Source: Candidatus Treponema merdequi (GTDB taxonomy: Bacteria > Spirochaetota > Spirochaetia > Treponematales > Treponemataceae). From it: a stretch of DNA of 64,000 nucleotides. A program made the translations under genes and the position numbers. Positions 1 through 64,000 of this stretch are shown in pieces; within the stretch, counting starts at the first letter, position 1; each line of letters opens with the position of its first letter. The stretch lies in NCBI GenBank assembly GCA_018064525.1, contig JAGHVB010000020.1, positions 1 to 64,000 on the forward strand. Direction: 5' to 3'. The notes under the pieces were generated by a model. It was not told where the DNA came from. It did no database searches and saw only the letters and a list, made by a program, of their open reading frames with translations.

Positions 1-201
1 AATGTAGTTACTCACAAAGATTACCGCAAACAGGGACTTGGTAAAAAAGTAATTCAAATGGCAACAGAGGATGCAAAAGAAAATAACTGTTACATGGTTT
101 GTCTTCTCAGTAATTCAAAACGAACTGAAGCTCATAAGTTTTATGAGAAAATTGGTTTTGACGGTGTTTGCAAAAAAGGCTTTGTGATGCGGTTTGAATA
201 A
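1..201 (+). CDS. GNAT family N-acetyltransferase, C-terminal part (5' end outside window)
   Basis: Frame 1 is open from the first base for 66 codons and ends in TAA at 199-201; the start lies upstream of the window. The visible part carries the acetyl-CoA binding motif of the GNAT fold (R-x-x-G-x-G/A; here YRKQGLGKKV, residues 8-17 of the visible part). It also has the usual C-terminal pattern of a polar helix followed by FYEKIGF, where the tyrosine is commonly the general acid. GNAT enzymes move an acetyl group from acetyl-CoA to an amine; the substrate cannot be read from this fragment. It converges with the lipoprotein gene at 231-812. Confidence 0.85.
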   Translation, partial: NVVTHKDYRKQGLGKKVIQMATEDAKENNCYMVCLLSNSKRTEAHKFYEKIGFDGVCKKGFVMRFE

Positions 202-230
202 AACTTTTGATTTAGATTATTTAAGGGTGC

Positions 231-812
231 TTAATAAAAAAAGGTATTAATTCCATATTCATTTATTACTTGATAGTGAGAGATGAACTCACGACCGTAT
301 TTTGAAAGAAAATCTTCGACAGACATATCTGTAATTGTGATTCGTTCTCCGATTTTGTTCGGATCAAACGCAAACTCTTTGGCAGAAGTTGAATAATTTG
401 AAAAAACTATTCTTGAAAAAAAATAAGGCTTTGGATTGTAGTAAGAAAAGGAGACAATATCGTCCATATCGCATTTTGGTTCAAGTTTAACTTTTGCAAA
501 GCAGCTTACCGGAATTTTATCGTAAGCGTAATTTTTTATATAATAATTACTTTCGGATAGAGGTGTTTTAGAATTGAACTCGTCAATTACGCCTTCTTTT
601 GTAACCCTAACTTTCTGTGTCTTGCCATTGTTATCATAATATTCAATTATAAAATCAAAGTATTCAAGAGAAGAATCGTCAATCGGAACTACAAGCTTTA
701 TATCAACTTGTTTAACAGAATTGAAAATATAATCTTCAGTAATCTTAACGTCATTACATCCTGAAAAAATAAATAAGGCTGCTAAAAAAAATAAAAAAGA
801 AAGACGTTTCAT
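231..812 (-). CDS. Hypothetical lipoprotein
   Basis: A 193-residue protein that I do not recognise. The N-terminus is a lipoprotein signal peptide: MKRL, a hydrophobic stretch, then a lipobox FSGC with the lipidated cysteine at residue 19. The mature part is polar, rich in Asp, Tyr and Phe, with no motif I can name; it is probably a small beta-rich envelope protein. A GGAG ribosome binding site lies about 8 nt before the ATG. It stands alone, convergent with the GNAT gene and divergent from the CofE-like gene at 1100. Confidence 0.75.
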   Translation of the reverse strand: MKRLSFLFFLAALFIFSGCNDVKITEDYIFNSVKQVDIKLVVPIDDSSLEYFDFIIEYYDNNGKTQKVRVTKEGVIDEFNSKTPLSESNYYIKNYAYDKIPVSCFAKVKLEPKCDMDDIVSFSYYNPKPYFFSRIVFSNYSTSAKEFAFDPNKIGERITITDMSVEDFLSKYGREFISHYQVINEYGINTFFY

Positions 813-1099
813 AATATCATCTCCGTATCTGTAAATTATAATTAAGAATAAATTTATAATATTACTTTATCAGTTTATAATGAAATAAAACCAAATTTCA
901 ATATTGATAGTGAGTTTATTCCGTTTCTGAAGAAAAATATGGATAATGCAGATGTTTCAGTCATAAAATGTTATATAAGTTGAACTTATATTTAGTATAA
1001 TAAATATATATTGTACTTATATCTGTTTTTTTGATATTATACTCTCATAAAAGAACTTTTCGGGTTCGGAAAATTTTCGGGTGGAAACAGGAGATTAAA

Positions 1100-2287
1100 A
1101 TGAAATACAGTGGAACAATCAGTCGCGGTGTTCGTACACCAATTATTAAAAAAGGTGATGATTTAGCTACAATCGTAGTTGATTCAGTCAGCAAATGTGT
1201 AGAAGAAGCAAATCTTACTATCAATGACCGTGATGTAGTTTGTATTACAGAAGCCGTAGTTGGTATTTCAATGGGAAACTATTGTACAGCCGACGACATT
1301 GCTCAGGATGTAAAAAATAAATTCGGCGAAAACGCACACATCGGTTTGATTTTCCCAATTATGAGCCGCAACCGCTTTTCAATGTTGCTCAAAGGTATTT
1401 CCCGCGGATGTAAAAAACTTACAGTTATGCTTTCTTACCCAGGCGACGAAGTTGGAAACAAATTAATCAGCCAGGAAGAATTGCTCGATTCTGGAATCAA
1501 CCCGGCAAAAGACGTATTCACTTCTGAAGAATTCTATAAACTTTTCCCAAATCCAATTCACCCATTCACAGGTGTTGATTACATTAAATTTTATAAAGAA
1601 GCTTCTGAATGTCCAAACACAGAAATTATTCTTGCAAATGACCCACGCGCAATTTTGAACTTTACAAAGGATGTTATCATTGGCTCTACACACGAAGGTC
1701 CAATGAACAAACGCATTCTTACAAAAGCTGGTGTTGGTAAATGCTACTGCATGGACGAACTTATGACAGCTCCAGTAAACGGTTCAGGCTGCAACCCAGA
1801 ATTTGGACTCCTCGGTTCAAACCTTGCTACAGATAACTCAGTTAAATTGTTCCCATGCAACTGCCAGGGCCTTGTAGACGATATTTCAAAACGCCTTTCA
1901 GACAAATACGGCAAAAAAGTTGAAGTTATGATTTACGGTGACGGTGGTTTCAAAGATCCAGTTGGCGGAATCTGGGAATTTGCAGATCCTGTTGTTTCTC
2001 CTTCTTACACAAGCGGACTTGTTGGAACTCCAAACGAACTCAAACTCAAGTATCTTTCAGACAACGAATTCAAAGGTCTCGAAGGTGAAGCACTTAAAGA
2101 AGCAATGATTGCCCGCATTAAATCTAAGGACAAGAACCTCAAGGGCCGCATGGAAACTCAGGGTACAACACCTCGCCAGCTCACAGACCTCCTCGGTTCA
2201 CTTGCAGATTTGACTTCTGGTTCAGGTGACAAAGGTACTCCAGTTATCTTGATTCAGAATTATTTTAGCAACTACGCTGATCAGTAA
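1100..2287 (+). CDS. CofE-like (coenzyme F420-0:L-glutamate ligase family) protein
   Basis: A 395-residue protein. The open frame extends upstream to 1031, but I choose ATG 1100 because a GGAG ribosome binding site sits 7-10 nt before it and the protein then begins MKYSGTISRG, where the family similarity starts. Acidic and glycine motifs such as IYGDGGFKDPVGG and GSTHEGPMNKR resemble the PF01996 ligase fold, which in methanogens and actinobacteria adds glutamate to F420-0. Nothing else in the window makes F420 and spirochaetes are not known to use it, so the real substrate is unknown. The gene ends in a good intrinsic terminator (2352-2381). The family call is from recall of similar annotated proteins; the function is not established. 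Confidence 0.6.
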   Translation: MKYSGTISRGVRTPIIKKGDDLATIVVDSVSKCVEEANLTINDRDVVCITEAVVGISMGNYCTADDIAQDVKNKFGENAHIGLIFPIMSRNRFSMLLKGISRGCKKLTVMLSYPGDEVGNKLISQEELLDSGINPAKDVFTSEEFYKLFPNPIHPFTGVDYIKFYKEASECPNTEIILANDPRAILNFTKDVIIGSTHEGPMNKRILTKAGVGKCYCMDELMTAPVNGSGCNPEFGLLGSNLATDNSVKLFPCNCQGLVDDISKRLSDKYGKKVEVMIYGDGGFKDPVGGIWEFADPVVSPSYTSGLVGTPNELKLKYLSDNEFKGLEGEALKEAMIARIKSKDKNLKGRMETQGTTPRQLTDLLGSLADLTSGSGDKGTPVILIQNYFSNYADQ

Positions 2288-2297
2288 TAAACTTTTG

Positions 2298-2324
2298 TGG
2301 TGGTTGAGCGTGTCGAAACCACCA
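2298..2324 (+). other. Inverted repeat downstream of the CofE-like gene
   Basis: A perfect 8-bp stem (TGGTGGTT / AACCACCA) with an 11-nt loop, starting 11 nt after the stop codon. No U-tract follows directly, so it is more likely an mRNA 3' end stabiliser in front of the true terminator than a terminator itself. Confidence 0.5.
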
Positions 2325-2351
2325 TTATTGTAGTGACGATTTTTTATTCAA

Positions 2352-2381
2352 ATGCCCGGTCGCAGGATCGGGTATTTTTTT
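2352..2381 (+). terminator. Rho-independent terminator after the CofE-like gene
   Basis: Stem ATGCCCGGTC / GATCGGGTAT (one G-U pair inside the core) around a GCAG tetraloop, followed by seven T residues at 2375-2381. It separates the CofE-like gene from the HTH regulator. Confidence 0.85.
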
Positions 2382-2427
2382 GCCGTTTTTCACTGTATCT
2401 ACTGCGCGTAGATTTACACTGTTTTTA

Positions 2428-2456
2428 TCTGATTGTAGTATAAAGATACAATCAGA
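2428..2456. promoter_or_regulatory. Perfect 10-bp palindrome, candidate operator for the HTH regulator
   Basis: TCTGATTGTA and its exact reverse complement TACAATCAGA are separated by 9 nt, ending 9 nt before the start codon at 2466. The right arm overlaps the AGAGG ribosome binding site (2454-2458). Its position and symmetry suit an autoregulatory operator bound by the dimeric regulator, or an mRNA hairpin that hides the ribosome binding site. The function is inferred. Confidence 0.5.
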
Positions 2457-2465
2457 GGTAATTCA

Positions 2466-3047
2466 ATGAATGCAGAAAAAACAGGAAAATTAATTTATGA
2501 AGCCAGAATAAAAAAAGGCATGACTCAGAAGGAACTTGCAGATGCGATTTTCGTTACAGATAAAGCAGTATGTAAATGGGAAAAAGGTCATGGCTGTCCG
2601 GACATAACTTTACTTTCACAGCTTTCAAAAGTTCTTGAAATTGATATTCAAAGTATTCTTCGTGGTGAACTTGCAGATAATATTATTACTGCAGGTAATA
2701 TGAAAAGAATAAAATTTTACCGTTGTCCGTCCTGCGGTAATCTTATTACGAGTTTTAACGAAATTGAAATCAGCTGCTGTGGAAATAAGCTTAATTCACT
2801 TAAAGTACAGCAGACTCAAAATTCAGAATACCAGCCTGTCATTTCTGAATTTGACGGCAGTTATCTTGTTAGTTTTAAACATCCTATGACAAAAGAAGAA
2901 TATATCTCCAATGTTATTACAATACAGTATGATAAAGTTATGGTTACAAATCTTTTTGCTGAACAGGAGGCTTCTGTCATCTTACCACAGACTGGCGGCA
3001 TAAAAATGTATCTTGTTAACAGCAAAGGAGAATTGTTTGAAATATAG
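2466..3047 (+). CDS. XRE-family regulator fused to a desulforedoxin / degenerate superoxide-reductase-like domain
   Basis: A 193-residue protein in three parts. Residues 5-65 are a Cro/C1-type helix-turn-helix (MTQKELADAI, then TDKAVCKWEKG). Residues 82-112 look like a desulforedoxin domain: FYRCPSCGN plus a paired CC give Cys87, Cys90, Cys104 and Cys105, the usual four ligands of a rubredoxin-like iron or zinc site. Residues 121-193 resemble the neelaredoxin (superoxide reductase) domain and keep HPM at 139-141. The other positions that hold the catalytic iron appear replaced: EYQP instead of a His-containing motif, EEYI instead of a second His, and VNSKGELF instead of the Cys-x-x-His end. 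So it probably senses rather than reduces. AGAGG precedes the ATG. Confidence 0.75.
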   Translation: MNAEKTGKLIYEARIKKGMTQKELADAIFVTDKAVCKWEKGHGCPDITLLSQLSKVLEIDIQSILRGELADNIITAGNMKRIKFYRCPSCGNLITSFNEIEISCCGNKLNSLKVQQTQNSEYQPVISEFDGSYLVSFKHPMTKEEYISNVITIQYDKVMVTNLFAEQEASVILPQTGGIKMYLVNSKGELFEI

Positions 3048-3116
3048 CCGAAGGAATTCAAATTAGTTTTCTGAGAATCATTTTTCAATGTTTCAAGACT
3101 TTGCGAGATAAAAAAC

Positions 3117-4865
3117 TTAATAATGGATTGAATCGATTTTTTCAAAAAGCGTATCAGTTTTAAGAGCATTGTTGTAATATTCTTCAAGCTGAGTACGGCA
3201 TTCAAGGAATATAACTCCGATTTCCGGGTCAAAATGTTTACCAAGGTCGTTTTGAATTATATTAAAAGCTTCTTCAAATGACTTTGCTTCTTTATAGCAG
3301 CGGCGGCTGACAAGAGCATCAAAGACATCGGCAAGAGCCATGATGCGTGCCTCAACTGGAATTTCTTTTCCTTTTTTGCCGACAGGGTAACCGGTTCCAT
3401 CCCATTTTTCATGATGATAATGAGCAATATTTGCAGCGATTGCTTTAAATTCAAGATCGGTAGTTTCGCGTAAAACTTCCTGTACAATAATTGAACCTTT
3501 TGTTGAATGTTTTTTCATCTGTTCGTATTCCTGCGGTTCAAATTTTCCAGGCTTTCTTAAAATGGAATCATCTACTGCGATTTTTCCGAGGTCGTGCATA
3601 GGTGCTGCTTTAATCATCCGTTCACAGAATTCCTGATTGCACCATGCTGAAAATCTTGGATTTGTCTTTAATTTGTTGACAAAAATTCTTACGCAGTCAC
3701 TTGTTCTTAAAATATGTCCGCCTGTTGAGTTATCACGGCTTTCAACCATCATAGCCATTCCTTTGATGATTGAATCCTGCATGGCTGTAATCTTTGCAGT
3801 TTTCTCTTCGATTGCAGTTGTCAGTGCCTGATTGTAAAGATTGATTCCATTTATATAATTCTGTTCCGAAGTGTTGTCGCGAAGTTCAAAAAGATATCCG
3901 AGAATTTTTTTTCGTGTTTTGAGCGGGTGAATTGTGCAGATTGCTGAAATTAAATTTGCTTCAATGGTAAAGTCGTTTTCGAGATTATCGATCCATTTCC
4001 ATGAAGTTTCATTGTAATTCAGTTTAGTAATTATATCTGTGTATTTGCTGTTGATTTTTGAATCAATTGGAATTTCCTTTAAATCTGGTAAAAGCTGTAT
4101 GGCAAGTTCATCACAACCTAAAAATCTTTTCTTTATATCAAAAGCAATGTAACCATAACCACCGCGCAATTTGTAAACTTCCATCAGGTTTGAAGAAATA
4201 TCATACATGTTTGCATGAACAGAGAGAACGATAAAAATAAGTTCCATCAAAATATAAATAAAAACCATCAGGTTAAGTTTAATGTTCAGTAAAAGCGGAA
4301 CAATGTAAGCAGTAGTTCCAAAAATAATCATACCAAGAAGTATGAAGAGAGTTTTTTTTGAGATTTGTTTTTTACTTTTGAAAGAAAAAATTATGACTAA
4401 AGCTGCAGATATATTTATTAATGCAAGGAAGATTATATAATATAAAAGTAAAGGTCCCGGTTCAAAATCAAGAATCGTGAGACCCATATATTTTCTGATT
4501 GACATATTTCTAAAAAATACGCCTGTTGTTTGAGTTGAACATACAGCAACTATAAAAAATAATGATATGGAAAGAATTGAAATTTTGATGAGCGGATTAA
4601 ATTTTTTTTCACATAAGTCTATGATTACAATCAGCATAAAAGTGATTGTAAGAATGCTGCCCATGTAAGAAACCATAGTTCCGAACATTGTCGATTCAAG
4701 ATTTGGAGCAAATACAGAAAATGTATAGCCGAAATTTGAAACAAGCGTAGAAGTGAATAGAATGAGGAAATTCTTATTTGTTCTTCGGCTTGAGGTTTCG
4801 TAAAAAATTATAAGTTCTATAAGTGACAGAAAAACAGCTGCCATATAGAGAAATCTTAAATCCAT
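3117..4865 (-). CDS. Membrane-bound HD-GYP domain protein (probable cyclic-di-GMP phosphodiesterase)
   Basis: A 582-residue protein. Residues 1-220 hold about seven hydrophobic segments like the 7TM sensor found at the front of some histidine kinases. Residues 225-335 form a probable PAS-like region (GYIAFDIKKRF onward). Residues 360-560 are an HD-GYP domain: TGGHILRTS with His384, the HD pair His424-Asp425 in HDLGKIAV, and HHEKWDGTGYP at 484-494, which is the GYP signature. All expected metal and signature residues are present, so hydrolysis of cyclic-di-GMP is likely. No GGDEF domain is visible. A TATAAT hexamer ends 8 nt before the ATG and no ribosome binding site is seen, so it may be leaderless too. 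Confidence 0.9.
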   Translation of the reverse strand: MDLRFLYMAAVFLSLIELIIFYETSSRRTNKNFLILFTSTLVSNFGYTFSVFAPNLESTMFGTMVSYMGSILTITFMLIVIIDLCEKKFNPLIKISILSISLFFIVAVCSTQTTGVFFRNMSIRKYMGLTILDFEPGPLLLYYIIFLALINISAALVIIFSFKSKKQISKKTLFILLGMIIFGTTAYIVPLLLNIKLNLMVFIYILMELIFIVLSVHANMYDISSNLMEVYKLRGGYGYIAFDIKKRFLGCDELAIQLLPDLKEIPIDSKINSKYTDIITKLNYNETSWKWIDNLENDFTIEANLISAICTIHPLKTRKKILGYLFELRDNTSEQNYINGINLYNQALTTAIEEKTAKITAMQDSIIKGMAMMVESRDNSTGGHILRTSDCVRIFVNKLKTNPRFSAWCNQEFCERMIKAAPMHDLGKIAVDDSILRKPGKFEPQEYEQMKKHSTKGSIIVQEVLRETTDLEFKAIAANIAHYHHEKWDGTGYPVGKKGKEIPVEARIMALADVFDALVSRRCYKEAKSFEEAFNIIQNDLGKHFDPEIGVIFLECRTQLEEYYNNALKTDTLFEKIDSIHY

Positions 4866-4918
4866 ATCAAATAATTATATCTCTGAATTTGAAATTTTGC
4901 GAATTTTTTTAGAGATAT

Positions 4919-4947
4919 TTGAAAAATTTTCGTTAAAAAGTTAAAAT
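4919..4947 (+). promoter_or_regulatory. Promoter giving a probable leaderless mRNA for the gene at 4954
   Basis: TTGAAA at 4919-4924, a 17-nt spacer, and TAAAAT at 4942-4947. Only 6 nt separate the -10 box from the ATG, so transcription should start at or within a base of the start codon. No Shine-Dalgarno sequence is present. Confidence 0.65.
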
Positions 4948-4953
4948 CGTAAT

Positions 4954-5346
4954 ATGACAGAAAAAGAACAGGATGAACTTTTATTTTCGATACTCAGACA
5001 GTTTATTAAAATCCTCATTGAAGCAAACGAATATGAAAAACAGCAGAATTATCCTGATTCAAAAAAAACTATTCTTGAAAATGAAAAAACGATTTCAGTT
5101 TTGTCTGGAATTACCGCAGAAATAAATTCTATCGAACAGCTTGCAGAACTTGATGAAGATATAATAGATATTGTATTTGAGGCTCTCGCTGAATTTGAAG
5201 GCGATTTTACAGTTTCTGCGGAGTTGGAACAGAGAAAAAAAGATCTTGAATTCTGTAAAAAAATGGATGAACTTGTCTGGCTTTTTACTGGAGGAGAAGA
5301 CAGCGAATCAGAAGAAGATGAATTTGAAGAAGAGGAGGAAGTCTGA
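4954..5346 (+). CDS. Small acidic hypothetical protein upstream of mgtE
   Basis: A 130-residue, strongly acidic protein ending in a run of Glu and Asp residues. It is predicted all-helical, without signal peptide or membrane segment. I do not recognise the family. It is 2 nt upstream of mgtE and almost certainly cotranscribed with it. A role linked to the magnesium channel is only a guess from position. The start is set by the leaderless promoter at 4919-4947. Confidence 0.75.
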   Translation: MTEKEQDELLFSILRQFIKILIEANEYEKQQNYPDSKKTILENEKTISVLSGITAEINSIEQLAELDEDIIDIVFEALAEFEGDFTVSAELEQRKKDLEFCKKMDELVWLFTGGEDSESEEDEFEEEEEV

Positions 5347-5348
5347 TT

Positions 5349-6722
5349 ATGGCGGATTTGAATGTAACACTTGAAAAAACTTTAGATACTCTTCTTGCCG
5401 AAAAAAAATATTCTTCTGTCAAAGATATTCTTTCGACAATGGCAGGCGAAGATGTTGCAGCAATCATTCAGGAACTTCCAGATAAATCCGGTCCGCTGAT
5501 TTTTCGTCTGCTTCCAAAAAAAATTGCCGCTGATGCTTTTATCGAAATGGAAAGTGATTATCAGGAAACTTTAATCAGGGGATTTTCAGATGTTGAACTT
5601 ACTGCGATTCTTGATGAACTTTATGTAAATGAAGCTGTTGATCTTGTAGAAGAAATGCCTGCTAATGTTGTAGAGAGAATCCTTTCTCATGTTGATGCAG
5701 CAACAAGAAAAGAAATAAATCAGATTTTACAGTATCCGGAAAATTCTGCAGGTTCAATCATGACTACAGAATATGTTTCACTCAGGCTGGGAACAACTGT
5801 CGGTCAGGCAATTCAGATGATCCGCAAAAATGGTTCTGATAAAAAATCTTTTTATACCTGTTATGTTACAAAAAACAGAAAACTTCTAGGAAGACTTTCT
5901 GTAAAAGATCTTCTTCTTGCAAAAGATGATGATCTTCTTATTGATGAACTTATGAAAACAAATGTCATCAGTGTCAACACTCATGCCGATCAGGAAGAAG
6001 TTGCCCAGATGTTTTCAAAATATAATTTTATGGCACTGCCTGTTGTTGATAAAGAAGAGAGAATGGTCGGAATCATTTCATTTGATGATGCCATTGATGT
6101 TCTTGAAGATGAAACAACAGAGGATATCGAAATCATGGCCGGTATGACTCCGAGTGATACAACATATCTTCATTCGTCTCCGTTAAATCTTTTTAAACAT
6201 AGAATCGGCTGGCTTATGCTTTTGATGATAAGTGCAACTTTTACAGGAATGATTATCAGTAATTTTGAAAATGCGCTTTCAACTCTTGTTGTACTGACAG
6301 CATTCATTCCGATGCTGATGGATACAGGCGGAAATTCCGGATCACAGTCATCAGTTACAGTAATCCGTTCTATTTCTCTTGGAGAACTTGAGTTTTCTGA
6401 TTTGATGAAAGTAATCTGGAAAGAAATCAGGACTGCAGTTTTATGTGGAATTGCACTTGCTGTTGTCTGTTTTGTAAAAATTATGCTTGTAGACAGACTT
6501 CTTCTTGGTAATACAGATGTAACTGTTGTTGTTGCACTTGTTGTGTGTGTGACAATGGCACTTACAGTTCTTGTTGCAAAAGTAATCGGCTGTACACTTC
6601 CGCTTGTTGCAAAGAAACTTGGTTTTGATCCGGCGGTTATGGCGAGTCCTTTTATTACAACAATTGTTGATGCTATTTCGCTTTTAGTTTATTTTGGAAT
6701 TGCAAAGGCGGTGTTATTTTGA
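5349..6722 (+). CDS. mgtE: Magnesium transporter MgtE
   Basis: A 457-residue protein, the normal length for MgtE. Residues 5-130 are the MgtE_N superhelical domain. Residues 135-255 hold the two CBS domains (SIMTTEYVSLR and MKTNVISVNTH mark their starts), which sense cytosolic magnesium. Residues 280-457 contain the five membrane helices of the channel, including the conserved GGNSGSQSSVTVIRS segment. The protein passes Mg2+ inward when intracellular Mg2+ is low. A GAGGAGG ribosome binding site lies inside the 3' end of the upstream acidic gene, and its TGA overlaps the TTG start of the next gene. No M-box riboswitch is visible upstream. Confidence 0.96.
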   Translation: MADLNVTLEKTLDTLLAEKKYSSVKDILSTMAGEDVAAIIQELPDKSGPLIFRLLPKKIAADAFIEMESDYQETLIRGFSDVELTAILDELYVNEAVDLVEEMPANVVERILSHVDAATRKEINQILQYPENSAGSIMTTEYVSLRLGTTVGQAIQMIRKNGSDKKSFYTCYVTKNRKLLGRLSVKDLLLAKDDDLLIDELMKTNVISVNTHADQEEVAQMFSKYNFMALPVVDKEERMVGIISFDDAIDVLEDETTEDIEIMAGMTPSDTTYLHSSPLNLFKHRIGWLMLLMISATFTGMIISNFENALSTLVVLTAFIPMLMDTGGNSGSQSSVTVIRSISLGELEFSDLMKVIWKEIRTAVLCGIALAVVCFVKIMLVDRLLLGNTDVTVVVALVVCVTMALTVLVAKVIGCTLPLVAKKLGFDPAVMASPFITTIVDAISLLVYFGIAKAVLF

Positions 6723-7642
6723 AATACAGAGATTTACATTTACATTTAGATGGTTCTGTAAGTTTAGATTCAGTTAAAAAACTTTCAGTAATTGCTTCAG
6801 AAAAACTTATGCAGAGTGATAAAGAGATACTTGAAAAACTTCAGGTGTCACCAGACTGTAAAAATTTAAATGAATATCTTTCCAAGTTTGATTTTCCGCT
6901 TTCATTTCTGCAGACAGAAGAACAGATTACATTTTTAGTAAAAAATCTTTTATCAGAATTGAATGCACTTGATTATGAATATGCAGAAATCAGATTTGCA
7001 CCGCAGCTTCATTTGAAAAAAGGTCTTACACAGGAGCGCGTTGTGAAAGCCGCTGCCGAAGGATTGAAAGACGGTCCAATAGATGCAAAACTTATTCTTT
7101 GTGCGATGCGTGGTGATAAAAATGAAAGGGAAAATTTTGAGACTCTCGAAGTTGCCAAAGAGTTTTTAGGGAAAGGGGTGTGCGCTCTGGACCTTGCCGG
7201 AGCTGAGGCCCTTTTTTCAACAGGAAATTTTAAAGAGCTTTTCAAAAAGGCGCGCGATTTAGAAGTTCCATTTACAATTCATGCCGGAGAAGCCGACGGG
7301 CCGAAATCAGTTTATACTGCCCTGGAATTTGGTGCACGCCGAATTGGTCACGGAGTCCGTTCTTTTGAAGACAGGGAACTTGTAAAAGAAATCGCAAGCC
7401 AGAAAATTCCACTTGAAATGTGCCCGACAAGCAACATGCAGACATGTGTTTTTTCTGATATAAAAGATTATCCGATAATGCAGTATCTCGATGCTGGAAT
7501 CATCGCGACTGTGAACAGCGATAACATGGCTGTTTCAAATACGACTGTTCCTGCCGAGCTTGGACTTTTGAAAAAAACTTTCTCGCTTTCTGATTCTGAT
7601 ATTGAATTAATCCAGAAAAACTCGGTAATTGCATCGTTTTAG
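6719..7642 (+). CDS. add: Adenosine deaminase
   Basis: A 307-residue amidohydrolase that converts adenosine to inosine. Zinc and catalytic residues are visible: His7 and His9 in HLHLDGS, His188 and Glu191 in IHAGEADG, His211 in RIGHG, and Asp268 in NSDN. The usual second Asp of the NTDDP motif is Asn269, as I recall for a subgroup of bacterial adenosine deaminases. The protein ends at NSVIASF, about 25 residues earlier than E. coli Add. The start is TTG, overlapping the mgtE stop (TTGA), which implies translational coupling. It fits purine salvage, next to purL. Confidence 0.88.
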   Translation: MKYRDLHLHLDGSVSLDSVKKLSVIASEKLMQSDKEILEKLQVSPDCKNLNEYLSKFDFPLSFLQTEEQITFLVKNLLSELNALDYEYAEIRFAPQLHLKKGLTQERVVKAAAEGLKDGPIDAKLILCAMRGDKNERENFETLEVAKEFLGKGVCALDLAGAEALFSTGNFKELFKKARDLEVPFTIHAGEADGPKSVYTALEFGARRIGHGVRSFEDRELVKEIASQKIPLEMCPTSNMQTCVFSDIKDYPIMQYLDAGIIATVNSDNMAVSNTTVPAELGLLKKTFSLSDSDIELIQKNSVIASF

Positions 7643-7655
7643 ACTGTTTCCTTTA

Positions 7656-7684
7656 TTGTAACTACGCGTTTTTTTCAATATAAT
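7656..7684 (+). promoter_or_regulatory. Promoter of purL, probably leaderless
   Basis: TTGTAA at 7656-7661, 17-nt spacer, TATAAT at 7679-7684, then 7 nt to the ATG. An AGGTGG string sits between the -10 box and the ATG but ends 1 nt before it, too close for normal use and mostly upstream of the expected transcription start. Confidence 0.65.
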
Positions 7685-7691
7685 AGGTGGC

Positions 7692-10600
7692 ATGTTCCGT
7701 ATTTATGTTGAAAGACAGTCTGGTTTTCAGAACGAGGCTAGTCGCATTTTTTCAGAAATCAAAGGTTTTTTGGGCATTTCAGGAGTTACTGGAGTGCGTT
7801 ATTTCAATCGCTACGATGTAGAAAATGTTTCTGACGCAGTTGCAAAAGCTGCAGTTCAGAGAATTTTTTCTGAGCCTCAGAGTGATGCAGTTACTTATGA
7901 AAAAGTAAATGTAAAATCTTCTGATACAGTCATCATCTGGGAATTTCTTCCAGGTCAGTATGATCAGCGTTCAGATTCTGCTGAGCAGTGTCTCAAGCTT
8001 TTGCGTGAGAGTATGGCAAAGTCTGTTAAGGTTGGAACTTTACCGCCTAGAGTTCGCTGTGCAAAAATGGTTGTCCTTTCAGGAAAGGTTGCTGCAAAAG
8101 ATCTCAAAAAAATTCAGGACTATCTCGTAAACCCGGTTGATTCAAGATTGACTGATGACAAGATTCCGGAAACTCTCGAAATGAAAACAGAAACTCCTGC
8201 TGATATTCCGACAGTTGAAGGTTTTATTAAATTTAAAAAGCCAGAGCTCGAAGCTTATCTTGAAAAGATGGGCCTTGCAATGGATTATGCAGACATTAAA
8301 TTTTTACAGGACTATTTCAAAGACGAAGGACGCGACCCGACTGTTACAGAAATTCGTGTACTCGATACTTACTGGTCAGACCACTGTCGTCATACAACAT
8401 TCTTGACAGAATTGAAAGACATCAAAATTGAAAAAGGTCCATACGAAAAACTTTTCAAAAAATCTCTCGACAATTATACAAACATGCGTACAGATTTGTA
8501 TGCAGGACGCAAAGACAAACCTGTTACACTCATGGATATGGCTGTAATCGGAATGAAATATCTTAAAAAACACGGCAAGCTCGAAGACATGGAAGTGTCA
8601 GAAGAAAACAATGCATGCTCTGTTTATATTGATGTTCATTACACAACAGATAAAAAAGGCCGCGCGATCGACAAGAATTCTCCAAAGGCAACAGAGCGCT
8701 GGCTTTTGATGTTCAAAAACGAAACACACAATCACCCGACAGAAATCGAACCATTTGGTGGAGCTGCAACTTGTATCGGTGGTGCAATCCGCGATCCTCT
8801 TTCTGGACGCAGCTGGGTTTATCAGTCAATGCGTATCACAGGAGCAGCAGATCCTACAGTTCCACTTTCAAAAACAATCAAAGGAAAATTACCTCAGCTT
8901 AAACTTGTTCGCGAATCAGCTCAGGGATTTTCTTCTTACGGAAACCAGATCGGTCTTACAACAGGTCAGGTTCAGGAAATCTATCATCCGGGTTATGCCG
9001 CAAAACGAATGGAACTTGGTGCAGTAATTGCAGCCGCTCCATTAGACACAGTAATGCGTGAAAGACCGGAACCGGGAGATATCGTAATTCTTCTTGGTGG
9101 TGGAACTGGACGCGACGGTATCGGTGGTGCTACAGGTTCTTCAAAAGTTCACACAGAAAAATCTGTTACAACTGCTGCTGCAGAAGTTCAGAAAGGAAAC
9201 GCTGTTGAAGAAAGAAAGATTCAGCGTTTGTTCAGAAATAAAGATGTAAGTTTGATGATCCGCCGCTGTAACGACTTTGGTGCAGGCGGTGTTTCAGTTG
9301 CAGTCGGAGAACTTGCTCCTGGACTCGACATCAATCTCGACGCAGTTCCAAAGAAATACGAAGGCTTAAACGGAACAGAGCTTGCTATTTCTGAATCACA
9401 GGAACGCATGGCTGTTGTTGTGCGCCAGAAAGACGTTCAGAAATTTATTAAAGCTGCGGCAGCAGAAAACTTGAATGCTGTTGTTGTTGCAACAGTTACA
9501 GATACAAACCGCCTCGTAATGAAATGGCGTGGAAATACAATCGTAGACATCAACCGCGACTTTTTGGATGCAGCCGGTGCTCATCACGAAGCAAAAGCTG
9601 TAATCGAAAGTCCTACAGCTCCTTCTACATCACCGCTTGTAAAACCGCTCGACAGCGTTGCAAAAAAACTCACAAAGACAGCAACTGCAAAAGCAGTTCA
9701 GTCTGCATGGCTTGATAACATGAAAGACCTTGCAGTATGTTCACAGCGCGGACTTGGTGAACGCTTTGACGGTTCAATCGGATCTTCTTCTGTATTGTTC
9801 CCTTATGGCGGAAAATATCAGTGCACACCAGAAGCCGGAATGGCAGCTAAGATTCCTGTCATGTCACCACGCGAAACTTCTACAGTCAGCACAATGTCAT
9901 ACGGATTTGATCCACGCGTAAGCCAGTGGTCACCATGGCACGGAGCTCAGGTTTCTGTTCTTTCTTCACTTGCAAAACTTACATGTCTTGGAACAGATCC
10001 TTCTACAGCACGCCTTTCATTCCAGGAATTCTTTGGCCGTGCAGTTGATGCAAAAAAATGGGGATATCCTGCAAGTGCACTTCTTGGTTCCATCGATGCA
10101 CAGGTTGCAATGGGAACTGCTTCAATCGGCGGTAAGGACTCAATGTCTGGAACATTTGAAAAGATCAATGTTCCGCACACACTTGTTTCATTTGCAGTAG
10201 GACATGAAGAAGTAGAAAATGTAAACGGCGGTTCTTTCAAAAAAGCTGATTCAAGTCTTTATATCGTTCAGGTTCCTTATTCAGAAGAACTTGCTCCAGA
10301 CTTTGATGTATTTACAAAGAATGCAAAAGCTCTGGTGGAATTAAATAAAGCAGGAAAAATCCTTTCAATGTATCCTGTATGTGCCGGTGGAATTGCAGAA
10401 GCAGTAACAAAGATGGCAATGGGAAACAGAATCGGATGCGAAATCAATTTCATCCCAGCTTCATGTACAGCTCTCAACATTAAAAAGACAGCTGCAAAAA
10501 CAACAGCTAAAGCAAAAGTTTCAAAAGAAGAAAAACTTGCTGCTGTAAAAGCAGGAACAAACCAGGATCTTTTCACACCGCTTTATGGTTCTATCATCGT

Positions 10601-11741
10601 AGAAACAGACAGCGCAATTGAAAACGATCCACGCTTTGCATCAGCAACAGTATGCAAGATCGGAAAAACAGTAAAAGCAGAAACTATTACAGTTGCAGGA
10701 AAAACAAAAGCTTCAACTGTTACAGTAAAACTTTCTGACTGTGAAAAAGCATGGGAAGGAACTTTATCAGAAGTATTCCCTCCTGTATCAAATGCAAAAC
10801 CACAGGAAGAACTTCCAAAGTTTGCAACAGATGTTCATCGTTCACTTTCAGAAGCACGCAAGAATCCTTCATTCAATATCGCTCGTCATCATCCTCGCGT
10901 TGTAATTCCAGTATTCCCTGGAACAAACTGTGAGTTTGATATGGCACGTGCATTCAATCTTGCAGGTGCTGATACAAGAATCGTTGTATTCAGAAACAAT
11001 ACACCGCAGGCACTTTCAGATTCACTTGCAGAACTTGAAAAGCAGATCAAACATACACAGATTCTTGCTCTTGCCGGAGGATTCTCTGCAGGAGATGAAC
11101 CAGACGGATCTGGAAAATTTATTGCAAACGTTCTGCGCGAAGGACGTATTTCTGAACAGGTTATGCGCCTTTTGAAAAAACGTGATGGTCTTGTACTTGG
11201 AATCTGTAACGGATTCCAGGCATTGATCAAGACTGGACTTGTTCCTTATGGTGAAATCAAAGAACCTTCTGGTGACATGCCTACTTTGACATTCAATCAG
11301 GTTGGACGCCATATCAGCCGTATCGTAAGAACACGTATGGTAAGTGCAATGAGCCCTTGGGCACAGAACGCTTCTGTAATTGATGACAGAATTCACCTTG
11401 TTCCGGTTTCACACGGAGAAGGACGAATCATCGTTAGTCCTCGTCTTGCAAAAGAACTCTTTGAAAAAGGACAGATTTATACACAGTATGTTGATGAAAA
11501 GGGAAATCCTGCAATCACAGAACCAGACAACCCGAACGGTTCTATGTATGCAATTGAAGGTATGACAAGCCCTGACGGACACGTACTTGGAAAGATGGGA
11601 CACTCAGAACGTACAGTTGGAACTGGAATGAACGGTTCATCATGCGACCTTATTAAAAACGTTGCAGGCGACCCTCTTAACAATCCAAACGAAAACAGCT
11701 GTCAGAACTTGTTCGCAGCTGGTGTTGCTTATTTCAAATAA
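7692..11741 (+). CDS. purL: Phosphoribosylformylglycinamidine synthase, single-chain (PurL with PurQ-type amidotransferase)
   Basis: A 1349-residue protein of the large single-chain form seen in proteobacteria and eukaryotes, rather than the split PurS-PurL-PurQ form. It makes formylglycinamidine ribonucleotide from FGAR, ATP and glutamine, step four of purine synthesis. The N-terminal part is the PurS-like domain, residues about 170-1040 the two AIRS-like halves (DTYWSDHCRHTTF, then FKNETHNHPTEIEPFGG and GGGTGRDGIGGATGSS), and residues about 1065-1349 the class I glutamine amidotransferase. The nucleophile is Cys1172 in GICNGFQ and GGFSAGDEPDG is also present. A Lys/Ala-rich insertion lies near residues 930-960. 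The gene has its own promoter and terminator. Confidence 0.97.
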   Translation: MFRIYVERQSGFQNEASRIFSEIKGFLGISGVTGVRYFNRYDVENVSDAVAKAAVQRIFSEPQSDAVTYEKVNVKSSDTVIIWEFLPGQYDQRSDSAEQCLKLLRESMAKSVKVGTLPPRVRCAKMVVLSGKVAAKDLKKIQDYLVNPVDSRLTDDKIPETLEMKTETPADIPTVEGFIKFKKPELEAYLEKMGLAMDYADIKFLQDYFKDEGRDPTVTEIRVLDTYWSDHCRHTTFLTELKDIKIEKGPYEKLFKKSLDNYTNMRTDLYAGRKDKPVTLMDMAVIGMKYLKKHGKLEDMEVSEENNACSVYIDVHYTTDKKGRAIDKNSPKATERWLLMFKNETHNHPTEIEPFGGAATCIGGAIRDPLSGRSWVYQSMRITGAADPTVPLSKTIKGKLPQLKLVRESAQGFSSYGNQIGLTTGQVQEIYHPGYAAKRMELGAVIAAAPLDTVMRERPEPGDIVILLGGGTGRDGIGGATGSSKVHTEKSVTTAAAEVQKGNAVEERKIQRLFRNKDVSLMIRRCNDFGAGGVSVAVGELAPGLDINLDAVPKKYEGLNGTELAISESQERMAVVVRQKDVQKFIKAAAAENLNAVVVATVTDTNRLVMKWRGNTIVDINRDFLDAAGAHHEAKAVIESPTAPSTSPLVKPLDSVAKKLTKTATAKAVQSAWLDNMKDLAVCSQRGLGERFDGSIGSSSVLFPYGGKYQCTPEAGMAAKIPVMSPRETSTVSTMSYGFDPRVSQWSPWHGAQVSVLSSLAKLTCLGTDPSTARLSFQEFFGRAVDAKKWGYPASALLGSIDAQVAMGTASIGGKDSMSGTFEKINVPHTLVSFAVGHEEVENVNGGSFKKADSSLYIVQVPYSEELAPDFDVFTKNAKALVELNKAGKILSMYPVCAGGIAEAVTKMAMGNRIGCEINFIPASCTALNIKKTAAKTTAKAKVSKEEKLAAVKAGTNQDLFTPLYGSIIVETDSAIENDPRFASATVCKIGKTVKAETITVAGKTKASTVTVKLSDCEKAWEGTLSEVFPPVSNAKPQEELPKFATDVHRSLSEARKNPSFNIARHHPRVVIPVFPGTNCEFDMARAFNLAGADTRIVVFRNNTPQALSDSLAELEKQIKHTQILALAGGFSAGDEPDGSGKFIANVLREGRISEQVMRLLKKRDGLVLGICNGFQALIKTGLVPYGEIKEPSGDMPTLTFNQVGRHISRIVRTRMVSAMSPWAQNASVIDDRIHLVPVSHGEGRIIVSPRLAKELFEKGQIYTQYVDEKGNPAITEPDNPNGSMYAIEGMTSPDGHVLGKMGHSERTVGTGMNGSSCDLIKNVAGDPLNNPNENSCQNLFAAGVAYFK

Positions 11742-11782
11742 AAATACTGCAGTCTGTTTAAGTCTGCATTTACAGAAGTGAT

Positions 11783-11821
11783 GAGTGACTTCTTTTTACA
11801 GAAGTCACTCTCGCTTTTTTT
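11783..11821 (+). terminator. Rho-independent terminator after purL
   Basis: A perfect 10-bp stem GAGTGACTTC / GAAGTCACTC with an 8-nt loop, followed by TCGC and a seven-T run (11815-11821). It ends one base before the ribosome binding site of the next gene. Confidence 0.85.
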
Positions 11822-11831
11822 GAGGTGTGTT

Positions 11832-12905
11832 ATGAAAAAAATGTTGGTTGGAATTTTTACGGTTTTTGCATGTCTGTTTGCAATTGCCGGCTGCTCAAAG
11901 CCAGAAGTAAAAAATGAATTCGGCTGGTATGAAGATTACGATGCATGTCTTGAATCATCAAAGAAAAGCGGTAAAAATATTTTCCTTCTTGTAACCCGCG
12001 ATGATTCGGATACAGTAAGTAAAGACTTGAAAGCAAAAATGTTTTATACATCTGAATTTACAGAAAAGTATTCTTCGGAATATGAATTTTGTGTGATTGA
12101 TGTTTCTTCTGATTTGTTTGTCAAAGCATTCCCTGAAAAAAATATTCCAAAAGATATTCGTGAAGATGAAGCAAAGTCTAAAGAATGGCTTAAGAATGCA
12201 AATAAAGAAAAATCAAAATATGAAAAGATTCTTGAAAAGAGAATGAAAATCGTAACAGTTTTTGGAATCAATACAACTCCGACTCTTTATGTTGCAACAA
12301 AAGAAGGTTATGTAATGAATGCCATTACATATTTTCCTTCGGATAAAGTTGAAGACTTTGATGAAGAACTTGAATCTCTTAAAGACGGAATGTCTTCTTA
12401 CATGAATTATGTAAAGACAGTTGAAGCTTCAAAAGGTCTTGCCCGTGTAAATGCAATAAACGATCTGTATGAAGCAACAAATCATAACTACCGTTATATG
12501 ATTACAGATTTGATGCGTGAAGTTGAAAAGCTTGATAAAAAGAATGAGACAGGTCTTGTTGGAAAATTCCTTCTTGCAATTGCAACTTCAGATTCAACAG
12601 ATTTGTACTTAAACAGAAAAGCAGAAAAAGTTCCTGCAGTTTATGAAAAGGTTGCAAAAAGTTCAAAACTGAATGCTGATCAGAAACAGCAGGCTTATTA
12701 TGCTGCTGCTTACATTATTGGTAATAATACTCCGTCTCCAAAAGTTACAGAAAAATTAATTTACCTTCTGAAAAAAGCAATCGAAATAAATCCTGAAACA
12801 CAGATTGCACAGCATTGTGAAGGTCTGTTAAAACAGGTTGAAGATTTTAAAATCCGACAGGAAGAAATGAATAAAAAAATAGAAGACGAAGCTAAAGAAG
12901 AGTAG
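11832..12905 (+). CDS. Lipoprotein with a thioredoxin-like fold
   Basis: A 357-residue protein. The frame is open from 11778, but that start lies upstream of the purL terminator stem, whereas ATG 11832 has GAGGTG 5 nt upstream and yields a clean lipoprotein signal with lipidated Cys21 (FAIAGC). The next 150 residues (WYEDYDACLESSKKSGKNIFLLV, then a Pro in INTTPTLYV) look like a thioredoxin fold of the DUF255 or thioredoxin-7 sort. There is no CxxC pair, so redox activity is unlikely. The C-terminal half is helical with TPR-like spacing. It probably acts as an envelope binding protein; the partner is unknown. Confidence 0.8.
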   Translation: MKKMLVGIFTVFACLFAIAGCSKPEVKNEFGWYEDYDACLESSKKSGKNIFLLVTRDDSDTVSKDLKAKMFYTSEFTEKYSSEYEFCVIDVSSDLFVKAFPEKNIPKDIREDEAKSKEWLKNANKEKSKYEKILEKRMKIVTVFGINTTPTLYVATKEGYVMNAITYFPSDKVEDFDEELESLKDGMSSYMNYVKTVEASKGLARVNAINDLYEATNHNYRYMITDLMREVEKLDKKNETGLVGKFLLAIATSDSTDLYLNRKAEKVPAVYEKVAKSSKLNADQKQQAYYAAAYIIGNNTPSPKVTEKLIYLLKKAIEINPETQIAQHCEGLLKQVEDFKIRQEEMNKKIEDEAKEE

Positions 12906-12931
12906 TCATTAAAAAATCTGCAGTAATTAAT

Positions 12932-13957
12932 TTAGAATACAAATATTCCTGAAAGCTGAATATCTGTATACATGGAAGATGCTCCGATAACACCGCCGGA
13001 ATTTACAAATTTTCCATTTGGAGTTGAACTTGAAAGTTCATTTCCTTTCATGTTTCCTGTAAACAAAAATGTTCCGGACAATTTGATTGCTGCAGATTTT
13101 GAAAAATTATACTTGATGTAAGTTTTAATTTTTCCTGCATAAAAAAGAGAAGCTGTTACATCAATAAAATATCTTGGTCTTTTGTAATGATCGTCTTCTC
13201 CGTATGTATAAATATAGGGAGCGATATACAGACCGCAGAATATATCCAGTCTGGATTTATTGAATGAAAATAATCCGTCGACTCCAGCCCAGACATAATA
13301 ATCAGTTCTTCTTAGCTGAACAATTTCTCCTGTACAGTTTGATACAGTACGATTATAAATGTCGTCATAAGAATAATAGCTGTAACTTGAAGAACTTCTT
13401 GGATTTCCGTACCAGCATGTTCCATTTAATTCTGATAAAGTGAATTTTTCAAGCAGGAATGAAATATTTGGAGAAATCGTAAGCCACGAAAGAGGATGAA
13501 AATCGTATTTAACTGTAAGATCAAGATTAAATCCGTTTCTTAAATGGTTTTCGTGTTCAGATAAATTAGTTTTTATACCTGTATTGCCCGTATTGTAACC
13601 TGCATCCTGACACCAGTCTGAGTCTGACATTATTCCAATCTGCATTGGAATAAAAAATTTACATCCGGCTGAAAAATGAAAATTTACAATTCTTAAATCA
13701 GTTTCAAAACCGGAATATAAAGCTGGTGAAAAATTATAGATAAGTTCACTGATTTTATATACTTCACCGGTAGATGAATGTTTTGCATAAACCTGTTCAC
13801 CAAAATTTCCGATTCGTATTCCAAAAAGCGGTTCAACCGAGAGCGAAATTTTTTTATTGTCTGCAGCATTAAAATTTTCTTTTGCGGTATTTTGACTTTC
13901 TGCAAAAAGATTTATGGAAGCAAAGGCAATTAAAATCGCAATCAGATTTTTTTTCAA
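12932..13957 (-). CDS. Omptin-like outer-membrane beta-barrel protein
   Basis: A 341-residue exported protein with a signal peptide ending near LFAE (residue 20). The rest alternates as expected for an outer-membrane barrel and ends in a hydrophobic residue followed by Phe (GIFVF). Two segments match the catalytic signatures of omptin proteases: MSDSDW, giving Asp112 and Asp114 (compare MVDQDW with Asp83 and Asp85 in OmpT), and EDDHYKR, giving Asp255 and His257 (compare Asp210 and His212). If folded as an omptin it would cleave peptides at the cell surface. The start is TTG with GGAGA upstream. The family assignment is from motif reading only. Confidence 0.65.
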   Translation of the reverse strand: MKKNLIAILIAFASINLFAESQNTAKENFNAADNKKISLSVEPLFGIRIGNFGEQVYAKHSSTGEVYKISELIYNFSPALYSGFETDLRIVNFHFSAGCKFFIPMQIGIMSDSDWCQDAGYNTGNTGIKTNLSEHENHLRNGFNLDLTVKYDFHPLSWLTISPNISFLLEKFTLSELNGTCWYGNPRSSSSYSYYSYDDIYNRTVSNCTGEIVQLRRTDYYVWAGVDGLFSFNKSRLDIFCGLYIAPYIYTYGEDDHYKRPRYFIDVTASLFYAGKIKTYIKYNFSKSAAIKLSGTFLFTGNMKGNELSSSTPNGKFVNSGGVIGASSMYTDIQLSGIFVF

Positions 13958-13980
13958 TTTTATCTCCGGTATTTTATCTG

Positions 13981-14751
13981 TTAATTTTCAGATTCGTTTG
14001 TTTCTGAATTGAGCGGATCTTGGCCAAAGATTTTTGCAAGCTGTTTTCTTGTCGAATCCATATCTTTCTGATATGGTGCGGTAAAAGTTACCATTTCATT
14101 TGTTTTCGGGTGAGAAAAGGAAATCTGGTAAGCGTGAAGTGCGAGACGGTTAAGAAGAGGTTTTTCTTCAAAGGTGTCTCCGTTGTATCGTTTTTTGATT
14201 TCGCTAAGTCTGATTGGTTTCTGATTTCCGCTGTAAAGAGGATCGCATACGATACAGAATTTGTTTTCTGCAAGGTGTACACGAATCTGATGTGTGCGTC
14301 CTGTGAGAGGTCGTGCTTCAATCCAGGTGTAAGGTCCGCAGTTTGCAAGAACAGTAAAATCGGTTACAGATTTTTTTCCGAATTTTTTATTTGGAACTGT
14401 TCTGTGTCTTGCGTCTCCATCCGGCTGCAGAGCAAGATCAACATGAAGTTCTGTCCAGAGAGGTCTTCCGTTTATGAGACAGTGATAAATTTTTTTGACT
14501 TCTCGTTTTTCAAACTGCATTGAAAGTGATTTGTGAGCTTCTTCGTTTCGGGCGTAAACTACGATTCCTGATGTGTCTTTGTCGATTCTGTGAACTGCAA
14601 AAAGTTTTCCAAATTCTTTAGACGCTTCAATATCAAGACGTGGAGCATCCTCATCGTATCTGTCGGCTGCGATTAAAAGGCCTGAGCGTTTATTTAAAAC
14701 AACAATGTCGTCATCAGAGTAAATTACAGTGTAATCTGAAATCTTTTTCAT
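13981..14751 (-). CDS. RluA-family RNA pseudouridine synthase
   Basis: A 256-residue enzyme that isomerises uridine to pseudouridine in rRNA or tRNA. The catalytic motif HRIDKDTSGIV (residues 54-64) gives Asp57 as nucleophile, followed by the family motifs RPLTGRTHQIRVHL and a conserved late FTAPYQKD. No S4 domain precedes the catalytic domain, so it is the short form. The exact target uridine cannot be told. The start is fixed by a -10 box ending 6 nt upstream and no ribosome binding site. Another member lies at 28174. Confidence 0.9.
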   Translation of the reverse strand: MKKISDYTVIYSDDDIVVLNKRSGLLIAADRYDEDAPRLDIEASKEFGKLFAVHRIDKDTSGIVVYARNEEAHKSLSMQFEKREVKKIYHCLINGRPLWTELHVDLALQPDGDARHRTVPNKKFGKKSVTDFTVLANCGPYTWIEARPLTGRTHQIRVHLAENKFCIVCDPLYSGNQKPIRLSEIKKRYNGDTFEEKPLLNRLALHAYQISFSHPKTNEMVTFTAPYQKDMDSTRKQLAKIFGQDPLNSETNESEN

Positions 14752-14757
14752 AAAGTG

Positions 14758-14787
14758 ATTATATAATATTTAAGTGGAATTTGTCAC
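14758..14787 (-). promoter_or_regulatory. Promoter of the pseudouridine synthase gene, probably leaderless
   Basis: Read on the minus strand: GTGACA, 18-nt spacer, TATAAT, then 6 nt to the ATG at 14751. The dispersed GTGGAATTT motif (14774-14782, plus strand) lies across the spacer. Confidence 0.55.
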
Positions 14788-14834
14788 GATTAATGATTGT
14801 GAGAATCAGGAAAAATGTGTTTCGAGTCTGTAAT

Positions 14835-15614
14835 TTATGAAAGAAATGAAAGAATGTGGTCGGTAAAATCTCTTGTTTCATCATAAAGTCCGTGACTGAA
14901 ATCTTCATAAAAAAAAGTTTTGGCATTAAGACCAGATGCAAGTTCATCCTGACGTTCCGGTCCGAAAAGTTTATCTTTACGCGAACCGATTACAAAACAA
15001 GGACATTTGATTTTTGAAAGTTCATCAAAAGTTGAAATATCAAAACAGGCTTTTGACATAATTTTAAGTCTTCTGATATCTTCATCAGTGGCATCGCTCA
15101 TCATTGTAACGAGCGCATCACGGTAGTTGTTGCAGAATTCTTCGCTGTAAACGTCTGTTACAAATTGAAAAATCAGTTCACGTACAGTTTCTGGTTTTGA
15201 AAGTTCTATCCATCTGTTGAAAACTGCTTTTGAACTGTCATCAAGTCGTGATGTCGATGAACCGAGTACTAGTTTTTTTACAAGTTCAGGATATTTTATT
15301 GCAATCAGCTGACAGATCATTCCGCCTTGAGAAGTTCCAAAAAAATCTGCCTGAGTTATATTAAGAGATTTAATTGCAGTGACTGTGTCTTCTGCCATTT
15401 GAAAAAGATTATAGTCTTCTGGAAAATCATCGCGGCGGTCAAAAAGATAAATCGTATAATCTGTAAAAAATTTTTTATAAGGTTTCTGAACTGCTCTTTC
15501 AGATGCAAGCACACTTTTTAAACTGATTCCAAGAACGATGATTAAAGTTTTTTTACCTTCACCGAATTTTGAGTATTTCATTTTCATTCCGTTTATATTT
15601 ACGCTTTCAATCAT
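14835..15614 (-). CDS. Alpha/beta-fold hydrolase
   Basis: A 259-residue protein with a complete catalytic triad for the alpha/beta hydrolase fold: the nucleophile elbow GTSQGG with Ser95, Asp214 in SRKDKLFG, and His241 in FSHGLYDE. There is no signal peptide, so it is cytoplasmic. The substrate is not evident; the family includes esterases, lipases and peptidases. AAGGAA is about 6 nt before the ATG. Confidence 0.85.
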   Translation of the reverse strand: MIESVNINGMKMKYSKFGEGKKTLIIVLGISLKSVLASERAVQKPYKKFFTDYTIYLFDRRDDFPEDYNLFQMAEDTVTAIKSLNITQADFFGTSQGGMICQLIAIKYPELVKKLVLGSSTSRLDDSSKAVFNRWIELSKPETVRELIFQFVTDVYSEEFCNNYRDALVTMMSDATDEDIRRLKIMSKACFDISTFDELSKIKCPCFVIGSRKDKLFGPERQDELASGLNAKTFFYEDFSHGLYDETRDFTDHILSFLS

Positions 15615-15668
15615 TGTAAATTCCTTTACATCAGTTTTTAGTAAAATAAATTGAACTGAAATAAATTT

Positions 15669-16949
15669 TTATCTGAATATTTCCGGTTCGATTTTTAAAA
15701 AGTTTGTAATTTCTGGTTTTGAAATTAAATCTGTTATGTCAGTTGAATTATCTGCGTTGTCTGTGGTGTGTGTTTTATAAGTTCCACTTTTTTTAACTGC
15801 GCGAAGAAGAATATTTTTTGGAGTGTGTGACATATCGATAAATTCCATCACGTCAACTTTGTAGCCAGAGTCTTCAAGGTATGAAGCGCGGAGACTGTCT
15901 GTCAAAAGAGCTGCGAAGCGTTCTCGGATGAGGCCGTGTTTTAAAATCGGAGCGAAAAGTCCTGCGTGCTGCTCTGAGATTTCTTTTTTATTTGCTTCAA
16001 GCTGTCTGTTGACTTCGTGCTGACAGCATGGAACAGATAAAATTGCTTTTGCATTTTTTGAAACTGCGTATTTAAGTGCAAAATCAGTTGCCGTGTCGCA
16101 TGCGTGAAGTGTGATTACGATGTCCGGATTGTGTTTTTTTTCTTCGTCAGAATATTCAGAAATGTCGCCTGTCTTGAAAATAAGTCCTTCGCATTTGAAA
16201 TCTTCTGCAAGACGGTTGCAGTAATCAATGACATCTTTTTTTAAATCGAGACCGATTATACGGCAGTCAATTTTTTTGATGACAGTTAAAAAATAGTGAA
16301 CTGCAAATGTGAGATAACTTTTTCCGCATCCGAAATCTGCAATCTGAAGCGGCCAGTCTTCATTTTTCTTCTGCTGCATTACTGACGGAAGAACATCATC
16401 AATGTATTCGAGAAAACGGTTTATCTGTTTGAACTTGTCGTATTTTGAATTAACGATTTTTCCATCGGGTGTCATTACACCGAGTGTGATTAAAAATGGA
16501 ACGGGAGTTCCTTCGCGGATGATGTAGTTTTTAATTTTATTGTTTGTATTTGAGCGGTTTGAGTTTTCAAGTGATGCAGAAGTGAGTTGTGCTTTTGAAA
16601 AATATTTTTTGTTGTCTGAAGAAGATTGCGGTTTGGAAAATTCCACCTGCGAAATCTTTTTTTCGAGTCGTGTGATTTTGCCTTTTTTGTTTGCGAGTGT
16701 TGTTACTTCTTTGTCATCGTATCGCTCGATGCAGGATTTGAAAGTTGTGCCGGCGTGAGTCTTGATGAAATCTGTGAGTTCTGCTTCCGAAAACGTTTTA
16801 TGAAATGTCTGTGTTTCGGTAAAGTATTCGACAAAGTATGTGCCGCCTGTGCTTGATGAATTGAGTTTGATTTTGATTTTTTTGTAATCGCGTCCGAGAG
16901 TTTCTTTAATGTCTGACGATGGTTTTGAAAATGTGACTGAAAGTAACAT
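15669..16949 (-). CDS. SAM-dependent methyltransferase (Methyltransf_32-like)
   Basis: A 426-residue protein. The SAM-binding motif I is ADFGCGKSYLTF near residue 204, and a later HACDTATDFAL segment is typical of the Methyltransf_32 group (PF13679). Residues 1-150 form an extension with no motif I know. A CCQHEVNRQL segment after motif IV could be part of the substrate pocket. The substrate is unknown; RNA is a guess. The promoter -10 box ends 6 nt before the ATG. Confidence 0.8.
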   Translation of the reverse strand: MLLSVTFSKPSSDIKETLGRDYKKIKIKLNSSSTGGTYFVEYFTETQTFHKTFSEAELTDFIKTHAGTTFKSCIERYDDKEVTTLANKKGKITRLEKKISQVEFSKPQSSSDNKKYFSKAQLTSASLENSNRSNTNNKIKNYIIREGTPVPFLITLGVMTPDGKIVNSKYDKFKQINRFLEYIDDVLPSVMQQKKNEDWPLQIADFGCGKSYLTFAVHYFLTVIKKIDCRIIGLDLKKDVIDYCNRLAEDFKCEGLIFKTGDISEYSDEEKKHNPDIVITLHACDTATDFALKYAVSKNAKAILSVPCCQHEVNRQLEANKKEISEQHAGLFAPILKHGLIRERFAALLTDSLRASYLEDSGYKVDVMEFIDMSHTPKNILLRAVKKSGTYKTHTTDNADNSTDITDLISKPEITNFLKIEPEIFR

Positions 16950-16955
16950 AGATAT

Positions 16956-16984
16956 ATTGTGGTGTGATTTATGGGAATTTGCAA
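16956..16984 (-). promoter_or_regulatory. Promoter of the methyltransferase gene, probably leaderless
   Basis: On the minus strand: TTGCAA, 17-nt spacer, CACAAT, then 6 nt to the ATG at 16949. The -10 box is weak (4 of 6), but the geometry is the same as in eight other genes of this window, and there is no ribosome binding site. Confidence 0.45.
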
Positions 16985-17046
16985 GAGGTGAAATTTGATT
17001 CGGAATATGGAAATTTCGAATTGTCTGGGAGGGAAAGAAAGTGATG

Positions 17047-17075
17047 TTGATATAGTGAAATATGTCTGATATTAT
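17047..17075 (+). promoter_or_regulatory. Promoter of the frameshifted gene at 17099
   Basis: TTGATA at 17047-17052, 17-nt spacer, TATTAT at 17070-17075. It is followed by an AGGAG ribosome binding site at 17086-17090. Confidence 0.5.
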
Positions 17076-17098
17076 TTTTATTTACAGGAGTTTGAAAT

Positions 17099-17394
17099 AT
17101 GCCTTCTAAATAGAGCATGAAAAAGCCAATGAACTTTATGGCGGTTTTGCAGCAACCATAAATCAGATGTTCTGCATAAAACTTTATATCCTCGTTGAAG
17201 ATTATGATGAAGCGCTCGAAATTGTAACCGATTATCTTAAAAGTAAAATTTCAAAACTCAATAAAGAATCTGAAGATAAAAAATATAAAGAGACTTTGAA
17301 GAAACTTGCCTCAATTGCAGCCGCGCCATATTGTATCGATAAAGATGAAGAATTCTGCGGAATTGCAATAATGAAGAAAGAAAAAGACTTATAG
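17099..17394 (+). pseudogene. Small gene broken by a one-base frameshift near its start
   Basis: A promoter, an AGGAG site and an ATG at 17099 are all in place, but the frame stops after ATG CCT TCT AAA TAG. Adding a single base between 17112 and 17113 joins the start to an open frame running to 17394 and restores a protein of about 98 residues (M-P-S-K-Tyr, then EHEKANELYGGF). The remaining frame has LYILVEDYDEALEIV, slightly like the end of DUF2007 proteins, then a charged helix and a final Cys-containing region. It is either a recent pseudogene or a sequencing error; a shortened protein from ATG 17167 cannot be excluded. Confidence 0.55.
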
Positions 17395-17420
17395 TCAATT
17401 TCTGCAAAAATTGTTATACT
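17392..17420 (+). promoter_or_regulatory. Promoter of pyrF, probably leaderless
   Basis: TAGTCA at 17392-17397 (4 of 6 to the -35 consensus), 17-nt spacer, TATACT at 17415-17420, then 6 nt to the ATG at 17427. No ribosome binding site. Confidence 0.5.
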
Positions 17421-17426
17421 ATAGAC

Positions 17427-18338
17427 ATGAAACACGCAATGCAGAAATTACAGGATGCGGCTAAGAAATTCGGGCCGCTTTGTGTTGGTCTTGATACTGA
17501 TCCTTCTTATATTCCAGAAAACATTATCAAAAATTATCCGTCACCGGCAGACGCTGTTCTTGCTTACAACCTTGCTCTGATTGAACGCATTAAAAAAGAT
17601 CAGAGCGCGTGCTGTTTTAAAATTCAGATTGCTTATTATGAAGCAATGGGTTTACGCGGAATGGAAGTTTACGCAAAGTCAGTCAAAGCTGTCCGTGATG
17701 CAGGCTTTGTTGCAATCAGTGATGTTAAACGCGGTGACATTGCAGCAACTGCTCAAGCCTATGCCCGTGCTCATTTTAAAGGCGACTTTGAAACAGACAT
17801 CATTACAATAAATCCATACATGGGTTTTGATACATTAAAACCATTTACAGAATATACAGCTGCTGCCAGCGGTTCAAAAGGACTCTTTGTTCTTCTCAGA
17901 ACATCAAATCCTGGAATGGTTGATATTGAACAGCAGGAACTTAAAGACGGCGGCCGCGTTCTTGACCGTGTCGGAAATGAACTTGACAACATTCTTGCAG
18001 AAAGCAAAAAAGAATATCCTGATGAAGGCTGCTCTCCAGTCGGAGCTGTTGTCGGTTGTACAGAAGAAAGTGATGCACGTGCACTTCGCGATACTTATCC
18101 TGAAATCTTCTTTTTGATTCCGGGCTATGGTGCTCAGGGGGGAGCTGCAAAAATCTGCGCAATCCTTTTGGAAAAATGCGGTGGAACTGTAAATAGTTCT
18201 CGTGGAATTTTGTGTGCATGGAAAAAAGATGCAGCGCTTGAAGAAAAGAGAAATGCCGGAACTTTGACAATGGACGACATTATTGATTCAAGTGCGAAAG
18301 CAGCAATAGATTCTAAAAAAGAATTGATGAGTTTTTAA
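17427..18338 (+). CDS. pyrF: Orotidine 5'-phosphate decarboxylase
   Basis: A 303-residue enzyme that converts OMP to UMP, the last step of de novo pyrimidine synthesis. The active site signature DVKRGDI (Asp99, Lys101, Asp104) is intact, after VGLDTDP near the N-terminus that binds the ribose. The length and the sequence after the barrel fit the type 2 PyrF group. It is followed after 59 nt by the pyrK-pyrD fusion, giving a pyrimidine pair. Expression starts from a leaderless-type promoter. Confidence 0.96.
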   Translation: MKHAMQKLQDAAKKFGPLCVGLDTDPSYIPENIIKNYPSPADAVLAYNLALIERIKKDQSACCFKIQIAYYEAMGLRGMEVYAKSVKAVRDAGFVAISDVKRGDIAATAQAYARAHFKGDFETDIITINPYMGFDTLKPFTEYTAAASGSKGLFVLLRTSNPGMVDIEQQELKDGGRVLDRVGNELDNILAESKKEYPDEGCSPVGAVVGCTEESDARALRDTYPEIFFLIPGYGAQGGAAKICAILLEKCGGTVNSSRGILCAWKKDAALEEKRNAGTLTMDDIIDSSAKAAIDSKKELMSF

Positions 18339-18342
18339 TTTG

Positions 18343-18364
18343 AACGCTATCGCGAGATTGCGTT
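18343..18364 (+). other. GNRA-type hairpin between pyrF and pyrK-pyrD
   Basis: AACGC-T-ATC-GCGA-GAT-T-GCGTT forms a 5-bp plus 3-bp stem around a GCGA tetraloop. Only three T residues follow, so it may be a weak terminator or a processing or stability element between the two pyrimidine genes. Confidence 0.4.
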
Positions 18365-18397
18365 TATATAAAAAGTTATTTTAATGGAGAATTAAAA

Positions 18398-20275
18398 ATG
18401 GCTGAAACAAAAGACTGTCATGGAAATACAATTCCAGTTTATGCAAAGGGAACTGTCGGTGCAAACACAATTGTAAAAGGTGCCGTTCCGGAAGGAAGCG
18501 TTTTTTCAATTAAAGTAAACGTAACTGCAAAACAGAAATCACTTCCTGTTGCAGGACAGTTTTACATGCTTCGTGCAACAAAAGGAAAATGTCTTTTAGG
18601 CCGTCCTATTTCTGTTTATCACACAGAAATTCTTGGTGAAAGCAAGACAGAAAAAGGTAGACTTGATGCTTCAATCGAATTTTTAATTCTTAAAAAAGGA
18701 AAAGGCACAACAGAACTCTGCGAACTCGAAAAAAATGATTCCGTAGATATTCTCGGACCTCTTGGAAATATTTTTCCAGATCCGAAAAACGTCAAACTCG
18801 AAAAGAAAATCACTTCAAATAAAAATATCTCTTCAAAATCCGGCGCAAAAAATTCCACTAAAAAAATCTGTATCATCGGCGGTGGAATCGGTGTCGCTCC
18901 TGTTTCCGGATTTGCAGAAACACTTGAACCAAAAACTTATGATTTTTATGCCTGCTTCAAAAGTGGAAAGTATGGCGTAAAAAATGTCAAAGCAAAGAAA
19001 TTAATCGTTACAACTGATGACGGTTCAGTCGGAATCAAAGGAATGCTCAGTGCAGCACTCGACGAAAAAAAGATTTCTGAATATGACATCGTTTATGCCT
19101 GCGGTCCGCTTCCGATGCTTTCATATGTTCAGTCGATTTGTAAAGCTGCAAATGTAAAATCTTATCTCAGCATGGAAAGTCGAATGGCATGCGGAATGGG
19201 AGTATGTCTTGGATGTACAATCGAAACAGTTGACGGTTACAAACGCTGCTGCAAAGATGGTCCTGTATTTGAAGGCGACAAATTGATTTTCTTAAAACCT
19301 TCTGCATGTGCAGAACAAGTTGTCGCTGCAAGAAAAAATAAAAATGTAAAACCAGATCTCTCTGTAAAAATCCGTGATGTAGTTTTGAAAAATCCTGTAA
19401 TCGGAAGTTCCGGAACATTCGGATTTGGAACTGAATATAAAGATGTATTTGATGTAAATAAGCTTGGTGGAATTTCGAGCAAAGGACTTACTCTCGAGCC
19501 TCGTCAGGGTAACAGCGGAATCCGTCTCTGGGAAACACCATCAGGTCTCATGAATTCAATCGGACTTCAGAATCCCGGCATTCCTCATTTTATTGAACAT
19601 GAACTCCCGGAAATGCTAAAATTAAAAGCGGTTACAATTGCAAATCTTTCTGGCTCGTCACTTGAAACATATATCGAAGGCGCAAAGCTTCTTGATAAGA
19701 CAGATGTTCCGATTATCGAACTGAACATTTCATGTCCGAATGTTTCTGCCGGCGGTGCTGCTCTTGGAATGAGCTGCGAAATGGCCGGCAGTGCGACAAA
19801 GGCAATCAGAAAAGTTACTGAAAAACCTTTGATTGTAAAACTTACTCCGCAGGCAAGTGATGTTGCAGGCGTTGCACTTTCCTGTATCGAAGCAGGTGCA
19901 GATGGAATTGTTCTCTGTAATTCGTTCCAGGGGGTTGCGATTGATATCGAAAAAGGAAGACCTGTGTTTGATAAAGTAAAAGCAGGTTTCGGTGGTCCTG
20001 CTGTCCGTCCGATTGCGCTTCGTCTTGTATACGAAGTCTGTACTGCAATCAGAAAGCTTCCGAAAGATAAACAGGTTCCGGTTATTGCAATTGGTGGAAT
20101 TGCAACATGGCAGGATGCAGTGGAATTTATTATGGCCGGCGCTACAGCAGTTCAGGTTGGAACAAATACTTTCGCAAATCCTAATAGTATGATAGAAATA
20201 ATAGACGGATTAAAAGAGTTTATGAAGAGAAAAGGTTTTAATACAATCGAAGATTTCAGAGGCTGTGCATTATAG
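18398..20275 (+). CDS. pyrD: Fused dihydroorotate dehydrogenase: PyrK electron-transfer domain plus PyrD class 1B catalytic domain
   Basis: A 625-residue protein that joins two subunits usually encoded by separate genes. Residues 1-310 are PyrK: the FAD motif GRPISVY near 68-74, a nucleotide-binding GGGIGVAP at 161-168, and the [2Fe-2S] cysteines Cys265, Cys270, Cys273 and Cys284 or Cys285. Residues about 319-625 are the FMN barrel PyrD with NISCPNVS (catalytic Cys446) and a phosphate-binding GGIATWQDA. It oxidises dihydroorotate to orotate and passes electrons to NAD+. The linker carries one copy of the dispersed 9-mer, coding for Asn-Ser-Thr at 152-154. GGAG precedes the ATG. Confidence 0.93.
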   Translation: MAETKDCHGNTIPVYAKGTVGANTIVKGAVPEGSVFSIKVNVTAKQKSLPVAGQFYMLRATKGKCLLGRPISVYHTEILGESKTEKGRLDASIEFLILKKGKGTTELCELEKNDSVDILGPLGNIFPDPKNVKLEKKITSNKNISSKSGAKNSTKKICIIGGGIGVAPVSGFAETLEPKTYDFYACFKSGKYGVKNVKAKKLIVTTDDGSVGIKGMLSAALDEKKISEYDIVYACGPLPMLSYVQSICKAANVKSYLSMESRMACGMGVCLGCTIETVDGYKRCCKDGPVFEGDKLIFLKPSACAEQVVAARKNKNVKPDLSVKIRDVVLKNPVIGSSGTFGFGTEYKDVFDVNKLGGISSKGLTLEPRQGNSGIRLWETPSGLMNSIGLQNPGIPHFIEHELPEMLKLKAVTIANLSGSSLETYIEGAKLLDKTDVPIIELNISCPNVSAGGAALGMSCEMAGSATKAIRKVTEKPLIVKLTPQASDVAGVALSCIEAGADGIVLCNSFQGVAIDIEKGRPVFDKVKAGFGGPAVRPIALRLVYEVCTAIRKLPKDKQVPVIAIGGIATWQDAVEFIMAGATAVQVGTNTFANPNSMIEIIDGLKEFMKRKGFNTIEDFRGCAL

Positions 20276-21003
20276 TGACAACGAGAAGAAGTTTTTCAAT
20301 TTTATTTAAGGTACTCACAAAAAACTGGTATAGAATGCTGTTTCATTATCCTCAGATGATCCGTATGGCAAACAGCAAAAAATATTCATCTGCAGAAAGA
20401 TATGATTATTGTGTTGAACAGATCAGACTGCTGATGGATTTAACCGGTTTAAAAGTTGTTCCTTACGGACTTGAAAATCTTCCTCAAAAAGACGGCTTCT
20501 ATTTATGTTCCAACCATCAGGAAAAATTTGATCCGCTTGCAATCTGGTATTGTTTTCCACGAAGAGTCGGAGTAATTCTTGACGACCGCGCAACTCACAG
20601 ACCTTACATTGCAGAAGTCTGTAAATTAATCAAATCGAAAAAACTTCACTATAGAAAAATGCATCAGCTCTTAAAAAGCTTTGATGAAGTAACAGAAGAA
20701 CTTAAAAGTGGAATTAATTATCTCGTTTTTCCGGAAGGCGGTTATGAACAGGAAGATGGAAAGCTTGCAAAATTTCAGACAGGATGTTTTAAAAGTCCAA
20801 AGCGTGCAAAGTGCCCGATTGTTCCAGTGTGCGTAATTGATTCATTTAAAATTTTTGACAAAGGATATAAAACAACAAATCCGATTCAGATACATTATCT
20901 AAAACCTATTCTTCCGTCAGAATATGCAGATCTTTCTACAACACAGATTGCAGAACTTGTAAAAACCCGTATTCAGAAAGAACTTGATAAATATCAGAAA
21001 TAA
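20275..21003 (+). CDS. 1-acylglycerol-3-phosphate O-acyltransferase family protein (PlsC-like)
   Basis: A 242-residue acyltransferase. The catalytic HX4D motif is NHQEKFD (His81, Asp86), and the substrate motif FPEGGY at 152-157 replaces the usual FPEGTR. It probably acylates lysophosphatidic acid in membrane lipid synthesis. There is no strong membrane helix; residues 1-30 are basic and hydrophobic and may attach it to the membrane. GTG start at 20275 overlaps the stop of the upstream gene by one base, so translation is coupled. A terminator follows. Confidence 0.85.
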   Translation: MTTRRSFSILFKVLTKNWYRMLFHYPQMIRMANSKKYSSAERYDYCVEQIRLLMDLTGLKVVPYGLENLPQKDGFYLCSNHQEKFDPLAIWYCFPRRVGVILDDRATHRPYIAEVCKLIKSKKLHYRKMHQLLKSFDEVTEELKSGINYLVFPEGGYEQEDGKLAKFQTGCFKSPKRAKCPIVPVCVIDSFKIFDKGYKTTNPIQIHYLKPILPSEYADLSTTQIAELVKTRIQKELDKYQK

Positions 21004-21013
21004 ATCAAAAAAG

Positions 21014-21043
21014 TGCAGCTAAAATTAAAGCTGCATTTTTTTT
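21014..21043 (+). terminator. Rho-independent terminator after the acyltransferase gene
   Basis: A 7-bp stem TGCAGCT / AGCTGCA, 8-nt loop, and eight T residues at 21036-21043. It closes the pyrF to plsC-like unit and lies just before the ribosome binding site of the next gene. Confidence 0.85.
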
Positions 21044-21055
21044 CAGGAGATAAAT

Positions 21056-21622
21056 ATGAGAACAGATTTTGGTAAAAAAACATTTTTGTACCCGATGCCG
21101 GTTTTAATCATCGGCACTTACAATGAAGACGGTACTCCAAATGCAATGAATGCAGCCTGGGGTGGAATTTATAACGACAATCAGATCTGTATCTGTGTTG
21201 CCGAATCTCATAAAACTACAATCAATTTAAAAGCAAGAAAAGCATTTACCGTAAGCATGGCAGATGCAAAAAATATCGCAGCATGTGATTATGTCGGACT
21301 TGTGTCGGGCAAAGAAGTTCCAGATAAAATAAAAAAATCAGGACTTACTGCTGTAAAGAGTTCAAAAGTCGATGCTCCATATTTTGAAGAACTCAAAATG
21401 ACCCTCGAATGTGAAATGGTCAGCTACGATGATAAAACAGAACAACTGATCGGAAACATCATCAACATCTCAGCCGACGACTCAGTCATCACAGACGGAA
21501 AAATCGATGTCGAAAAATTGCAGCCGGTAACTTACGACAGCGTAAACCACAAGTACCGCGTAATTGGAAATGCGGTTGCAGATGCGTTTGCCGTGGGAAA
21601 GGAAATTAAATCACCCCTTTAA
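21056..21622 (+). CDS. Flavin reductase family protein
   Basis: A 188-residue FMN-binding split-barrel protein. The N-terminal pattern YPMPVLIIGTYNEDGTPNAMNAAWGG and the later HKTTINLK segment are typical of the flavin reductase-like domain (PF01613). Such proteins bind FMN and either reduce free flavin with NAD(P)H or serve small oxidoreductions; the partner is unknown. AGGAG lies 7 nt before the ATG, directly behind the upstream terminator, so it probably relies on read-through or a promoter inside the terminator region. Confidence 0.88.
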   Translation: MRTDFGKKTFLYPMPVLIIGTYNEDGTPNAMNAAWGGIYNDNQICICVAESHKTTINLKARKAFTVSMADAKNIAACDYVGLVSGKEVPDKIKKSGLTAVKSSKVDAPYFEELKMTLECEMVSYDDKTEQLIGNIINISADDSVITDGKIDVEKLQPVTYDSVNHKYRVIGNAVADAFAVGKEIKSPL

Positions 21623-21651
21623 TTGTAACAACTCATAAAATCTGCTAAAAT
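21623..21651 (+). promoter_or_regulatory. Promoter of hisD, probably leaderless
   Basis: TTGTAA at 21623-21628 (overlapping the end of the previous gene's stop region), 17-nt spacer, TAAAAT at 21646-21651, then 6 nt to the ATG at 21658. No ribosome binding site is present. Confidence 0.65.
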
Positions 21652-21657
21652 TACGAT

Positions 21658-23025
21658 ATGATTAAAATCTTAAAAGCAAATCAAGTTGAGCCTGAATGGT
21701 TTGACGGTCGTAATTTTAGTGGAACAAATGAAGTTGTACAGAACGTCATCAAAGATGTAATTGAAAATGGTGACGCTGCTCTTAAAAAGTATGGCGAAAA
21801 GTTTGATGTTTCAGCTCCGGCTTCTTTTCTTATTCCGGAAAGCGAGCTCAAAGCGTGCGCCGACAAAATGAAGGCAAACCAGCCTGATATTTACAATGCA
21901 ATCTGTCATTCTCACGATCTTGCTTATAAGTTTGCGTTAAAACAGAGAGAATCTTTTGATGATTTTGAAGTGGAACTTTCGCCAGGGCTTTTCACTGGTC
22001 AGAAAACAATTCCTGTTGAGCGAGCTGGTGCTTATGTTCCGGCCGGACGCTTTCCGCTTTTGTCATCTGTTGTAATGACTATCACACCGGCTGCAGCTGC
22101 AGGCGTTAAAGAAATCGTATTATGTACACCTCCTCGCGTTCACCCGGACGATAAAGCAAAGGCCGAAGCACAGGGACTTGGCGTTCCAGGAAAACCATTC
22201 ACCGGCGGAAAGCCTTATGCCGACGAAGGAATTCTTGCAGCGGCTTATATCTGCGGCGTTACAAAGTGTTACGCTGTCGGAGGTTCTCAGGCAATCGCTG
22301 CAATGGCTTATGGAACAGAATCAATTCCAAATGTAGACGTAATCGTAGGACCTGGAAACAAGTTTGTTGCCGCTGCTAAGCAGCAGGTTTACGGCAAAGT
22401 TGGAATCGACATGATTGCTGGCCCGACAGAAGTATTTGTAATTGCCGACAAGTCTGCAGATCCTGCGTGGGTTGCTGCTGACATGCTTGCTCAGGCAGAA
22501 CACGATGTTGTTGCTCAGGCAGCGCTTGCAACTCCTGACGAAGACTTTGCAAAAAAAGTTTCAGAAGAAATAGAAAAACAGCTTGAAACACTTTCTACAA
22601 AAGAAGTTGCTCGCCAGAGCATCGATACATACGGAAGAATCATAATTACATCTTCTCTTGAAGAAGCAGCAGAGCTTGCAAATAAAAAAGCTCCTGAACA
22701 CCTTGAGATCGCTCTTGATGAAGGCGCAATGCGTGACAAGCTTGTAAACATGGTCTGCAACTACGGTTCACTTTTCATCGGTCACTACGCAGCAGAAGTA
22801 TTCGGTGATTATGCAGCAGGTCTTAACCACACACTTCCGACATCTGGTGTTGCTCATTATTCGGGCGGACTTAGTGTCAGAATGTTCTTAAAGACTGTTA
22901 CAACACTTCGTGCAAAGAAAGGAAGCGAAGGAATGATAAAGTCTGCAACATCAGCAGGATTTATGGGCGATGCAGAAGGACTTTCTGCTCACGCAAGAGC
23001 TGCAAGAATCAGACTTGAAAAATAG
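21658..23025 (+). CDS. hisD: Histidinol dehydrogenase
   Basis: A 455-residue zinc enzyme that oxidises histidinol twice to histidine with NAD+. Recognisable segments are ERAGAYVPAGRFPLLSS, VIVGPGNKFVAAAK, the zinc-site AQAEHD, APEHLEI and the late zinc-site GLNHTLPT. The length is a little over the typical 430. No other histidine genes are near, so the pathway is dispersed or this copy has another dehydrogenase role. It is preceded by one of the clearest leaderless promoters in the window. Confidence 0.93.
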   Translation: MIKILKANQVEPEWFDGRNFSGTNEVVQNVIKDVIENGDAALKKYGEKFDVSAPASFLIPESELKACADKMKANQPDIYNAICHSHDLAYKFALKQRESFDDFEVELSPGLFTGQKTIPVERAGAYVPAGRFPLLSSVVMTITPAAAAGVKEIVLCTPPRVHPDDKAKAEAQGLGVPGKPFTGGKPYADEGILAAAYICGVTKCYAVGGSQAIAAMAYGTESIPNVDVIVGPGNKFVAAAKQQVYGKVGIDMIAGPTEVFVIADKSADPAWVAADMLAQAEHDVVAQAALATPDEDFAKKVSEEIEKQLETLSTKEVARQSIDTYGRIIITSSLEEAAELANKKAPEHLEIALDEGAMRDKLVNMVCNYGSLFIGHYAAEVFGDYAAGLNHTLPTSGVAHYSGGLSVRMFLKTVTTLRAKKGSEGMIKSATSAGFMGDAEGLSAHARAARIRLEK

Positions 23026-23083
23026 AAAACGGCAGGAATAAATTCCACCAGAAAAAAAACAGATTTTTACGAAAGGATTTTTT

Positions 23084-23665
23084 ATGTTACGGATTACAAA
23101 ACTCGGTGAAGAAATTTTAAGAAAGGTTGCTGTAGAAGTTCAACCTGAAGAAATCAATGATGAGTTCCGTGCGCTTTGCCTTGAAATGTTTGAGACAATG
23201 GATGAAGCAAACGGAGTTGGACTTGCAGCACCACAGGTTGATATAAGCAAAAGATTTTTTGTTGTAACAGCTGATGATGATGTTCGCCGTGTATTTGTTA
23301 ATCCGCAGATTCTTTCAACTTCATCTGATTTAGTTGATTACGAAGAAGGATGCTTAAGCATTCCGCGTATTTATGAGAATATTAAGCGTCCTTCAAAAGT
23401 AACTGTTCAGGCGCTCGATGAAAACGGAAAGAAATTTGTTCTTGAAGCAGACGGACTTTTGGCGCGCGTAATTCAGCATGAGAACGATCACCTTGACGGA
23501 ATCGTTTTTATCGACAAAGGCGACCCTGAGTTTGCAAAAGAAACTGAAGCAACAATGAAAAAGCGTGCTGCCCGATATGCTGAAAAACAGAAAGCAAAAG
23601 AAGCAAAAGAAAGAAAAATTGCTGCAATCAAGGCAGCCAAAGAGCAGCGCGCAAAATCCAGATAA
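23084..23665 (+). CDS. def: Peptide deformylase
   Basis: A 193-residue metal enzyme that removes the formyl group from nascent proteins. All three signature motifs are present: GVGLAAPQ (44-51), EGCLS (88-92, Cys90 binds the metal) and HENDH (132-136, two His ligands and the catalytic Glu). Residues 150-193 are a Lys/Ala/Glu-rich helical tail longer than in most deformylases, which could help it bind the ribosome. AAGGA precedes the ATG. It is followed by fmt, the usual pairing that couples formylation and deformylation. Confidence 0.96.
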   Translation: MLRITKLGEEILRKVAVEVQPEEINDEFRALCLEMFETMDEANGVGLAAPQVDISKRFFVVTADDDVRRVFVNPQILSTSSDLVDYEEGCLSIPRIYENIKRPSKVTVQALDENGKKFVLEADGLLARVIQHENDHLDGIVFIDKGDPEFAKETEATMKKRAARYAEKQKAKEAKERKIAAIKAAKEQRAKSR

Positions 23666-23694
23666 AAATAAATCCCGCTTGTCCGCGCTGCAAC

Positions 23695-23716
23695 GAGAAT
23701 TGAATCATCAATTCTC
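23695..23716 (+). other. Hairpin between def and fmt
   Basis: A perfect 9-bp inverted repeat GAGAATTGA / TCAATTCTC with a 4-nt loop, ending 33 nt before the fmt start. No U-tract follows, so it looks like an mRNA processing or stability element rather than a terminator. Confidence 0.4.
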
Positions 23717-23749
23717 TGTGTCTCTGGCAGCCAAAAAACAGGAGTCAAT

Positions 23750-24754
23750 ATGATGAAAATTCTTTACGCCGGAAGTCCTGATGCTTCTGCAGAAACATTG
23801 AAAATACTTTTTAATAACTCTGCCGCAAACGGATTTGAAATTGCCGGTGTTCTGACAAATCCTCCGACCGCAAAAGGCCGTCATAAAGAGCTGATTCCGA
23901 CTCCTGTTGCCCAGATGGCAGCATCTCTTTCTTCTGAGATTCCTGTTTTTACACCGGAGCATCTTGATGCATCTTGCCGCGATGAGATTTCAAAACTTGG
24001 CTGTGATATTCTTGTCTGTTTTGCATACGGTCACATTTTTGGACCAAAGTTTTTGTCTCTTTTCAAATTCGGCGGAATCAATCTTCATCCGTCACTTTTG
24101 CCGAAGTACCGCGGCTGCACTCCGGTAAACGCTGCGATTTTGAACCGGGACAAAGAAACTGCTTTTACGATTCAGACTCTGTCACTTGCGATGGACGAAG
24201 GCGATATTCTTGCACAGAAAAAAGTTTCGTTAAGTGGAACTGAAACAGCAGGTTCTCTTTTGAATGATGCTGCAGTTTCGGGTGCTCAGTTGATTACAGA
24301 TCTTTTGAAAACGGCTTCAGAAACAGGCTCTCTTCCGCAGGGAACTCCGCAGTCAGGTGAGGCAAGTTATACACAGATCATCAAAAAAGAAGACGGAAAA
24401 ATCGACTGGACAAAGTCAGCTCCTGAAATCGAAGCTAAAATCCGTGCTTATAATCCTGATCCGATTGCTTTCTGCGAATGTGGAACTGCCGGAAAACCGG
24501 AATCACTCCGATTGATTGAGGCTAAGGTCCTCGAAGAAACAGCCGCCGGCGCAAATTCCACCATAACAAAAGAACAGATTGAAAAAGCTGTCCCAGGAAC
24601 AGTTCTTGCATTTGACAAACCGACCGGCATCTGGATTAAAACCGGAGACAAAATCCTCTGTGTGACAAAACTTCAGAAACAGGGAAAAAATGTCATGGGT
24701 TACAAGGACTTTATGAACGGAAGCCGTGATTTTATCGGTAAAGTATTGAAGTAG
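23750..24754 (+). CDS. fmt: Methionyl-tRNA formyltransferase
   Basis: A 334-residue enzyme that formylates initiator Met-tRNA with 10-formyl-tetrahydrofolate. The formyltransferase motif GGINLHPSLLPKYRG gives Asn111 and His113, and the SLAMDEGDIL segment contains the catalytic Asp. The C-terminal OB-like domain is present. Two ATGs in a row occur; GGAG at 23741-23744 is 5 nt before the first and 8 nt before the second, so the second (MKILYAG) is equally likely. A GANST sequence near residue 268, absent from the fmt sequences I recall, carries a copy of the dispersed 9-mer. Confidence 0.96.
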   Translation: MMKILYAGSPDASAETLKILFNNSAANGFEIAGVLTNPPTAKGRHKELIPTPVAQMAASLSSEIPVFTPEHLDASCRDEISKLGCDILVCFAYGHIFGPKFLSLFKFGGINLHPSLLPKYRGCTPVNAAILNRDKETAFTIQTLSLAMDEGDILAQKKVSLSGTETAGSLLNDAAVSGAQLITDLLKTASETGSLPQGTPQSGEASYTQIIKKEDGKIDWTKSAPEIEAKIRAYNPDPIAFCECGTAGKPESLRLIEAKVLEETAAGANSTITKEQIEKAVPGTVLAFDKPTGIWIKTGDKILCVTKLQKQGKNVMGYKDFMNGSRDFIGKVLK

Positions 24755-24774
24755 GCCCTTTTAATAAGTATAAT
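24746..24774 (+). promoter_or_regulatory. Promoter of the PASTA protein gene
   Basis: TTGAAG at 24746-24751, 17-nt spacer, TATAAT at 24769-24774; it overlaps the fmt stop codon. The -10 box lies in the left arm of a perfect 10-bp palindrome (GTATAATAAA / TTTATTATAC, 24768-24792) that could be an operator. Confidence 0.6.
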
Positions 24775-24805
24775 AAAATATATTTATTATACAGGTGATA
24801 TTTTT

Positions 24806-25954
24806 ATGTCTGAAAATCAGGAAAATAAACAGAAAAAATCAATTAAAGAAATAATTTCAGAAATTGGTGTTTCATTTTCGAATACAAAAGAAGTTATGCA
24901 GAATTGTGGTCCGGCTTTTGTATGCTATGCGGTTGCATTATTCCTTCTGATGGGATTTTTTACTCTCATTATTTTTATAGTTTTTAATAAAGGATATGAA
25001 CGCGTAGTTGTTCCGGATGTAGTTGGTACAAACATCATCAAGGCAGAACTTGTTCTGCAGGAAAGTGAACTTTATCCTCGTCTTCAGATGCGTTATTCAG
25101 ATACTCCGGGGCTTGCCGGTCAGGTAATTTCCCAGAGTCCTAAAAAAGGAACTGTTGTAAAAGCTTCGAGCAGAGTTACTCTTGTTGTTTCCCGCGGAAT
25201 TATTTTTGATCATGTCAGAAATTATGTCGGAACAAATCTTGATGCTTTAAAGACAACTCTTGATGCACTTTATGCAGGTGCTGAAATTCCATCTCTGACA
25301 ATTGCTACTCCGATTTTTAAAGTTGATGGGGCTCCTGCCGGAACAATTCTTGAACAGGAACCTGAAGAAGGAACTCCTATTACACAGCCGATTGAATTAA
25401 AATTTATCGTTTCAAGCGGTCCTCAGAAAGCAACTGTTACTGTTCCTGATTTAAAAGGAAAAACAGTAAACGAAGTTCTTGCTGCGATGACAACTTCGAA
25501 ATTGACTTTTGATTTTACACAGCATATTGCGACAGATTCTGAAACTCCGGGAACTGTAGTTAAACAGACTACTAAATCAAATAAGACAGAAGTTGCAGAA
25601 TATTCACATGTTCAGATTGAATTTGCAATGCCTGCTGTAACTGCTCAGGATGATTCTGAAACAGCAGCAAAACCTGTAGACATTAAAAAGAAAACAGAAG
25701 ACGAAGCTGCAGAAGATGCTTCAAAGCGTGATACAACAGGTTATGTTCATGGAATTTTTACAACTGCAATTCCTGAATATCCGTATGCTGTTCCTGTAAA
25801 ACTTGATGTCATTCCTCAGGAAGGAAACCGTTATGGTCTTGCTTCATTCTCTCATGTTGGCGGAGCGTTGTCTGTTCCTTATGCTGTTCCACACGGATCA
25901 GTTATCGTACTCAGCGTTCTGGATCGCGAAGTAGAAAGAACTGCAATTCAGTAA
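24806..25954 (+). CDS. Membrane-anchored PASTA-domain protein without a kinase domain
   Basis: A 382-residue protein. Residues 1-35 are cytoplasmic and charged, 37-62 form one membrane helix, and the rest is outside the membrane. Three PASTA repeats follow at about 66-132, 134-211 and 214-285, each with the GxxLxxA-type helix and a final VxLxVS strand. They usually bind peptidoglycan or beta-lactams. The last 90 residues are a linker and a beta-rich end. No Ser/Thr kinase or transpeptidase domain is attached, so it may guide or sense the cell wall. CAGGTG precedes the ATG. Confidence 0.88.
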   Translation: MSENQENKQKKSIKEIISEIGVSFSNTKEVMQNCGPAFVCYAVALFLLMGFFTLIIFIVFNKGYERVVVPDVVGTNIIKAELVLQESELYPRLQMRYSDTPGLAGQVISQSPKKGTVVKASSRVTLVVSRGIIFDHVRNYVGTNLDALKTTLDALYAGAEIPSLTIATPIFKVDGAPAGTILEQEPEEGTPITQPIELKFIVSSGPQKATVTVPDLKGKTVNEVLAAMTTSKLTFDFTQHIATDSETPGTVVKQTTKSNKTEVAEYSHVQIEFAMPAVTAQDDSETAAKPVDIKKKTEDEAAEDASKRDTTGYVHGIFTTAIPEYPYAVPVKLDVIPQEGNRYGLASFSHVGGALSVPYAVPHGSVIVLSVLDREVERTAIQ

Positions 25955-25961
25955 TACAAAA

Positions 25962-27470
25962 ATGAAAAAGCCCTTAATTTGTCTGACATTAACATGTCCG
26001 ACAATTCAGCAGAATATAAAGCTTATCGAAAAATATCGCCCTTACATCGATCTTGTCGAATTAAGGGCGGATTATCTTGATGAAGATGAATGTCTTCATA
26101 TCAGAAAATTTCCACATCTTGCAAATATTCCATGCATATTAACAATCCGCCGTCGTGTTGATGGCGGCGCTTATCTTGGCGGCGAAGCTGCGCGTACTAT
26201 GCTTTTTGCCCGCGCTATGGCTTTTGCAGATCAGGATAAGAAAAATAATTTTGCGTATGTTGATTTTGAAGATGACTTTCATATTCCGAGTCTTCAGGAT
26301 GCTGCGATGGCTTTTGGAACTCATATCATCAGAAGCTTTCATGATATGAACGGACCTGTCACTGATATTATTGAAAAATGTGATGCAATGAGAAAGACGG
26401 GTTATGAAATTCCAAAGATTGCTTTTATGCCTAAAACACTTTCAGATGTAACTCATCTTTTTGAAGTTTCGAAAAATTTTACTGATTACGAACATATTCT
26501 GTGTGCAATGGGCCCTCTTGGTTTACCTTCGAGAATTCTTGCTGCAAAAACTCATTCGTATCTGACATATACTTCTCCTCTGGAAACTTCCGGTAATACC
26601 GATAATCTTGGTCATCTTGATCCGATAACTTTAAATGATATCTATCATTTCAGAGACATCAATGAAACGACTGACATTTTTGGAATAACAGGCTGGCCTC
26701 TTCCGTTTACATCAAGCCCGGAACTTCACAACAGAGGTTACAAACAGAATAATATCAACGCTGTATATGTTCCAATCAGAACTCCTAAAATTACAGAAGC
26801 AATTGAATTTGCAGAAACTGTCGGAGTAAAGGGAATGTCTGTGACAATTCCGCATAAGGAAAATGTTTTAACGGAACTTCATGATATTGATGAAGAGGTT
26901 GGCGAAATACGAGCTTCCAATACAATTGTCAGAAATGAAAACGGATGGTCTGGTTTTAATACAGATGCTGGTGGATTTTCTGAAGCTTTGTGTGAATTTC
27001 TGGGAGTTGAAAAATTACGAAGGCGCCGTGTAGCAATTATCGGTGCTGGTGGAGCTGCTCGTGCTGTTGCATATGCAGTTAAAAAACTTGGCGGACGTGC
27101 ATGTATTTTTAACAGAACTGTTTCAAATGCAAAACTGATTGCAGATAAATATGGATTTGCATATTCTGCTTTAAATCCTGACTGTCTTTTTGATCTTGAA
27201 TTCTATTCAGACATAATCATTCAGACTACATCAGTAGGAGCAGGACTTTACGCATCTTCAAATACAAATAATGATCCTTTGTACTTTTATAATTTTAAGG
27301 GAACGGAAAGTGTCTTTGACATTATTTATTCTCCGGAAATTACACCGATGATGACGCGTGCAATAGCAGCAGGCTGTCGTGTTATTAACGGATATTCAAT
27401 GTTGAAGTATCAGGGATATAAACAATTTAAAATTTTTACAGGAGTTGATTATGGCAATGACCCAGAGTGA
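25962..27470 (+). CDS. aroDE: Bifunctional 3-dehydroquinate dehydratase (type I) / shikimate dehydrogenase
   Basis: A 502-residue fusion that performs two consecutive steps of the shikimate pathway. Residues 1-230 are type I AroD: the substrate-binding ELRADYLD, His127 in RSFHDM and the Schiff-base Lys152 in PKIAFMP. Residues 238-502 are AroE: PFTSSPELHN (the usual SLSP is altered), catalytic Lys299 in TIPHKE, NTDAGG and the NADP loop GAGGAARAV. Such fusions occur in plants and some bacteria such as chlamydiae. The ATG is 7 nt after the upstream stop with no ribosome binding site, so it is probably translationally coupled. Confidence 0.95.
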   Translation: MKKPLICLTLTCPTIQQNIKLIEKYRPYIDLVELRADYLDEDECLHIRKFPHLANIPCILTIRRRVDGGAYLGGEAARTMLFARAMAFADQDKKNNFAYVDFEDDFHIPSLQDAAMAFGTHIIRSFHDMNGPVTDIIEKCDAMRKTGYEIPKIAFMPKTLSDVTHLFEVSKNFTDYEHILCAMGPLGLPSRILAAKTHSYLTYTSPLETSGNTDNLGHLDPITLNDIYHFRDINETTDIFGITGWPLPFTSSPELHNRGYKQNNINAVYVPIRTPKITEAIEFAETVGVKGMSVTIPHKENVLTELHDIDEEVGEIRASNTIVRNENGWSGFNTDAGGFSEALCEFLGVEKLRRRRVAIIGAGGAARAVAYAVKKLGGRACIFNRTVSNAKLIADKYGFAYSALNPDCLFDLEFYSDIIIQTTSVGAGLYASSNTNNDPLYFYNFKGTESVFDIIYSPEITPMMTRAIAAGCRVINGYSMLKYQGYKQFKIFTGVDYGNDPE

Positions 27471-28170
27471 GCAGAAAGAATTAGTTGCACAGACAGCTAT
27501 TGATACATTGATTAAAAAAGGTCTGATTTTTTCTGGAATGAAAATCGGACTTGGAACAGGTTCTACTGCAGTCCCTGCTGTAAAACATCTTGCAGCGCGC
27601 ATCAAAGACGGAACTGTAAAAGACATCAAGGCAGTTGCTACAAGTTTTGGAACTCAGAATCTCTGTGAAGAACTCGGCATTCCTGTTTATTCAATGAACG
27701 ATAAAATAATCGGCGGTCATCTTGATCTTGCAATTGACGGAGCTGATGAAGTTGATCCAAACAACAATGTAATCAAAGGCGGCGGAGCTGCTCTCCTTCG
27801 AGAAAAAATCGTTGCATATAACTCAACTCAGTTTGTAATTGTTGCAGACTCAACAAAAATCGTAGATACAGTCGGAACAAAATTTCCTCTTCCAGTAGAA
27901 ATCATCGGTGAAGCACGCGTTCCTGTAACTGCAGCTCTCAATGCGCTTGGAGCAAAGTGTGTTCTTCGCGAAGGTGTCAGAAAGTGCGGTCCTGTAATCA
28001 CAGATAACTGCAACCAGCTTTTAGACATCACTTGGGAAAAACCTGTTGATCCAGTTGAGATGGAAGACAAGATTAATAAGATCGTTGGTGTTGTTGAAGT
28101 TGGTTTCTTTACAAAAAATAAGCCGATCGTTTTCACAATCGACGCTGACTGCAAAGTAATCGAAAGATAA
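27451..28170 (+). CDS. rpiA: Ribose-5-phosphate isomerase A
   Basis: A 239-residue isomerase linking ribulose 5-phosphate and ribose 5-phosphate in the pentose pathway, which feeds nucleotide and aromatic synthesis. Signatures are GLGTGSTA, DGADEVDP and KGGGAALLREKI, the last two holding active-site Asp, Lys and Glu residues. I start at ATG 27451 because AGGAG lies 6 nt upstream; ATG 27457 is also possible. The start overlaps the end of aroDE by 20 bases, with its ribosome binding site inside that gene. Confidence 0.95.
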   Translation: MAMTQSEQKELVAQTAIDTLIKKGLIFSGMKIGLGTGSTAVPAVKHLAARIKDGTVKDIKAVATSFGTQNLCEELGIPVYSMNDKIIGGHLDLAIDGADEVDPNNNVIKGGGAALLREKIVAYNSTQFVIVADSTKIVDTVGTKFPLPVEIIGEARVPVTAALNALGAKCVLREGVRKCGPVITDNCNQLLDITWEKPVDPVEMEDKINKIVGVVEVGFFTKNKPIVFTIDADCKVIER

Positions 28171-28173
28171 AAA

Positions 28174-29547
28174 ATGTTCGCACCGTATCCAGAAGAAAAG
28201 GCAAAAGAATACGCACGCGATTTTATTTCAGAATTAGAAGCCGGACATGAGTTGAGTAATTTTAACGGAATGTTCGGTATTCTTGTCTGTAAAAGAAATG
28301 ATGACAGAAAGGTGGAATCCGACGCGGATTGCGAAACGATTACAAGGTGTGATGTCCAAGCGGGTTGTGAAATTGTTTACGGCGATGATGTTGTTTTACG
28401 CGCGTTTTCAGGGCAGTGTAATTCTCGATGGAATGTTTCCGGTTTTGTTCCGGCGCTCGTTGATCAGGTGAAATATGACAATGCAGTCATCGACAACGAC
28501 AAAGAGATTCACGAGCTTTCAGAAATTCCACAAGATGAAACTGCTGAACAGAAAAAACTCCGTGATGAAAAGCGTATAGCTCTTTGTAATGAAACTCTTT
28601 CAAAAATATATTCCCTTTACAATTTTACATGCGCAGATAAAACAGAAAGTAATTTCAAAAAGCTTTCTCAGAAAATAAAATTTAATTCAAACGAAGAAAC
28701 AGAAAAACTTTTACCGACAGGAACCGGTGACTGCGCGGCTCCAAAACTTCTGTCGTATGCGTTTTCTCATAATCTTGTTCCGTATTCGATGACTGAGTTT
28801 TACTGGGGAAAACCGAATACTCATCTTGAGCATAAAAAATTCTATCCGCCATGTGATGAAAAGTGCGGTTTTATTTTACCAGAGATTCTTGGAATTGAAA
28901 TTTTATATCGCGATGAAAATATTATTGTTGTGAATAAAACTTCAGGATTGCTTGCTGTTCCGGGAAGAGGACCTGATAAGCAGGATTGTGTCGTTAACAG
29001 AGTGAAAAATCTTTTTCCGTTCTGTATTGAACAGCCTTCTGTTCATAGGCTTGATATGGATACTTCGGGTCTTATGGTTTTAGCATTTGATGAAGAGTCA
29101 CACAGAAATCTTTCGATGCAGTTTGAAAAAGGCGAAGTTTTTAAAAAATATATTGCAGTGCTCGACGGTGTTTTAAAAGTTCCTGATAATACAGAAGGTC
29201 AGTTTAAGTTAAAATTCCGGCTTGATGTTGATAACAGACCGCATCAGATTTATGACGAGGTTTACGGCAAAGAAGGAATTACAGACTGGAAAAAACTTCG
29301 CGTGTTCAAGATGAAAGGCCGTGATGTGACGAGTGTCGAGTTTATTCCACTTACCGGAAGAACGCATCAGCTCAGACTGGCTTCATCGAGTGAACATGGA
29401 TTTAACATTCCGATTGTCGGAGATAATCTTTACGGACATCAGGATGAAGGCCAGAGACTTTTGCTTCATTCGGGTTATTTATGTTTTACACATCCGGTAA
29501 CTGGTGCTAGAATGGAATTCATTAAAGAACCGGATTTTAAATATTGA
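28174..29547 (+). CDS. RluA-family pseudouridine synthase with N-terminal extension
   Basis: A 457-residue protein. Residues about 240-457 are the catalytic domain: HRLDMDTSGL with the nucleophilic Asp, then LTGRTHQLRLA. The first 230 residues form an extension that includes GTGDCAAPKLL and EFYWG, features I recall from the long RluA-type synthases of gamma-proteobacteria. RNA target unknown. It begins 3 nt after rpiA with no clear ribosome binding site, so it is likely coupled. This is a different subtype from the one at 13981. Confidence 0.85.
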   Translation: MFAPYPEEKAKEYARDFISELEAGHELSNFNGMFGILVCKRNDDRKVESDADCETITRCDVQAGCEIVYGDDVVLRAFSGQCNSRWNVSGFVPALVDQVKYDNAVIDNDKEIHELSEIPQDETAEQKKLRDEKRIALCNETLSKIYSLYNFTCADKTESNFKKLSQKIKFNSNEETEKLLPTGTGDCAAPKLLSYAFSHNLVPYSMTEFYWGKPNTHLEHKKFYPPCDEKCGFILPEILGIEILYRDENIIVVNKTSGLLAVPGRGPDKQDCVVNRVKNLFPFCIEQPSVHRLDMDTSGLMVLAFDEESHRNLSMQFEKGEVFKKYIAVLDGVLKVPDNTEGQFKLKFRLDVDNRPHQIYDEVYGKEGITDWKKLRVFKMKGRDVTSVEFIPLTGRTHQLRLASSSEHGFNIPIVGDNLYGHQDEGQRLLLHSGYLCFTHPVTGARMEFIKEPDFKY

Positions 29548-29594
29548 TTCCGGTTATTAAAACTGTTTATATCTTTAAGTCAGAGGAGATAAAA

Positions 29595-30611
29595 ATGACA
29601 TACGCTGAATTATTGGAAAAAGCGAGAGAATCACTTGGAGAAAAATGCAAAGCCTGCCCTGTTTGCAACGGCCGTGCATGTTCAAATAAAATGCCAGGTC
29701 CTGGTGCAAAGGGAACTGGAAGCACAAGCCAGAAAAATTATGATGCATGGCAGAAAATTGAAATCAATATGGACACAATCCACACAAACAATGAAATCGA
29801 TATGTCTGTTGAACTCTTTGGAAAGAAGTTTGCTCTTCCTGTTTTTGCAGGCCCGGTCGGTGCTGTTACACTTCATTACAGTGATAAATACAACGATATG
29901 AGTTATAACGATGTTCTTGTTTCTGCCTGTGCAAAAAATGGAATTGCAGCGTTCACTGGAGACGGAACTAATCCTGATGTCATGAAGGCAGCTGGTGTTG
30001 CATTGAAAGCTGCTGATGGAATGGGTGTTCCGACTATCAAGCCGTGGAGTGCACAGATGGTAAAAGAAAAATATGATCTTGTAAAAGATGCAAAACCTTT
30101 TGCTGTTGCAATGGATGTTGATGGTGCAGGACTTCCGTTTTTGAATGGATTTAATCCGCCGGCTGGTTTTAAAAGTGAAGCAGAGTTGAAAGAAGTGATT
30201 TCAATGGTTGATGTTCCATTTATCGTAAAAGGAATTATGACTGTTGATGGCGCAAAGAAAGCTCTCAGAGCCGGAGCAAAAGGAATTATCGTTTCAAATC
30301 ATGGAGGCCGCGTTCAGGATGGATGCAGAGCAACTGCGGATGTTCTTCCGGAAATTGTAAAAGCTGTCGGAAAAAAAATGACGGTTATTGTTGACGGCGG
30401 AATCAGATGTGGAACAGATATATTCAAAGCACTCGCTTTGGGTGCAGACGCTGTTATGATTGCGCGTCCTTTTGTAAGTGCGGTTTACGGAGCAGGTGAA
30501 GAAGGCGTAAAAGTTTTAATCGATAAATACAAAGGTGAACTTGAAGATGTCATGAATATGACAGGTGCTTCAAAGATTTCAGAGATCAAGAGAAGCATGA
30601 TTCATTGCTAA
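29595..30611 (+). CDS. FMN-dependent alpha-hydroxy-acid dehydrogenase or oxidase family protein with N-terminal Cys motif
   Basis: A 338-residue protein; ATG 29595 is chosen because GAGGAG is 6-7 nt upstream, although the frame is open from 29544. Residues about 60-330 are the FMN barrel: SNHGGR gives catalytic His236 and Arg239, Lys212 is in IVKGI, and DGGIRCG and ARPF bind the FMN phosphate. The N-terminus carries Cys18, Cys21, Cys24 and Cys29 (Cx2Cx2Cx4C), not found in glycolate or lactate oxidase and possibly an Fe-S or zinc site. Lactate or a similar 2-hydroxyacid is a plausible substrate. A paralogue sits at 37451. Confidence 0.85.
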   Translation: MTYAELLEKARESLGEKCKACPVCNGRACSNKMPGPGAKGTGSTSQKNYDAWQKIEINMDTIHTNNEIDMSVELFGKKFALPVFAGPVGAVTLHYSDKYNDMSYNDVLVSACAKNGIAAFTGDGTNPDVMKAAGVALKAADGMGVPTIKPWSAQMVKEKYDLVKDAKPFAVAMDVDGAGLPFLNGFNPPAGFKSEAELKEVISMVDVPFIVKGIMTVDGAKKALRAGAKGIIVSNHGGRVQDGCRATADVLPEIVKAVGKKMTVIVDGGIRCGTDIFKALALGADAVMIARPFVSAVYGAGEEGVKVLIDKYKGELEDVMNMTGASKISEIKRSMIHC

Positions 30612-30662
30612 TATTTTTTGGTTAAGAAAAGACACAAGTTTTAAATGCCAATAATATAAACT

Positions 30663-30695
30663 AAAAACGGACATCAATTCAGATGTCCGTTTTTT
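30663..30695. terminator. Bidirectional terminator between the FMN dehydrogenase and era
   Basis: A perfect stem ACGGACATC / GATGTCCGT with a 6-nt loop, flanked by A-rich sequence on the left and T-rich on the right (T-run 30690-30695), so it can end transcription from both convergent genes. Confidence 0.85.
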
Positions 30696-30698
30696 ATT

Positions 30699-31703
30699 CT
30701 AGTTTAACAGTTTGTTCAAAATCGGATCTTTCTGTCTCCAGTTTTTTACAACTTTTACCTGTAAATCAAGATCAATTTTGTAATCAAAGATTTTTCTTAA
30801 TTCTTTAATTGATTCTATTCTGATTGTTTTAATCATTGAAGCGCCTTTTCCGATTACGATTCCTTTCTGCGAATCTCGTTCTACGCATAAGAAAGCGCGT
30901 ACCCACAATGTCTTTCCGTTATTTTTAAATTCCATATCAGCAATATCAACATAAAGTGCATGAGGAATTTCCTGTGTCAGTCTGTTTATTGCCTGACCGC
31001 GGACTACTTCTGCAATTCTGAATCCTACTTCCTGATCTGTGTAATATTCTTCCGGATAAAGATGCGGTGCAACAGGGGCAAGTTCATAGAGTGCCTGTAA
31101 AACTTCATTTATGTTTGAATCATTTTTTGCTGAAATTTCAATGATGCGTTTTTCGTCTATTTCAGGGATTACAGAATTGATGAATATTTTTGCTTTCTGC
31201 GGATTTGATTCTTTTGTATCAATTTTGTTAATTGCAACGATTGTTTTAGATGCGAAAGGTTTAATAAGTTCTGCGGTAAGCTGTTCTTCTTCACCACAAT
31301 CTCTTGTTGAATCGATTACATATAAAATACATTCAGCAGCTTCAATCTGGTCTCGTGCGGTTTCCTGAAGTTTGAGGTTTAATTTTTTGTCTGACTGATG
31401 ATAACCCGGAGTGTCAACGAAAACAAGCTGTCCGAAAGATGTATTTACAATTCCTTTAATTGCATTTCTTGTTGTCTGAGGAATCGGGCTTACGATTGAA
31501 ACCGGTTCACCGGCTGCAGTATTGAGAAATGTTGATTTTCCTGAGGATGGTCTTCCTATGATTGCAACCATTGCGGTTTTTGGACCTGCCGGTTCATAGT
31601 TGTTGTTCTGATAGTCATCCGGATTGATTGAGACCGGAGTTTGGGAAGTTCCATTAAAAAAATCTTTTACACTGAAATTTTCTTCTGATAATTCTTTTGT
31701 CAT
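30699..31703 (-). CDS. era: GTPase Era
   Basis: A 334-residue GTPase that binds 16S rRNA and helps mature the 30S subunit. The G motifs are intact: GRPSSGKS (G1), DTPG (G3), NKID (G4) and SAK (G5). The C-terminal KH domain contains VIGKGASMIKTI. Residues 1-42 are an extra, Asn- and Ser-rich N-terminal extension compared with E. coli Era. The promoter on the minus strand has its -10 box 7 nt before the ATG and there is no ribosome binding site, so the mRNA is probably leaderless. Confidence 0.95.
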   Translation of the reverse strand: MTKELSEENFSVKDFFNGTSQTPVSINPDDYQNNNYEPAGPKTAMVAIIGRPSSGKSTFLNTAAGEPVSIVSPIPQTTRNAIKGIVNTSFGQLVFVDTPGYHQSDKKLNLKLQETARDQIEAAECILYVIDSTRDCGEEEQLTAELIKPFASKTIVAINKIDTKESNPQKAKIFINSVIPEIDEKRIIEISAKNDSNINEVLQALYELAPVAPHLYPEEYYTDQEVGFRIAEVVRGQAINRLTQEIPHALYVDIADMEFKNNGKTLWVRAFLCVERDSQKGIVIGKGASMIKTIRIESIKELRKIFDYKIDLDLQVKVVKNWRQKDPILNKLLN

Positions 31704-31710
31704 GTCAGAT

Positions 31711-31738
31711 ATTATATAGGAAAAATAATTTTTGACAA
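31711..31738 (-). promoter_or_regulatory. Promoter of era, probably leaderless
   Basis: On the minus strand: TTGTCA, 16-nt spacer, TATAAT, then 7 nt to the ATG at 31703. Its -35 box overlaps that of the divergent promoter at 31732. Confidence 0.65.
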
Positions 31739-31761
31739 AGTATATTTTTGAGGTTTATAAT
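31732..31761 (+). promoter_or_regulatory. Consensus promoter for the SUMF1-like lipoprotein gene
   Basis: TTGACA at 31732-31737 and TATAAT at 31756-31761, both perfect, with an 18-nt spacer. The predicted 5' leader is about 62 nt and includes a normal AGAGGA ribosome binding site before 31830. The -35 hexamer shares five bases with that of era on the other strand. Confidence 0.75.
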
Positions 31762-31829
31762 TTATATGTGAATTTTTCTTTTCACAAATCATTTAATAAA
31801 AAAATCATATTACATAAAAGAGGAATTTA

Positions 31830-32759
31830 ATGAAAATAAACCGCAGCTTTTTGGCAGCTGTATGTTTCACTTTGAGTGTATTAACTTTATCAGGCTGTAA
31901 AAAAAATATAGAAATGATTAAAGTTAAAGGTGGAACTTTTACAACAGCACAGATAAATAAAATTTCAGAAGTTAGAATTGCTCAAAAAGACATTATGGAT
32001 GAAAATTCTCCTGATTTTTCACTTTCTGTAAGTGATTTTTATATTTCTAAATTCGAAATTACTCAGGAACTTTATAAAAAAATAATGGAATCAGATTCAG
32101 AAGCGAATGCAGAACCGTCGTATTTTTGTCAGGATAATTATGCAAATGAGAAACAGGAGTTGCGTCCTGTTGAAAAAGTCACCTGGTATGATGCGGTTGC
32201 ATTTTGCAATGCATTAAGTAAAAAGGAAGGTCTTCAGCCGGTATATCAGATTGAAGGAATTCAGCGTTATACAAAAGACTATGCAATTAAAAAGGCAGAA
32301 GTTACTGCTGATTTTTCAAAGAATGGATATAGACTTCCAACTCATGCAGAGTGGTTGTGGGCTGCCTGTGGTGGAGTTAAGGAACGAAAAATTTTAAAAT
32401 ATTCCGGAAGCAATGATATTGAAGAAGTTGCGTGGCATTCATTCAATTCAAAGGAGATGACCCATCAGGTTGGTTTAAGAAAACCAAATGCACTTGGCAT
32501 TTATGATATGACTGGTAATGTTGCAGAATGGTGCTGGGATTGTGTCTGGAATGATGAATTTCAGAATAAGGAATATGTAAATTATACAGGACCTCAGGAA
32601 GGAAGTTACAGGTATATTAAAGGCGGTTGTTTTGTAGAAGTTTCTGCCGGAGCACCGTTTCCTTGTGAAACATTTGAAAAACTTGGTGGTGCTCAATTTT
32701 TGAGATATTACAATACCGGATTCCGTGTTGTCAGAAATATTAAAAAATCAGGAAAGTAA
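31830..32759 (+). CDS. Formylglycine-generating-enzyme (SUMF1)-like lipoprotein
   Basis: A 309-residue protein. Its signal peptide ends in a lipobox LSGC with Cys23 lipidated. The mature part is a C-type-lectin-related SUMF1 domain: FYISKFEITQELY, RPVEKVTWYDAVAFCNALS, GYRLPTHAEWLWAA, GNVAEWCWD and a final NTGFRVVR. The catalytic cysteine pair of true formylglycine-generating enzymes is not convincingly present, and no sulfatase gene is near, so it may have a structural or binding role in the envelope. It has its own consensus promoter and AGAGGA site. Confidence 0.85.
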   Translation: MKINRSFLAAVCFTLSVLTLSGCKKNIEMIKVKGGTFTTAQINKISEVRIAQKDIMDENSPDFSLSVSDFYISKFEITQELYKKIMESDSEANAEPSYFCQDNYANEKQELRPVEKVTWYDAVAFCNALSKKEGLQPVYQIEGIQRYTKDYAIKKAEVTADFSKNGYRLPTHAEWLWAACGGVKERKILKYSGSNDIEEVAWHSFNSKEMTHQVGLRKPNALGIYDMTGNVAEWCWDCVWNDEFQNKEYVNYTGPQEGSYRYIKGGCFVEVSAGAPFPCETFEKLGGAQFLRYYNTGFRVVRNIKKSGK

Positions 32760-32790
32760 ATAAAATATCAAATCAGTAAAAAGGTAAAAA

Positions 32791-33522
32791 ATGGAAACGA
32801 TTACAAATTTAGTTGAGTATTACGATGAGTTGTATCCGGTAACACAGGAGCAGTTTGATTTTTATAATTCAATTTTGGAAACTTTTTCAAAACCTGTCAG
32901 ATTTTTAAATGTTGGTTGTGGAACAGGAATTCTTGAAAACCGTCTGGCAAAAGACATGACAGATGTAACAGGTCTTGAAACAATAAAAGAACTTCTTGAA
33001 TCTGCTGCGAGAAAACGACGTAATCAGCTTATGGCAGTAAGATTTTTTCAGATGTCTACAATCGAAATGGTACGGTTTTTGGGGAAAGGTTTTTATAATG
33101 TGATATCGTGCCTTAATGACAGAATTATTTTCATTCATGATAAAGTTTTGTTAAGAAAATTCTTTTTTGACTGTAAGCAGCTGTTAGTTGAGAATGGAAT
33201 TATTGTTCTTCAGCTTTCAAATTATAATTTATTTAAAAAAAATCAGCCGGTTAATCTTCCGAAAAAAAATAGTATCAGAGTTTCACTTTCAAGTAAAATT
33301 GAACCTGCAGATGATGGTGAATATTTTCTGACATCAGACATCGAAACAGGTAACGGAAAAAAGCTTCCTGTTTATGACAGAGTGAAAGTTTATCCTGTTG
33401 TACAGTCAGAGATTGCTGATTTTGCAAAAGAAGCAGGATTTAATTCTGTAGAATTTTATTCAGATTATAAAAAGACTCCCGCATCTGAATCGAGCGAGAG
33501 TCTTGTAGTCATAATCAGATAA
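32791..33522 (+). CDS. Class I SAM-dependent methyltransferase
   Basis: A 243-residue protein with SAM-binding motif I VGCGTG at 41-46 and a downstream acidic motif II (TGLE). The rest fits a small-molecule or ubiquinone-type Rossmann methyltransferase, but the substrate is unknown. There is a weak AAAGGT ribosome binding site and it starts 31 nt after the lipoprotein gene, so it is probably cotranscribed with it. It converges with ftsK. Confidence 0.8.
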   Translation: METITNLVEYYDELYPVTQEQFDFYNSILETFSKPVRFLNVGCGTGILENRLAKDMTDVTGLETIKELLESAARKRRNQLMAVRFFQMSTIEMVRFLGKGFYNVISCLNDRIIFIHDKVLLRKFFFDCKQLLVENGIIVLQLSNYNLFKKNQPVNLPKKNSIRVSLSSKIEPADDGEYFLTSDIETGNGKKLPVYDRVKVYPVVQSEIADFAKEAGFNSVEFYSDYKKTPASESSESLVVIIR

Positions 33523-33555
33523 ATTTTATCAGTTGTTTTTCAAAAAATATTCTGT

Positions 33556-36279
33556 TTATCCCGGAACATGAATGATTTCTCTAGGTTTACTTCCGTTGGC
33601 AGGTCCGACAATTCCACGTGCTTCCATATCTTCGACTAAGCGGGCTGCTCTGTTATAACCGATTGAAAGTCTTCTCTGTAAATATGATGCAGAAGCTTTT
33701 CCTGCCTGCATGACAATTTCAAGAGCTTTATTGTAGAGCGGATCTTCTCCACCGCCACCAAAGAGACCTGGTTCTGCCATTTCATCATCATCGGTTTCAA
33801 CAAAGATCTCATCATCGATATATTCAGGTTCTCCAAATCCTTTGACATATTCAACTACATTTTCAACTTCATCATCACTTACATAAGTACCCTGAATACG
33901 AACAGGGAACGGATCTGTTGCACTTGCATAAAGCATGTCACCGCGTCCAAGAAGTTTTTCGGCCCCTACCTGATCAATAATAATTCGGCTGTCCATTTTA
34001 GACGCTACCATGAATGCAATACGGCTTGGAATATTTGCTTTAATCAAACCGGTAATTACATCAATTGATGGTCGCTGAGTAGCGAGAACAAGATGAATTC
34101 CGACAGCACGGCTCATTGCACAAAGACGTGCAATTGTTGATTCAAGTTCTTTACCGGTTGTTGCCATTAAATCTGCAAACTCATCAATGATTACAACAAT
34201 GTAAGGCAGTTTTTCTGTTGCGATATGTCGTTCTTCAATACGCTTGTTGTAACTTACAATATCGCGGCATCCGAGTCCGTCGAGGAGTGCATATCGTCTT
34301 TCCATTTCACAGAGACAGTACTGGAGTGACTGTAATGCTTTTTTTGGTTCCGTAATGACAGGAGTCAGAAGATGTGGAATATCGTTGTAAAGTTTAAGTT
34401 CTACGATTTTTGGATCAACAAGAATTAATTTAACCTGATCCGGAGTCTTCTTGTATAAAATTGAAAGAATAATTGAATTTACACAGACAGATTTTCCTGA
34501 ACCTGTAGAACCTGCAATCAAAAGATGTGGTGTCTTTGCAATATCAAGAAGCTGTGCTTCACCCTGAATGTCTTTTCCAAGAACGACAGGAACAGCCATC
34601 TTTTTATATTCAGGAAGATTCTGTTCAATCAATTCCCTGAAAGTTACAATGGCGCGGTTTTCGTTTGGAACTTCGATACCAACGGCTCTTTTTCCAGGAA
34701 TCGGAGCGACTATTCTGACAGAGCTTGCAGCAAGACGAAGTGCGATATTATCCTGAAGCTGAACAATTTTAGAAAGTTTGACACCAGGAGCTGGAAGGAT
34801 TTCGAACATTGTTACAACAGGTCCTTTTCTGATTCCTGTTACTTCTGCGGCAATCTTAAATTCTTCAAGAGTTTCCTTTAACTGTGCCGAAGCATCATTT
34901 GTTTTACCATCGATAATCCAGTATTCCTGATCTTCAAATTCGTTGAGAAGTCCATCTGTTGGAATTTTATATGCGCCTTTTCTGATTTTTCTTGAAGATT
35001 TTTTCTCTTCCCGAATTTCTGCTTCTGCTTCTTTGACTGATTTTGTTCCAAATGTTTGAGGAGCAGCAGTTTGATTTTCGATCGCTGAATCTGGTTCCTG
35101 GTTTTCTGATTCAGAAGACTTCTGTTCGTTTTCAAACTGGCGTTCGATATCTGCTTCCATCTGTGAAAATACATCAGAAATTCCGTCAGTTTCTGAAATG
35201 TCTGCCGGATTTGTGTTAATGCTTTCGATATCAGAATCCGGTTTCTGTTCTGAATTATCAGACTGATTTTCTGAAATATTTTCATTTGAAGTCTGTTCCT
35301 CAGAAACCGGCTCTTCTGATATTGGTTCTTCTAAAGTCTGTTCTTCTAAAGCTGGCTGTTCAGAAAAATCTTCTTCGATATCAATGTCAGAAAATTCTTC
35401 TTCTGCAGGAATGTCATCTGACTGCTCATCTGAAAATTCTTTTTCAAAGGCTTCCTGTTCTTCATCAGTAACAAGATTGTTAAACTGCTGTTCAAGCGTA
35501 TCATGTTCGTCATCGTCGTAATCATCTGCGAAAATGTCTTTATCTTCCTGAAGATCATTAGATTCTTCCGGTTCATTTTCTTTTTGGAGAACTGTATATT
35601 CTGCTGTTTCGTTTTCTTCTTTTCGGATTTTATATTCTTCAAGTTCTTTTTCAAACTGAATGTCAGCTAAAGTTCTTTCTTCGTTTTTTACAAAAGAAGG
35701 TTCATCGGAAAATTTTAAATTTTCAGTTACAGAATTATGTTTTGATGAAAACAGTTTTGATTTTGGCTGCATTTCTGAAAATTCAAATGCATCATCATTT
35801 TCAGTTTCATTTGTTTCTGAATGTCTGGATTTATAAATTTTATAGGCAATCCTTTCTGCAATAATTCCACTCATTAAAAATTCAATTGCCATGATTAATA
35901 AAGTTGCAATTATTGTAAGTATAAGTTTTACACTTTCAATTGCGGCCAGCATGTTGTGAGGCTGGGATTTGTAAATGTGCTGGCTTAAAACAGCTGTAAA
36001 AAATGGAATAAGGGAAAAGCTTATGTATATGCATTTTTTAAAAGTTATCTGGGCAACAAGACATATCATGGAAACTGCAAAAAAGAAAACGGGAATAAGG
36101 ATTGAACATATTCCATAAGTCTTTCGTAATATATTTCCGAGATAGAATGCAAAATTTGCAAAACCGTTTGTACCAGTTCCATCTGTAAAAAGCGAATCTA
36201 ATAAACTAAAAGAAAAAACAGCAGCTAAGGCAAAGAAAAATATTCCTGCGATAATCTGTGCTGCGCGATATTTTTTCAT
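33556..36279 (-). CDS. ftsK: DNA translocase FtsK/SpoIIIE
   Basis: A 907-residue motor that pumps the terminal region of the chromosome through the closing septum. Residues 1-150 hold four membrane helices. Residues about 150-430 are a long, very acidic linker with near-repeats of the type EEPxSEE and many Gln/Glu/Ser. The motor follows: GSTGSGKS (Walker A, around residue 590) and VVIIDEFADL (Walker B, around residue 695). The C-terminal gamma domain, a winged helix that reads KOPS-type polar sequences, ends the protein (RRLSIGYNRAARLVEDME). GGAG lies upstream of the ATG. Confidence 0.95.
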   Translation of the reverse strand: MKKYRAAQIIAGIFFFALAAVFSFSLLDSLFTDGTGTNGFANFAFYLGNILRKTYGICSILIPVFFFAVSMICLVAQITFKKCIYISFSLIPFFTAVLSQHIYKSQPHNMLAAIESVKLILTIIATLLIMAIEFLMSGIIAERIAYKIYKSRHSETNETENDDAFEFSEMQPKSKLFSSKHNSVTENLKFSDEPSFVKNEERTLADIQFEKELEEYKIRKEENETAEYTVLQKENEPEESNDLQEDKDIFADDYDDDEHDTLEQQFNNLVTDEEQEAFEKEFSDEQSDDIPAEEEFSDIDIEEDFSEQPALEEQTLEEPISEEPVSEEQTSNENISENQSDNSEQKPDSDIESINTNPADISETDGISDVFSQMEADIERQFENEQKSSESENQEPDSAIENQTAAPQTFGTKSVKEAEAEIREEKKSSRKIRKGAYKIPTDGLLNEFEDQEYWIIDGKTNDASAQLKETLEEFKIAAEVTGIRKGPVVTMFEILPAPGVKLSKIVQLQDNIALRLAASSVRIVAPIPGKRAVGIEVPNENRAIVTFRELIEQNLPEYKKMAVPVVLGKDIQGEAQLLDIAKTPHLLIAGSTGSGKSVCVNSIILSILYKKTPDQVKLILVDPKIVELKLYNDIPHLLTPVITEPKKALQSLQYCLCEMERRYALLDGLGCRDIVSYNKRIEERHIATEKLPYIVVIIDEFADLMATTGKELESTIARLCAMSRAVGIHLVLATQRPSIDVITGLIKANIPSRIAFMVASKMDSRIIIDQVGAEKLLGRGDMLYASATDPFPVRIQGTYVSDDEVENVVEYVKGFGEPEYIDDEIFVETDDDEMAEPGLFGGGGEDPLYNKALEIVMQAGKASASYLQRRLSIGYNRAARLVEDMEARGIVGPANGSKPREIIHVPG

Positions 36280-36340
36280 TAAAAGCTCCGTTATATTTTG
36301 AAATTAATTTTAGGTCTTTTTATTATCGGTATTTAAAAAA

Positions 36341-36369
36341 TTGAGTTTAGAGTTTTTTTATGCTATAAT
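36341..36369 (+). promoter_or_regulatory. Promoter of the phosphofructokinase gene, probably leaderless
   Basis: TTGAGT at 36341-36346, 17-nt spacer, TATAAT at 36364-36369, then 6 nt to the ATG at 36376. AGAAGA between them is a poor ribosome binding site at best. Confidence 0.65.
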
Positions 36370-36375
36370 AGAAGA

Positions 36376-37461
36376 ATGAGTGATTCAGTTGTAAAAACAG
36401 TAGGAATTTTGACTTCCGGTGGTGATGCTCCGGGATTGAATGCAGCGATACGAGGACTTTGTGAAGCTGGAATTAATAAATATGGAATGAAGTTTATCGG
36501 TATCCAGAATGGATATAAAGGTTTTGAAAACGGCCAGTGTTTTGATATTGAAAAGAAAGATCTTGAAAATCTTCTTGTAAGGGGCGGAACTTTTTTGGGT
36601 TCAACCCGTGAAAAACCTTTTAAAAATCAGGACATTATCGAAAAGACTGGATTAAATGCAGTCGACTCAATAAAAAAATATTATAAAAAATGGAATCTTG
36701 ATGCACTTGTTGTTCTTGGCGGAAACGGAAGCAACACTACAGCAGGTCTTTTGTCTGATGCAGGATTAAATGTAATCGGTCTTCCAAAGACAATTGATAA
36801 TGATATTGTTCATACAGATTATACTTTTGGTTTTCAGACAGCAGTAGGAATTGCAACTGATGCGATTGAAAAAATTCAGACAACGGCTTTCAGTCATAGC
36901 CGTGTAATGGTTGTTGAAGTTATGGGACACAAAGTCGGATGGATTGGACTTTGTTCTGGAATTGCAGGTGGAGCTGATGTGATTCTTCTTCCTGAAATTC
37001 CATACGACATAAAAAGCATTGCTAAAAAAATCCGCAAAAATCATGACGAAGGAAAAAATTATTCAATCGTTGTAGTTTCTGAAGGAGCATTGAATAAAGA
37101 AGAAGCAAAGCTTGATAAGAAAGGCTTAAAAAAGGCAAGGGCAGAAATGGGCTGCTCAATCGGAAGCCGTGTTGCAAAAGAAATTGAAGAAGCAACTGGT
37201 CTGGAAACACGTGTTACCGTTCTGGGACATCTGCAGAGAGGCGGTTCACCTAATGCTTATGACAGATACATGGCAAGTCTTTTTGGTGCTGCAGCGAGTG
37301 ATTATCTTGCAAAAGGTGAATTTGGAAAAATTTTAGTCTGGCAAAATCATAAGATTACTGCGATTCCACTTGTTGATGTTGCAGGTCAGGTAAAAAAAGT
37401 TTCAGCTGATGAAAGTCTTGTAAAAGCTGCCAGAGGGATAGGTATTAGTTTTGGTGACTGA
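36376..37461 (+). CDS. pfkA: 6-phosphofructokinase
   Basis: A 361-residue glycolytic enzyme phosphorylating fructose 6-phosphate. Motifs: ILTSGGDAPGLNAAIRG, GGNGSNTTA, PKTIDNDI with the catalytic Asp, and QRGGSP. The donor-selecting positions are mixed: Gly at the position equivalent to E. coli Gly104 (ATP-type) but Lys at the position of Gly124 (as in pyrophosphate-type enzymes), and GGNGS replaces the usual GGDGS. ATP is the more likely phosphate donor, but pyrophosphate cannot be excluded. The 3' end overlaps the next gene by 11 bases. Confidence 0.9.
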   Translation: MSDSVVKTVGILTSGGDAPGLNAAIRGLCEAGINKYGMKFIGIQNGYKGFENGQCFDIEKKDLENLLVRGGTFLGSTREKPFKNQDIIEKTGLNAVDSIKKYYKKWNLDALVVLGGNGSNTTAGLLSDAGLNVIGLPKTIDNDIVHTDYTFGFQTAVGIATDAIEKIQTTAFSHSRVMVVEVMGHKVGWIGLCSGIAGGADVILLPEIPYDIKSIAKKIRKNHDEGKNYSIVVVSEGALNKEEAKLDKKGLKKARAEMGCSIGSRVAKEIEEATGLETRVTVLGHLQRGGSPNAYDRYMASLFGAAASDYLAKGEFGKILVWQNHKITAIPLVDVAGQVKKVSADESLVKAARGIGISFGD

Positions 37462-38347
37462 TGATTTTCACTGTCATGGATGTTCTGTATGTCTTGGTAA
37501 AGGTTGTACAGGTCAGCTTCCTGGAATGGGCGGTGTTAACAATAATGAAAATTTTCTTCTGAATTGTTCTGCGTGGACAAAACTTTATAATGATGAAGGC
37601 GGAGCATCAAAAATTCCTCAGCTTTCAAAAGATGAAATCCTTTCTCTTTTAAGACTTGCGCCTGTTACAGGAGCAGAAGAAAATATCGGCTGGGATGATG
37701 AAGAAAGTTTCTATTATGATTTTTTCAATGCAGTTGATACAGCAGGTGTAAAACTTTCGATAGGAGACGGAACACCTGATAAAAAACTTTTTTATGGAAT
37801 TAAAGCTGTTAAGGAACTTTCAAAAGACAAAGTTAAAACAATAAAAGCTTCTGTTTTTTTAAAACCGTATCCTGATGAAAATCTTGTTAACAGAATTGCA
37901 TGGTCACAGGAAGTTGCAGATCATATTGGAATTGATATCGATGCATACAATATTGTAACAATGAGAAATAAAGTTTCTCTTGAAAAAAAATCTGCATTTC
38001 AAATTTCCGAAATCATGAAAAAGCTTGATGTTCCTTTTGTTTTAAAAGGAGTTTTTACCCGCGAAGATATTGAACTTGTAAAAGAAGCAAAACCGGATAT
38101 AGTTTATTTTTCAAATCACGGTGGTAGGGTTGAAACAAGAAAGGGAAGTACTGCTTTGACTCTTAAAGAAGCCGGTCCTGTTGTAAAAGATTACTGTAAA
38201 GAAATCTGGGTTGATGGTGGAATCAGAAAAAAGCAGGATATAGAACTTGCAAAATATTATGGTGCGAGCCAGATTCTGCTGGCCCGCCCATTTATTAAAA
38301 ATTTCTGCTACAACGGTTTTGCAGGAATTGAATCTTTATTAATTTAA
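37451..38347 (+). CDS. FMN-dependent alpha-hydroxy-acid dehydrogenase family paralogue with N-terminal Cys motif
   Basis: A 298-residue distant paralogue of the protein at 29595. The N-terminus has Cys8, Cys11, Cys14 and Cys19, the same Cx2Cx2Cx4C spacing. SNHGGR gives His223 and Arg226, Lys199 is in VLKGV, and DGGIRKK and ARPF bind the FMN phosphate. The central barrel is shorter and much diverged. The start is TTG 37451 or GTG 37454, inside the end of the phosphofructokinase gene, and the coupling implies a joint role in carbon metabolism. The end overlaps the GH16 gene by 9 bases. Confidence 0.75.
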   Translation: MVTDDFHCHGCSVCLGKGCTGQLPGMGGVNNNENFLLNCSAWTKLYNDEGGASKIPQLSKDEILSLLRLAPVTGAEENIGWDDEESFYYDFFNAVDTAGVKLSIGDGTPDKKLFYGIKAVKELSKDKVKTIKASVFLKPYPDENLVNRIAWSQEVADHIGIDIDAYNIVTMRNKVSLEKKSAFQISEIMKKLDVPFVLKGVFTREDIELVKEAKPDIVYFSNHGGRVETRKGSTALTLKEAGPVVKDYCKEIWVDGGIRKKQDIELAKYYGASQILLARPFIKNFCYNGFAGIESLLI

Positions 38348-39688
38348 TTCTGTCAATGTAACATTCTTTAAGTAAACAGTGTCAGTTGAATTCTGTTTTC
38401 CAAGCTGAAACTCGAGTCTTGCAAGAGGATCAGTATTTCTTGTCATTTCATATTCAAACTCGTAAGTTTTCCAGTCTTTAGTAAGATCAACTGATGTATC
38501 AGGAAAATATCTTATCCAGTTTACTTCCGGGGCTGTGACTGCAACTTTTATAGTTCTGTCGTTGTCAGCTTTTGCATCAAATTTGATTCTGTATTTTATT
38601 CCTTTGTAATTTGCAATTTTTGGATGAACGAGCTGAACAGAATAGTCTACAAAGCCAGCAGCTTTTGAATAGATAATGAGCTGTCCGTCTTTGATTTCGG
38701 CACTGCCGTCTCCGCCGTTTGCAAGAAGGAATGTCCACAGATTTGAGCCGTCGAGTGGATGAACTTCTTTAAAGTCCGGATTGTGAATATAGTTTTTGTT
38801 CTTATCTGGAACAGGAAATTCTACTACAGGCTTTTTAACGTTTTCGTTGTATTTTTCTTTCTGATAAACACGGACATAATCGATTTCGAATTTTGATTTT
38901 GTAAAGTCTGTGTTTTCATCAGGTTTTCCAGGCCAGTCACCGCCTACTGCAAGATTCAGCTGAATAAAAAAGTCCTGATTAAATGGAGCAGGGTATTCAA
39001 ATTCTTCTCCACCACGGCTTGTCGCAAACCAGTTGTTTTCTGTGTAATACAGATTTCCATCAACATACCATCTGAATTCACCAGGTTCCCATTCAACAGA
39101 AAACTCGTGAAAGTCTTCTCCAAAGTTTGTGTCTTTTAAAATATAAGTTCCCTGTTTCTGTCCGTGAGGAGAACCGTAATGGATTGTTCCGTAGTTTTTC
39201 TCAGGCTGGTTTCCGAGAACTTCCATGATATCGATTTCACCTGATACTGGCCAGTTTCCGAATTTTTCATCAGTTGGCATCATCCAGATTGCAGGCCATA
39301 ATCCCTGTCCGACAGGTACTTTTGCCTTTACGCAGATTTTTCCATAAGTAAAATCTTTTTTGTGTGAAGTCTGAACTTTTCCTGATGTATACCATGCGCG
39401 TCCGCTCTTGAGTTTATGCTGAACTGCGCGAAGAACAAGTTTGCCGTTTTTGACATAGATGTTTTCTTTGTCTTTTGTGTAAGCCTGCATTTCGTGGTTT
39501 GTCCAGCCTGGTTCTCGGACTTCTTTATTCCAGATTGTTTCATCGAGTTTGTGGCCGGAAAATTCATCGTGCCATAAAAGCTTGTAGCCTTGATATTCTG
39601 TGATTTCAACTTTCTCTTTGCATGATGTGAGGCAGATTACTGCACTTAACGCTACCACCCCGACAAGTAATGAATTGATTTTTTTCAT
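38339..39688 (-). CDS. GH16 family beta-glucanase lipoprotein with a C-terminal carbohydrate-binding module
   Basis: A 449-residue protein; ATG 39688 has GAGGT 6-7 nt upstream and gives a lipoprotein signal with Cys23, although the frame runs further up to 39760. Residues 35-290 are a GH16 domain: the active-site motif GEIDIMEVLG gives nucleophile Glu151, Asp153 and acid/base Glu156; WPAIWMMP and the aromatic patches line the cleft. Residues about 305-449 look like a CBM4/9 module (NYIHNPDF, WKTYEFEYE). Laminarin, lichenan or a similar beta-1,3(-1,4)-glucan is a likely substrate. It would act on the cell surface. Confidence 0.92.
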   Translation of the reverse strand: MKKINSLLVGVVALSAVICLTSCKEKVEITEYQGYKLLWHDEFSGHKLDETIWNKEVREPGWTNHEMQAYTKDKENIYVKNGKLVLRAVQHKLKSGRAWYTSGKVQTSHKKDFTYGKICVKAKVPVGQGLWPAIWMMPTDEKFGNWPVSGEIDIMEVLGNQPEKNYGTIHYGSPHGQKQGTYILKDTNFGEDFHEFSVEWEPGEFRWYVDGNLYYTENNWFATSRGGEEFEYPAPFNQDFFIQLNLAVGGDWPGKPDENTDFTKSKFEIDYVRVYQKEKYNENVKKPVVEFPVPDKNKNYIHNPDFKEVHPLDGSNLWTFLLANGGDGSAEIKDGQLIIYSKAAGFVDYSVQLVHPKIANYKGIKYRIKFDAKADNDRTIKVAVTAPEVNWIRYFPDTSVDLTKDWKTYEFEYEMTRNTDPLARLEFQLGKQNSTDTVYLKNVTLTELN

Positions 39689-39796
39689 TTTATTACCTCG
39701 TATGGTAAAATTGTATAATGATTTTAAAAAAGTTAATAAAAAAATCGTACTCAAAAGCACAAAAAAGTATGATAAATATGCTGTGAGAAAGAAAAA

Positions 39797-40633
39797 TTAT
39801 AAAACGTATTCGTTCAGAAAATCGCCGATTCCGTCTTCGTTGTTTGAAAGTCTTGTAACATATTTTGCGCAGTTCTGAATGTATTCAAGTCCATTGACCA
39901 TTCCGACGGAGAGCCCGCACATTCTGATCATTGTTTCATCATTCATTGAGTCGCCGAATGACATTGCTCTTTCAAGTGGAATCTGAAGATACTGGCAGAG
40001 GTATTCGATTGCTTCGCCTTTACCGACATTTGGCGGCATGATTTCAAGAAAATAAGGCTTGCTCGTAAATACTACTGCTTTTTCGCCAAGTTCCTTTGAA
40101 AGAAATTTCTGAAATTCTGCAACTTCATTTTCTTTTCCGGGAATAAGCATTTTTGTATGTCCGGTCTGTAAAAATGATTTAAAGTCATCTACAACTTTTA
40201 AATTTAAATGACAGAGCTTTGCATCCATTCTTGAAAATTCGTTATCGATATTTGCAAATGTCGTATCTGAATTATAAACCTGACACGCAAATCCTCTTTT
40301 AACAGCTTCTTCGTAAGCAAATGTCAAAACATCTGCATTTACTTTTCTTGAATAGATTGTTTCTCTTTTGTGAAGATCAAAAATTGTAGATCCGTTCATC
40401 GCAATGATAAATCTTCCTGCCTGTGTTCCTGCGATATTAAGAACTCGTACGAATGGAAGGATTCCATTTTCTGCACGACCTGAACATGGAACGATGTATA
40501 TTCCACGTGCAGCACATTCCTGAAGCGCTTTAACAGTTTGAGGTCCTATTGTAAGTTCATTTGTTAAAAGTGTGTCATCAAGATCGAGTGCAATTAAGAC
40601 AGGTTTAAGTTTTTCAGATGGAAGTTTTATCAC
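39797..40633 (-). CDS. HAD-superfamily phosphatase (Cof type)
   Basis: A 278-residue phosphatase with the HAD motif I ALDLDDTLL (Asp17, Asp19), a C2-type cap in the middle, Lys in KGEAIEYL as motif III, and motif IV FGDSMNDETM. The family removes phosphate from sugar phosphates, pyridoxal phosphate or similar small molecules. GTG start with AAGGA about 8 nt upstream. It lies between the GH16 gene and gmd on the same strand. Confidence 0.9.
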   Translation of the reverse strand: MIKLPSEKLKPVLIALDLDDTLLTNELTIGPQTVKALQECAARGIYIVPCSGRAENGILPFVRVLNIAGTQAGRFIIAMNGSTIFDLHKRETIYSRKVNADVLTFAYEEAVKRGFACQVYNSDTTFANIDNEFSRMDAKLCHLNLKVVDDFKSFLQTGHTKMLIPGKENEVAEFQKFLSKELGEKAVVFTSKPYFLEIMPPNVGKGEAIEYLCQYLQIPLERAMSFGDSMNDETMIRMCGLSVGMVNGLEYIQNCAKYVTRLSNNEDGIGDFLNEYVL

Positions 40634-40661
40634 GGGTTTTCCTTAAATTAAATGATGTGTT

Positions 40662-40692
40662 CTAAAAAAAACACGCGGCTTAAAACCGCGTG
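40662..40692 (-). terminator. Rho-independent terminator after gmd
   Basis: On the minus strand: stem CACGCGG / CCGCGTG with a 7-nt loop, followed directly by a run of eight T residues. It separates gmd from the HAD phosphatase gene. Confidence 0.85.
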
Positions 40693-40705
40693 CTCTTTTT
40701 AATTT

Positions 40706-41797
40706 CTATTTTTCAACTTTGATTCCGCGTGCGAGAGCGTCGCGAACAACGAAATCCATATCGTGTTTCATCATGATTTTTACAAGGTCTTCGAAAGAAG
40801 TCTTGCGTGGGTTCCAGCCAAGAACTGATTTTGCTTTTGTCGGATCGCCAAGAAGTGTTTCAACTTCTGCAGGTCTGAAGTATTTCGGATCAACTTCGAT
40901 AAGACATTCACCAGTTGCTTTGTTATAACCTTTTTCGTTAACGCCTTCACCTTTGAATTCAAGTTCAATTCCAGCTTCTTTAAATGCATGCAGACAGAAA
41001 TCACGAACTGAATACTGTTCTCCAGTTGCGACTACGAAGTCATCTGGTTTGTCCTGCTGAAGGATTAACCACATACATTCAACATAATCTTTTGCATAAC
41101 CCCAGTCACGGAGTGAGTTAAGGTTTCCGAGATAAAGTTTTTTCTGAAGACCGTGTGCAATGCGAGCGGCTGCAAGAGTGATTTTTCTTGTTACGAATGT
41201 TTCACCGCGGCGTTCTGATTCGTGGTTGAACAAAATTCCATTTGAACAGAACATGCCATAAGATTCGCGGTAGTTTTTCATAATCCAGAATCCGTAGAGT
41301 TTTGCAACTGCGTATGGAGAGCGTGGATAGAATGGTGTAGTTTCTTTCTGTGGAATTTCCTGAACGAGACCAAAGAGTTCAGATGTTGAAGCCTGATAGA
41401 TGCGGCAAGTTTTTTCCATTCCTAAGAAGTGAACTGCTTCAAGAATGCGGAGAACGCCAGTTGCGTCTGTGTCAGCTGTAAATTCTGGAACTTCAAATGA
41501 GACCTGAACATGGCTCTGAGCTGCGAGATTGTAGATTTCTGTTGGTTTAATTTCACGGATGAGGCGTGTGATAGCCATAGAGTCTGTCATATCGCCGTAG
41601 TGAAGTTTTACTTTTCTGTTTTTGTGAAGGTCTTCGATTAAGTCATCGATATAAAGATGTTCGATACGGCCTGTGTTAAAAGATGATGAACGGCGGATGA
41701 TTCCGTGAACTTCGTAACCCTTGTCCAAAAGAAATTCTGCTAAGAACGAACCGTCCTGTCCTGTGATACCAGTAATCAATGCAATTTTATCTGCCAT
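40706..41797 (-). CDS. gmd: GDP-mannose 4,6-dehydratase
   Basis: A 363-residue short-chain dehydrogenase-type enzyme that makes GDP-4-keto-6-deoxymannose, the precursor of GDP-fucose and GDP-rhamnose. The NADP motif is GITGQDGS (10-17), and Tyr162 and Lys166 of the YxxxK dyad lie in YAVAKLY; catalytic Thr/Glu are in STSELFG. The product supplies surface glycans or glycoproteins. No epimerase or glycosyltransferase is adjacent, so the rest of the pathway is elsewhere. AGGAGA precedes the ATG and a terminator follows. Confidence 0.96.
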
Positions 41798-41912
41798 TTA
41801 GATTCTCCTGATTTTTACGCATGAGCGCGTTAATTGTGTGTATTTAATTATTATAGTGGAATTTCACATTGTGTGGAAGTGGGATATTTTGGAATTTTGA
41901 AGGTTGAATTTG

Positions 41913-43067
41913 TCAGATAACCTTAGAAATCCATTTTTGGGCTGCTTTTTCGAGGTTTTCTGAGGCGTGAGAGAGAGCGTATGAAAGTTCCTGTCCCTGA
42001 CTTATTTCTATGATATCTTCGAGACCTTCGGGTTTTGATTTGATTTGACCGAGTTTTCCGCAAAAAACAGAAACTGGAACTTTTAGATTTGATGTTTGGA
42101 CTCTGGAGATTATTCCACCGATAACTTTTCCCATTAAACTCTGATAATCAAAACTGCCTTCTCCTGTAACAATATAATCGCAGGTTTTAATGCGTTCATC
42201 AAAATTGCATAAATCCAGAACCATGTCGATTCCGCTTCGTAAAGTTCCATTTAAGCCAGCAAGAATTGCAAAACCGAGTCCGCCTGCAGCTCCAGCTCCT
42301 TCTGAGAGTGAAAAATCAATTTTTGTTTCAGTGGAATTTGTTTTTCGTAAATTTTCAATTTGGTTTTGTAAAAAGATTTCTGCTGCGTGACGGCATCCTT
42401 CATCGAGTCTTTTTACCATTTCAGAATCGGCGCCTTTTTGTGGAGCGAAAATGTATGAACATCCGTTTTCGCCGCAGAGAGGATTTTTGACATCACACAT
42501 TCCGATAAAAGTTGTGTTTCTAATTTTTGATTTTAAATTTGATAAATTGATTTTTGCAATATTGCAGAGAGTTCCGCCTGATGGAATAAAAGATTTATTT
42601 TCTTTGTCATAAAACTCGGCTCCCAGTGCAGAAAGCATTCCGAGACCGCAGTCGTTTGTGGAACTTCCACCGAGAGTTAGAATTATTTTTTCTGCACCAT
42701 GATCTATTGCAAAAGAAATCATCTGCCCGACACCGTAAGTAGTCGTCACTTCCGGGTTTTCTCTTCCCTTAATTTGCGGAAGTCCGTTTGCAAAGGCAGC
42801 TTCAATGACTGCTGTCTTTTTATTATCAAAAAATCCAACTGGAACTTCTGTATCTTCAAAGAGAGAATTCTTTACAGTGCATTTTTCGATTGTGCCTTGC
42901 ATTGCAGAAAGAAGGCAATCCAAAGTTCCTTCGCCTCCATCAGCAACAGGAAGAAAATCAAAAGTGATGTCAGAACAAATTTTTTGTACACTTTTTTTGA
43001 ATACAGTACAAAAATTTTTGGCTGAGAGACTTCCTTTGAATGAATCTGGTGCGAGTAATATTTTCAT
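41913..43067 (-). CDS. Glycerate kinase (GarK/GlxK family)
   Basis: A 384-residue kinase of the type II family, making 2-phosphoglycerate (as I recall for GarK) from D-glycerate. The N-terminus MKILLAPDSFKGSL and the GGSSTNDCGLGML and GAGAAGGLG segments are characteristic. It could return glycerate to glycolysis. The start overlaps or nearly abuts the end of the YhhN gene, so translation is coupled. The 9-mer repeat in this gene encodes Thr-Asn-Ser-Thr in a loop. Confidence 0.92.
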   Translation of the reverse strand: MKILLAPDSFKGSLSAKNFCTVFKKSVQKICSDITFDFLPVADGGEGTLDCLLSAMQGTIEKCTVKNSLFEDTEVPVGFFDNKKTAVIEAAFANGLPQIKGRENPEVTTTYGVGQMISFAIDHGAEKIILTLGGSSTNDCGLGMLSALGAEFYDKENKSFIPSGGTLCNIAKINLSNLKSKIRNTTFIGMCDVKNPLCGENGCSYIFAPQKGADSEMVKRLDEGCRHAAEIFLQNQIENLRKTNSTETKIDFSLSEGAGAAGGLGFAILAGLNGTLRSGIDMVLDLCNFDERIKTCDYIVTGEGSFDYQSLMGKVIGGIISRVQTSNLKVPVSVFCGKLGQIKSKPEGLEDIIEISQGQELSYALSHASENLEKAAQKWISKVI

Positions 43068-43071
43068 TTTG

Positions 43072-43773
43072 TCAGCGGCAGAAGAAGAGACAAGAAGCGA
43101 TTAAAAGCTGCCCGAAATAATAAAGGCTCAAGTTTGTAATTCGCAGACTGAATTTTGTTGTCGGGCCGAATGTGTTGAAAATTAAAACAACATCACTTAT
43201 TGTAAATAAAATTGCACCTGCCGCATAGATGATTGCAGAACGTTCAAATCCGCTTGTAATACAGTTTCCTATAGCGATTGCTGTCATTAAAACTACGGCG
43301 CCGATATAAACAATTCCAAAAATCTTAAAAGCAGGTTTAACTTCAAAGCTTTTAAAAATAACAGTAAGAATAACTGCTGCAACAATAATTCCGCAGATGC
43401 ATGAAATTAAAAGTGAATCCGAAAGTGGAATGAGTGCAACAAGATATAAAATATGTCCTGTTAAAAATGCTGCAATTCCTGCAAGAAATATTTTCTGGCC
43501 TGCTTTTTCAAATACAAATCTAAGATTTAAAAGAATATCTCCGAGAGCTCCAAAGAGAAGTCCGAGAAAAACAAATTTTGGAAGGCTTGAATCACAGTTT
43601 TCAAGAAAGTGAGTTGAGTAACCAATGTATCCGAGAATACAGAACATAACAGAAGCTGCACCTTTTAAAATTACAGCAGGTACATATTTTTCTTTATGTT
43701 CAACTGCAATAAAAGTTCCCTGAAGAATTATTCCGATAATGCTTGGAATTAAAATATATAAAAGTAATGTCAT
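43072..43773 (-). CDS. YhhN/TMEM86-family membrane protein (lysoplasmalogenase-like)
   Basis: A 233-residue protein with about seven to eight hydrophobic helices over its full length, matching the YhhN family (PF07947). Members in animals hydrolyse lysoplasmalogens; the bacterial role is less certain. Short conserved segments such as GALGDILLNLR and AGAILFTISDVVLI contain the acidic residues typical of the family. GAGGT precedes the ATG. Four bases separate it from the glycerate kinase gene. Confidence 0.8.
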   Translation of the reverse strand: MTLLLYILIPSIIGIILQGTFIAVEHKEKYVPAVILKGAASVMFCILGYIGYSTHFLENCDSSLPKFVFLGLLFGALGDILLNLRFVFEKAGQKIFLAGIAAFLTGHILYLVALIPLSDSLLISCICGIIVAAVILTVIFKSFEVKPAFKIFGIVYIGAVVLMTAIAIGNCITSGFERSAIIYAAGAILFTISDVVLIFNTFGPTTKFSLRITNLSLYYFGQLLIASCLFFCR

Positions 43774-43792
43774 AATATTTACCTCAGAAATA

Positions 43793-45394
43793 TTATAGCA
43801 CGCCTTTTTGAATATTATAAATAAAAGTTTCTTCTTTGCCGTGACAAGTATAAGTTATTTTGATGCTGCGTTTGCCGGTTTGTATTTCGGTAACTGTTGC
43901 ATTATTAAAAAGATCTATTGCTTTATAAAGCATTGCTTTCTGTTTTTCATTATAGTTTTTGGGATTATCGCTTGTCATGAGAACACTGCCGAAAAGTGCA
44001 TTCAATGTAGTAAGAGCTTCGCGCTGTTTTTCTGAGAGTTTTATGTTGTCAGAACGGAGTAAAAAGACGTCCGGATCGTTTAAGAAAACTCTGTGGTCAA
44101 AAAGATGTCTGTAAATCGTGTTTCTTAAAGTGACTTTTGTTGAAAGACGTTCACGCATAAGATGGCGCATATACCATTCGTCGTCAAACTTTAGAGAAAC
44201 ATCCGGGCCGATTCTGAGATATTCAAAAAGACCAAAGCAGTTTGAAACGACAGCACCGCATCCGAGAATCAGTTTGTCTTTTAATTCTTCCCTTAAAAGT
44301 TCGTATGCTTTTTGTGCAAACTGAGCACGGCTGAATCCTTTGTGTTCTGTGACAGAAACGGCATACAGAAAATCGAGTTTAAAAAAGTCAAAACCCATGC
44401 TTTTGTAAAATCTTAAAGTTTCTTTTACATATTCAGCCGCATCCGGATTTGATAAATCAAGAGCGTAAAATCCGCTCCAGTTTCCGCCTGTTTTTACGGG
44501 GCGTCCTTTACTGTCCTTGCAGAACCAGTCTTTATGTGTGCGGAACAGATCAGATTTTTCTTCTGCAGCAAATGGAGCAAGCCAGATTCCTGCTTTCAGT
44601 TTTTTTGAATGAATTTTATCAACAATCGGTTTTAATCCGTCTGGAAATTTTTTTGAATCGATTGTAAGCCAGTCACCGACAAATGGTTCAAAGCCGTCAT
44701 CAATCTGGAAAAGGTCAAATGGTTTTGAAATATTATCAAGAACGTCGGAAATGATTTTTTCGTTTATATTCTGATAGTGGTTGTACCAGCTTGTGTATCC
44801 GATAATTTTTTCTGCTTCTGGTTTTTCAAAATGTGAAAAATATTCTTCTTTTGCTTTTTCGATGTCCGTATCAAAGATGTAATCAAAAACTTTTATCGAT
44901 TCATTTTTTTTAAGCGGAATGTTTTTGATGTCTGACTGTAAAATGACTTTGTTTAATTTTTTGTGATAGTCGATGTTTATGTAAGCTGTTTTGTAATTTA
45001 AGTTTCCGATGAAATGAGTTTCATTTCCTTTGAGGTAAGAAATATCGACAGCATGCAAAATGTTTTTGTCATATTTATGAAAAGTGCAGTCGCCGTATCT
45101 GTGAAGTGCGTATTTATTTTTTACATAAGATGGAATTTTTGTTCCGTCGAGAAGTCTGTCTTTGTAATGATATTCGAATGTATCTGTCCACGACTGATAT
45201 CCGTTTAAGAAAAATAAATCTGATTTAGAAAAAGAAACAGGCTTATCAGTTTCTGCTGAAACGAGTTCGATGTCACAAAGAGCCTGCACTTCAACAGAAT
45301 ATCTCATCCGGTTTTTGTTTTCTGAAATTCTGACAGCTTCATTTGAAGATACTGTGGTTTTAGAAATTCCATTTAACAGATAAGTTAAAATCAT
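43793..45394 (-). CDS. GH36 family alpha-galactosidase
   Basis: A 533-residue glycoside hydrolase, shorter than the usual 700 residues because the N-terminal beta-sandwich is reduced. The barrel carries the GH36 signatures: QIDDGFEP (231-237), the nucleophile Asp341 in FFKLDF, and the acid/base Asp398 in RIGPDVS. It probably removes alpha-1,6-galactose from oligosaccharides such as raffinose or from galactomannan. No signal peptide is visible, so it acts in the cytoplasm after uptake. GGGAG lies upstream of the ATG. Confidence 0.9.
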   Translation of the reverse strand: MILTYLLNGISKTTVSSNEAVRISENKNRMRYSVEVQALCDIELVSAETDKPVSFSKSDLFFLNGYQSWTDTFEYHYKDRLLDGTKIPSYVKNKYALHRYGDCTFHKYDKNILHAVDISYLKGNETHFIGNLNYKTAYINIDYHKKLNKVILQSDIKNIPLKKNESIKVFDYIFDTDIEKAKEEYFSHFEKPEAEKIIGYTSWYNHYQNINEKIISDVLDNISKPFDLFQIDDGFEPFVGDWLTIDSKKFPDGLKPIVDKIHSKKLKAGIWLAPFAAEEKSDLFRTHKDWFCKDSKGRPVKTGGNWSGFYALDLSNPDAAEYVKETLRFYKSMGFDFFKLDFLYAVSVTEHKGFSRAQFAQKAYELLREELKDKLILGCGAVVSNCFGLFEYLRIGPDVSLKFDDEWYMRHLMRERLSTKVTLRNTIYRHLFDHRVFLNDPDVFLLRSDNIKLSEKQREALTTLNALFGSVLMTSDNPKNYNEKQKAMLYKAIDLFNNATVTEIQTGKRSIKITYTCHGKEETFIYNIQKGVL

Positions 45395-45463
45395 TTCAGG
45401 CTCCCGAATATTTGAATTGAAAATACTAATTTATAGATATTCATTGAAAATAATTCAATGCTA

Positions 45464-47584
45464 TCATTTTCTTCTGACTTTAAACTGAATTTTTGGTCCT
45501 GTTTTTTTGTCAGCAATTTTTTTGAATTTTTTATAAAGAATTTCCTGGGCACGAACGCTTTCTGTTCCAGTAACCTGACGGCGTGCAATCCAGACGCCAT
45601 CGCTTCTTAACTGATGTGCGTTCATATTTGATTTAAAATATGTGTCGAGAGTTTCTTTTATTTCATTAAAAATGTCTGCTTCAAGAACCGGGAACATCAG
45701 TTCAATACGGCGGTCAAGATTTCTGTCCATCCAGTCCGCACTTGAAAGATATATTTCTCCCTGATTTCCGTTTTTGAAATAGAAAATTCTTTCATGTTCA
45801 AGATAACGGTCAACAATTGAAATAACCTGTATGTTTTCGCTCATTCCTTTTACTCCAGGAACGAGCATGCAGATTCCGCGGATATTGAGCATAACTTTGA
45901 CACCGGCTCTGCTTGCATCGTATAAAGCGTTTATTACTTCCTCGTGAGTAAGGGAATTCATTTTTGCAATGATGAGTCCCGGGTTGGCCGGTGTAGATAA
46001 TCTGATTTCGCGCTGAATCATTGCAAGAATATTTGACTTTAAGTTAACAGGGGCCATGCTCAGAACTTTCATCGATTGCAAAGCAGAGTAGCCTGTTACG
46101 ATGTTGAAAAATGTTGTTGCATCGTTTGCAATTAAACTGTTTGAAGTAAAAAGTGAAAGGTCTGAATAAAGTCTTGCAGTTTTTGGATTGTAGTTTCCAG
46201 TTGAGAGGTGAACGTATCGTTTAATTGAGTTATCTTCTTTTCGAATGACCATTAAAATTTTTGCATGAACTTTTAAGTTTACAATTCCCTGAATTACAAT
46301 AACGCCGGCTCTTTCAAGTTCATTTGCCCATGCTATATTCCGCTCTTCATCAAAACGTGCTTTCAGTTCTACAAGGACAGTAACCTGTTTTCCGTTCTGG
46401 GCAGCTTTTTTAAGGGCAGAAATAATCGGTGAATCGTTTCCTGTTCTGTAAAGGGTCATCTTAATTGCAATGACAGAAGGGTCTTCTGCGGCATCTGTAA
46501 TAAATTTTACGACAGGATTGTAGCTTTCGTATGGAACGTGAAGGAGAACGTCTTTTTGTTTCAGTGTGTCCCAGTATGGTTCATCTTCCGGAAGGCTTTT
46601 TGAATAAAAATGTTCCCAGCTTTCAAATTTATATTTTGAAGTTTCTTCAAGCTGTCCTATTTCTAAGAGACATCCAGGATCAATAAGTTCATCACATTCG
46701 TAAATATCGTCAGCTGAAAGTTCAAGATTTTTCATCAGGAACTTTTTGATTGTTCCACTTGAATTGTTGCAGTTCAATCTTACAGCAAATGAAGACTGTC
46801 TTTTAATCAAAACCTCTTCCATTGCTTCGATAAAATTATTTCCGGAATCTTCATCAACTGCAAAGTCTGCATCGCGGATGACATTAAAAATCATTGATTC
46901 TTTTACTTCAAATCCAGGAAAAAGAGCTGTTCCGTATTCGAGGATAAGATTGTCAATCAAAGTAAACTGTTTTGCTTTTGTTTTTGCAGGAAGCCAGATC
47001 AGTCTGTTTATTCCGTTTGGAATCTGAACAAAAGCGATAGCCTGTTTTCCTTCTCTGATGAAAAATTCTTTGTTCATTGGATTGATGCCGGACATCGGTT
47101 TAAGAAGGAATGCTGCGTGATATTGAAGGTTTGAAATGAGCGGGAATGTTTCTGTGTCAGTTCTTAACGGAGTTAATAGCGGAAGAATGTTATCGTTAAA
47201 TTCCTTCTGGCAGAAAGTTTTCTGTTCCAGTGTCATTTTTTCCGGTTTGACATAAACATAGCCTTCTTTTTCCAAAAGAGGAATTACTTCGTTATGAAGA
47301 CATTCATTTTTCTGATTTACGACTTCGTGAGCACGAACAGAAATCTGTTTTAAAAGAGCTGATGGTGTAAAACCGGAAATATCTTTTTTACGGTTGTCAA
47401 TTTTCTGTGCGCGTTTTATTGATGCAACACGAACCTGAAAAAATTCATTAAAGTTGCTTGTGACAATTGAAAGAAACTGAACGCGTTCCAGAAGAGGAAT
47501 ATCTTTTCTGCATGCTTCAAATAAAACGCGGTTGTTAAATTCTATCCAGGAAAGTTCTCTGTTAAAAAAAATATTTTTCTGCAT
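45464..47584 (-). CDS. ppk1: Polyphosphate kinase 1
   Basis: A 706-residue enzyme of normal length that polymerises ATP gamma-phosphate into polyphosphate and can run backwards. The phosphorylated histidine is His459 in the HLSTGNYNPKTARLYSD segment, and a second conserved histidine follows in RYLEHERIFYF. A GGAGG ribosome binding site lies 6 nt before the ATG. It is 39 nt downstream of the exopolyphosphatase gene on the same strand, so synthesis and breakdown of polyphosphate are encoded together. Confidence 0.97.
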   Translation of the reverse strand: MQKNIFFNRELSWIEFNNRVLFEACRKDIPLLERVQFLSIVTSNFNEFFQVRVASIKRAQKIDNRKKDISGFTPSALLKQISVRAHEVVNQKNECLHNEVIPLLEKEGYVYVKPEKMTLEQKTFCQKEFNDNILPLLTPLRTDTETFPLISNLQYHAAFLLKPMSGINPMNKEFFIREGKQAIAFVQIPNGINRLIWLPAKTKAKQFTLIDNLILEYGTALFPGFEVKESMIFNVIRDADFAVDEDSGNNFIEAMEEVLIKRQSSFAVRLNCNNSSGTIKKFLMKNLELSADDIYECDELIDPGCLLEIGQLEETSKYKFESWEHFYSKSLPEDEPYWDTLKQKDVLLHVPYESYNPVVKFITDAAEDPSVIAIKMTLYRTGNDSPIISALKKAAQNGKQVTVLVELKARFDEERNIAWANELERAGVIVIQGIVNLKVHAKILMVIRKEDNSIKRYVHLSTGNYNPKTARLYSDLSLFTSNSLIANDATTFFNIVTGYSALQSMKVLSMAPVNLKSNILAMIQREIRLSTPANPGLIIAKMNSLTHEEVINALYDASRAGVKVMLNIRGICMLVPGVKGMSENIQVISIVDRYLEHERIFYFKNGNQGEIYLSSADWMDRNLDRRIELMFPVLEADIFNEIKETLDTYFKSNMNAHQLRSDGVWIARRQVTGTESVRAQEILYKKFKKIADKKTGPKIQFKVRRK

Positions 47585-47623
47585 CAGTTCCTCCAGTTGA
47601 CGGTTATTTTTAATCGTTTATAT

Positions 47624-49153
47624 TTATGATAAAATAATCCTGTATCCGAAAACGTATTCAAACATATTTGATTTTTCTGCAAGTGCCTGTTTTTCAAGAA
47701 CGATGTTGTGTTTTGTTCGCGAAGTAATAAAAAGTGTATCGTTTTGTTTTGAAATAAAAAGGTTGTTTAATTTTTGTGAATGCGCGCGGTCAAGAGCATC
47801 TGCAATTCTTAAGATTGAAGTCAGTTTTAATATTATCATTCTGTCAGTACGCGGCAGTATTGCAAAATGTTCATCGTCCTGAGGAAGAGTTGCACCTCTG
47901 TGGTAGCGTGAAATCTGGGCAACGATTGTATTTTCATTTTTTCTGAGACCAAAGATTTCTGAATTTGAAATGATGTATTCACTGTGTTTCTGGTGGTCAC
48001 CGATTCTGATAAACATTCCGATATCGTGCAGAATCGAGGCAACTTCCAGAAGCATTCTTGCTCTGTCATCAAGTGCAAGTTCATCTTTTAAAGTATCAAA
48101 TATTTTAAGACTGACATCTCTTACATATAGAGAATGTTCAACATCACCATGATATTTTCTGAGCAGGTTTAAAGCGGAGGCTGTAATCTGAGAATAAAAT
48201 TCTGTCTGAAGTTCACCTGCTGGATTTGAAATTTTACTGATGATTGCACCATTACGGATATTTGTATCAAGTACGGTAATCTTTTTTACATTTGTCAGCT
48301 GAATGAACATTTCATAAATTGAAAGTCCGATATAAAGCTGTGAGGCTTCATTAAAATCAATGTTGAATTTTGCAACAATTTCTTCTGTGGAATAAGTCTG
48401 AACTTCCTTAACGAATTTTTCATATTCTTCGCGGTCAATTTCCCAGATTCCGTCTGTAAGTTTTTTTCCGTATGTTAATGCGGCAAGTCTTGTTTCACCG
48501 CCGACAGAGTAAAACTGTTTTACTGTTGTCAAATCAAGATCTTCGTTTAATGAACCTTTTGTATTTAAAATAAACTGATGAATGTATCGTCTTATGTCGT
48601 CTGTTGTTGCGACAGACAAATTTAATGTCTGTTCGATTCTTATTGTTCCGATTTTGAGGGAATGTGCTCCCGCCATTTTTCCCTGTTTAATAAGCATCAT
48701 TTCAGTTGAGCCGCCGCCAACTTCAAGAATGATTGCGTCATCATCAGTTGTTTTTCGTGAAAGCGATTTGATTTTGTCTGTAACGGCCAGATACATGAGA
48801 CGGTTTTCTTCGATACCGTCAATGACTTTTACTTTAAAACCTGTTTTTGTTAAAATTCGGTCGAGAATCGGATCTGGATTTTTTGCTTCACGCAGTGCAC
48901 TTGTTGCAATTACATGAGTCTGTTCCGGAGTGATTGCCCACGAAGCGAGCTGCTCTTTAAAGCGTTCAAGAATCTGTAAAATTAAAAGAAGATTTGCTCT
49001 TGAGATTGAGCCGGTTGTAAAAACATCTCTTCCAAGAGCAACAGGAAGCTCTGAGAAATCTATAACTTCCCAATCGTCATTATCTTTTACCTCGGCCACC
49101 AGAAGCCTAATTCCGATGGACCCGATTTCAATTACAGCTTCCGGTGTCGCCAT
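47624..49153 (-). CDS. ppx: Exopolyphosphatase (Ppx/GppA family) with HD domain
   Basis: A 509-residue phosphatase. The first 300 residues are the actin-like Ppx/GppA fold: IEIGSIGIRLLVAEV (substituted for the usual IDxGSNS), ATSALREAKN, and EVGGGSTEMM. The C-terminal part holds an HD domain with LHDIGMFI. The enzyme removes terminal phosphates from polyphosphate or converts pppGpp to ppGpp; its position next to ppk1 favours polyphosphate. AAGGATT precedes the ATG. Confidence 0.92.
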   Translation of the reverse strand: MATPEAVIEIGSIGIRLLVAEVKDNDDWEVIDFSELPVALGRDVFTTGSISRANLLLILQILERFKEQLASWAITPEQTHVIATSALREAKNPDPILDRILTKTGFKVKVIDGIEENRLMYLAVTDKIKSLSRKTTDDDAIILEVGGGSTEMMLIKQGKMAGAHSLKIGTIRIEQTLNLSVATTDDIRRYIHQFILNTKGSLNEDLDLTTVKQFYSVGGETRLAALTYGKKLTDGIWEIDREEYEKFVKEVQTYSTEEIVAKFNIDFNEASQLYIGLSIYEMFIQLTNVKKITVLDTNIRNGAIISKISNPAGELQTEFYSQITASALNLLRKYHGDVEHSLYVRDVSLKIFDTLKDELALDDRARMLLEVASILHDIGMFIRIGDHQKHSEYIISNSEIFGLRKNENTIVAQISRYHRGATLPQDDEHFAILPRTDRMIILKLTSILRIADALDRAHSQKLNNLFISKQNDTLFITSRTKHNIVLEKQALAEKSNMFEYVFGYRIILS

Positions 49154-49165
49154 GGCTAATCCTTA

Positions 49166-50596
49166 TTAAAGTTTATCTATCAGCATAGAACATTTACCTG
49201 ATGGAATAGGTAATGTCTTTTTCTTCTGGTCGAGAATATTGATAGTAAAGTAATAAAGCTTTTCACTTTCCATCTGAATTTCCCAGCCGCGGTTACTCTT
49301 GTTGCTCAAAATTGTAATGAGGTTGCGTTTAAGGGAAAGATTTTCGATTCCCATTATTTCGAGGTTTGGAATAATCCAGTCTACTGTTTTTCTTGGAAGA
49401 CTGATTATAAGTCCAACGACATTTTCAATCATGAGGGCAATTGTAGAAAGTCCGACTGCCTGAAGGTAACGTGGACGAGGAAAATTTGACTTTCCGCGCA
49501 TTGTAGGTTTACCTTCTTTTGTCGGTAAATATGCTTCAAAGAGATCTCCTTTGACTTTTGAATCATTTGGAGAAAGTCCTTCGAGAATGTAATACAGGTG
49601 TCTGATTGAACATTCGCGTGCAAGGTCAAAGCGCTGGTATTTTTCGAGACCCTTGATAACCATAAAGTTGAGCGAAGGGAATACAGAACCGCGGTAACCT
49701 TCACCGCTTTCCTTAAAGTCAGGACTGTCTGCAGAAAGAGACGGGAACGGATGATCTGTTCCGAAAGTCTTTGGATTTGTCAAATGAGAAATGAGCATAT
49801 CTGCTTTGTCTGCATTTGGAATTTCTGCAAGAAGAGGCCAGAAGCCTGCTATAGTTTTCTGTGGAAGTATATTTTCTGATTTATCAAGGTCATGATAAAA
49901 ACCTGTTTTAGGATTCCACATCATTGAGTTGATTCTTGTTTTGAGCGAGAAGTACATTTTTTTGTACTGAAAGCTCAATTCTTTGTCATTGAGAATATCG
50001 CCAAGCGCTGCCATGTGTGTTGCGTTGATTGCCATGGCTGCGTTAAAGTCTACAGGGTAATATGCTTTATCGCGTGGAGAGTTTGTCATTCCTGTTGCTG
50101 CAGGTGGAACTGCATAAAGTCCGTTAGACTTTTTAAAATTGGAATCAATCCATTCAATGTATTTCTGTAAAACAGGAACAACTTCCTTAACGCGTCTTTT
50201 GTTTGCAGATTTATGATAGAGATTAAATTCTGCCCATGCAAATAAAGGTAATCCAACGCCTTCCGGATTTGTTTTATCGAGAATAGGCTTGTTTTTCTTT
50301 AGATCGTATTTCCAGCGGATAGCTCCGTTTTTTTCCTGTCTTGCATAAAGATAATCAAGATTCTGGTTTGCAGGATAATTTCTGTTTGAATAAACTAAAA
50401 AGAAAGAAGAAAAAATAGAATCAAACTGATTTATAACATACATCTTGTCTTCCGGATAAACAAAGTATCCGTCCGGATCAGGTTCGCCCGATTTTGGATT
50501 AAGCCAGTAATCGCCGAGCCAGTTCCATGTTTTGTTATAAATGTCTACAAAATCCTGATCGTAAAAGTGGATTTTTGGGAAATCTTTTTTGTTCAC
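49166..50596 (-). CDS. Glycoside hydrolase of the trehalase-like (alpha/alpha)6 clan
   Basis: A 476-residue protein without a signal peptide. The pattern QFDSIFSSFF near the N-terminus, PEGVGLPLFAWAEF, and the late GEGYRGSVFPSLNFMVIKGL segment are typical of the GH37/GH63/mannosylglycerate-hydrolase toroid, with the usual acidic residues at the start of helices. I cannot choose the substrate; an alpha-linked disaccharide is likely. GTG start with AAGGAG 6 nt upstream. It is 12 nt upstream of the ppx gene and likely cotranscribed with it. Confidence 0.75.
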   Translation of the reverse strand: MNKKDFPKIHFYDQDFVDIYNKTWNWLGDYWLNPKSGEPDPDGYFVYPEDKMYVINQFDSIFSSFFLVYSNRNYPANQNLDYLYARQEKNGAIRWKYDLKKNKPILDKTNPEGVGLPLFAWAEFNLYHKSANKRRVKEVVPVLQKYIEWIDSNFKKSNGLYAVPPAATGMTNSPRDKAYYPVDFNAAMAINATHMAALGDILNDKELSFQYKKMYFSLKTRINSMMWNPKTGFYHDLDKSENILPQKTIAGFWPLLAEIPNADKADMLISHLTNPKTFGTDHPFPSLSADSPDFKESGEGYRGSVFPSLNFMVIKGLEKYQRFDLARECSIRHLYYILEGLSPNDSKVKGDLFEAYLPTKEGKPTMRGKSNFPRPRYLQAVGLSTIALMIENVVGLIISLPRKTVDWIIPNLEIMGIENLSLKRNLITILSNKSNRGWEIQMESEKLYYFTINILDQKKKTLPIPSGKCSMLIDKL

Positions 50597-50729
50597 AAAA
50601 ACTCCTTTCTCCAGTCATCAATTTATAAAAAAATAGAAAATTTTTTGAACAAATTTGACTTAGAGAAGTTCTATCATTATATCACATTTTTTCTGATTTT
50701 ACTCACAAATTTTCAAAAATTTTTAAATT

Positions 50730-52499
50730 TTATTCAGTTTTTTCGGCAGTTTCCGGAACTGCTTCTAAATCTCTGTAATAAAGTTTAATAATTTCGTGCT
50801 GTGATTTGTGTCTTGATTTTAACAAAAGCCCTTTCATGTTAGTTTTGTAAACATAACCTGAAGAGTTGTAGATTTCAAACTGAGGGTCAGTTCTGAAGTC
50901 CATGTTGTAAATCTGGATTCTGCGGAACGGATTGATTCCACAGATCACAACATAGTGAGTAAGCCCAAGAGGAAAATCTATATCAACGTATAGTGTTCTG
51001 TTTTCATCCATTGTGATTTTCAAATCGCGTGCGATTGTCCATGTCCAGACAGGAATTCCTTCAAGCATTCTGACTTTTGCAAAATGAGGATAATAGGTGT
51101 TGTTATGAACGATGACAGGATAAATTTCACACATCGTACGTAAATCAATTCCGGCAAGGTCAGAAAGATAAGAATTCAAAATGAGATAACCGCATTTTTC
51201 GATTGAAGCTGATTCTGATGCAATTCCATATAAAACAAATGCATCTCCGGCTGTTACGGCAGAAATTACAGAAAGATTTATGTCATTTTCAGAAAGTCTG
51301 ATTTTGTTGCTGTCAAGTTTGCATGAATCGGCGATTTTTTTAACGCATGGTTCAAGAACAGGAGAAAGTTTTTCTGCAGCTTCAGAACCGGCATTTTTAA
51401 GTGTTACATAGGCATGTAAAATTCCGGCAGCCTGTGCAACTGTAAAATTATTGTCTGTAAGTTCAGAAGGCATTGAAAGAACGGCCATTACAGAAGCGTC
51501 GTGTTCATTGATGAGGAAATAGTCAGAAATATTGTCCTGTGTAAAAAGTTCACATGATTTTGTAATGAGAGCCTGTGAAATCATGTTTTTAAAGTTTTCC
51601 ATCTGGATCTGAAGTCCTGGAGCTGTATTTGCGAGAGAACCAAAGAAAGGTGATGACTGATAAGTTCTTTTTGAACCTTTTACAAAAGCTTCTGGAACAG
51701 TATTGAGGGCTTCGTTGTAACGGCCTTCGTTTGCCATTATTGCTGTGTACGAAACGACTGTCTGTTCTGTGAGGTTTGTGTTGAATGTCATATCGCTCTG
51801 ACTCTGTCTCATAAATTCTGAGATGATTGTCTGGCTGAGAGTGTTCAGAGTATTCTGCCATTCTGCGCGTGTTGCTCCGGCAAGTTCTGAAACAGAATCG
51901 ATAGAGAATTCTGTCTGTTTAACATAAGTGCTGTAGCGTGCAAATTTGGAATTCTGAAGCAATACGAGTCTGTTTGTATCGAGGTGCGGGGCAATAAGTG
52001 AATATGAAGAATTTTTTCCTTCGAGAATTGCCTGTTTTGCTTTCTGTTCTGTAAAAGAATATCCGTTTAATGGTTTTGTATTGATTGAAACTTCAGAAAT
52101 TTTATCTGGAAATTCTCCTGTAATCATCAAAGGAGAAGTTTCTGAGTCGTCTGAAAGGGCAAATGTAATTTTAATTCCATCAGAAAAATTAAGTGTAAAA
52201 GCTTTGTCTGTAGATTCATAGGAATTTAAGACAGCTTTCTGAGTTTTGTTTCCAGAAAGAAATTCTACAGGATGACTGTCATCGCCTGAAAACTGGATTC
52301 CGTTGTAAACAACCTGAAACTGGTTTTTCAGAGTCGGGTTTCCGGGAGTTGTCTCGGCTTCGATGAGTGTAACCCTCATTGAATGAATGGTTTTTCTTAT
52401 GATAGAATCGCTTCTAAATTGAATTACAAAAATGCCGACAATAATAACGGCGTAAAGGGCAAATAGTCCCAGTGACTTTCTAACAATATGATTACGCAT
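50730..52499 (-). CDS. Membrane-anchored hypothetical protein
   Basis: A 589-residue protein with one N-terminal membrane helix (LGLFALYAVIIVGIFVIQF, residues about 10-28) and a large extracytoplasmic part. The outer part begins with a beta-rich domain (residues 40-160) and continues as a mostly helical region with many Ser, Thr and Ala residues. I do not recognise a domain. It may be a spirochaete-specific envelope protein. The start has no ribosome binding site but a leaderless-type promoter. Confidence 0.75.
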   Translation of the reverse strand: MRNHIVRKSLGLFALYAVIIVGIFVIQFRSDSIIRKTIHSMRVTLIEAETTPGNPTLKNQFQVVYNGIQFSGDDSHPVEFLSGNKTQKAVLNSYESTDKAFTLNFSDGIKITFALSDDSETSPLMITGEFPDKISEVSINTKPLNGYSFTEQKAKQAILEGKNSSYSLIAPHLDTNRLVLLQNSKFARYSTYVKQTEFSIDSVSELAGATRAEWQNTLNTLSQTIISEFMRQSQSDMTFNTNLTEQTVVSYTAIMANEGRYNEALNTVPEAFVKGSKRTYQSSPFFGSLANTAPGLQIQMENFKNMISQALITKSCELFTQDNISDYFLINEHDASVMAVLSMPSELTDNNFTVAQAAGILHAYVTLKNAGSEAAEKLSPVLEPCVKKIADSCKLDSNKIRLSENDINLSVISAVTAGDAFVLYGIASESASIEKCGYLILNSYLSDLAGIDLRTMCEIYPVIVHNNTYYPHFAKVRMLEGIPVWTWTIARDLKITMDENRTLYVDIDFPLGLTHYVVICGINPFRRIQIYNMDFRTDPQFEIYNSSGYVYKTNMKGLLLKSRHKSQHEIIKLYYRDLEAVPETAEKTE

Positions 52500-52506
52500 T
52501 TTGTTT

Positions 52507-52535
52507 AGTTTAGTCGACTAGCAAGGGAAAATCAA
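52507..52535 (-). promoter_or_regulatory. Promoter of the membrane-anchored protein gene, probably leaderless
   Basis: On the minus strand: TTGATT, 17-nt spacer, TAAACT, then 7 nt to the ATG at 52499. A 10-bp palindrome TAGTCGACTA (52511-52520) lies across the -10 box and spacer and could be an operator between the two divergent genes. Confidence 0.45.
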
Positions 52536-52565
52536 CTATTTGGATACTTTTTATAGGAAAAAACG

Positions 52566-54008
52566 ATGTTAAAAAACATGATTTCTGCAGATTTTAGTGC
52601 AATTAAGAGAAAAATTGCGGCACTTTCATTTATTTTTATTTTAACTGGTGGAATTTATGCAGCTGATGTCAAAGGAAAAAATTCCACATCACCTGCAAAA
52701 CAGAATACTCAGACAAAAGAATCAAATCCGCGCGTCAAGTTTGTTCAGGGACTTCAGAAAACTCTTGCAGCGGGAGATCTTGAAAAAGCAATTTCTGCAT
52801 TTGATGAACTTTCAGAAAATCTTTCTTCTGATACAGGACTTATGCTGATTAAGGCTTCACTTTTGATTTCGGCATCGAGACTTGATGAAGCGTCAAAACT
52901 TCTGAATGAACTTGAAGCAAAAGATGCATCAAATCTTGATGTTCTTGAAATGAAAATTGTTGTTGCAAAAGCACAGGGACCAAAAGGTGGTGCTGCAAAA
53001 TCGAGTGCAATTTCTAAAGTTCTTGCAATTGATCCGAACAATGCGACTGCAAATATTGAACTCGGTCAGGAACAGGTTATCAGTCATAAATACAAAGCTG
53101 CGAAAAATTATTTTTTGAAAGCACTTAAAAAGGCACCAAAAGATTTTAATGCGCTTTTTGGTCTTGGACAGACTTCATATTATTTAAATGAAATTGATGA
53201 TGCCCGTGAAGCTTTTGAAAAGATGCTTGCAGTTAATCCGAATGAAGCAATCGCATATCAGTATCTTGCAAAACTTGATGCAGAAAAAGAAAATTATAAA
53301 TCTGCAATTGAAAATGTAAAAAAAGCAATTTCACTTGAAGACAACAATTATGAATATTACATGGATCTCGGAACATATTCACGCTTTGTCGGAAAATTTC
53401 AGGATGCAGAACAGGCATGGACAAAAGCAATTTCATTGAATCCGGAATATTTTCTTGCTTACGCATACAGGGCAGGTCTTTATGATGAACAGAATAAATT
53501 TGCACAGGCTCTAGAAGATTACCGCATGGTAATTGAAACAAATCCGAAATACTATTTTGCATACGAAGCTCTTGGGATTCTTGCATGGCATGAAGGCAAC
53601 TGGGAAGAAGCGCGCCTTGCATTTGAAAAAGCATACGGTTACAACAAAAACAATATTTCATATCCGCTGATGATTGCAGTCTGCTATCACAAGCAGGGCA
53701 AAGCTCAGATGGCAAAGATGTTCCTCGAAAAAGTGATGAAGGAAACTGCAGACAAAACAACAGTTGAATTTCAGATGATACGCCTTTATCACGACATGGG
53801 ACCTGGAAATGCAGAAACCGACATTGCATTAAAAATCCAGAAAGAAGAAAGTTCTCAGAAACGCGGAAAACTGTTGTTTTACTTTGGTCTTTATTACGAA
53901 CTTAAAGGAAAAGATCAGCTTTCTGTAAAATATTACGGCGAAGTTACAAACATGCAGAGTCCGATGTTTTTTGAATACAGACTTGCAGAATGGGGATTTA
54001 ATAAATGA
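52566..54008 (+). CDS. Exported TPR-repeat protein
   Basis: A 480-residue protein with a cleavable signal peptide (basic MLKNMISADFSAIKRK, then a hydrophobic core and GGIYAAD near residue 34). The rest is a series of at least nine 34-residue TPR units with the typical W/L-G-Y-A-F-A-P spacing, for example AFEKMLAVNPNEAIAYQYLAKLD. TPR superhelices bind proteins, so it is likely an assembly or scaffold factor in the periplasm. A pair of inverted 9-mers lies at 52648-52687 near the signal cleavage site. AGGA precedes the ATG. Confidence 0.88.
   Translation: MLKNMISADFSAIKRKIAALSFIFILTGGIYAADVKGKNSTSPAKQNTQTKESNPRVKFVQGLQKTLAAGDLEKAISAFDELSENLSSDTGLMLIKASLLISASRLDEASKLLNELEAKDASNLDVLEMKIVVAKAQGPKGGAAKSSAISKVLAIDPNNATANIELGQEQVISHKYKAAKNYFLKALKKAPKDFNALFGLGQTSYYLNEIDDAREAFEKMLAVNPNEAIAYQYLAKLDAEKENYKSAIENVKKAISLEDNNYEYYMDLGTYSRFVGKFQDAEQAWTKAISLNPEYFLAYAYRAGLYDEQNKFAQALEDYRMVIETNPKYYFAYEALGILAWHEGNWEEARLAFEKAYGYNKNNISYPLMIAVCYHKQGKAQMAKMFLEKVMKETADKTTVEFQMIRLYHDMGPGNAETDIALKIQKEESSQKRGKLLFYFGLYYELKGKDQLSVKYYGEVTNMQSPMFFEYRLAEWGFNK
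52648..52687. repeat. Inverted pair of the dispersed 9-mer
   Basis: GTGGAATTT (52648-52656) and AAATTCCAC (52679-52687) are perfect inverse copies 22 nt apart, spanning the signal peptide end of the TPR protein. The second copy encodes Asn-Ser-Thr. The pair could form a 9-bp hairpin. Confidence 0.6.
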
Positions 54009-55192
54009 GCAGCACAAAAAAAGTTTTGACACTTGACGGAAGAAAAATTACATTACTCGGAACAGCTCATGTTTCAAAAGAAAGCTGTGAGGAAGTAAAG
54101 ACAGAAATCATAAATGAAAAACCTGACTGCGTTGCAATTGAACTTGATGAGCGCCGTTACAATTCTATGATGGATCCGGACAGCTGGAAAAAACTCGACA
54201 TCGTAAAAGTTTTAAAACGCCGCGAAGGTTTTTTAATGCTTGCCAATTTAGTACTCGGATCTTTTCAGCGCAGAATGGGAAAGAATGTCGGAGTAAAACC
54301 CGGTGATGAAATGATGGCTGCAATTACATGCGCAAAAGAAAACAACATTGAGTTTTCTCTTGTCGACCGTCCTATTCAGATTACACTCCGCCGTGCATGG
54401 GCAAAAAATAATTTCTGGGGAAAGTGCAAACTTCTTGCTTCACTTGTTGCAAGTGCATTTGATAACGAACAGATTTCAGAAGAACAGATAGAAAATCTTA
54501 AGAAAGAAAATGAAATGGATACGATGATGGGAGAACTCGCAGAATATCTTCCGACTGTAAAAGAAGTTCTCATTGATGAACGCGACAGATATCTTGCAAC
54601 CCACATCTGGAATTCAAAAGGAAACAACATCGTTGCAGTTCTCGGTGCGGGGCATCTTCCTGGCGTTGAATCATATCTTACAAAAATTGCAGAACAGAAA
54701 GCAGTCACAGATACAAGTGACATCGAAACAACTCCTGCTGGTGGCGTTGCAGGAAAAGTCATCGGATGGGCAATTCCACTTATCATCGTAGGACTTATTG
54801 CTTATGGTTTTATCGCGCACGGAAAAGATGTCGGAAGTGACATGGTATTTAAATGGATCATGTGGAACGGAAGTCTTGCGGCAATCGGTTCTCTGCTTGC
54901 ACTTGCAAATCCGATTACAATCATCGTTGCATTTGTCGGAGCGCCGCTCACATCTCTTTGTCCTTTAATCGGCGTCGGAATCTTAACAGGAATTACACAG
55001 GCAGTTGTCTGCAAACCAAAAGTTGAAGACATCGAAAAACTTCAGGATGATGTATGTCACTTCAAAGGCTGGTATACAAATAAAATTCTGCGCGTATTCG
55101 TAGTTTTCTTTTTATCATCGCTTGGTTCCACAATCGGAACATTCGTCGCAGGCGGAAAGATTGCACTACTTTTGAAAAATCTTGGAATGTAG
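54005..55192 (+). CDS. TraB/PrgY-family membrane protein
   Basis: A 395-residue protein of the TraB/GumN family. The N-terminal half has the conserved LLGTAHVSKES with its His, CVAIELDERR with the Glu/Asp pair, VDRPIQITLRR and VLGAGHLPG near residue 217; these residues form a probable metal site. The C-terminal 150 residues contain three or four membrane helices. The family includes pheromone-processing proteins and mitochondrial quality factors. The ATG overlaps the stop of the TPR gene (ATGA), so the two are coupled and may act together. Confidence 0.85.
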   Translation: MSSTKKVLTLDGRKITLLGTAHVSKESCEEVKTEIINEKPDCVAIELDERRYNSMMDPDSWKKLDIVKVLKRREGFLMLANLVLGSFQRRMGKNVGVKPGDEMMAAITCAKENNIEFSLVDRPIQITLRRAWAKNNFWGKCKLLASLVASAFDNEQISEEQIENLKKENEMDTMMGELAEYLPTVKEVLIDERDRYLATHIWNSKGNNIVAVLGAGHLPGVESYLTKIAEQKAVTDTSDIETTPAGGVAGKVIGWAIPLIIVGLIAYGFIAHGKDVGSDMVFKWIMWNGSLAAIGSLLALANPITIIVAFVGAPLTSLCPLIGVGILTGITQAVVCKPKVEDIEKLQDDVCHFKGWYTNKILRVFVVFFLSSLGSTIGTFVAGGKIALLLKNLGM

Positions 55193-55208
55193 ATTTAGGT
55201 TGGAATTT

Positions 55209-56750
55209 ATGAAAAAAGTTTTATGTTTAATTGCATTTGCTGTTTTAGGTTTTGCAGTTATTTCATGCGGAGATTCTGAAAAGAAAACAGGTACTGTACT
55301 TTCTATAGATTTTCAAGTTGAAAATAAACTTACTGATAAAATTAAGAAAAAAATTTCTGAAGGTAAGTACGATCTTAATGAAACTGATAAAGAAGGTTAC
55401 AACTTCTTTACGCGAAATATTTCAAATTTAAACATTCCTGATTTTAATTATCTCATCGATGCAGGAATGAAATTTGATAAAGCTGATAACAATCTTAACT
55501 ATCCAATTTTTATTTATCTTAACAGCGGAAAACCAAATAAAGAATTTATTACTGCCCAGCTGCATAATCTCAGTGATTTAAAAATCAGAGACCGTAATGG
55601 GAATAATCTTATGCAGTATCCTTGGATGATAGAGAACGGATTTTTTTATACCCTTTACAAAGGTGGTGCATTTGAAGAAAAGAAAAACAGTGACGGTATC
55701 AGTGTTTATACTTCTCTTGTAAAGGCAGATAGAAATGACATATTAAAATTTCTTTTTGCGGAAAAAAAGGCAGCTCTCAATATTGCTGAAGATGAATTTA
55801 AAACAGTTTATGATTATCTGAACACTAAAGATAAATCTCTCGCTTCTGTATTTAAGAAAATGTTTAATGACAGAAGTGTAATGAATTCTCCAGTTGATTA
55901 TACGCGTCCTCAGGTAAGAAGACCTGCAGACAGAATGACTGATTATAAAATGAAAATAATGTGTCCAATCGAAGGTGTGTCTCTGAATCATACGGGTAAA
56001 GAAGAACAGGCGATGGTGTATGCATTATGCGATATTGTTCTTGATGACGGAACGAAAATTCCGGCTGGCAAAAATATTTTTATTTATGAGATTATTCCGG
56101 ACAGATTTGTTGTTGAAGATGATTATGTATGTCATGTTTATACAGCAGGATCTTCTGATAGAAGTTATTTTGAAATTACAGACCGTTATGTTTCAGGACA
56201 TATTTCAGGAGATAAAGAAGAACTGGCATTGCTTAGTACAGGTGCACATTCGTGGTTAAATAATCCACCAGAAACAGCTCCTGAATCATTTGATGATTAT
56301 AACTTCAATGATTTTTACAACGGTGATTACGCAGAACCTGTTGAAACTGCGTTGCTTATAAACGGAAAAGTTTTTGATATAAACATAGAATTACAGGATG
56401 TTAAAGGTTATGACTTTGAATTTGAGTATGGCTGGGCAAACAGTCTTAATATTATAAGACTGTCAGAACATGATCCGTTCCCTTTTACATCTTTCTGGGT
56501 TCTTGATAATTTAACAACGACATATCTCGGTTCTCAGAGTTTACGAAGACGACATTCTTATCAGACAGAGTTCATATGTAAGAAAGTCAAAGAAGACAGA
56601 GCATTCCCAATGACAATTTCGCTTGTAAAGGTGAATACCGAAGAAGAGAGTGTAGAAACAACTTCATGGACTTCTGACTATCCGTATGATTACAGATCTT
56701 GTCCACCTGCTGAATATGAATATTACCCGTTCTATTGGTATGGGGAATGA
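55209..56750 (+). CDS. Lipoprotein with ankyrin-like N-terminal region
   Basis: A 513-residue protein. ATG 55209 gives a standard lipoprotein signal with lipidated Cys20 (AVISC); the frame is open further upstream into traB-like gene sequence. Residues 40-225 have helix pairs with weak ankyrin spacing (DLNETDKEGYNFF, FNYLIDAGMKFDKAD). Residues 250-513 are beta-rich and end in an Asp/Tyr-rich region. No catalytic motif is recognised. The ribosome binding site is weak (TAGGTTGGA). It is followed 15 nt later by the SH3-domain gene and is likely cotranscribed with it. Confidence 0.75.
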   Translation: MKKVLCLIAFAVLGFAVISCGDSEKKTGTVLSIDFQVENKLTDKIKKKISEGKYDLNETDKEGYNFFTRNISNLNIPDFNYLIDAGMKFDKADNNLNYPIFIYLNSGKPNKEFITAQLHNLSDLKIRDRNGNNLMQYPWMIENGFFYTLYKGGAFEEKKNSDGISVYTSLVKADRNDILKFLFAEKKAALNIAEDEFKTVYDYLNTKDKSLASVFKKMFNDRSVMNSPVDYTRPQVRRPADRMTDYKMKIMCPIEGVSLNHTGKEEQAMVYALCDIVLDDGTKIPAGKNIFIYEIIPDRFVVEDDYVCHVYTAGSSDRSYFEITDRYVSGHISGDKEELALLSTGAHSWLNNPPETAPESFDDYNFNDFYNGDYAEPVETALLINGKVFDINIELQDVKGYDFEFEYGWANSLNIIRLSEHDPFPFTSFWVLDNLTTTYLGSQSLRRRHSYQTEFICKKVKEDRAFPMTISLVKVNTEEESVETTSWTSDYPYDYRSCPPAEYEYYPFYWYGE

Positions 56751-56765
56751 AAAAAAAGAAAAAAC

Positions 56766-57614
56766 ATGAAAAGAAATATACTGTTTATTTTTATATTTGC
56801 TATTTTAGCAGTTCCATTTTTTGCGCAGAAATATGTTGCTATTGATTCTGATTACCGTGATATGAAATACGGAAGACATGGCTGGCATTATGTGATTGAA
56901 AACAGGGTTAATGTCAGAGATGGAAGTGGAATAAATGGTAACATACTTTTTCAGTTGAACGCTGGAGATAAGGTTCAGATAAAAGGGTATGACTGGGATG
57001 AAGAACTTTATTATGCTGGTGATTACTATGCTCACTGGATAAAAATTTCCTGTTCAAGGGGAGATGGTTATATCTGCGGGCGCTATGTTTCTTGCAAAGA
57101 AGTGGAATGTGACTTTGACGGTGATGGTGTTGAAGAAGTATTTGCCTGTTTAAATTTAAGCAATTCTGAAAAATGTCCCATTCATGAATATATGATGAGT
57201 TTTGATAATGTTGATAAAGAACATGTTCTGATTAAGAACGGAACAGTCAGACACATTGATTTTGAAAGTATTTATGGTGGTCCGATTAAAAAGGATGCCG
57301 AATATTTCTGTGTATGTGCCAATGAATTAAATCCGAAAGTAAATTTTATTTGCGTAAGAATAGGTTTTGGCGATGGCGGTGGTTTGTGGAATACAGATAA
57401 ATATTTTTATTTTGATAAAAATGGTGTCTTGAAATATTTTACATCTCTTTCAGAATCTCATTATGAAATGGATTCTGACCATATTGAAAAATTTATCTTT
57501 GAAGATAATAAAGTAATAAAAAAAATTGAACATACAAAGTGGGAACATTGTAAAGAACTTCCAACGGAATATTCAGAAGAGGTCTTTACCTGGGACGGAG
57601 AAAATTTCAGATAA
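56766..57614 (+). CDS. Exported protein with a bacterial SH3 domain
   Basis: A 282-residue protein with a signal peptide that probably ends after FFA (residue 20). Residues 44-100 look like an SH3b domain: VNVRDGSGINGNILFQLNAGDKV and HWIKISCSRGDGYICGRYV, the usual peptide- or wall-binding fold. Residues 105-282 begin with a calcium-like or Asp-rich segment (DFDGDGVEEVFA) and have no motif I can name. It follows the lipoprotein gene closely. Confidence 0.8.
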   Translation: MKRNILFIFIFAILAVPFFAQKYVAIDSDYRDMKYGRHGWHYVIENRVNVRDGSGINGNILFQLNAGDKVQIKGYDWDEELYYAGDYYAHWIKISCSRGDGYICGRYVSCKEVECDFDGDGVEEVFACLNLSNSEKCPIHEYMMSFDNVDKEHVLIKNGTVRHIDFESIYGGPIKKDAEYFCVCANELNPKVNFICVRIGFGDGGGLWNTDKYFYFDKNGVLKYFTSLSESHYEMDSDHIEKFIFEDNKVIKKIEHTKWEHCKELPTEYSEEVFTWDGENFR

Positions 57615-57628
57615 CCTGGAATTTTTAT

Positions 57629-58981
57629 TTACTTAAACACCTTCTGCACTAATTCATGAACATCGTTTACACAAATAATGTCATCCTCTTTTGCCGGAGC
57701 GATGACATTTTTATATCCAAGACCGATTGCAGTTTTTGCTCTCTGCTTGATGCGTGACACAGGTCTGATTTCTCCTGCAAGAGAAAGTTCTCCGATAATA
57801 ACAGTGCTGTCTTTTACTGCAATTCCGCTTCGAGCAGAGTAAAGTGCTGCTGCAAGGGCTGCATCGATTGCACTTTCTGTGAGACGAACTCCGCCTGCAA
57901 CATTGATGTAAATATCCTGATCTGAAAAATGCATTCCTGTTCTTTTTTCGAGAACGGCTGCCACTCGGCTTACTCTGTTTGAATCAATTTTTTCTGAATA
58001 GACTCTTGTTAAAGAACTTTTTGCCGGAACTGTCAAAGCCTGAATCTCAACTAAGAAAACTCTCGTTCCTTCAAAGACAGTACTCACTGCAACACCGTTC
58101 GGAAGTCCGCCGTCTCTTCTCGTGATGAACATCGTACTCGGATCTCCGACAGTCTTCAAACCTGATTCACTCATTTCAAAAATTCCAAGTTCATCAACAC
58201 TGCCAAATCTGTTTTTGTACGCGCGTAAAAATCTTATTTCATCGTTATTGCGTTCAAAAGAAATTACAGTGTCGACCATATGTTCGAGTGCTTTTGGTCC
58301 TGCAATGTTTCCGTCTTTTGTAACATGACATGTCATGATTAAAACGCTGTCATTTTCTTTTACCCATCCGACAAGTTCGTTAGTGCAGTATTTCAATTGA
58401 TTGACAGTTCCCGGAATGATTCCGCCTTCGATTGAATAGACTGTCTGAATGGAATCAATTATTACGAAAGATGGTTTTAATTCCACGAGTGCATCAGTGA
58501 TATCTTCGAGCCGCATCGTGCACATTATCTGAATGTTATCGCAGCTTAAACCGAGACGGTTTGCGCGCGCTTTAATCTGGCTTGAGGATTCTTCTCCTGA
58601 AACATAAAGAACAAGACCTGCATTTCTTTTTTCAAAAGTTGCTGCAGTCTGCAAAAGCAAAGTTGATTTTCCGATTCCAGGTTCTCCTGCGAGTAAAATT
58701 GCAGATCGTTTTGTCGCACCTGTTCCACCGAGAACTCTGTCAAACTCTTCGATGCCAGTCGAGATTCTGTCGTCATCCATTGCAGTGACATTTGAAAGTG
58801 ACATCGGTTTTACTTTTACTGCAATGTTGTTCGGACTAACAGAAGAAAGTGCATTCGGATCTGTAACACATTCTTCCATCGTGTTCCACGAACTGCATTC
58901 AGGACATCGTCCGAGCCATCTCGGCTGAGTAAATCCGCAGTTTGAACATTTATAGAAAATCGAAATTTTTTTCTTTGCCAT
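57629..58981 (-). CDS. radA: DNA repair protein RadA
   Basis: A 450-residue recombination factor. I start at ATG 58981 because AAGGA lies upstream and the zinc finger begins right after it: Cys12, Cys15, Cys26 and Cys29. The RecA-like core has GEPGIGKST (Walker A), the KNRFG motif unique to RadA near residue 253, and a C-terminal Lon-like domain. It promotes branch migration during recombination. The frame is open further up to 59062, but that adds no conserved sequence. It is downstream of the NusG-domain-II protein gene, on the same strand. Confidence 0.96.
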   Translation of the reverse strand: MAKKKISIFYKCSNCGFTQPRWLGRCPECSSWNTMEECVTDPNALSSVSPNNIAVKVKPMSLSNVTAMDDDRISTGIEEFDRVLGGTGATKRSAILLAGEPGIGKSTLLLQTAATFEKRNAGLVLYVSGEESSSQIKARANRLGLSCDNIQIMCTMRLEDITDALVELKPSFVIIDSIQTVYSIEGGIIPGTVNQLKYCTNELVGWVKENDSVLIMTCHVTKDGNIAGPKALEHMVDTVISFERNNDEIRFLRAYKNRFGSVDELGIFEMSESGLKTVGDPSTMFITRRDGGLPNGVAVSTVFEGTRVFLVEIQALTVPAKSSLTRVYSEKIDSNRVSRVAAVLEKRTGMHFSDQDIYINVAGGVRLTESAIDAALAAALYSARSGIAVKDSTVIIGELSLAGEIRPVSRIKQRAKTAIGLGYKNVIAPAKEDDIICVNDVHELVQKVFK

Positions 58982-58996
58982 TTGTTTTTCCTTTAT

Positions 58997-59062
58997 GTGG
59001 AATTTTCTTCGCCGCGATTGATTATAGTTTTCAGAAATCGATTGCAGTTTTAGAAATTCCAC
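58997..59062. repeat. Inverted pair of the dispersed 9-mer between radA and the NusG-II gene
   Basis: GTGGAATTT (58997-59005) and AAATTCCAC (59054-59062) face each other 48 nt apart; the second touches the stop codon of the upstream gene. Between them lies an imperfect direct repeat, CGATTG-ATTATAGTTTTCAGAAAT and CGATTG-CAGTTTTAGAAAT. Confidence 0.6.
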
Positions 59063-59449
59063 CTAAAACGAAATCGCGTCAAGTGATGAGCTTTCTGCTT
59101 TTTCATTTTTGTTTTTTATTATAACAAATATTTTATTTGGCGCACATGAGAGCCACTGTCCGGGTTTAGAAATTTTTCCGCCTGTAATGCACGTTTTGTT
59201 CGGGCAAGGTGAATCAGAAATCCAGACATTCTTGTCTTTAATTACTACTGTAGTTTTTCCGATTATTCCATCAATAGAAACAACCTGGTTTCTGCCAAGG
59301 TCATATTCGTATTCCGCATCAGGCGAAGAAATGTATAAAACCGGGCTTTCTTTTCCTGAAAATATAGTACGCAGAAAGACAAAAAAAATAACCAAAAAAA
59401 TTAAAATAATGAGAAAATCTGCTGTTTTTAATTTGAATTTTATTGACAT
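59063..59449 (-). CDS. NusG-domain-II-containing membrane protein
   Basis: A 128-residue protein with one N-terminal membrane helix (FLIILIFLVIFFVFL, residues 12-26) and a NusG domain II-like beta barrel outside or at the membrane (PF07009). That domain shows DGIIGKTTVVIKDKNVWISDSPCPNKTC and a final PNKIFVII strand; the two Cys residues are typical. The role of this domain is unknown. The frame is open upstream to 59659 but the added 70 residues overlap the hairpin-rich region, so I choose ATG 59449. No strong ribosome binding site is visible. Confidence 0.7.
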   Translation of the reverse strand: MSIKFKLKTADFLIILIFLVIFFVFLRTIFSGKESPVLYISSPDAEYEYDLGRNQVVSIDGIIGKTTVVIKDKNVWISDSPCPNKTCITGGKISKPGQWLSCAPNKIFVIIKNKNEKAESSSLDAISF

Positions 59450-59471
59450 ATTTGCATTCTCATTGTATATT
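59443..59471 (+). promoter_or_regulatory. Consensus promoter of the candidate small RNA
   Basis: TTGACA at 59443-59448, 17-nt spacer, TATATT at 59466-59471, identical hexamers and spacing to the tRNA-Thr promoter at 60661. The -35 box overlaps the start codon of the NusG-II gene on the other strand. Confidence 0.65.
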
Positions 59472-59477
59472 ATATTT

Positions 59478-59572
59478 AGCTTGTAAATAAGCTGATAAAC
59501 TCTCTCCGATGTCCAGCTTGCTGGACGGTAGAGCTCTTGGAAAGCGTTGCTCTTCGAGAGCTCTATTTTTTT
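59478..59572 (+). ncRNA. Candidate small structured RNA of about 95 nt
   Basis: The predicted transcript starts near 59478, 7 nt after the promoter, and folds into three hairpins: AGCTT/AAGCT (59478-59493), GTCCAG/CTGGAC with a CTTG loop (59511-59526), and the terminator TAGAGCTCT/AGAGCTCTA (59529-59565) followed by seven T residues. AGAG of the terminator stem can also pair with upstream CTCT, giving two alternative folds. GGA occurs twice, which is the core of CsrA-binding sites. It does not match SRP, 6S, tmRNA or RNase P RNA as I know them. The region reads antisense to an open frame on the minus strand, which I judge not coding. Confidence 0.5.
59529..59572 (+). terminator. Terminator of the candidate small RNA
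   Basis: A perfect 9-bp stem TAGAGCTCT / AGAGCTCTA with a 19-nt loop, followed by seven T residues (59566-59572). Confidence 0.7.
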
Positions 59573-59648
59573 GCCCTGATGTATTTTCCGCAGCTTCAGC
59601 TTTTTCAGGGCTTTGTAAACCGGCATCACTTCTGCGACAGCCGGTTTT
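59573..59648 (+). other. Two further hairpins between the candidate small RNA and cysE
   Basis: GCCCTGA / TCAGGGC (59573-59579 with 59605-59611) and ACCGGC / GCCGGT (59619-59624 with 59640-59645), each followed by a short T-run (three and four). They could be back-up terminators for the small RNA. On the minus strand they could end cysE transcription or be a processing region. Confidence 0.45.
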
Positions 59649-59659
59649 GTAAATTCCAC

Positions 59660-60544
59660 TTATTTTGTAAAAACTGTTCCGGCTGGTACTGATTTTGTGA
59701 CCCAGGTATTACCGCCGATCGTGCTTCCTTTTCCGATTACAGTTTCTCCGCCGAGAATTGTGGCTCCGGCATAGATTGTAACGTCATCTTCGACAGTAGG
59801 ATGGCGTTTTGCGTTCTGCAGTTCTTTTTTTACGCTGAGGGCGCCGAGTGTGACACCCTGGTATATTTTTACGTTGTTTCCGATTACAGTTGTTTCTCCG
59901 ATTACGATTCCCGTACCGTGGTCGATAAAGAACGATTCTCCGATTTTAGCGCCCGGATGAATGTCGATTCCAGTTTTTCCGTGAACGTGTTCGCTCATGA
60001 TACGCGGAATGATCGGAACACCGTTTTTGTATAAAAAGTATGCAATTCTGTGAACGACGATTGCTTCAAGTCCTGGGTAAGAAAGGATAACTTCTTCTTT
60101 GTTCATTGCGGCAGGGTCTCCGCGGACTGCGGCTGCGACATCGAGCTGTACAAGTCTTCTGATTTCCGGAATTTCTTTGATTAAAGCGCAGACTGTTTTT
60201 TCGGCGAGCGGGTAGCAGTGTGAGTTCTGGATGCTTGTTTTTTCGCTGTCTGTGGAATTTGCCCCACCGGCATCTTTGTTTGTTACTACAAAGACGAGTG
60301 CTTTCTGGATTTCTGTAGTCAAAATCGAAATTATTCTGTTTACATGAAGTCCTGTAATGTAGCGGAGGTTACCGGTCCCGATGTTTTCTTCATATTTAAA
60401 ACCCGGAAAAATCAGTGACTGAAGGTCCTGGAGTACAGAAACTACATTCTGTCTGTTCGGAAAGTTTTCGGCTCCGGATCTGTTGATTCCGCCCTGCTTT
60501 TCGTAAGATTCCATTATGTCGTCAATCATTGCGTCTATATTCAT
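59660..60544 (-). CDS. cysE: Serine O-acetyltransferase
   Basis: A 294-residue enzyme that acetylates serine with acetyl-CoA for cysteine synthesis. ATG 60544 with AAAGGAT upstream is preferred to the open frame start at 60589. The C-terminal half is the left-handed beta-helix of hexapeptide repeats (IDIHPGAKIGESFFIDHGTGIVIGE and GNNVKIYQGVTLGAL), with the catalytic His and Asp. A GANST stretch about 70 residues after the start carries a copy of the dispersed 9-mer, in a part where serine acetyltransferases vary. It has no cysK next to it. Another 9-mer touches its stop codon. Confidence 0.95.
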   Translation of the reverse strand: MNIDAMIDDIMESYEKQGGINRSGAENFPNRQNVVSVLQDLQSLIFPGFKYEENIGTGNLRYITGLHVNRIISILTTEIQKALVFVVTNKDAGGANSTDSEKTSIQNSHCYPLAEKTVCALIKEIPEIRRLVQLDVAAAVRGDPAAMNKEEVILSYPGLEAIVVHRIAYFLYKNGVPIIPRIMSEHVHGKTGIDIHPGAKIGESFFIDHGTGIVIGETTVIGNNVKIYQGVTLGALSVKKELQNAKRHPTVEDDVTIYAGATILGGETVIGKGSTIGGNTWVTKSVPAGTVFTK

Positions 60545-60660
60545 AAAAATATCCTTTTCTAAAATATAGCAAAAAAAACATGAAAGCAAAAGTGAAAAAG
60601 CAGATGATTTTTCAAAGGAATTTTAAGGCTTAAAAATTCCTCTGCCGGCCTTAAATTCTA

Positions 60661-60689
60661 TTGACACAAACTCTCTATTTGTATATATT
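60661..60689 (+). promoter_or_regulatory. Consensus promoter of tRNA-Thr
   Basis: TTGACA at 60661-60666, 17-nt spacer, TATATT at 60684-60689. The expected start lies about 25 nt before the mature tRNA; the promoter may also serve rpmG and the genes after it. Confidence 0.75.
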
Positions 60690-60720
60690 TTTACAACACA
60701 TCATTTTCAATGGGGTTTAT

Positions 60721-60793
60721 GCCCTTGTAGCTCAGTCGGTAGAGCGCAACCATGGTAAGGTTGAGGTCCGCGGTCCGATTCCGCGCGGGGGCT
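60721..60793 (+). tRNA. tRNA-Thr (GGU anticodon)
   Basis: A 73-nt cloverleaf: acceptor stem GCCCTTG with CGGGGGC, D-arm with AGTCGGTAGA, anticodon stem CAACC/GGTTG with the loop ATGGTAA (anticodon GGT), variable loop AGGTC, and T-arm CGCGG-TCCGATT-CCGCG. The discriminator base is T and CCA is not encoded. Confidence 0.95.
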
Positions 60794-60856
60794 CTACAGA
60801 ATGGGAAGATTGAGCATTGGTGTTGAAAACGAAATTGTTTTTTAGGAGTATATAGT

Positions 60857-61033
60857 ATGGGTAGCAAGAAAAAAGGTGCAGTTGAACTTATCGCTTTACA
60901 GTGTTCAGAATGCAAACGTAAGAACTATACAACATCAAAGAACCGTAAGAATATCCAGGGTAAACTTGAATTAAACAAATATTGCCCTTGGGACAAAAAG
61001 CACACATTGCACAAAGAAACAAAAATCAAATAA
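60857..61033 (+). CDS. rpmG: 50S ribosomal protein L33
   Basis: A 58-residue protein starting [19 protein letters not shown]. Of the four zinc-binding cysteines of the common C+ form, the first pair is present (CSEC) but the second is broken: KYCPWDKKH has only one Cys where CPFC is usual. This points to loss of the zinc site. AGGAG lies 8 nt before the ATG. It sits between two tRNA genes and upstream of secE, as in many spirochaetes. Too short for most gene finders. Confidence 0.95.
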
Positions 61034-61091
61034 TTCAATTATTTGACAGTTTAAATTTGTTAATTATCCGGGTTTCCGGTGATTATAAATT

Positions 61092-61164
61092 AGGTCAGTA
61101 GTTCAGTTGGTAGAGCATCGGTCTCCAAAACCGAGTGTCGCGGGTTCGAGTCCTGCCTGGCCTG
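61092..61164 (+). tRNA. tRNA-Trp (CCA anticodon)
   Basis: A 73-nt cloverleaf: acceptor AGGTCAG with CTGGCCT, anticodon stem TCGGT/ACCGA with loop CTCCAAA (anticodon CCA), T-arm GCGGG-TTCGAGT-CCTGC, discriminator G. It lies between rpmG and secE, the order common in bacteria. Confidence 0.96.
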
Positions 61165-61194
61165 TTATTTCATTTTATTTGAGTTGAGGAAGTT

Positions 61195-61377
61195 ATGGCT
61201 AAAATTACTAATTTTTTCAGAGAAAGTGTTGGTGAATTGAAAAAGGTTACTTGGCCAACAAGAGACGATGTATGGGCATCTGTAAAAGTAGTTATCGTTT
61301 TAACTATCATCATGTCTATTCTTCTTGGACTTCTTGACGCAGGATTTACAGCACTTTACCAGTTGTTGATGAAATAG
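61195..61377 (+). CDS. secE: Preprotein translocase subunit SecE
   Basis: A 60-residue protein of the short, single-helix form: a cytoplasmic amphipathic part (RESVGELKKVTWPTRDDVW, a clear SecE signature) and one membrane helix (residues about 30-52). It stabilises SecY in the Sec channel. TGAGGA precedes the ATG. nusG follows after 10 nt. Confidence 0.97.
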   Translation: MAKITNFFRESVGELKKVTWPTRDDVWASVKVVIVLTIIMSILLGLLDAGFTALYQLLMK

Positions 61378-61387
61378 GGAGGCCCTT

Positions 61388-61948
61388 ATGTCTAAGAACT
61401 GGTACATTCTTCATACTTATACTGGTTATGAAGGAAAAATCGAAAGAACAATCCGTACATATCTTGAAGCTGGTGACCTTGATCCTGCAATCGTATGCAA
61501 TGTCAAAGTTCCGGTTGAAGAACTTGTAGAAATTAAAGACGGTAAAAAAAGAACACGCAATAATAAATTTCTTCCGGGCTATATCATGCTCGAGCTTGAT
61601 CTTCCGGATTTAGGATGGAAAGCAACTTGCAGTGCCATCCGTCGTATTCAGGGAGTTACAGGTTTCGTTGGAACAAATCCAAATGAAAGACCTAGACCAA
61701 TTTCTGCAGAAGAAGCAAAAATTCTTTTACAGAAAGCCGGAGAAATTAAAGGCGAAAAACAGGTTCATGTTAAACAGACATTTGCTGTCGGCGATCAGGT
61801 TAAAATCAATGACGGACCTTTTGCTACATTCAGCGGTTCTGTAGAAGAAGTCAACATGGAAAAAGAAAAACTTCGTGTTATGGTACAGATCTTCGGTCGT
61901 GCTACTCCGGTAGAAGTTGATCTTTTACAGGTTGAAAAGTTAGTTTAA
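61388..61948 (+). CDS. nusG: Transcription termination/antitermination factor NusG
   Basis: A 186-residue factor that binds RNA polymerase and couples transcription to translation through ribosomal protein S10. The N-terminal NGN domain starts WYILHTYTGYEGKIERTI, and the C-terminal KOW domain contains FAVGDQVKINDGPFATFSGSVEEVN. AGGGAGG lies before the ATG. The spacer after it holds a structured leader. Confidence 0.97.
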   Translation: MSKNWYILHTYTGYEGKIERTIRTYLEAGDLDPAIVCNVKVPVEELVEIKDGKKRTRNNKFLPGYIMLELDLPDLGWKATCSAIRRIQGVTGFVGTNPNERPRPISAEEAKILLQKAGEIKGEKQVHVKQTFAVGDQVKINDGPFATFSGSVEEVNMEKEKLRVMVQIFGRATPVEVDLLQVEKLV

Positions 61949-61954
61949 TTTTGC

Positions 61955-62058
61955 AATTCAGGCTCAGCGCAAGCTGAGAGTATATACCTGAAATTGGGAG
62001 AAGTATCGGTCCGTTGGACGTCTGGCACTTCGCTAGAAACGGGAACTATAATGTTCCC
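61955..62058 (+). promoter_or_regulatory. Structured leader upstream of rplK
   Basis: The 139-nt gap between nusG and rplK holds several hairpins: TTCAGG/CCTGAA (61957-61992) enclosing CTCAGC/GCTGAG with a GCAA tetraloop (61963-61978), CTGGC/GCTAG (about 62021-62035), and GGGAAC/GTTCCC (62041-62058). The position fits a ribosomal-protein autoregulatory leader, likely for L1 or the L10-L12 complex, since rplA and rplJ follow without another leader. The family is not identified. Confidence 0.5.
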
Positions 62059-62087
62059 TTTCACACCAATCTTAAGGAGATTCAAAA

Positions 62088-62519
62088 ATGGCAAAAAAGC
62101 AGATTACAGCTCAGATCAAATTGCAGTGTCCTGCAGGATCAGCAACACCTGCTCCACCTATTGGACCGGCTCTCGGACCACATGGTGTTCCAGCTCCAAA
62201 ATTTGTTCAGGAATTTAACGACAGAACTAAGTCAATGGAAAAAGGACTTATCATTCCAGTTGTTATTTCAGTTTACTCGGACAAATCATTCACATTTATT
62301 CTCAAGACTCCACCAGCAGCAGTTCTTATCAAAAAGGCTTGCAAACTCGACAAAGGTTCTGCAAATCCACTTCGCGATAAAGTAGCTAAGCTCTCGGCTA
62401 AAGATCTTGAAGAAATCGCAAAAACAAAGATGCCTGATATCAGTGCAAACGATATCGAAGCAGCAAAAAAAATCATCGCCGGTACTGCACGCAGCATGGG
62501 CGTAGAAGTGGAGGCCTAA
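62088..62519 (+). CDS. rplK: 50S ribosomal protein L11
   Basis: A 143-residue protein of normal length: [17 protein letters not shown], the APPIGPALG proline-rich segment at the GTPase centre, and the RNA-binding C-terminal domain ending [14 protein letters not shown]. It forms the stalk base. AAGGAG precedes the ATG and its TAA ends exactly before the ATG of rplA. Confidence 0.98.
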
Positions 62520-63200
62520 ATGAAACACGGAAAGAAATATCGCGCATCAGTGGCCAAATACGATCTTACTAAAAAGTATGATGTTGCTGCTGCATGTAAA
62601 ATGGTTCAGGACATGAAAATTGCAAAGTTTGATGAAACTGTAGAAGCACACGTTTCACTTCGTCTCGGAAAGAGCGATACAGTTCGTGATACTTTGGTAT
62701 TCCCTAACCAGTTCAAGGCAGAAAAAAGAGTTTTGGTATTCTGTAAAGAAGACCGCGTAAAAGAAGCTCTTGATGCAGGCGCAGCATTCGCTGGTGCTGA
62801 CGAATACATCGAAAAAGTAAAGGGTGGATGGCTCGATTTTGATATCGCAGTTGCTACACCTGATATGATGAAAGACGTAGGACGTCTTGGTATGGTACTC
62901 GGCCGCAAAGGTCTTATGCCTAACCCAAAGACTGGTACAGTTACAGCTGACATTGCTAAAGCAATTGCAGAACTTAAAAAAGGTCGTACAGAATACCGCG
63001 CTGACAAAGGTGGTGTTGTACATATCGCTGTTGGTAAATGTTCAATGGGTGCAGATAAAGTTGCAGAAAACATTAATACACTCCTTTCAGAAATCAACAG
63101 AAAGAAACCTGCAGATGCAAAAGCCGGCTATGTTCAGACAGTTTCAGTAAGTTCAACTATGGGACCTGGTGTCTGGGTTGACTTCAAGGAAGAGGAGTAA
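62520..63200 (+). CDS. rplA: 50S ribosomal protein L1
   Basis: A 226-residue protein; L1 forms the mobile stalk that handles exiting tRNA. Recognised by VFPNQFKAEKRVLVFC, GRKGLMPNPKTGTV and the C-terminal VSVSSTMGPGVWVD. In many bacteria it also represses its own operon by binding the leader. GTGGAGG in the end of rplK serves as ribosome binding site. Confidence 0.98.
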   Translation: MKHGKKYRASVAKYDLTKKYDVAAACKMVQDMKIAKFDETVEAHVSLRLGKSDTVRDTLVFPNQFKAEKRVLVFCKEDRVKEALDAGAAFAGADEYIEKVKGGWLDFDIAVATPDMMKDVGRLGMVLGRKGLMPNPKTGTVTADIAKAIAELKKGRTEYRADKGGVVHIAVGKCSMGADKVAENINTLLSEINRKKPADAKAGYVQTVSVSSTMGPGVWVDFKEEE

Positions 63201-63203
63201 CGT

Positions 63204-63797
63204 ATGGCAATTACTAAAGTACAGCCTGCAAAAGCAGAAGCTATTGAAGCTGCAAAAAAGACTCTCGGTGAATATAACGACTTCATCTTTACAGAATACC
63301 GTGGTCTTACTGTAGAACAGATTACTACTCTCCGCGACAAACTCCGCGCAAGCAACTCTGCAATCAAAGTTATCAAAAATAACTTCGCAAAAATTGCTTT
63401 CAAAGATTTAAACGTAGAAAACGTAGAAGATTACCTCTCTGGCCCAACTGCTATTGCAATGGCTAAAGAAGATTCTAACGAAACAGCAAAAATCCTTTTT
63501 GACTTTGCTAAAGAAGTACCTGCACTTCAGATTAAAGGTGCTTACGTTAACAAAGAAATTTACGACACAGCAAAAATTGAAGCATATTCAAAAGTACCTG
63601 GCAAGAAACAGCTCATCGCTATGCTCATGTCAGCTATCAATGGACCTGCTCAGAAACTCGCTGCAACATTGCAGGCTTATGTCGAGAAACTCGAAAAAGA
63701 AGGACCAGCTGCCGCAGCTCCTAAAGCTGAAGCAGCAGCAGAAGCAGCACCAGCTGCCGAAGCACCAGCAGCAGACGCTGCAGCTCCACAGGCATAA
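63204..63797 (+). CDS. rplJ: 50S ribosomal protein L10
   Basis: A 197-residue protein that anchors L7/L12 dimers to the ribosome. The core starts MAITKVQPAKAEAIEAAKKTL and includes YRGLTVEQIT and the long helix that binds L12. It is about 25 residues longer than usual because of an Ala/Glu/Pro-rich tail at residues 168-197, which resembles the hinge of L7/L12. GAGGAG precedes the ATG. It starts 3 nt after rplA. Confidence 0.96.
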   Translation: MAITKVQPAKAEAIEAAKKTLGEYNDFIFTEYRGLTVEQITTLRDKLRASNSAIKVIKNNFAKIAFKDLNVENVEDYLSGPTAIAMAKEDSNETAKILFDFAKEVPALQIKGAYVNKEIYDTAKIEAYSKVPGKKQLIAMLMSAINGPAQKLAATLQAYVEKLEKEGPAAAAPKAEAAAEAAPAAEAPAADAAAPQA

Positions 63798-63824
63798 TTG
63801 CTTCTGGACTAAAACATTATTTAA

Positions 63825-63860
63825 GCACGGTCAGGCTTCATAGCTGTCGACTGTCCGTGT
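63825..63860 (+). promoter_or_regulatory. Hairpin between rplJ and rplL
   Basis: GCACGG-T-CAG and CTG-T-CCGTGT form a stem with one T-T mismatch; a second stem AACTTTC/GAAGGTT lies just downstream. The 175-nt gap is otherwise non-coding. It is probably an RNA processing or attenuation site that sets the high L12 dose. Confidence 0.45.
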
Positions 63861-63972
63861 AACAATAGCAGAAACTTTCTTGAGAAGGTTGACTGCAGAC
63901 GATCTGTGAGCATGGGCTATTAAGTTCCACTTACAGACGAAAACATATTTTATTATTTATGGAGAAGACAAT

Positions 63973-64000
63973 ATGGCAGCTCTCACAAATGATCAGATTC
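63973..64000 (+). CDS. rplL: 50S ribosomal protein L7/L12, start only
   Basis: The window ends after nine codons (MAALTNDQI), the typical N-terminus of L7/L12, preceded by GGAG about 8 nt upstream and directly downstream of rplJ, the universal neighbour. Confidence 0.9.

Follow-up and report, generated by a model that had tools for sequence, protein, structure and literature searches.

Genes and signals at the locus

The window, a stretch of 64,000 nucleotides of Candidatus Treponema merdequi DNA, contains a predicted gene for a small RNA (sRNA) that lies between a convergent cysE-like acetyltransferase gene and a divergent gene for a NusG_II-domain protein (Table 1). The 5' end of the sRNA is predicted near 59477-59478. 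Upstream, the hexamers TTGACA (59443-59448) and TATATT (59466-59471) are separated by a 17-nt spacer, as the initial annotation had proposed. The promoter of the tRNA-Thr gene (60661-60689) uses identical hexamers at the same 17-nt spacing, in agreement with the likeness noted earlier. A promoter scan of the window alone stays within chance (3 found versus 3.7 expected). A TTGA..TANNNT promoter precedes 143 of the 149 homologous genes, and a T run of at least five residues follows 137 of the 149. The next gene downstream is the cysE-like gene on the minus strand, and no protein gene comes next on the plus strand. The sRNA was also described as more GC-rich than its surroundings; this holds against the upstream side (0.48 versus 0.27) but not against the downstream side (0.48).

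Three further features surround these signals. The -35 box of the sRNA overlaps the apparent ATG start of the divergent NusG_II gene at 59443-59449. A promoter-like site is located on the minus strand at 59498-59469. The spacer of the tRNA-Thr promoter contains AAACTCTCT, a part of the sRNA core, probably by chance.

Table 1. Coordinates of the sRNA gene, its signals and neighbours in the window, and of the complementary sites in the phage contig L168
Feature	Coordinates	Strand	Basis
Sigma-70 type promoter of the sRNA, TTGACA-17-TATATT	59443..59471	+	Hexamers present; similar promoter at homologous genes
sRNA gene, ~95 nt	59477..59572	+	Fold z -4.6; covariance-model match
Hairpin 1 (AGCTTGTAAATAAGCT), within the invariant 5' module	59477..59494	+	Fold, alignment, double-sided change in L251
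ATAAACTCTCTCCGAT, single-stranded invariant pairing region	59495..59510	+	Unpaired in fold; near-invariant in 38 aligned genes; mobile-element complementarity
Hairpin 2 (GTCCAG....CTGGAC), covarying	59511..59526	+	Both sides changed in 5/5 counted pairs
Hairpin 3 and U tract, intrinsic terminator, covarying	59527..59572	+	Both sides changed in 10/12 pairs
cysE-like acetyltransferase, convergent neighbour	59660..60589	-	Pfam hexapeptide repeats; same family at 87/146 loci
NusG_II-domain protein, divergent neighbour, radA next	59063..59449	-	PF07009; NusG_II/radA families at 79/146 loci
L168 sites (positions in L168)	9374-9412, 9913-9951, 11202-11240	coding strand	Intergenic; two directly before Shine-Dalgarno

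Predicted fold and covariation of the sRNA

The 97-nt strand folds at -38.0 kcal/mol, compared with -22.9 kcal/mol for shuffled sequences (z = -4.6), and none of 200 shuffles is as stable. The predicted fold consists of three hairpins and a run of seven T residues (59566-59572), which corresponds to the three stems and terminator read from the sequence initially. Hairpin 1 and the single-stranded GAUAAACUCUCUCCGAU compose a 5' module that is almost invariant across species. Among 149 distinct genes, a set partly gathered by a motif scan, the 5' part is 97% identical, compared with 34-43% for the flanks.

The covarying hairpins 2 and 3 argue for a conserved RNA structure. In the pair counts of the alignment, 96.3% of the cells are paired and double changes number 133, compared with 32 in shuffles. 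The covariation score of 0.51 (0.22 when shuffled) is reached by 0 of 500 shuffles, and sliding the pairing register abolishes the signal. This support stems from hairpins 2 and 3, with hairpin 1 near-invariant in that alignment; in the sister-genus copy L251, both arms of hairpin 1 are changed together (AGATTG..CAATCT). Conservation of a minus-strand reading frame in place of base pairing, which had been named as one of the observations that would count against an RNA gene, does not apply because no frame is open throughout the family. Across the 149 homologs and both strands, the best two frames are open in 92 and 96 genes, and base pairing is conserved in hairpins 2 and 3.

Two functional suggestions made from the sequence fare less well. 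The competition of CTCT...AGAG with the terminator stem is present in the sequence of this species but is not a conserved switch, as the terminator stems of most relatives lack AGAG. Close relatives do not retain the GGA found in the terminator stem, and the second GGA is a base-paired arm of hairpin 2 that varies together with its partner strand; both observations speak against a CsrA-binding role. At 59530-59565 and in the homologs, the terminator apex is often AGCGTTGCT or AGTGTTACT; this is a mini-stem of 3 bp that covaries and is capped by a conserved GUU loop. In the divergent clade L252-L254 (near 1521), the RNA retains AAAACTCTCTCC without GATG, which suggests that CUCUCUCC is the minimal pairing core.

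Distribution in Treponemataceae

Rfam searches at gathering and permissive thresholds yielded no significant family; the sole match, ctRNA_p42d at 13 bits, is insignificant. The SRP, 6S, tmRNA and RNase P RNA models score below threshold, as do CsrB and all other Rfam families, consistent with the initial view that the RNA belongs to none of those four. The open-access literature searched describes no conserved small RNA family for Treponema. A covariance model, of the kind proposed in the initial annotation, matches the window at 59477-59573 with 102 bits. It recovers one to three copies of the RNA per genome in 169 of the 196 genomes of the genus and in 79 of the 84 better ones. In 247 genomes of the phylum, the RNA is confined to four genera of Treponemataceae, three of them sister genera. 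Named carriers include T. bryantii, T. ruminis, T. berlinense, T. porcinum and T. socranskii.

A DNA search likewise matches nearly all same-genus genomes, with the strongest similarity in the -10 box, in hairpins 1 and 2 and in the single-stranded stretch between them. Each matched locus is the same gene, composed of the promoter, AGCTTGTAAATAAGCT, GATAAACTCTCTCCGAT, GTCC..GGAC and a terminator of species-variable sequence. At about two thirds of the loci (98 of 146), the gene adjoins the convergent cysE-like gene and/or the divergent NusG_II/radA genes, as in the window; the remaining copies are located elsewhere. This shared ancestral locus marks the sRNA gene as an old, vertically inherited chromosomal gene. 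The conserved signals and the lack of an Rfam match confirm, at the level of sequence-based prediction, a real and previously uncatalogued sRNA gene that has a promoter and an intrinsic terminator of its own and is presumably expressed. The initial interpretation is thus partly supported, and it missed the invariant 5' pairing module and the complementary sites described below.

Sites complementary to the 5' module in mobile elements

Weak matches in host genomes that were not RNA genes are located just 3' of a P4-family phage primase gene. A pattern for this site variant occurs at 29 places in 200 genomes, compared with one for the reversed control. At 22 of the 29 loci, the site follows a primase homolog encoded on the same strand, so the primase mRNA would carry the complement of the sRNA. 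The L182 and L198 sites lie within coding sequence and were rejected as chance matches. The core of the primase-linked sites is fixed by the search pattern itself; bases outside the pattern, GGACA before the site and GCT and TT after it, are also conserved, mostly at 71-100%.

As a check for bias, primase relatives were collected regardless of the site, and 27 have enough 3' sequence. A site occurs within 140 nt of the stop codon in 13 of them, with duplex z values of -3.3 to -12.8; one of these, L430, is a partly deleted form. The near-stop sequences of the other relatives score like shuffled sequences. Four of the 27 have a site 300-450 nt farther on, as judged by coordinates, and ten have no complementary site. 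Among primase relatives, the site is therefore frequent without being ubiquitous, a module that has been gained and lost. In L195 and L199 (around 1500), the complementary AUCGGAGAG occupies the loop of a hairpin behind the prophage primase that resembles an intrinsic terminator.

Sites are also found away from the primase gene. L168, a 54-kb viral contig with portal and terminase genes, has TCGGAGAGAGTTTATCAGCTT... at three intergenic positions, always on the coding strand (Table 1). This sequence is the reverse complement of the sRNA 5' end, and one of the three copies is perfectly complementary to the sRNA over 32 nt. A terminase search for the host of L168 gave no match, and an L168-like leader was found in 0 of 196 host genomes. 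In L185, L201, L413 and L415, the site is located in the spacer behind an HK97-type capsid gene. The T. bryantii plasmid pTB1 has a site together with an apparent decayed primase end, and the L188 site lies at a gene of no assigned family, suspected from its appearance alone to be a plasmid gene. The IMG/VR contigs L422 and L425 also contribute sites. Those directly ahead of a Shine-Dalgarno sequence are L168 sites 2 and 3 and the sites of L185, L413, L422 and L425. A match in MT836807 was dismissed as a chance match in GC-rich DNA, and the L169 and L171-L176 matches and most loci of one further candidate-site set were discarded as chance.

L422 (near 1331) and L425 (near 624, reverse strand) have in common a stretch of ~75 nt, ACTGCCATTCGGTGTGAGCATTTACAGAGAGAG..TTTATCAGCTTG..TATAAGCARGAAGGAG, ahead of unrelated genes. 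In one of the two contigs, the gene behind this stretch encodes a bacterial-looking YifB/ComM-like ATPase. The stretch is possibly a mobile leader element.

The complementary sites sit in untranslated regions (UTRs), and no promoter was noticed beside them by eye. Predicted duplexes between the sRNA and the sites have energies of -42 to -64 kcal/mol, compared with about -13 to -23 kcal/mol for shuffled sites. The mobile-element sites are complementary to the pairing region of a core sRNA, a conserved single-stranded seed whose predicted partners are encoded elsewhere. Base pairing of the 5' module over 30-40 positions is strongly predicted with mobile-element mRNAs, at the prophage primase 3' UTR, the capsid-gene spacer and the intergenic spacers of the 54-kb phage contig.

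Host targets and Hfq

In 2.4 Mb of the genome G063, translation starts show no excess of complementary 8-mers, and the duplex energies there match those obtained with shuffled seeds. Apart from the sRNA gene itself, these 2.4 Mb contain no complement of more than 13 nt. ATCGGAGA occurs at ten G063 starts versus 4.8 expected, and a permutation that keeps the Shine-Dalgarno core gives eight. A host Shine-Dalgarno regulon read through GGAGAGAGTT..ATG was rejected because such matches are rare (27 in 59 genomes versus 8 for the reversed control). Host targets would thus be few or recognized through a short seed.

Hfq (PF17209) was detected in none of 21 genomes, and the control search was positive in 5 of 14. 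The sRNA is accordingly not classed as Hfq-dependent. The supposed Borrelia hfq is a misannotation (PMC10319736).

Relation to known regulatory RNAs

Phage-encoded anti-sRNAs are a known strategy, exemplified by AgvB, a small transcript in its own right that acts with Hfq against GcvB in E. coli O157 (PMC4104026). The treponeme case resembles AgvB in that RNA from a mobile element complements the region through which a core sRNA binds mRNAs. It differs in the placement of the sites, which are embedded in the UTRs of several unlike elements, in the 30-40 nt span of the complementarity and in that no Hfq was found. CisR, a 3'UTR-derived and Hfq-assisted host sRNA of Vibrio cholerae, pairs with the cep mRNA of CTXphi (PMC13250501). 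Pairing of a host sRNA with phage mRNA is shared with CisR, as a prediction only in the treponemes, whereas the treponeme sRNA has an intergenic gene with a separate promoter, and its phage sites recur in unlike elements. Since both AgvB and CisR work with Hfq, neither provides a class to which the treponeme sRNA belongs.

The P4 CI RNA and the plasmid ctRNAs are encoded by the element itself. The likeness is a small antisense RNA paired with the transcript of a replication gene, here the P4-family primase; the treponeme RNA, in contrast, is a core chromosomal gene at a conserved locus, and its assignment as a P4-type immunity RNA was rejected. LhrC and RsaE are sRNAs with C-rich seeds. Like them, the treponeme sRNA has an unpaired pyrimidine seed that could pair with sequences resembling GGAG, but no Shine-Dalgarno regulon was detected for it in the 2.4 Mb of G063.

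Discussion

The observations are best explained by a core trans-acting sRNA that operates without Hfq. RNAs of mobile elements would bind its pairing region, most likely as decoys (sponges); we assign this reading a probability of about one half. The sRNA would most likely act by base pairing through its 5' module, and the pairing would proceed without Hfq. Transcripts of mobile elements would bind the same module and titrate the sRNA, which may relieve its host targets or leave it unable to act on the element. Decoys are favored because the sites recur in unlike elements, which argues for a benefit to the element, because their position relative to the Shine-Dalgarno sequence is not fixed, because internal mismatches are frequent and because some sites occupy terminator-like loops (L195 and L199). 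Sites just before a Shine-Dalgarno sequence fit regulation of phage genes as well as a decoy. The analysis shows the gene, its conservation, its structure and the complementarity of the sites; that the RNA is expressed, that it pairs in the cell and which way the effect runs are inferred.

The sRNA could instead be a core silencer of mobile elements: by pairing with transcripts of phages and prophages, it would reduce the translation or stability of these transcripts. Control of CTXphi by CisR provides a precedent for such action of a host sRNA on a phage (PMC13250501). Long near-perfect complementarity is found only in mobile elements, within replication and capsid operons, and no host regulon is visible. 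We nevertheless consider silencing rather unlikely. Single mutations could remove the sites, but these persist or reappear in unlike elements, in some cases with G-U changes under which pairing is preserved; an arms race should also diversify the sRNA, but it is nearly invariant.

Mobile elements may alternatively exploit the host sRNA to process, stabilize or time their own polycistronic mRNAs, for example through RNase III cutting in the duplex or activation of the next gene. The intergenic position of the sites, often just ahead of a Shine-Dalgarno sequence, and the 32-nt perfect duplex in L168 would suit such a use. It appears doubtful given that the distance to the Shine-Dalgarno sequence varies even at the homologous capsid locus (L185 and L413 versus L201 and L415) and that many sites are located in 3' UTRs or terminator-like loops.

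That the sRNA mainly binds a protein through its 5' module, with the mobile-element antisense sites blocking this binding, is improbable. Near-absolute invariance of ~30 nt without a visible host mRNA regulon would be consistent with such binding, but no protein partner is known, and the L252-L254 clade lost the GAUG part and kept CUCUCUCC. A shared 30-nt DNA site for attachment or protein binding, with incidental RNA-like features, is strongly disfavored: some genomes do have a pair of like-oriented sites 18-21 kb apart, but in two of these genomes the paired sites adjoin the capsid and primase genes of a prophage, not its ends, which led to rejection of the attachment-site idea, and site orientation is fixed relative to primase transcription and hairpins 2 and 3 covary.

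Within the decoy reading, the sRNA may tentatively be regarded as a hub of conflict with mobile elements. Antisense decoys embedded in UTRs and directed at its invariant 5' module would have arisen repeatedly in prophages, in a phage and possibly in plasmids. If so, the sRNA would be either a defense RNA or a regulator that the elements must switch off. The recurrence of sites in unlike mobile elements would represent an unusual convergence of several elements on one host sRNA, and this convergence would make the effect of the sRNA on them directly testable. As a near-universal sRNA with an invariant pairing module in an order in which Hfq was not found, it provides a first handle on riboregulation in Treponema.
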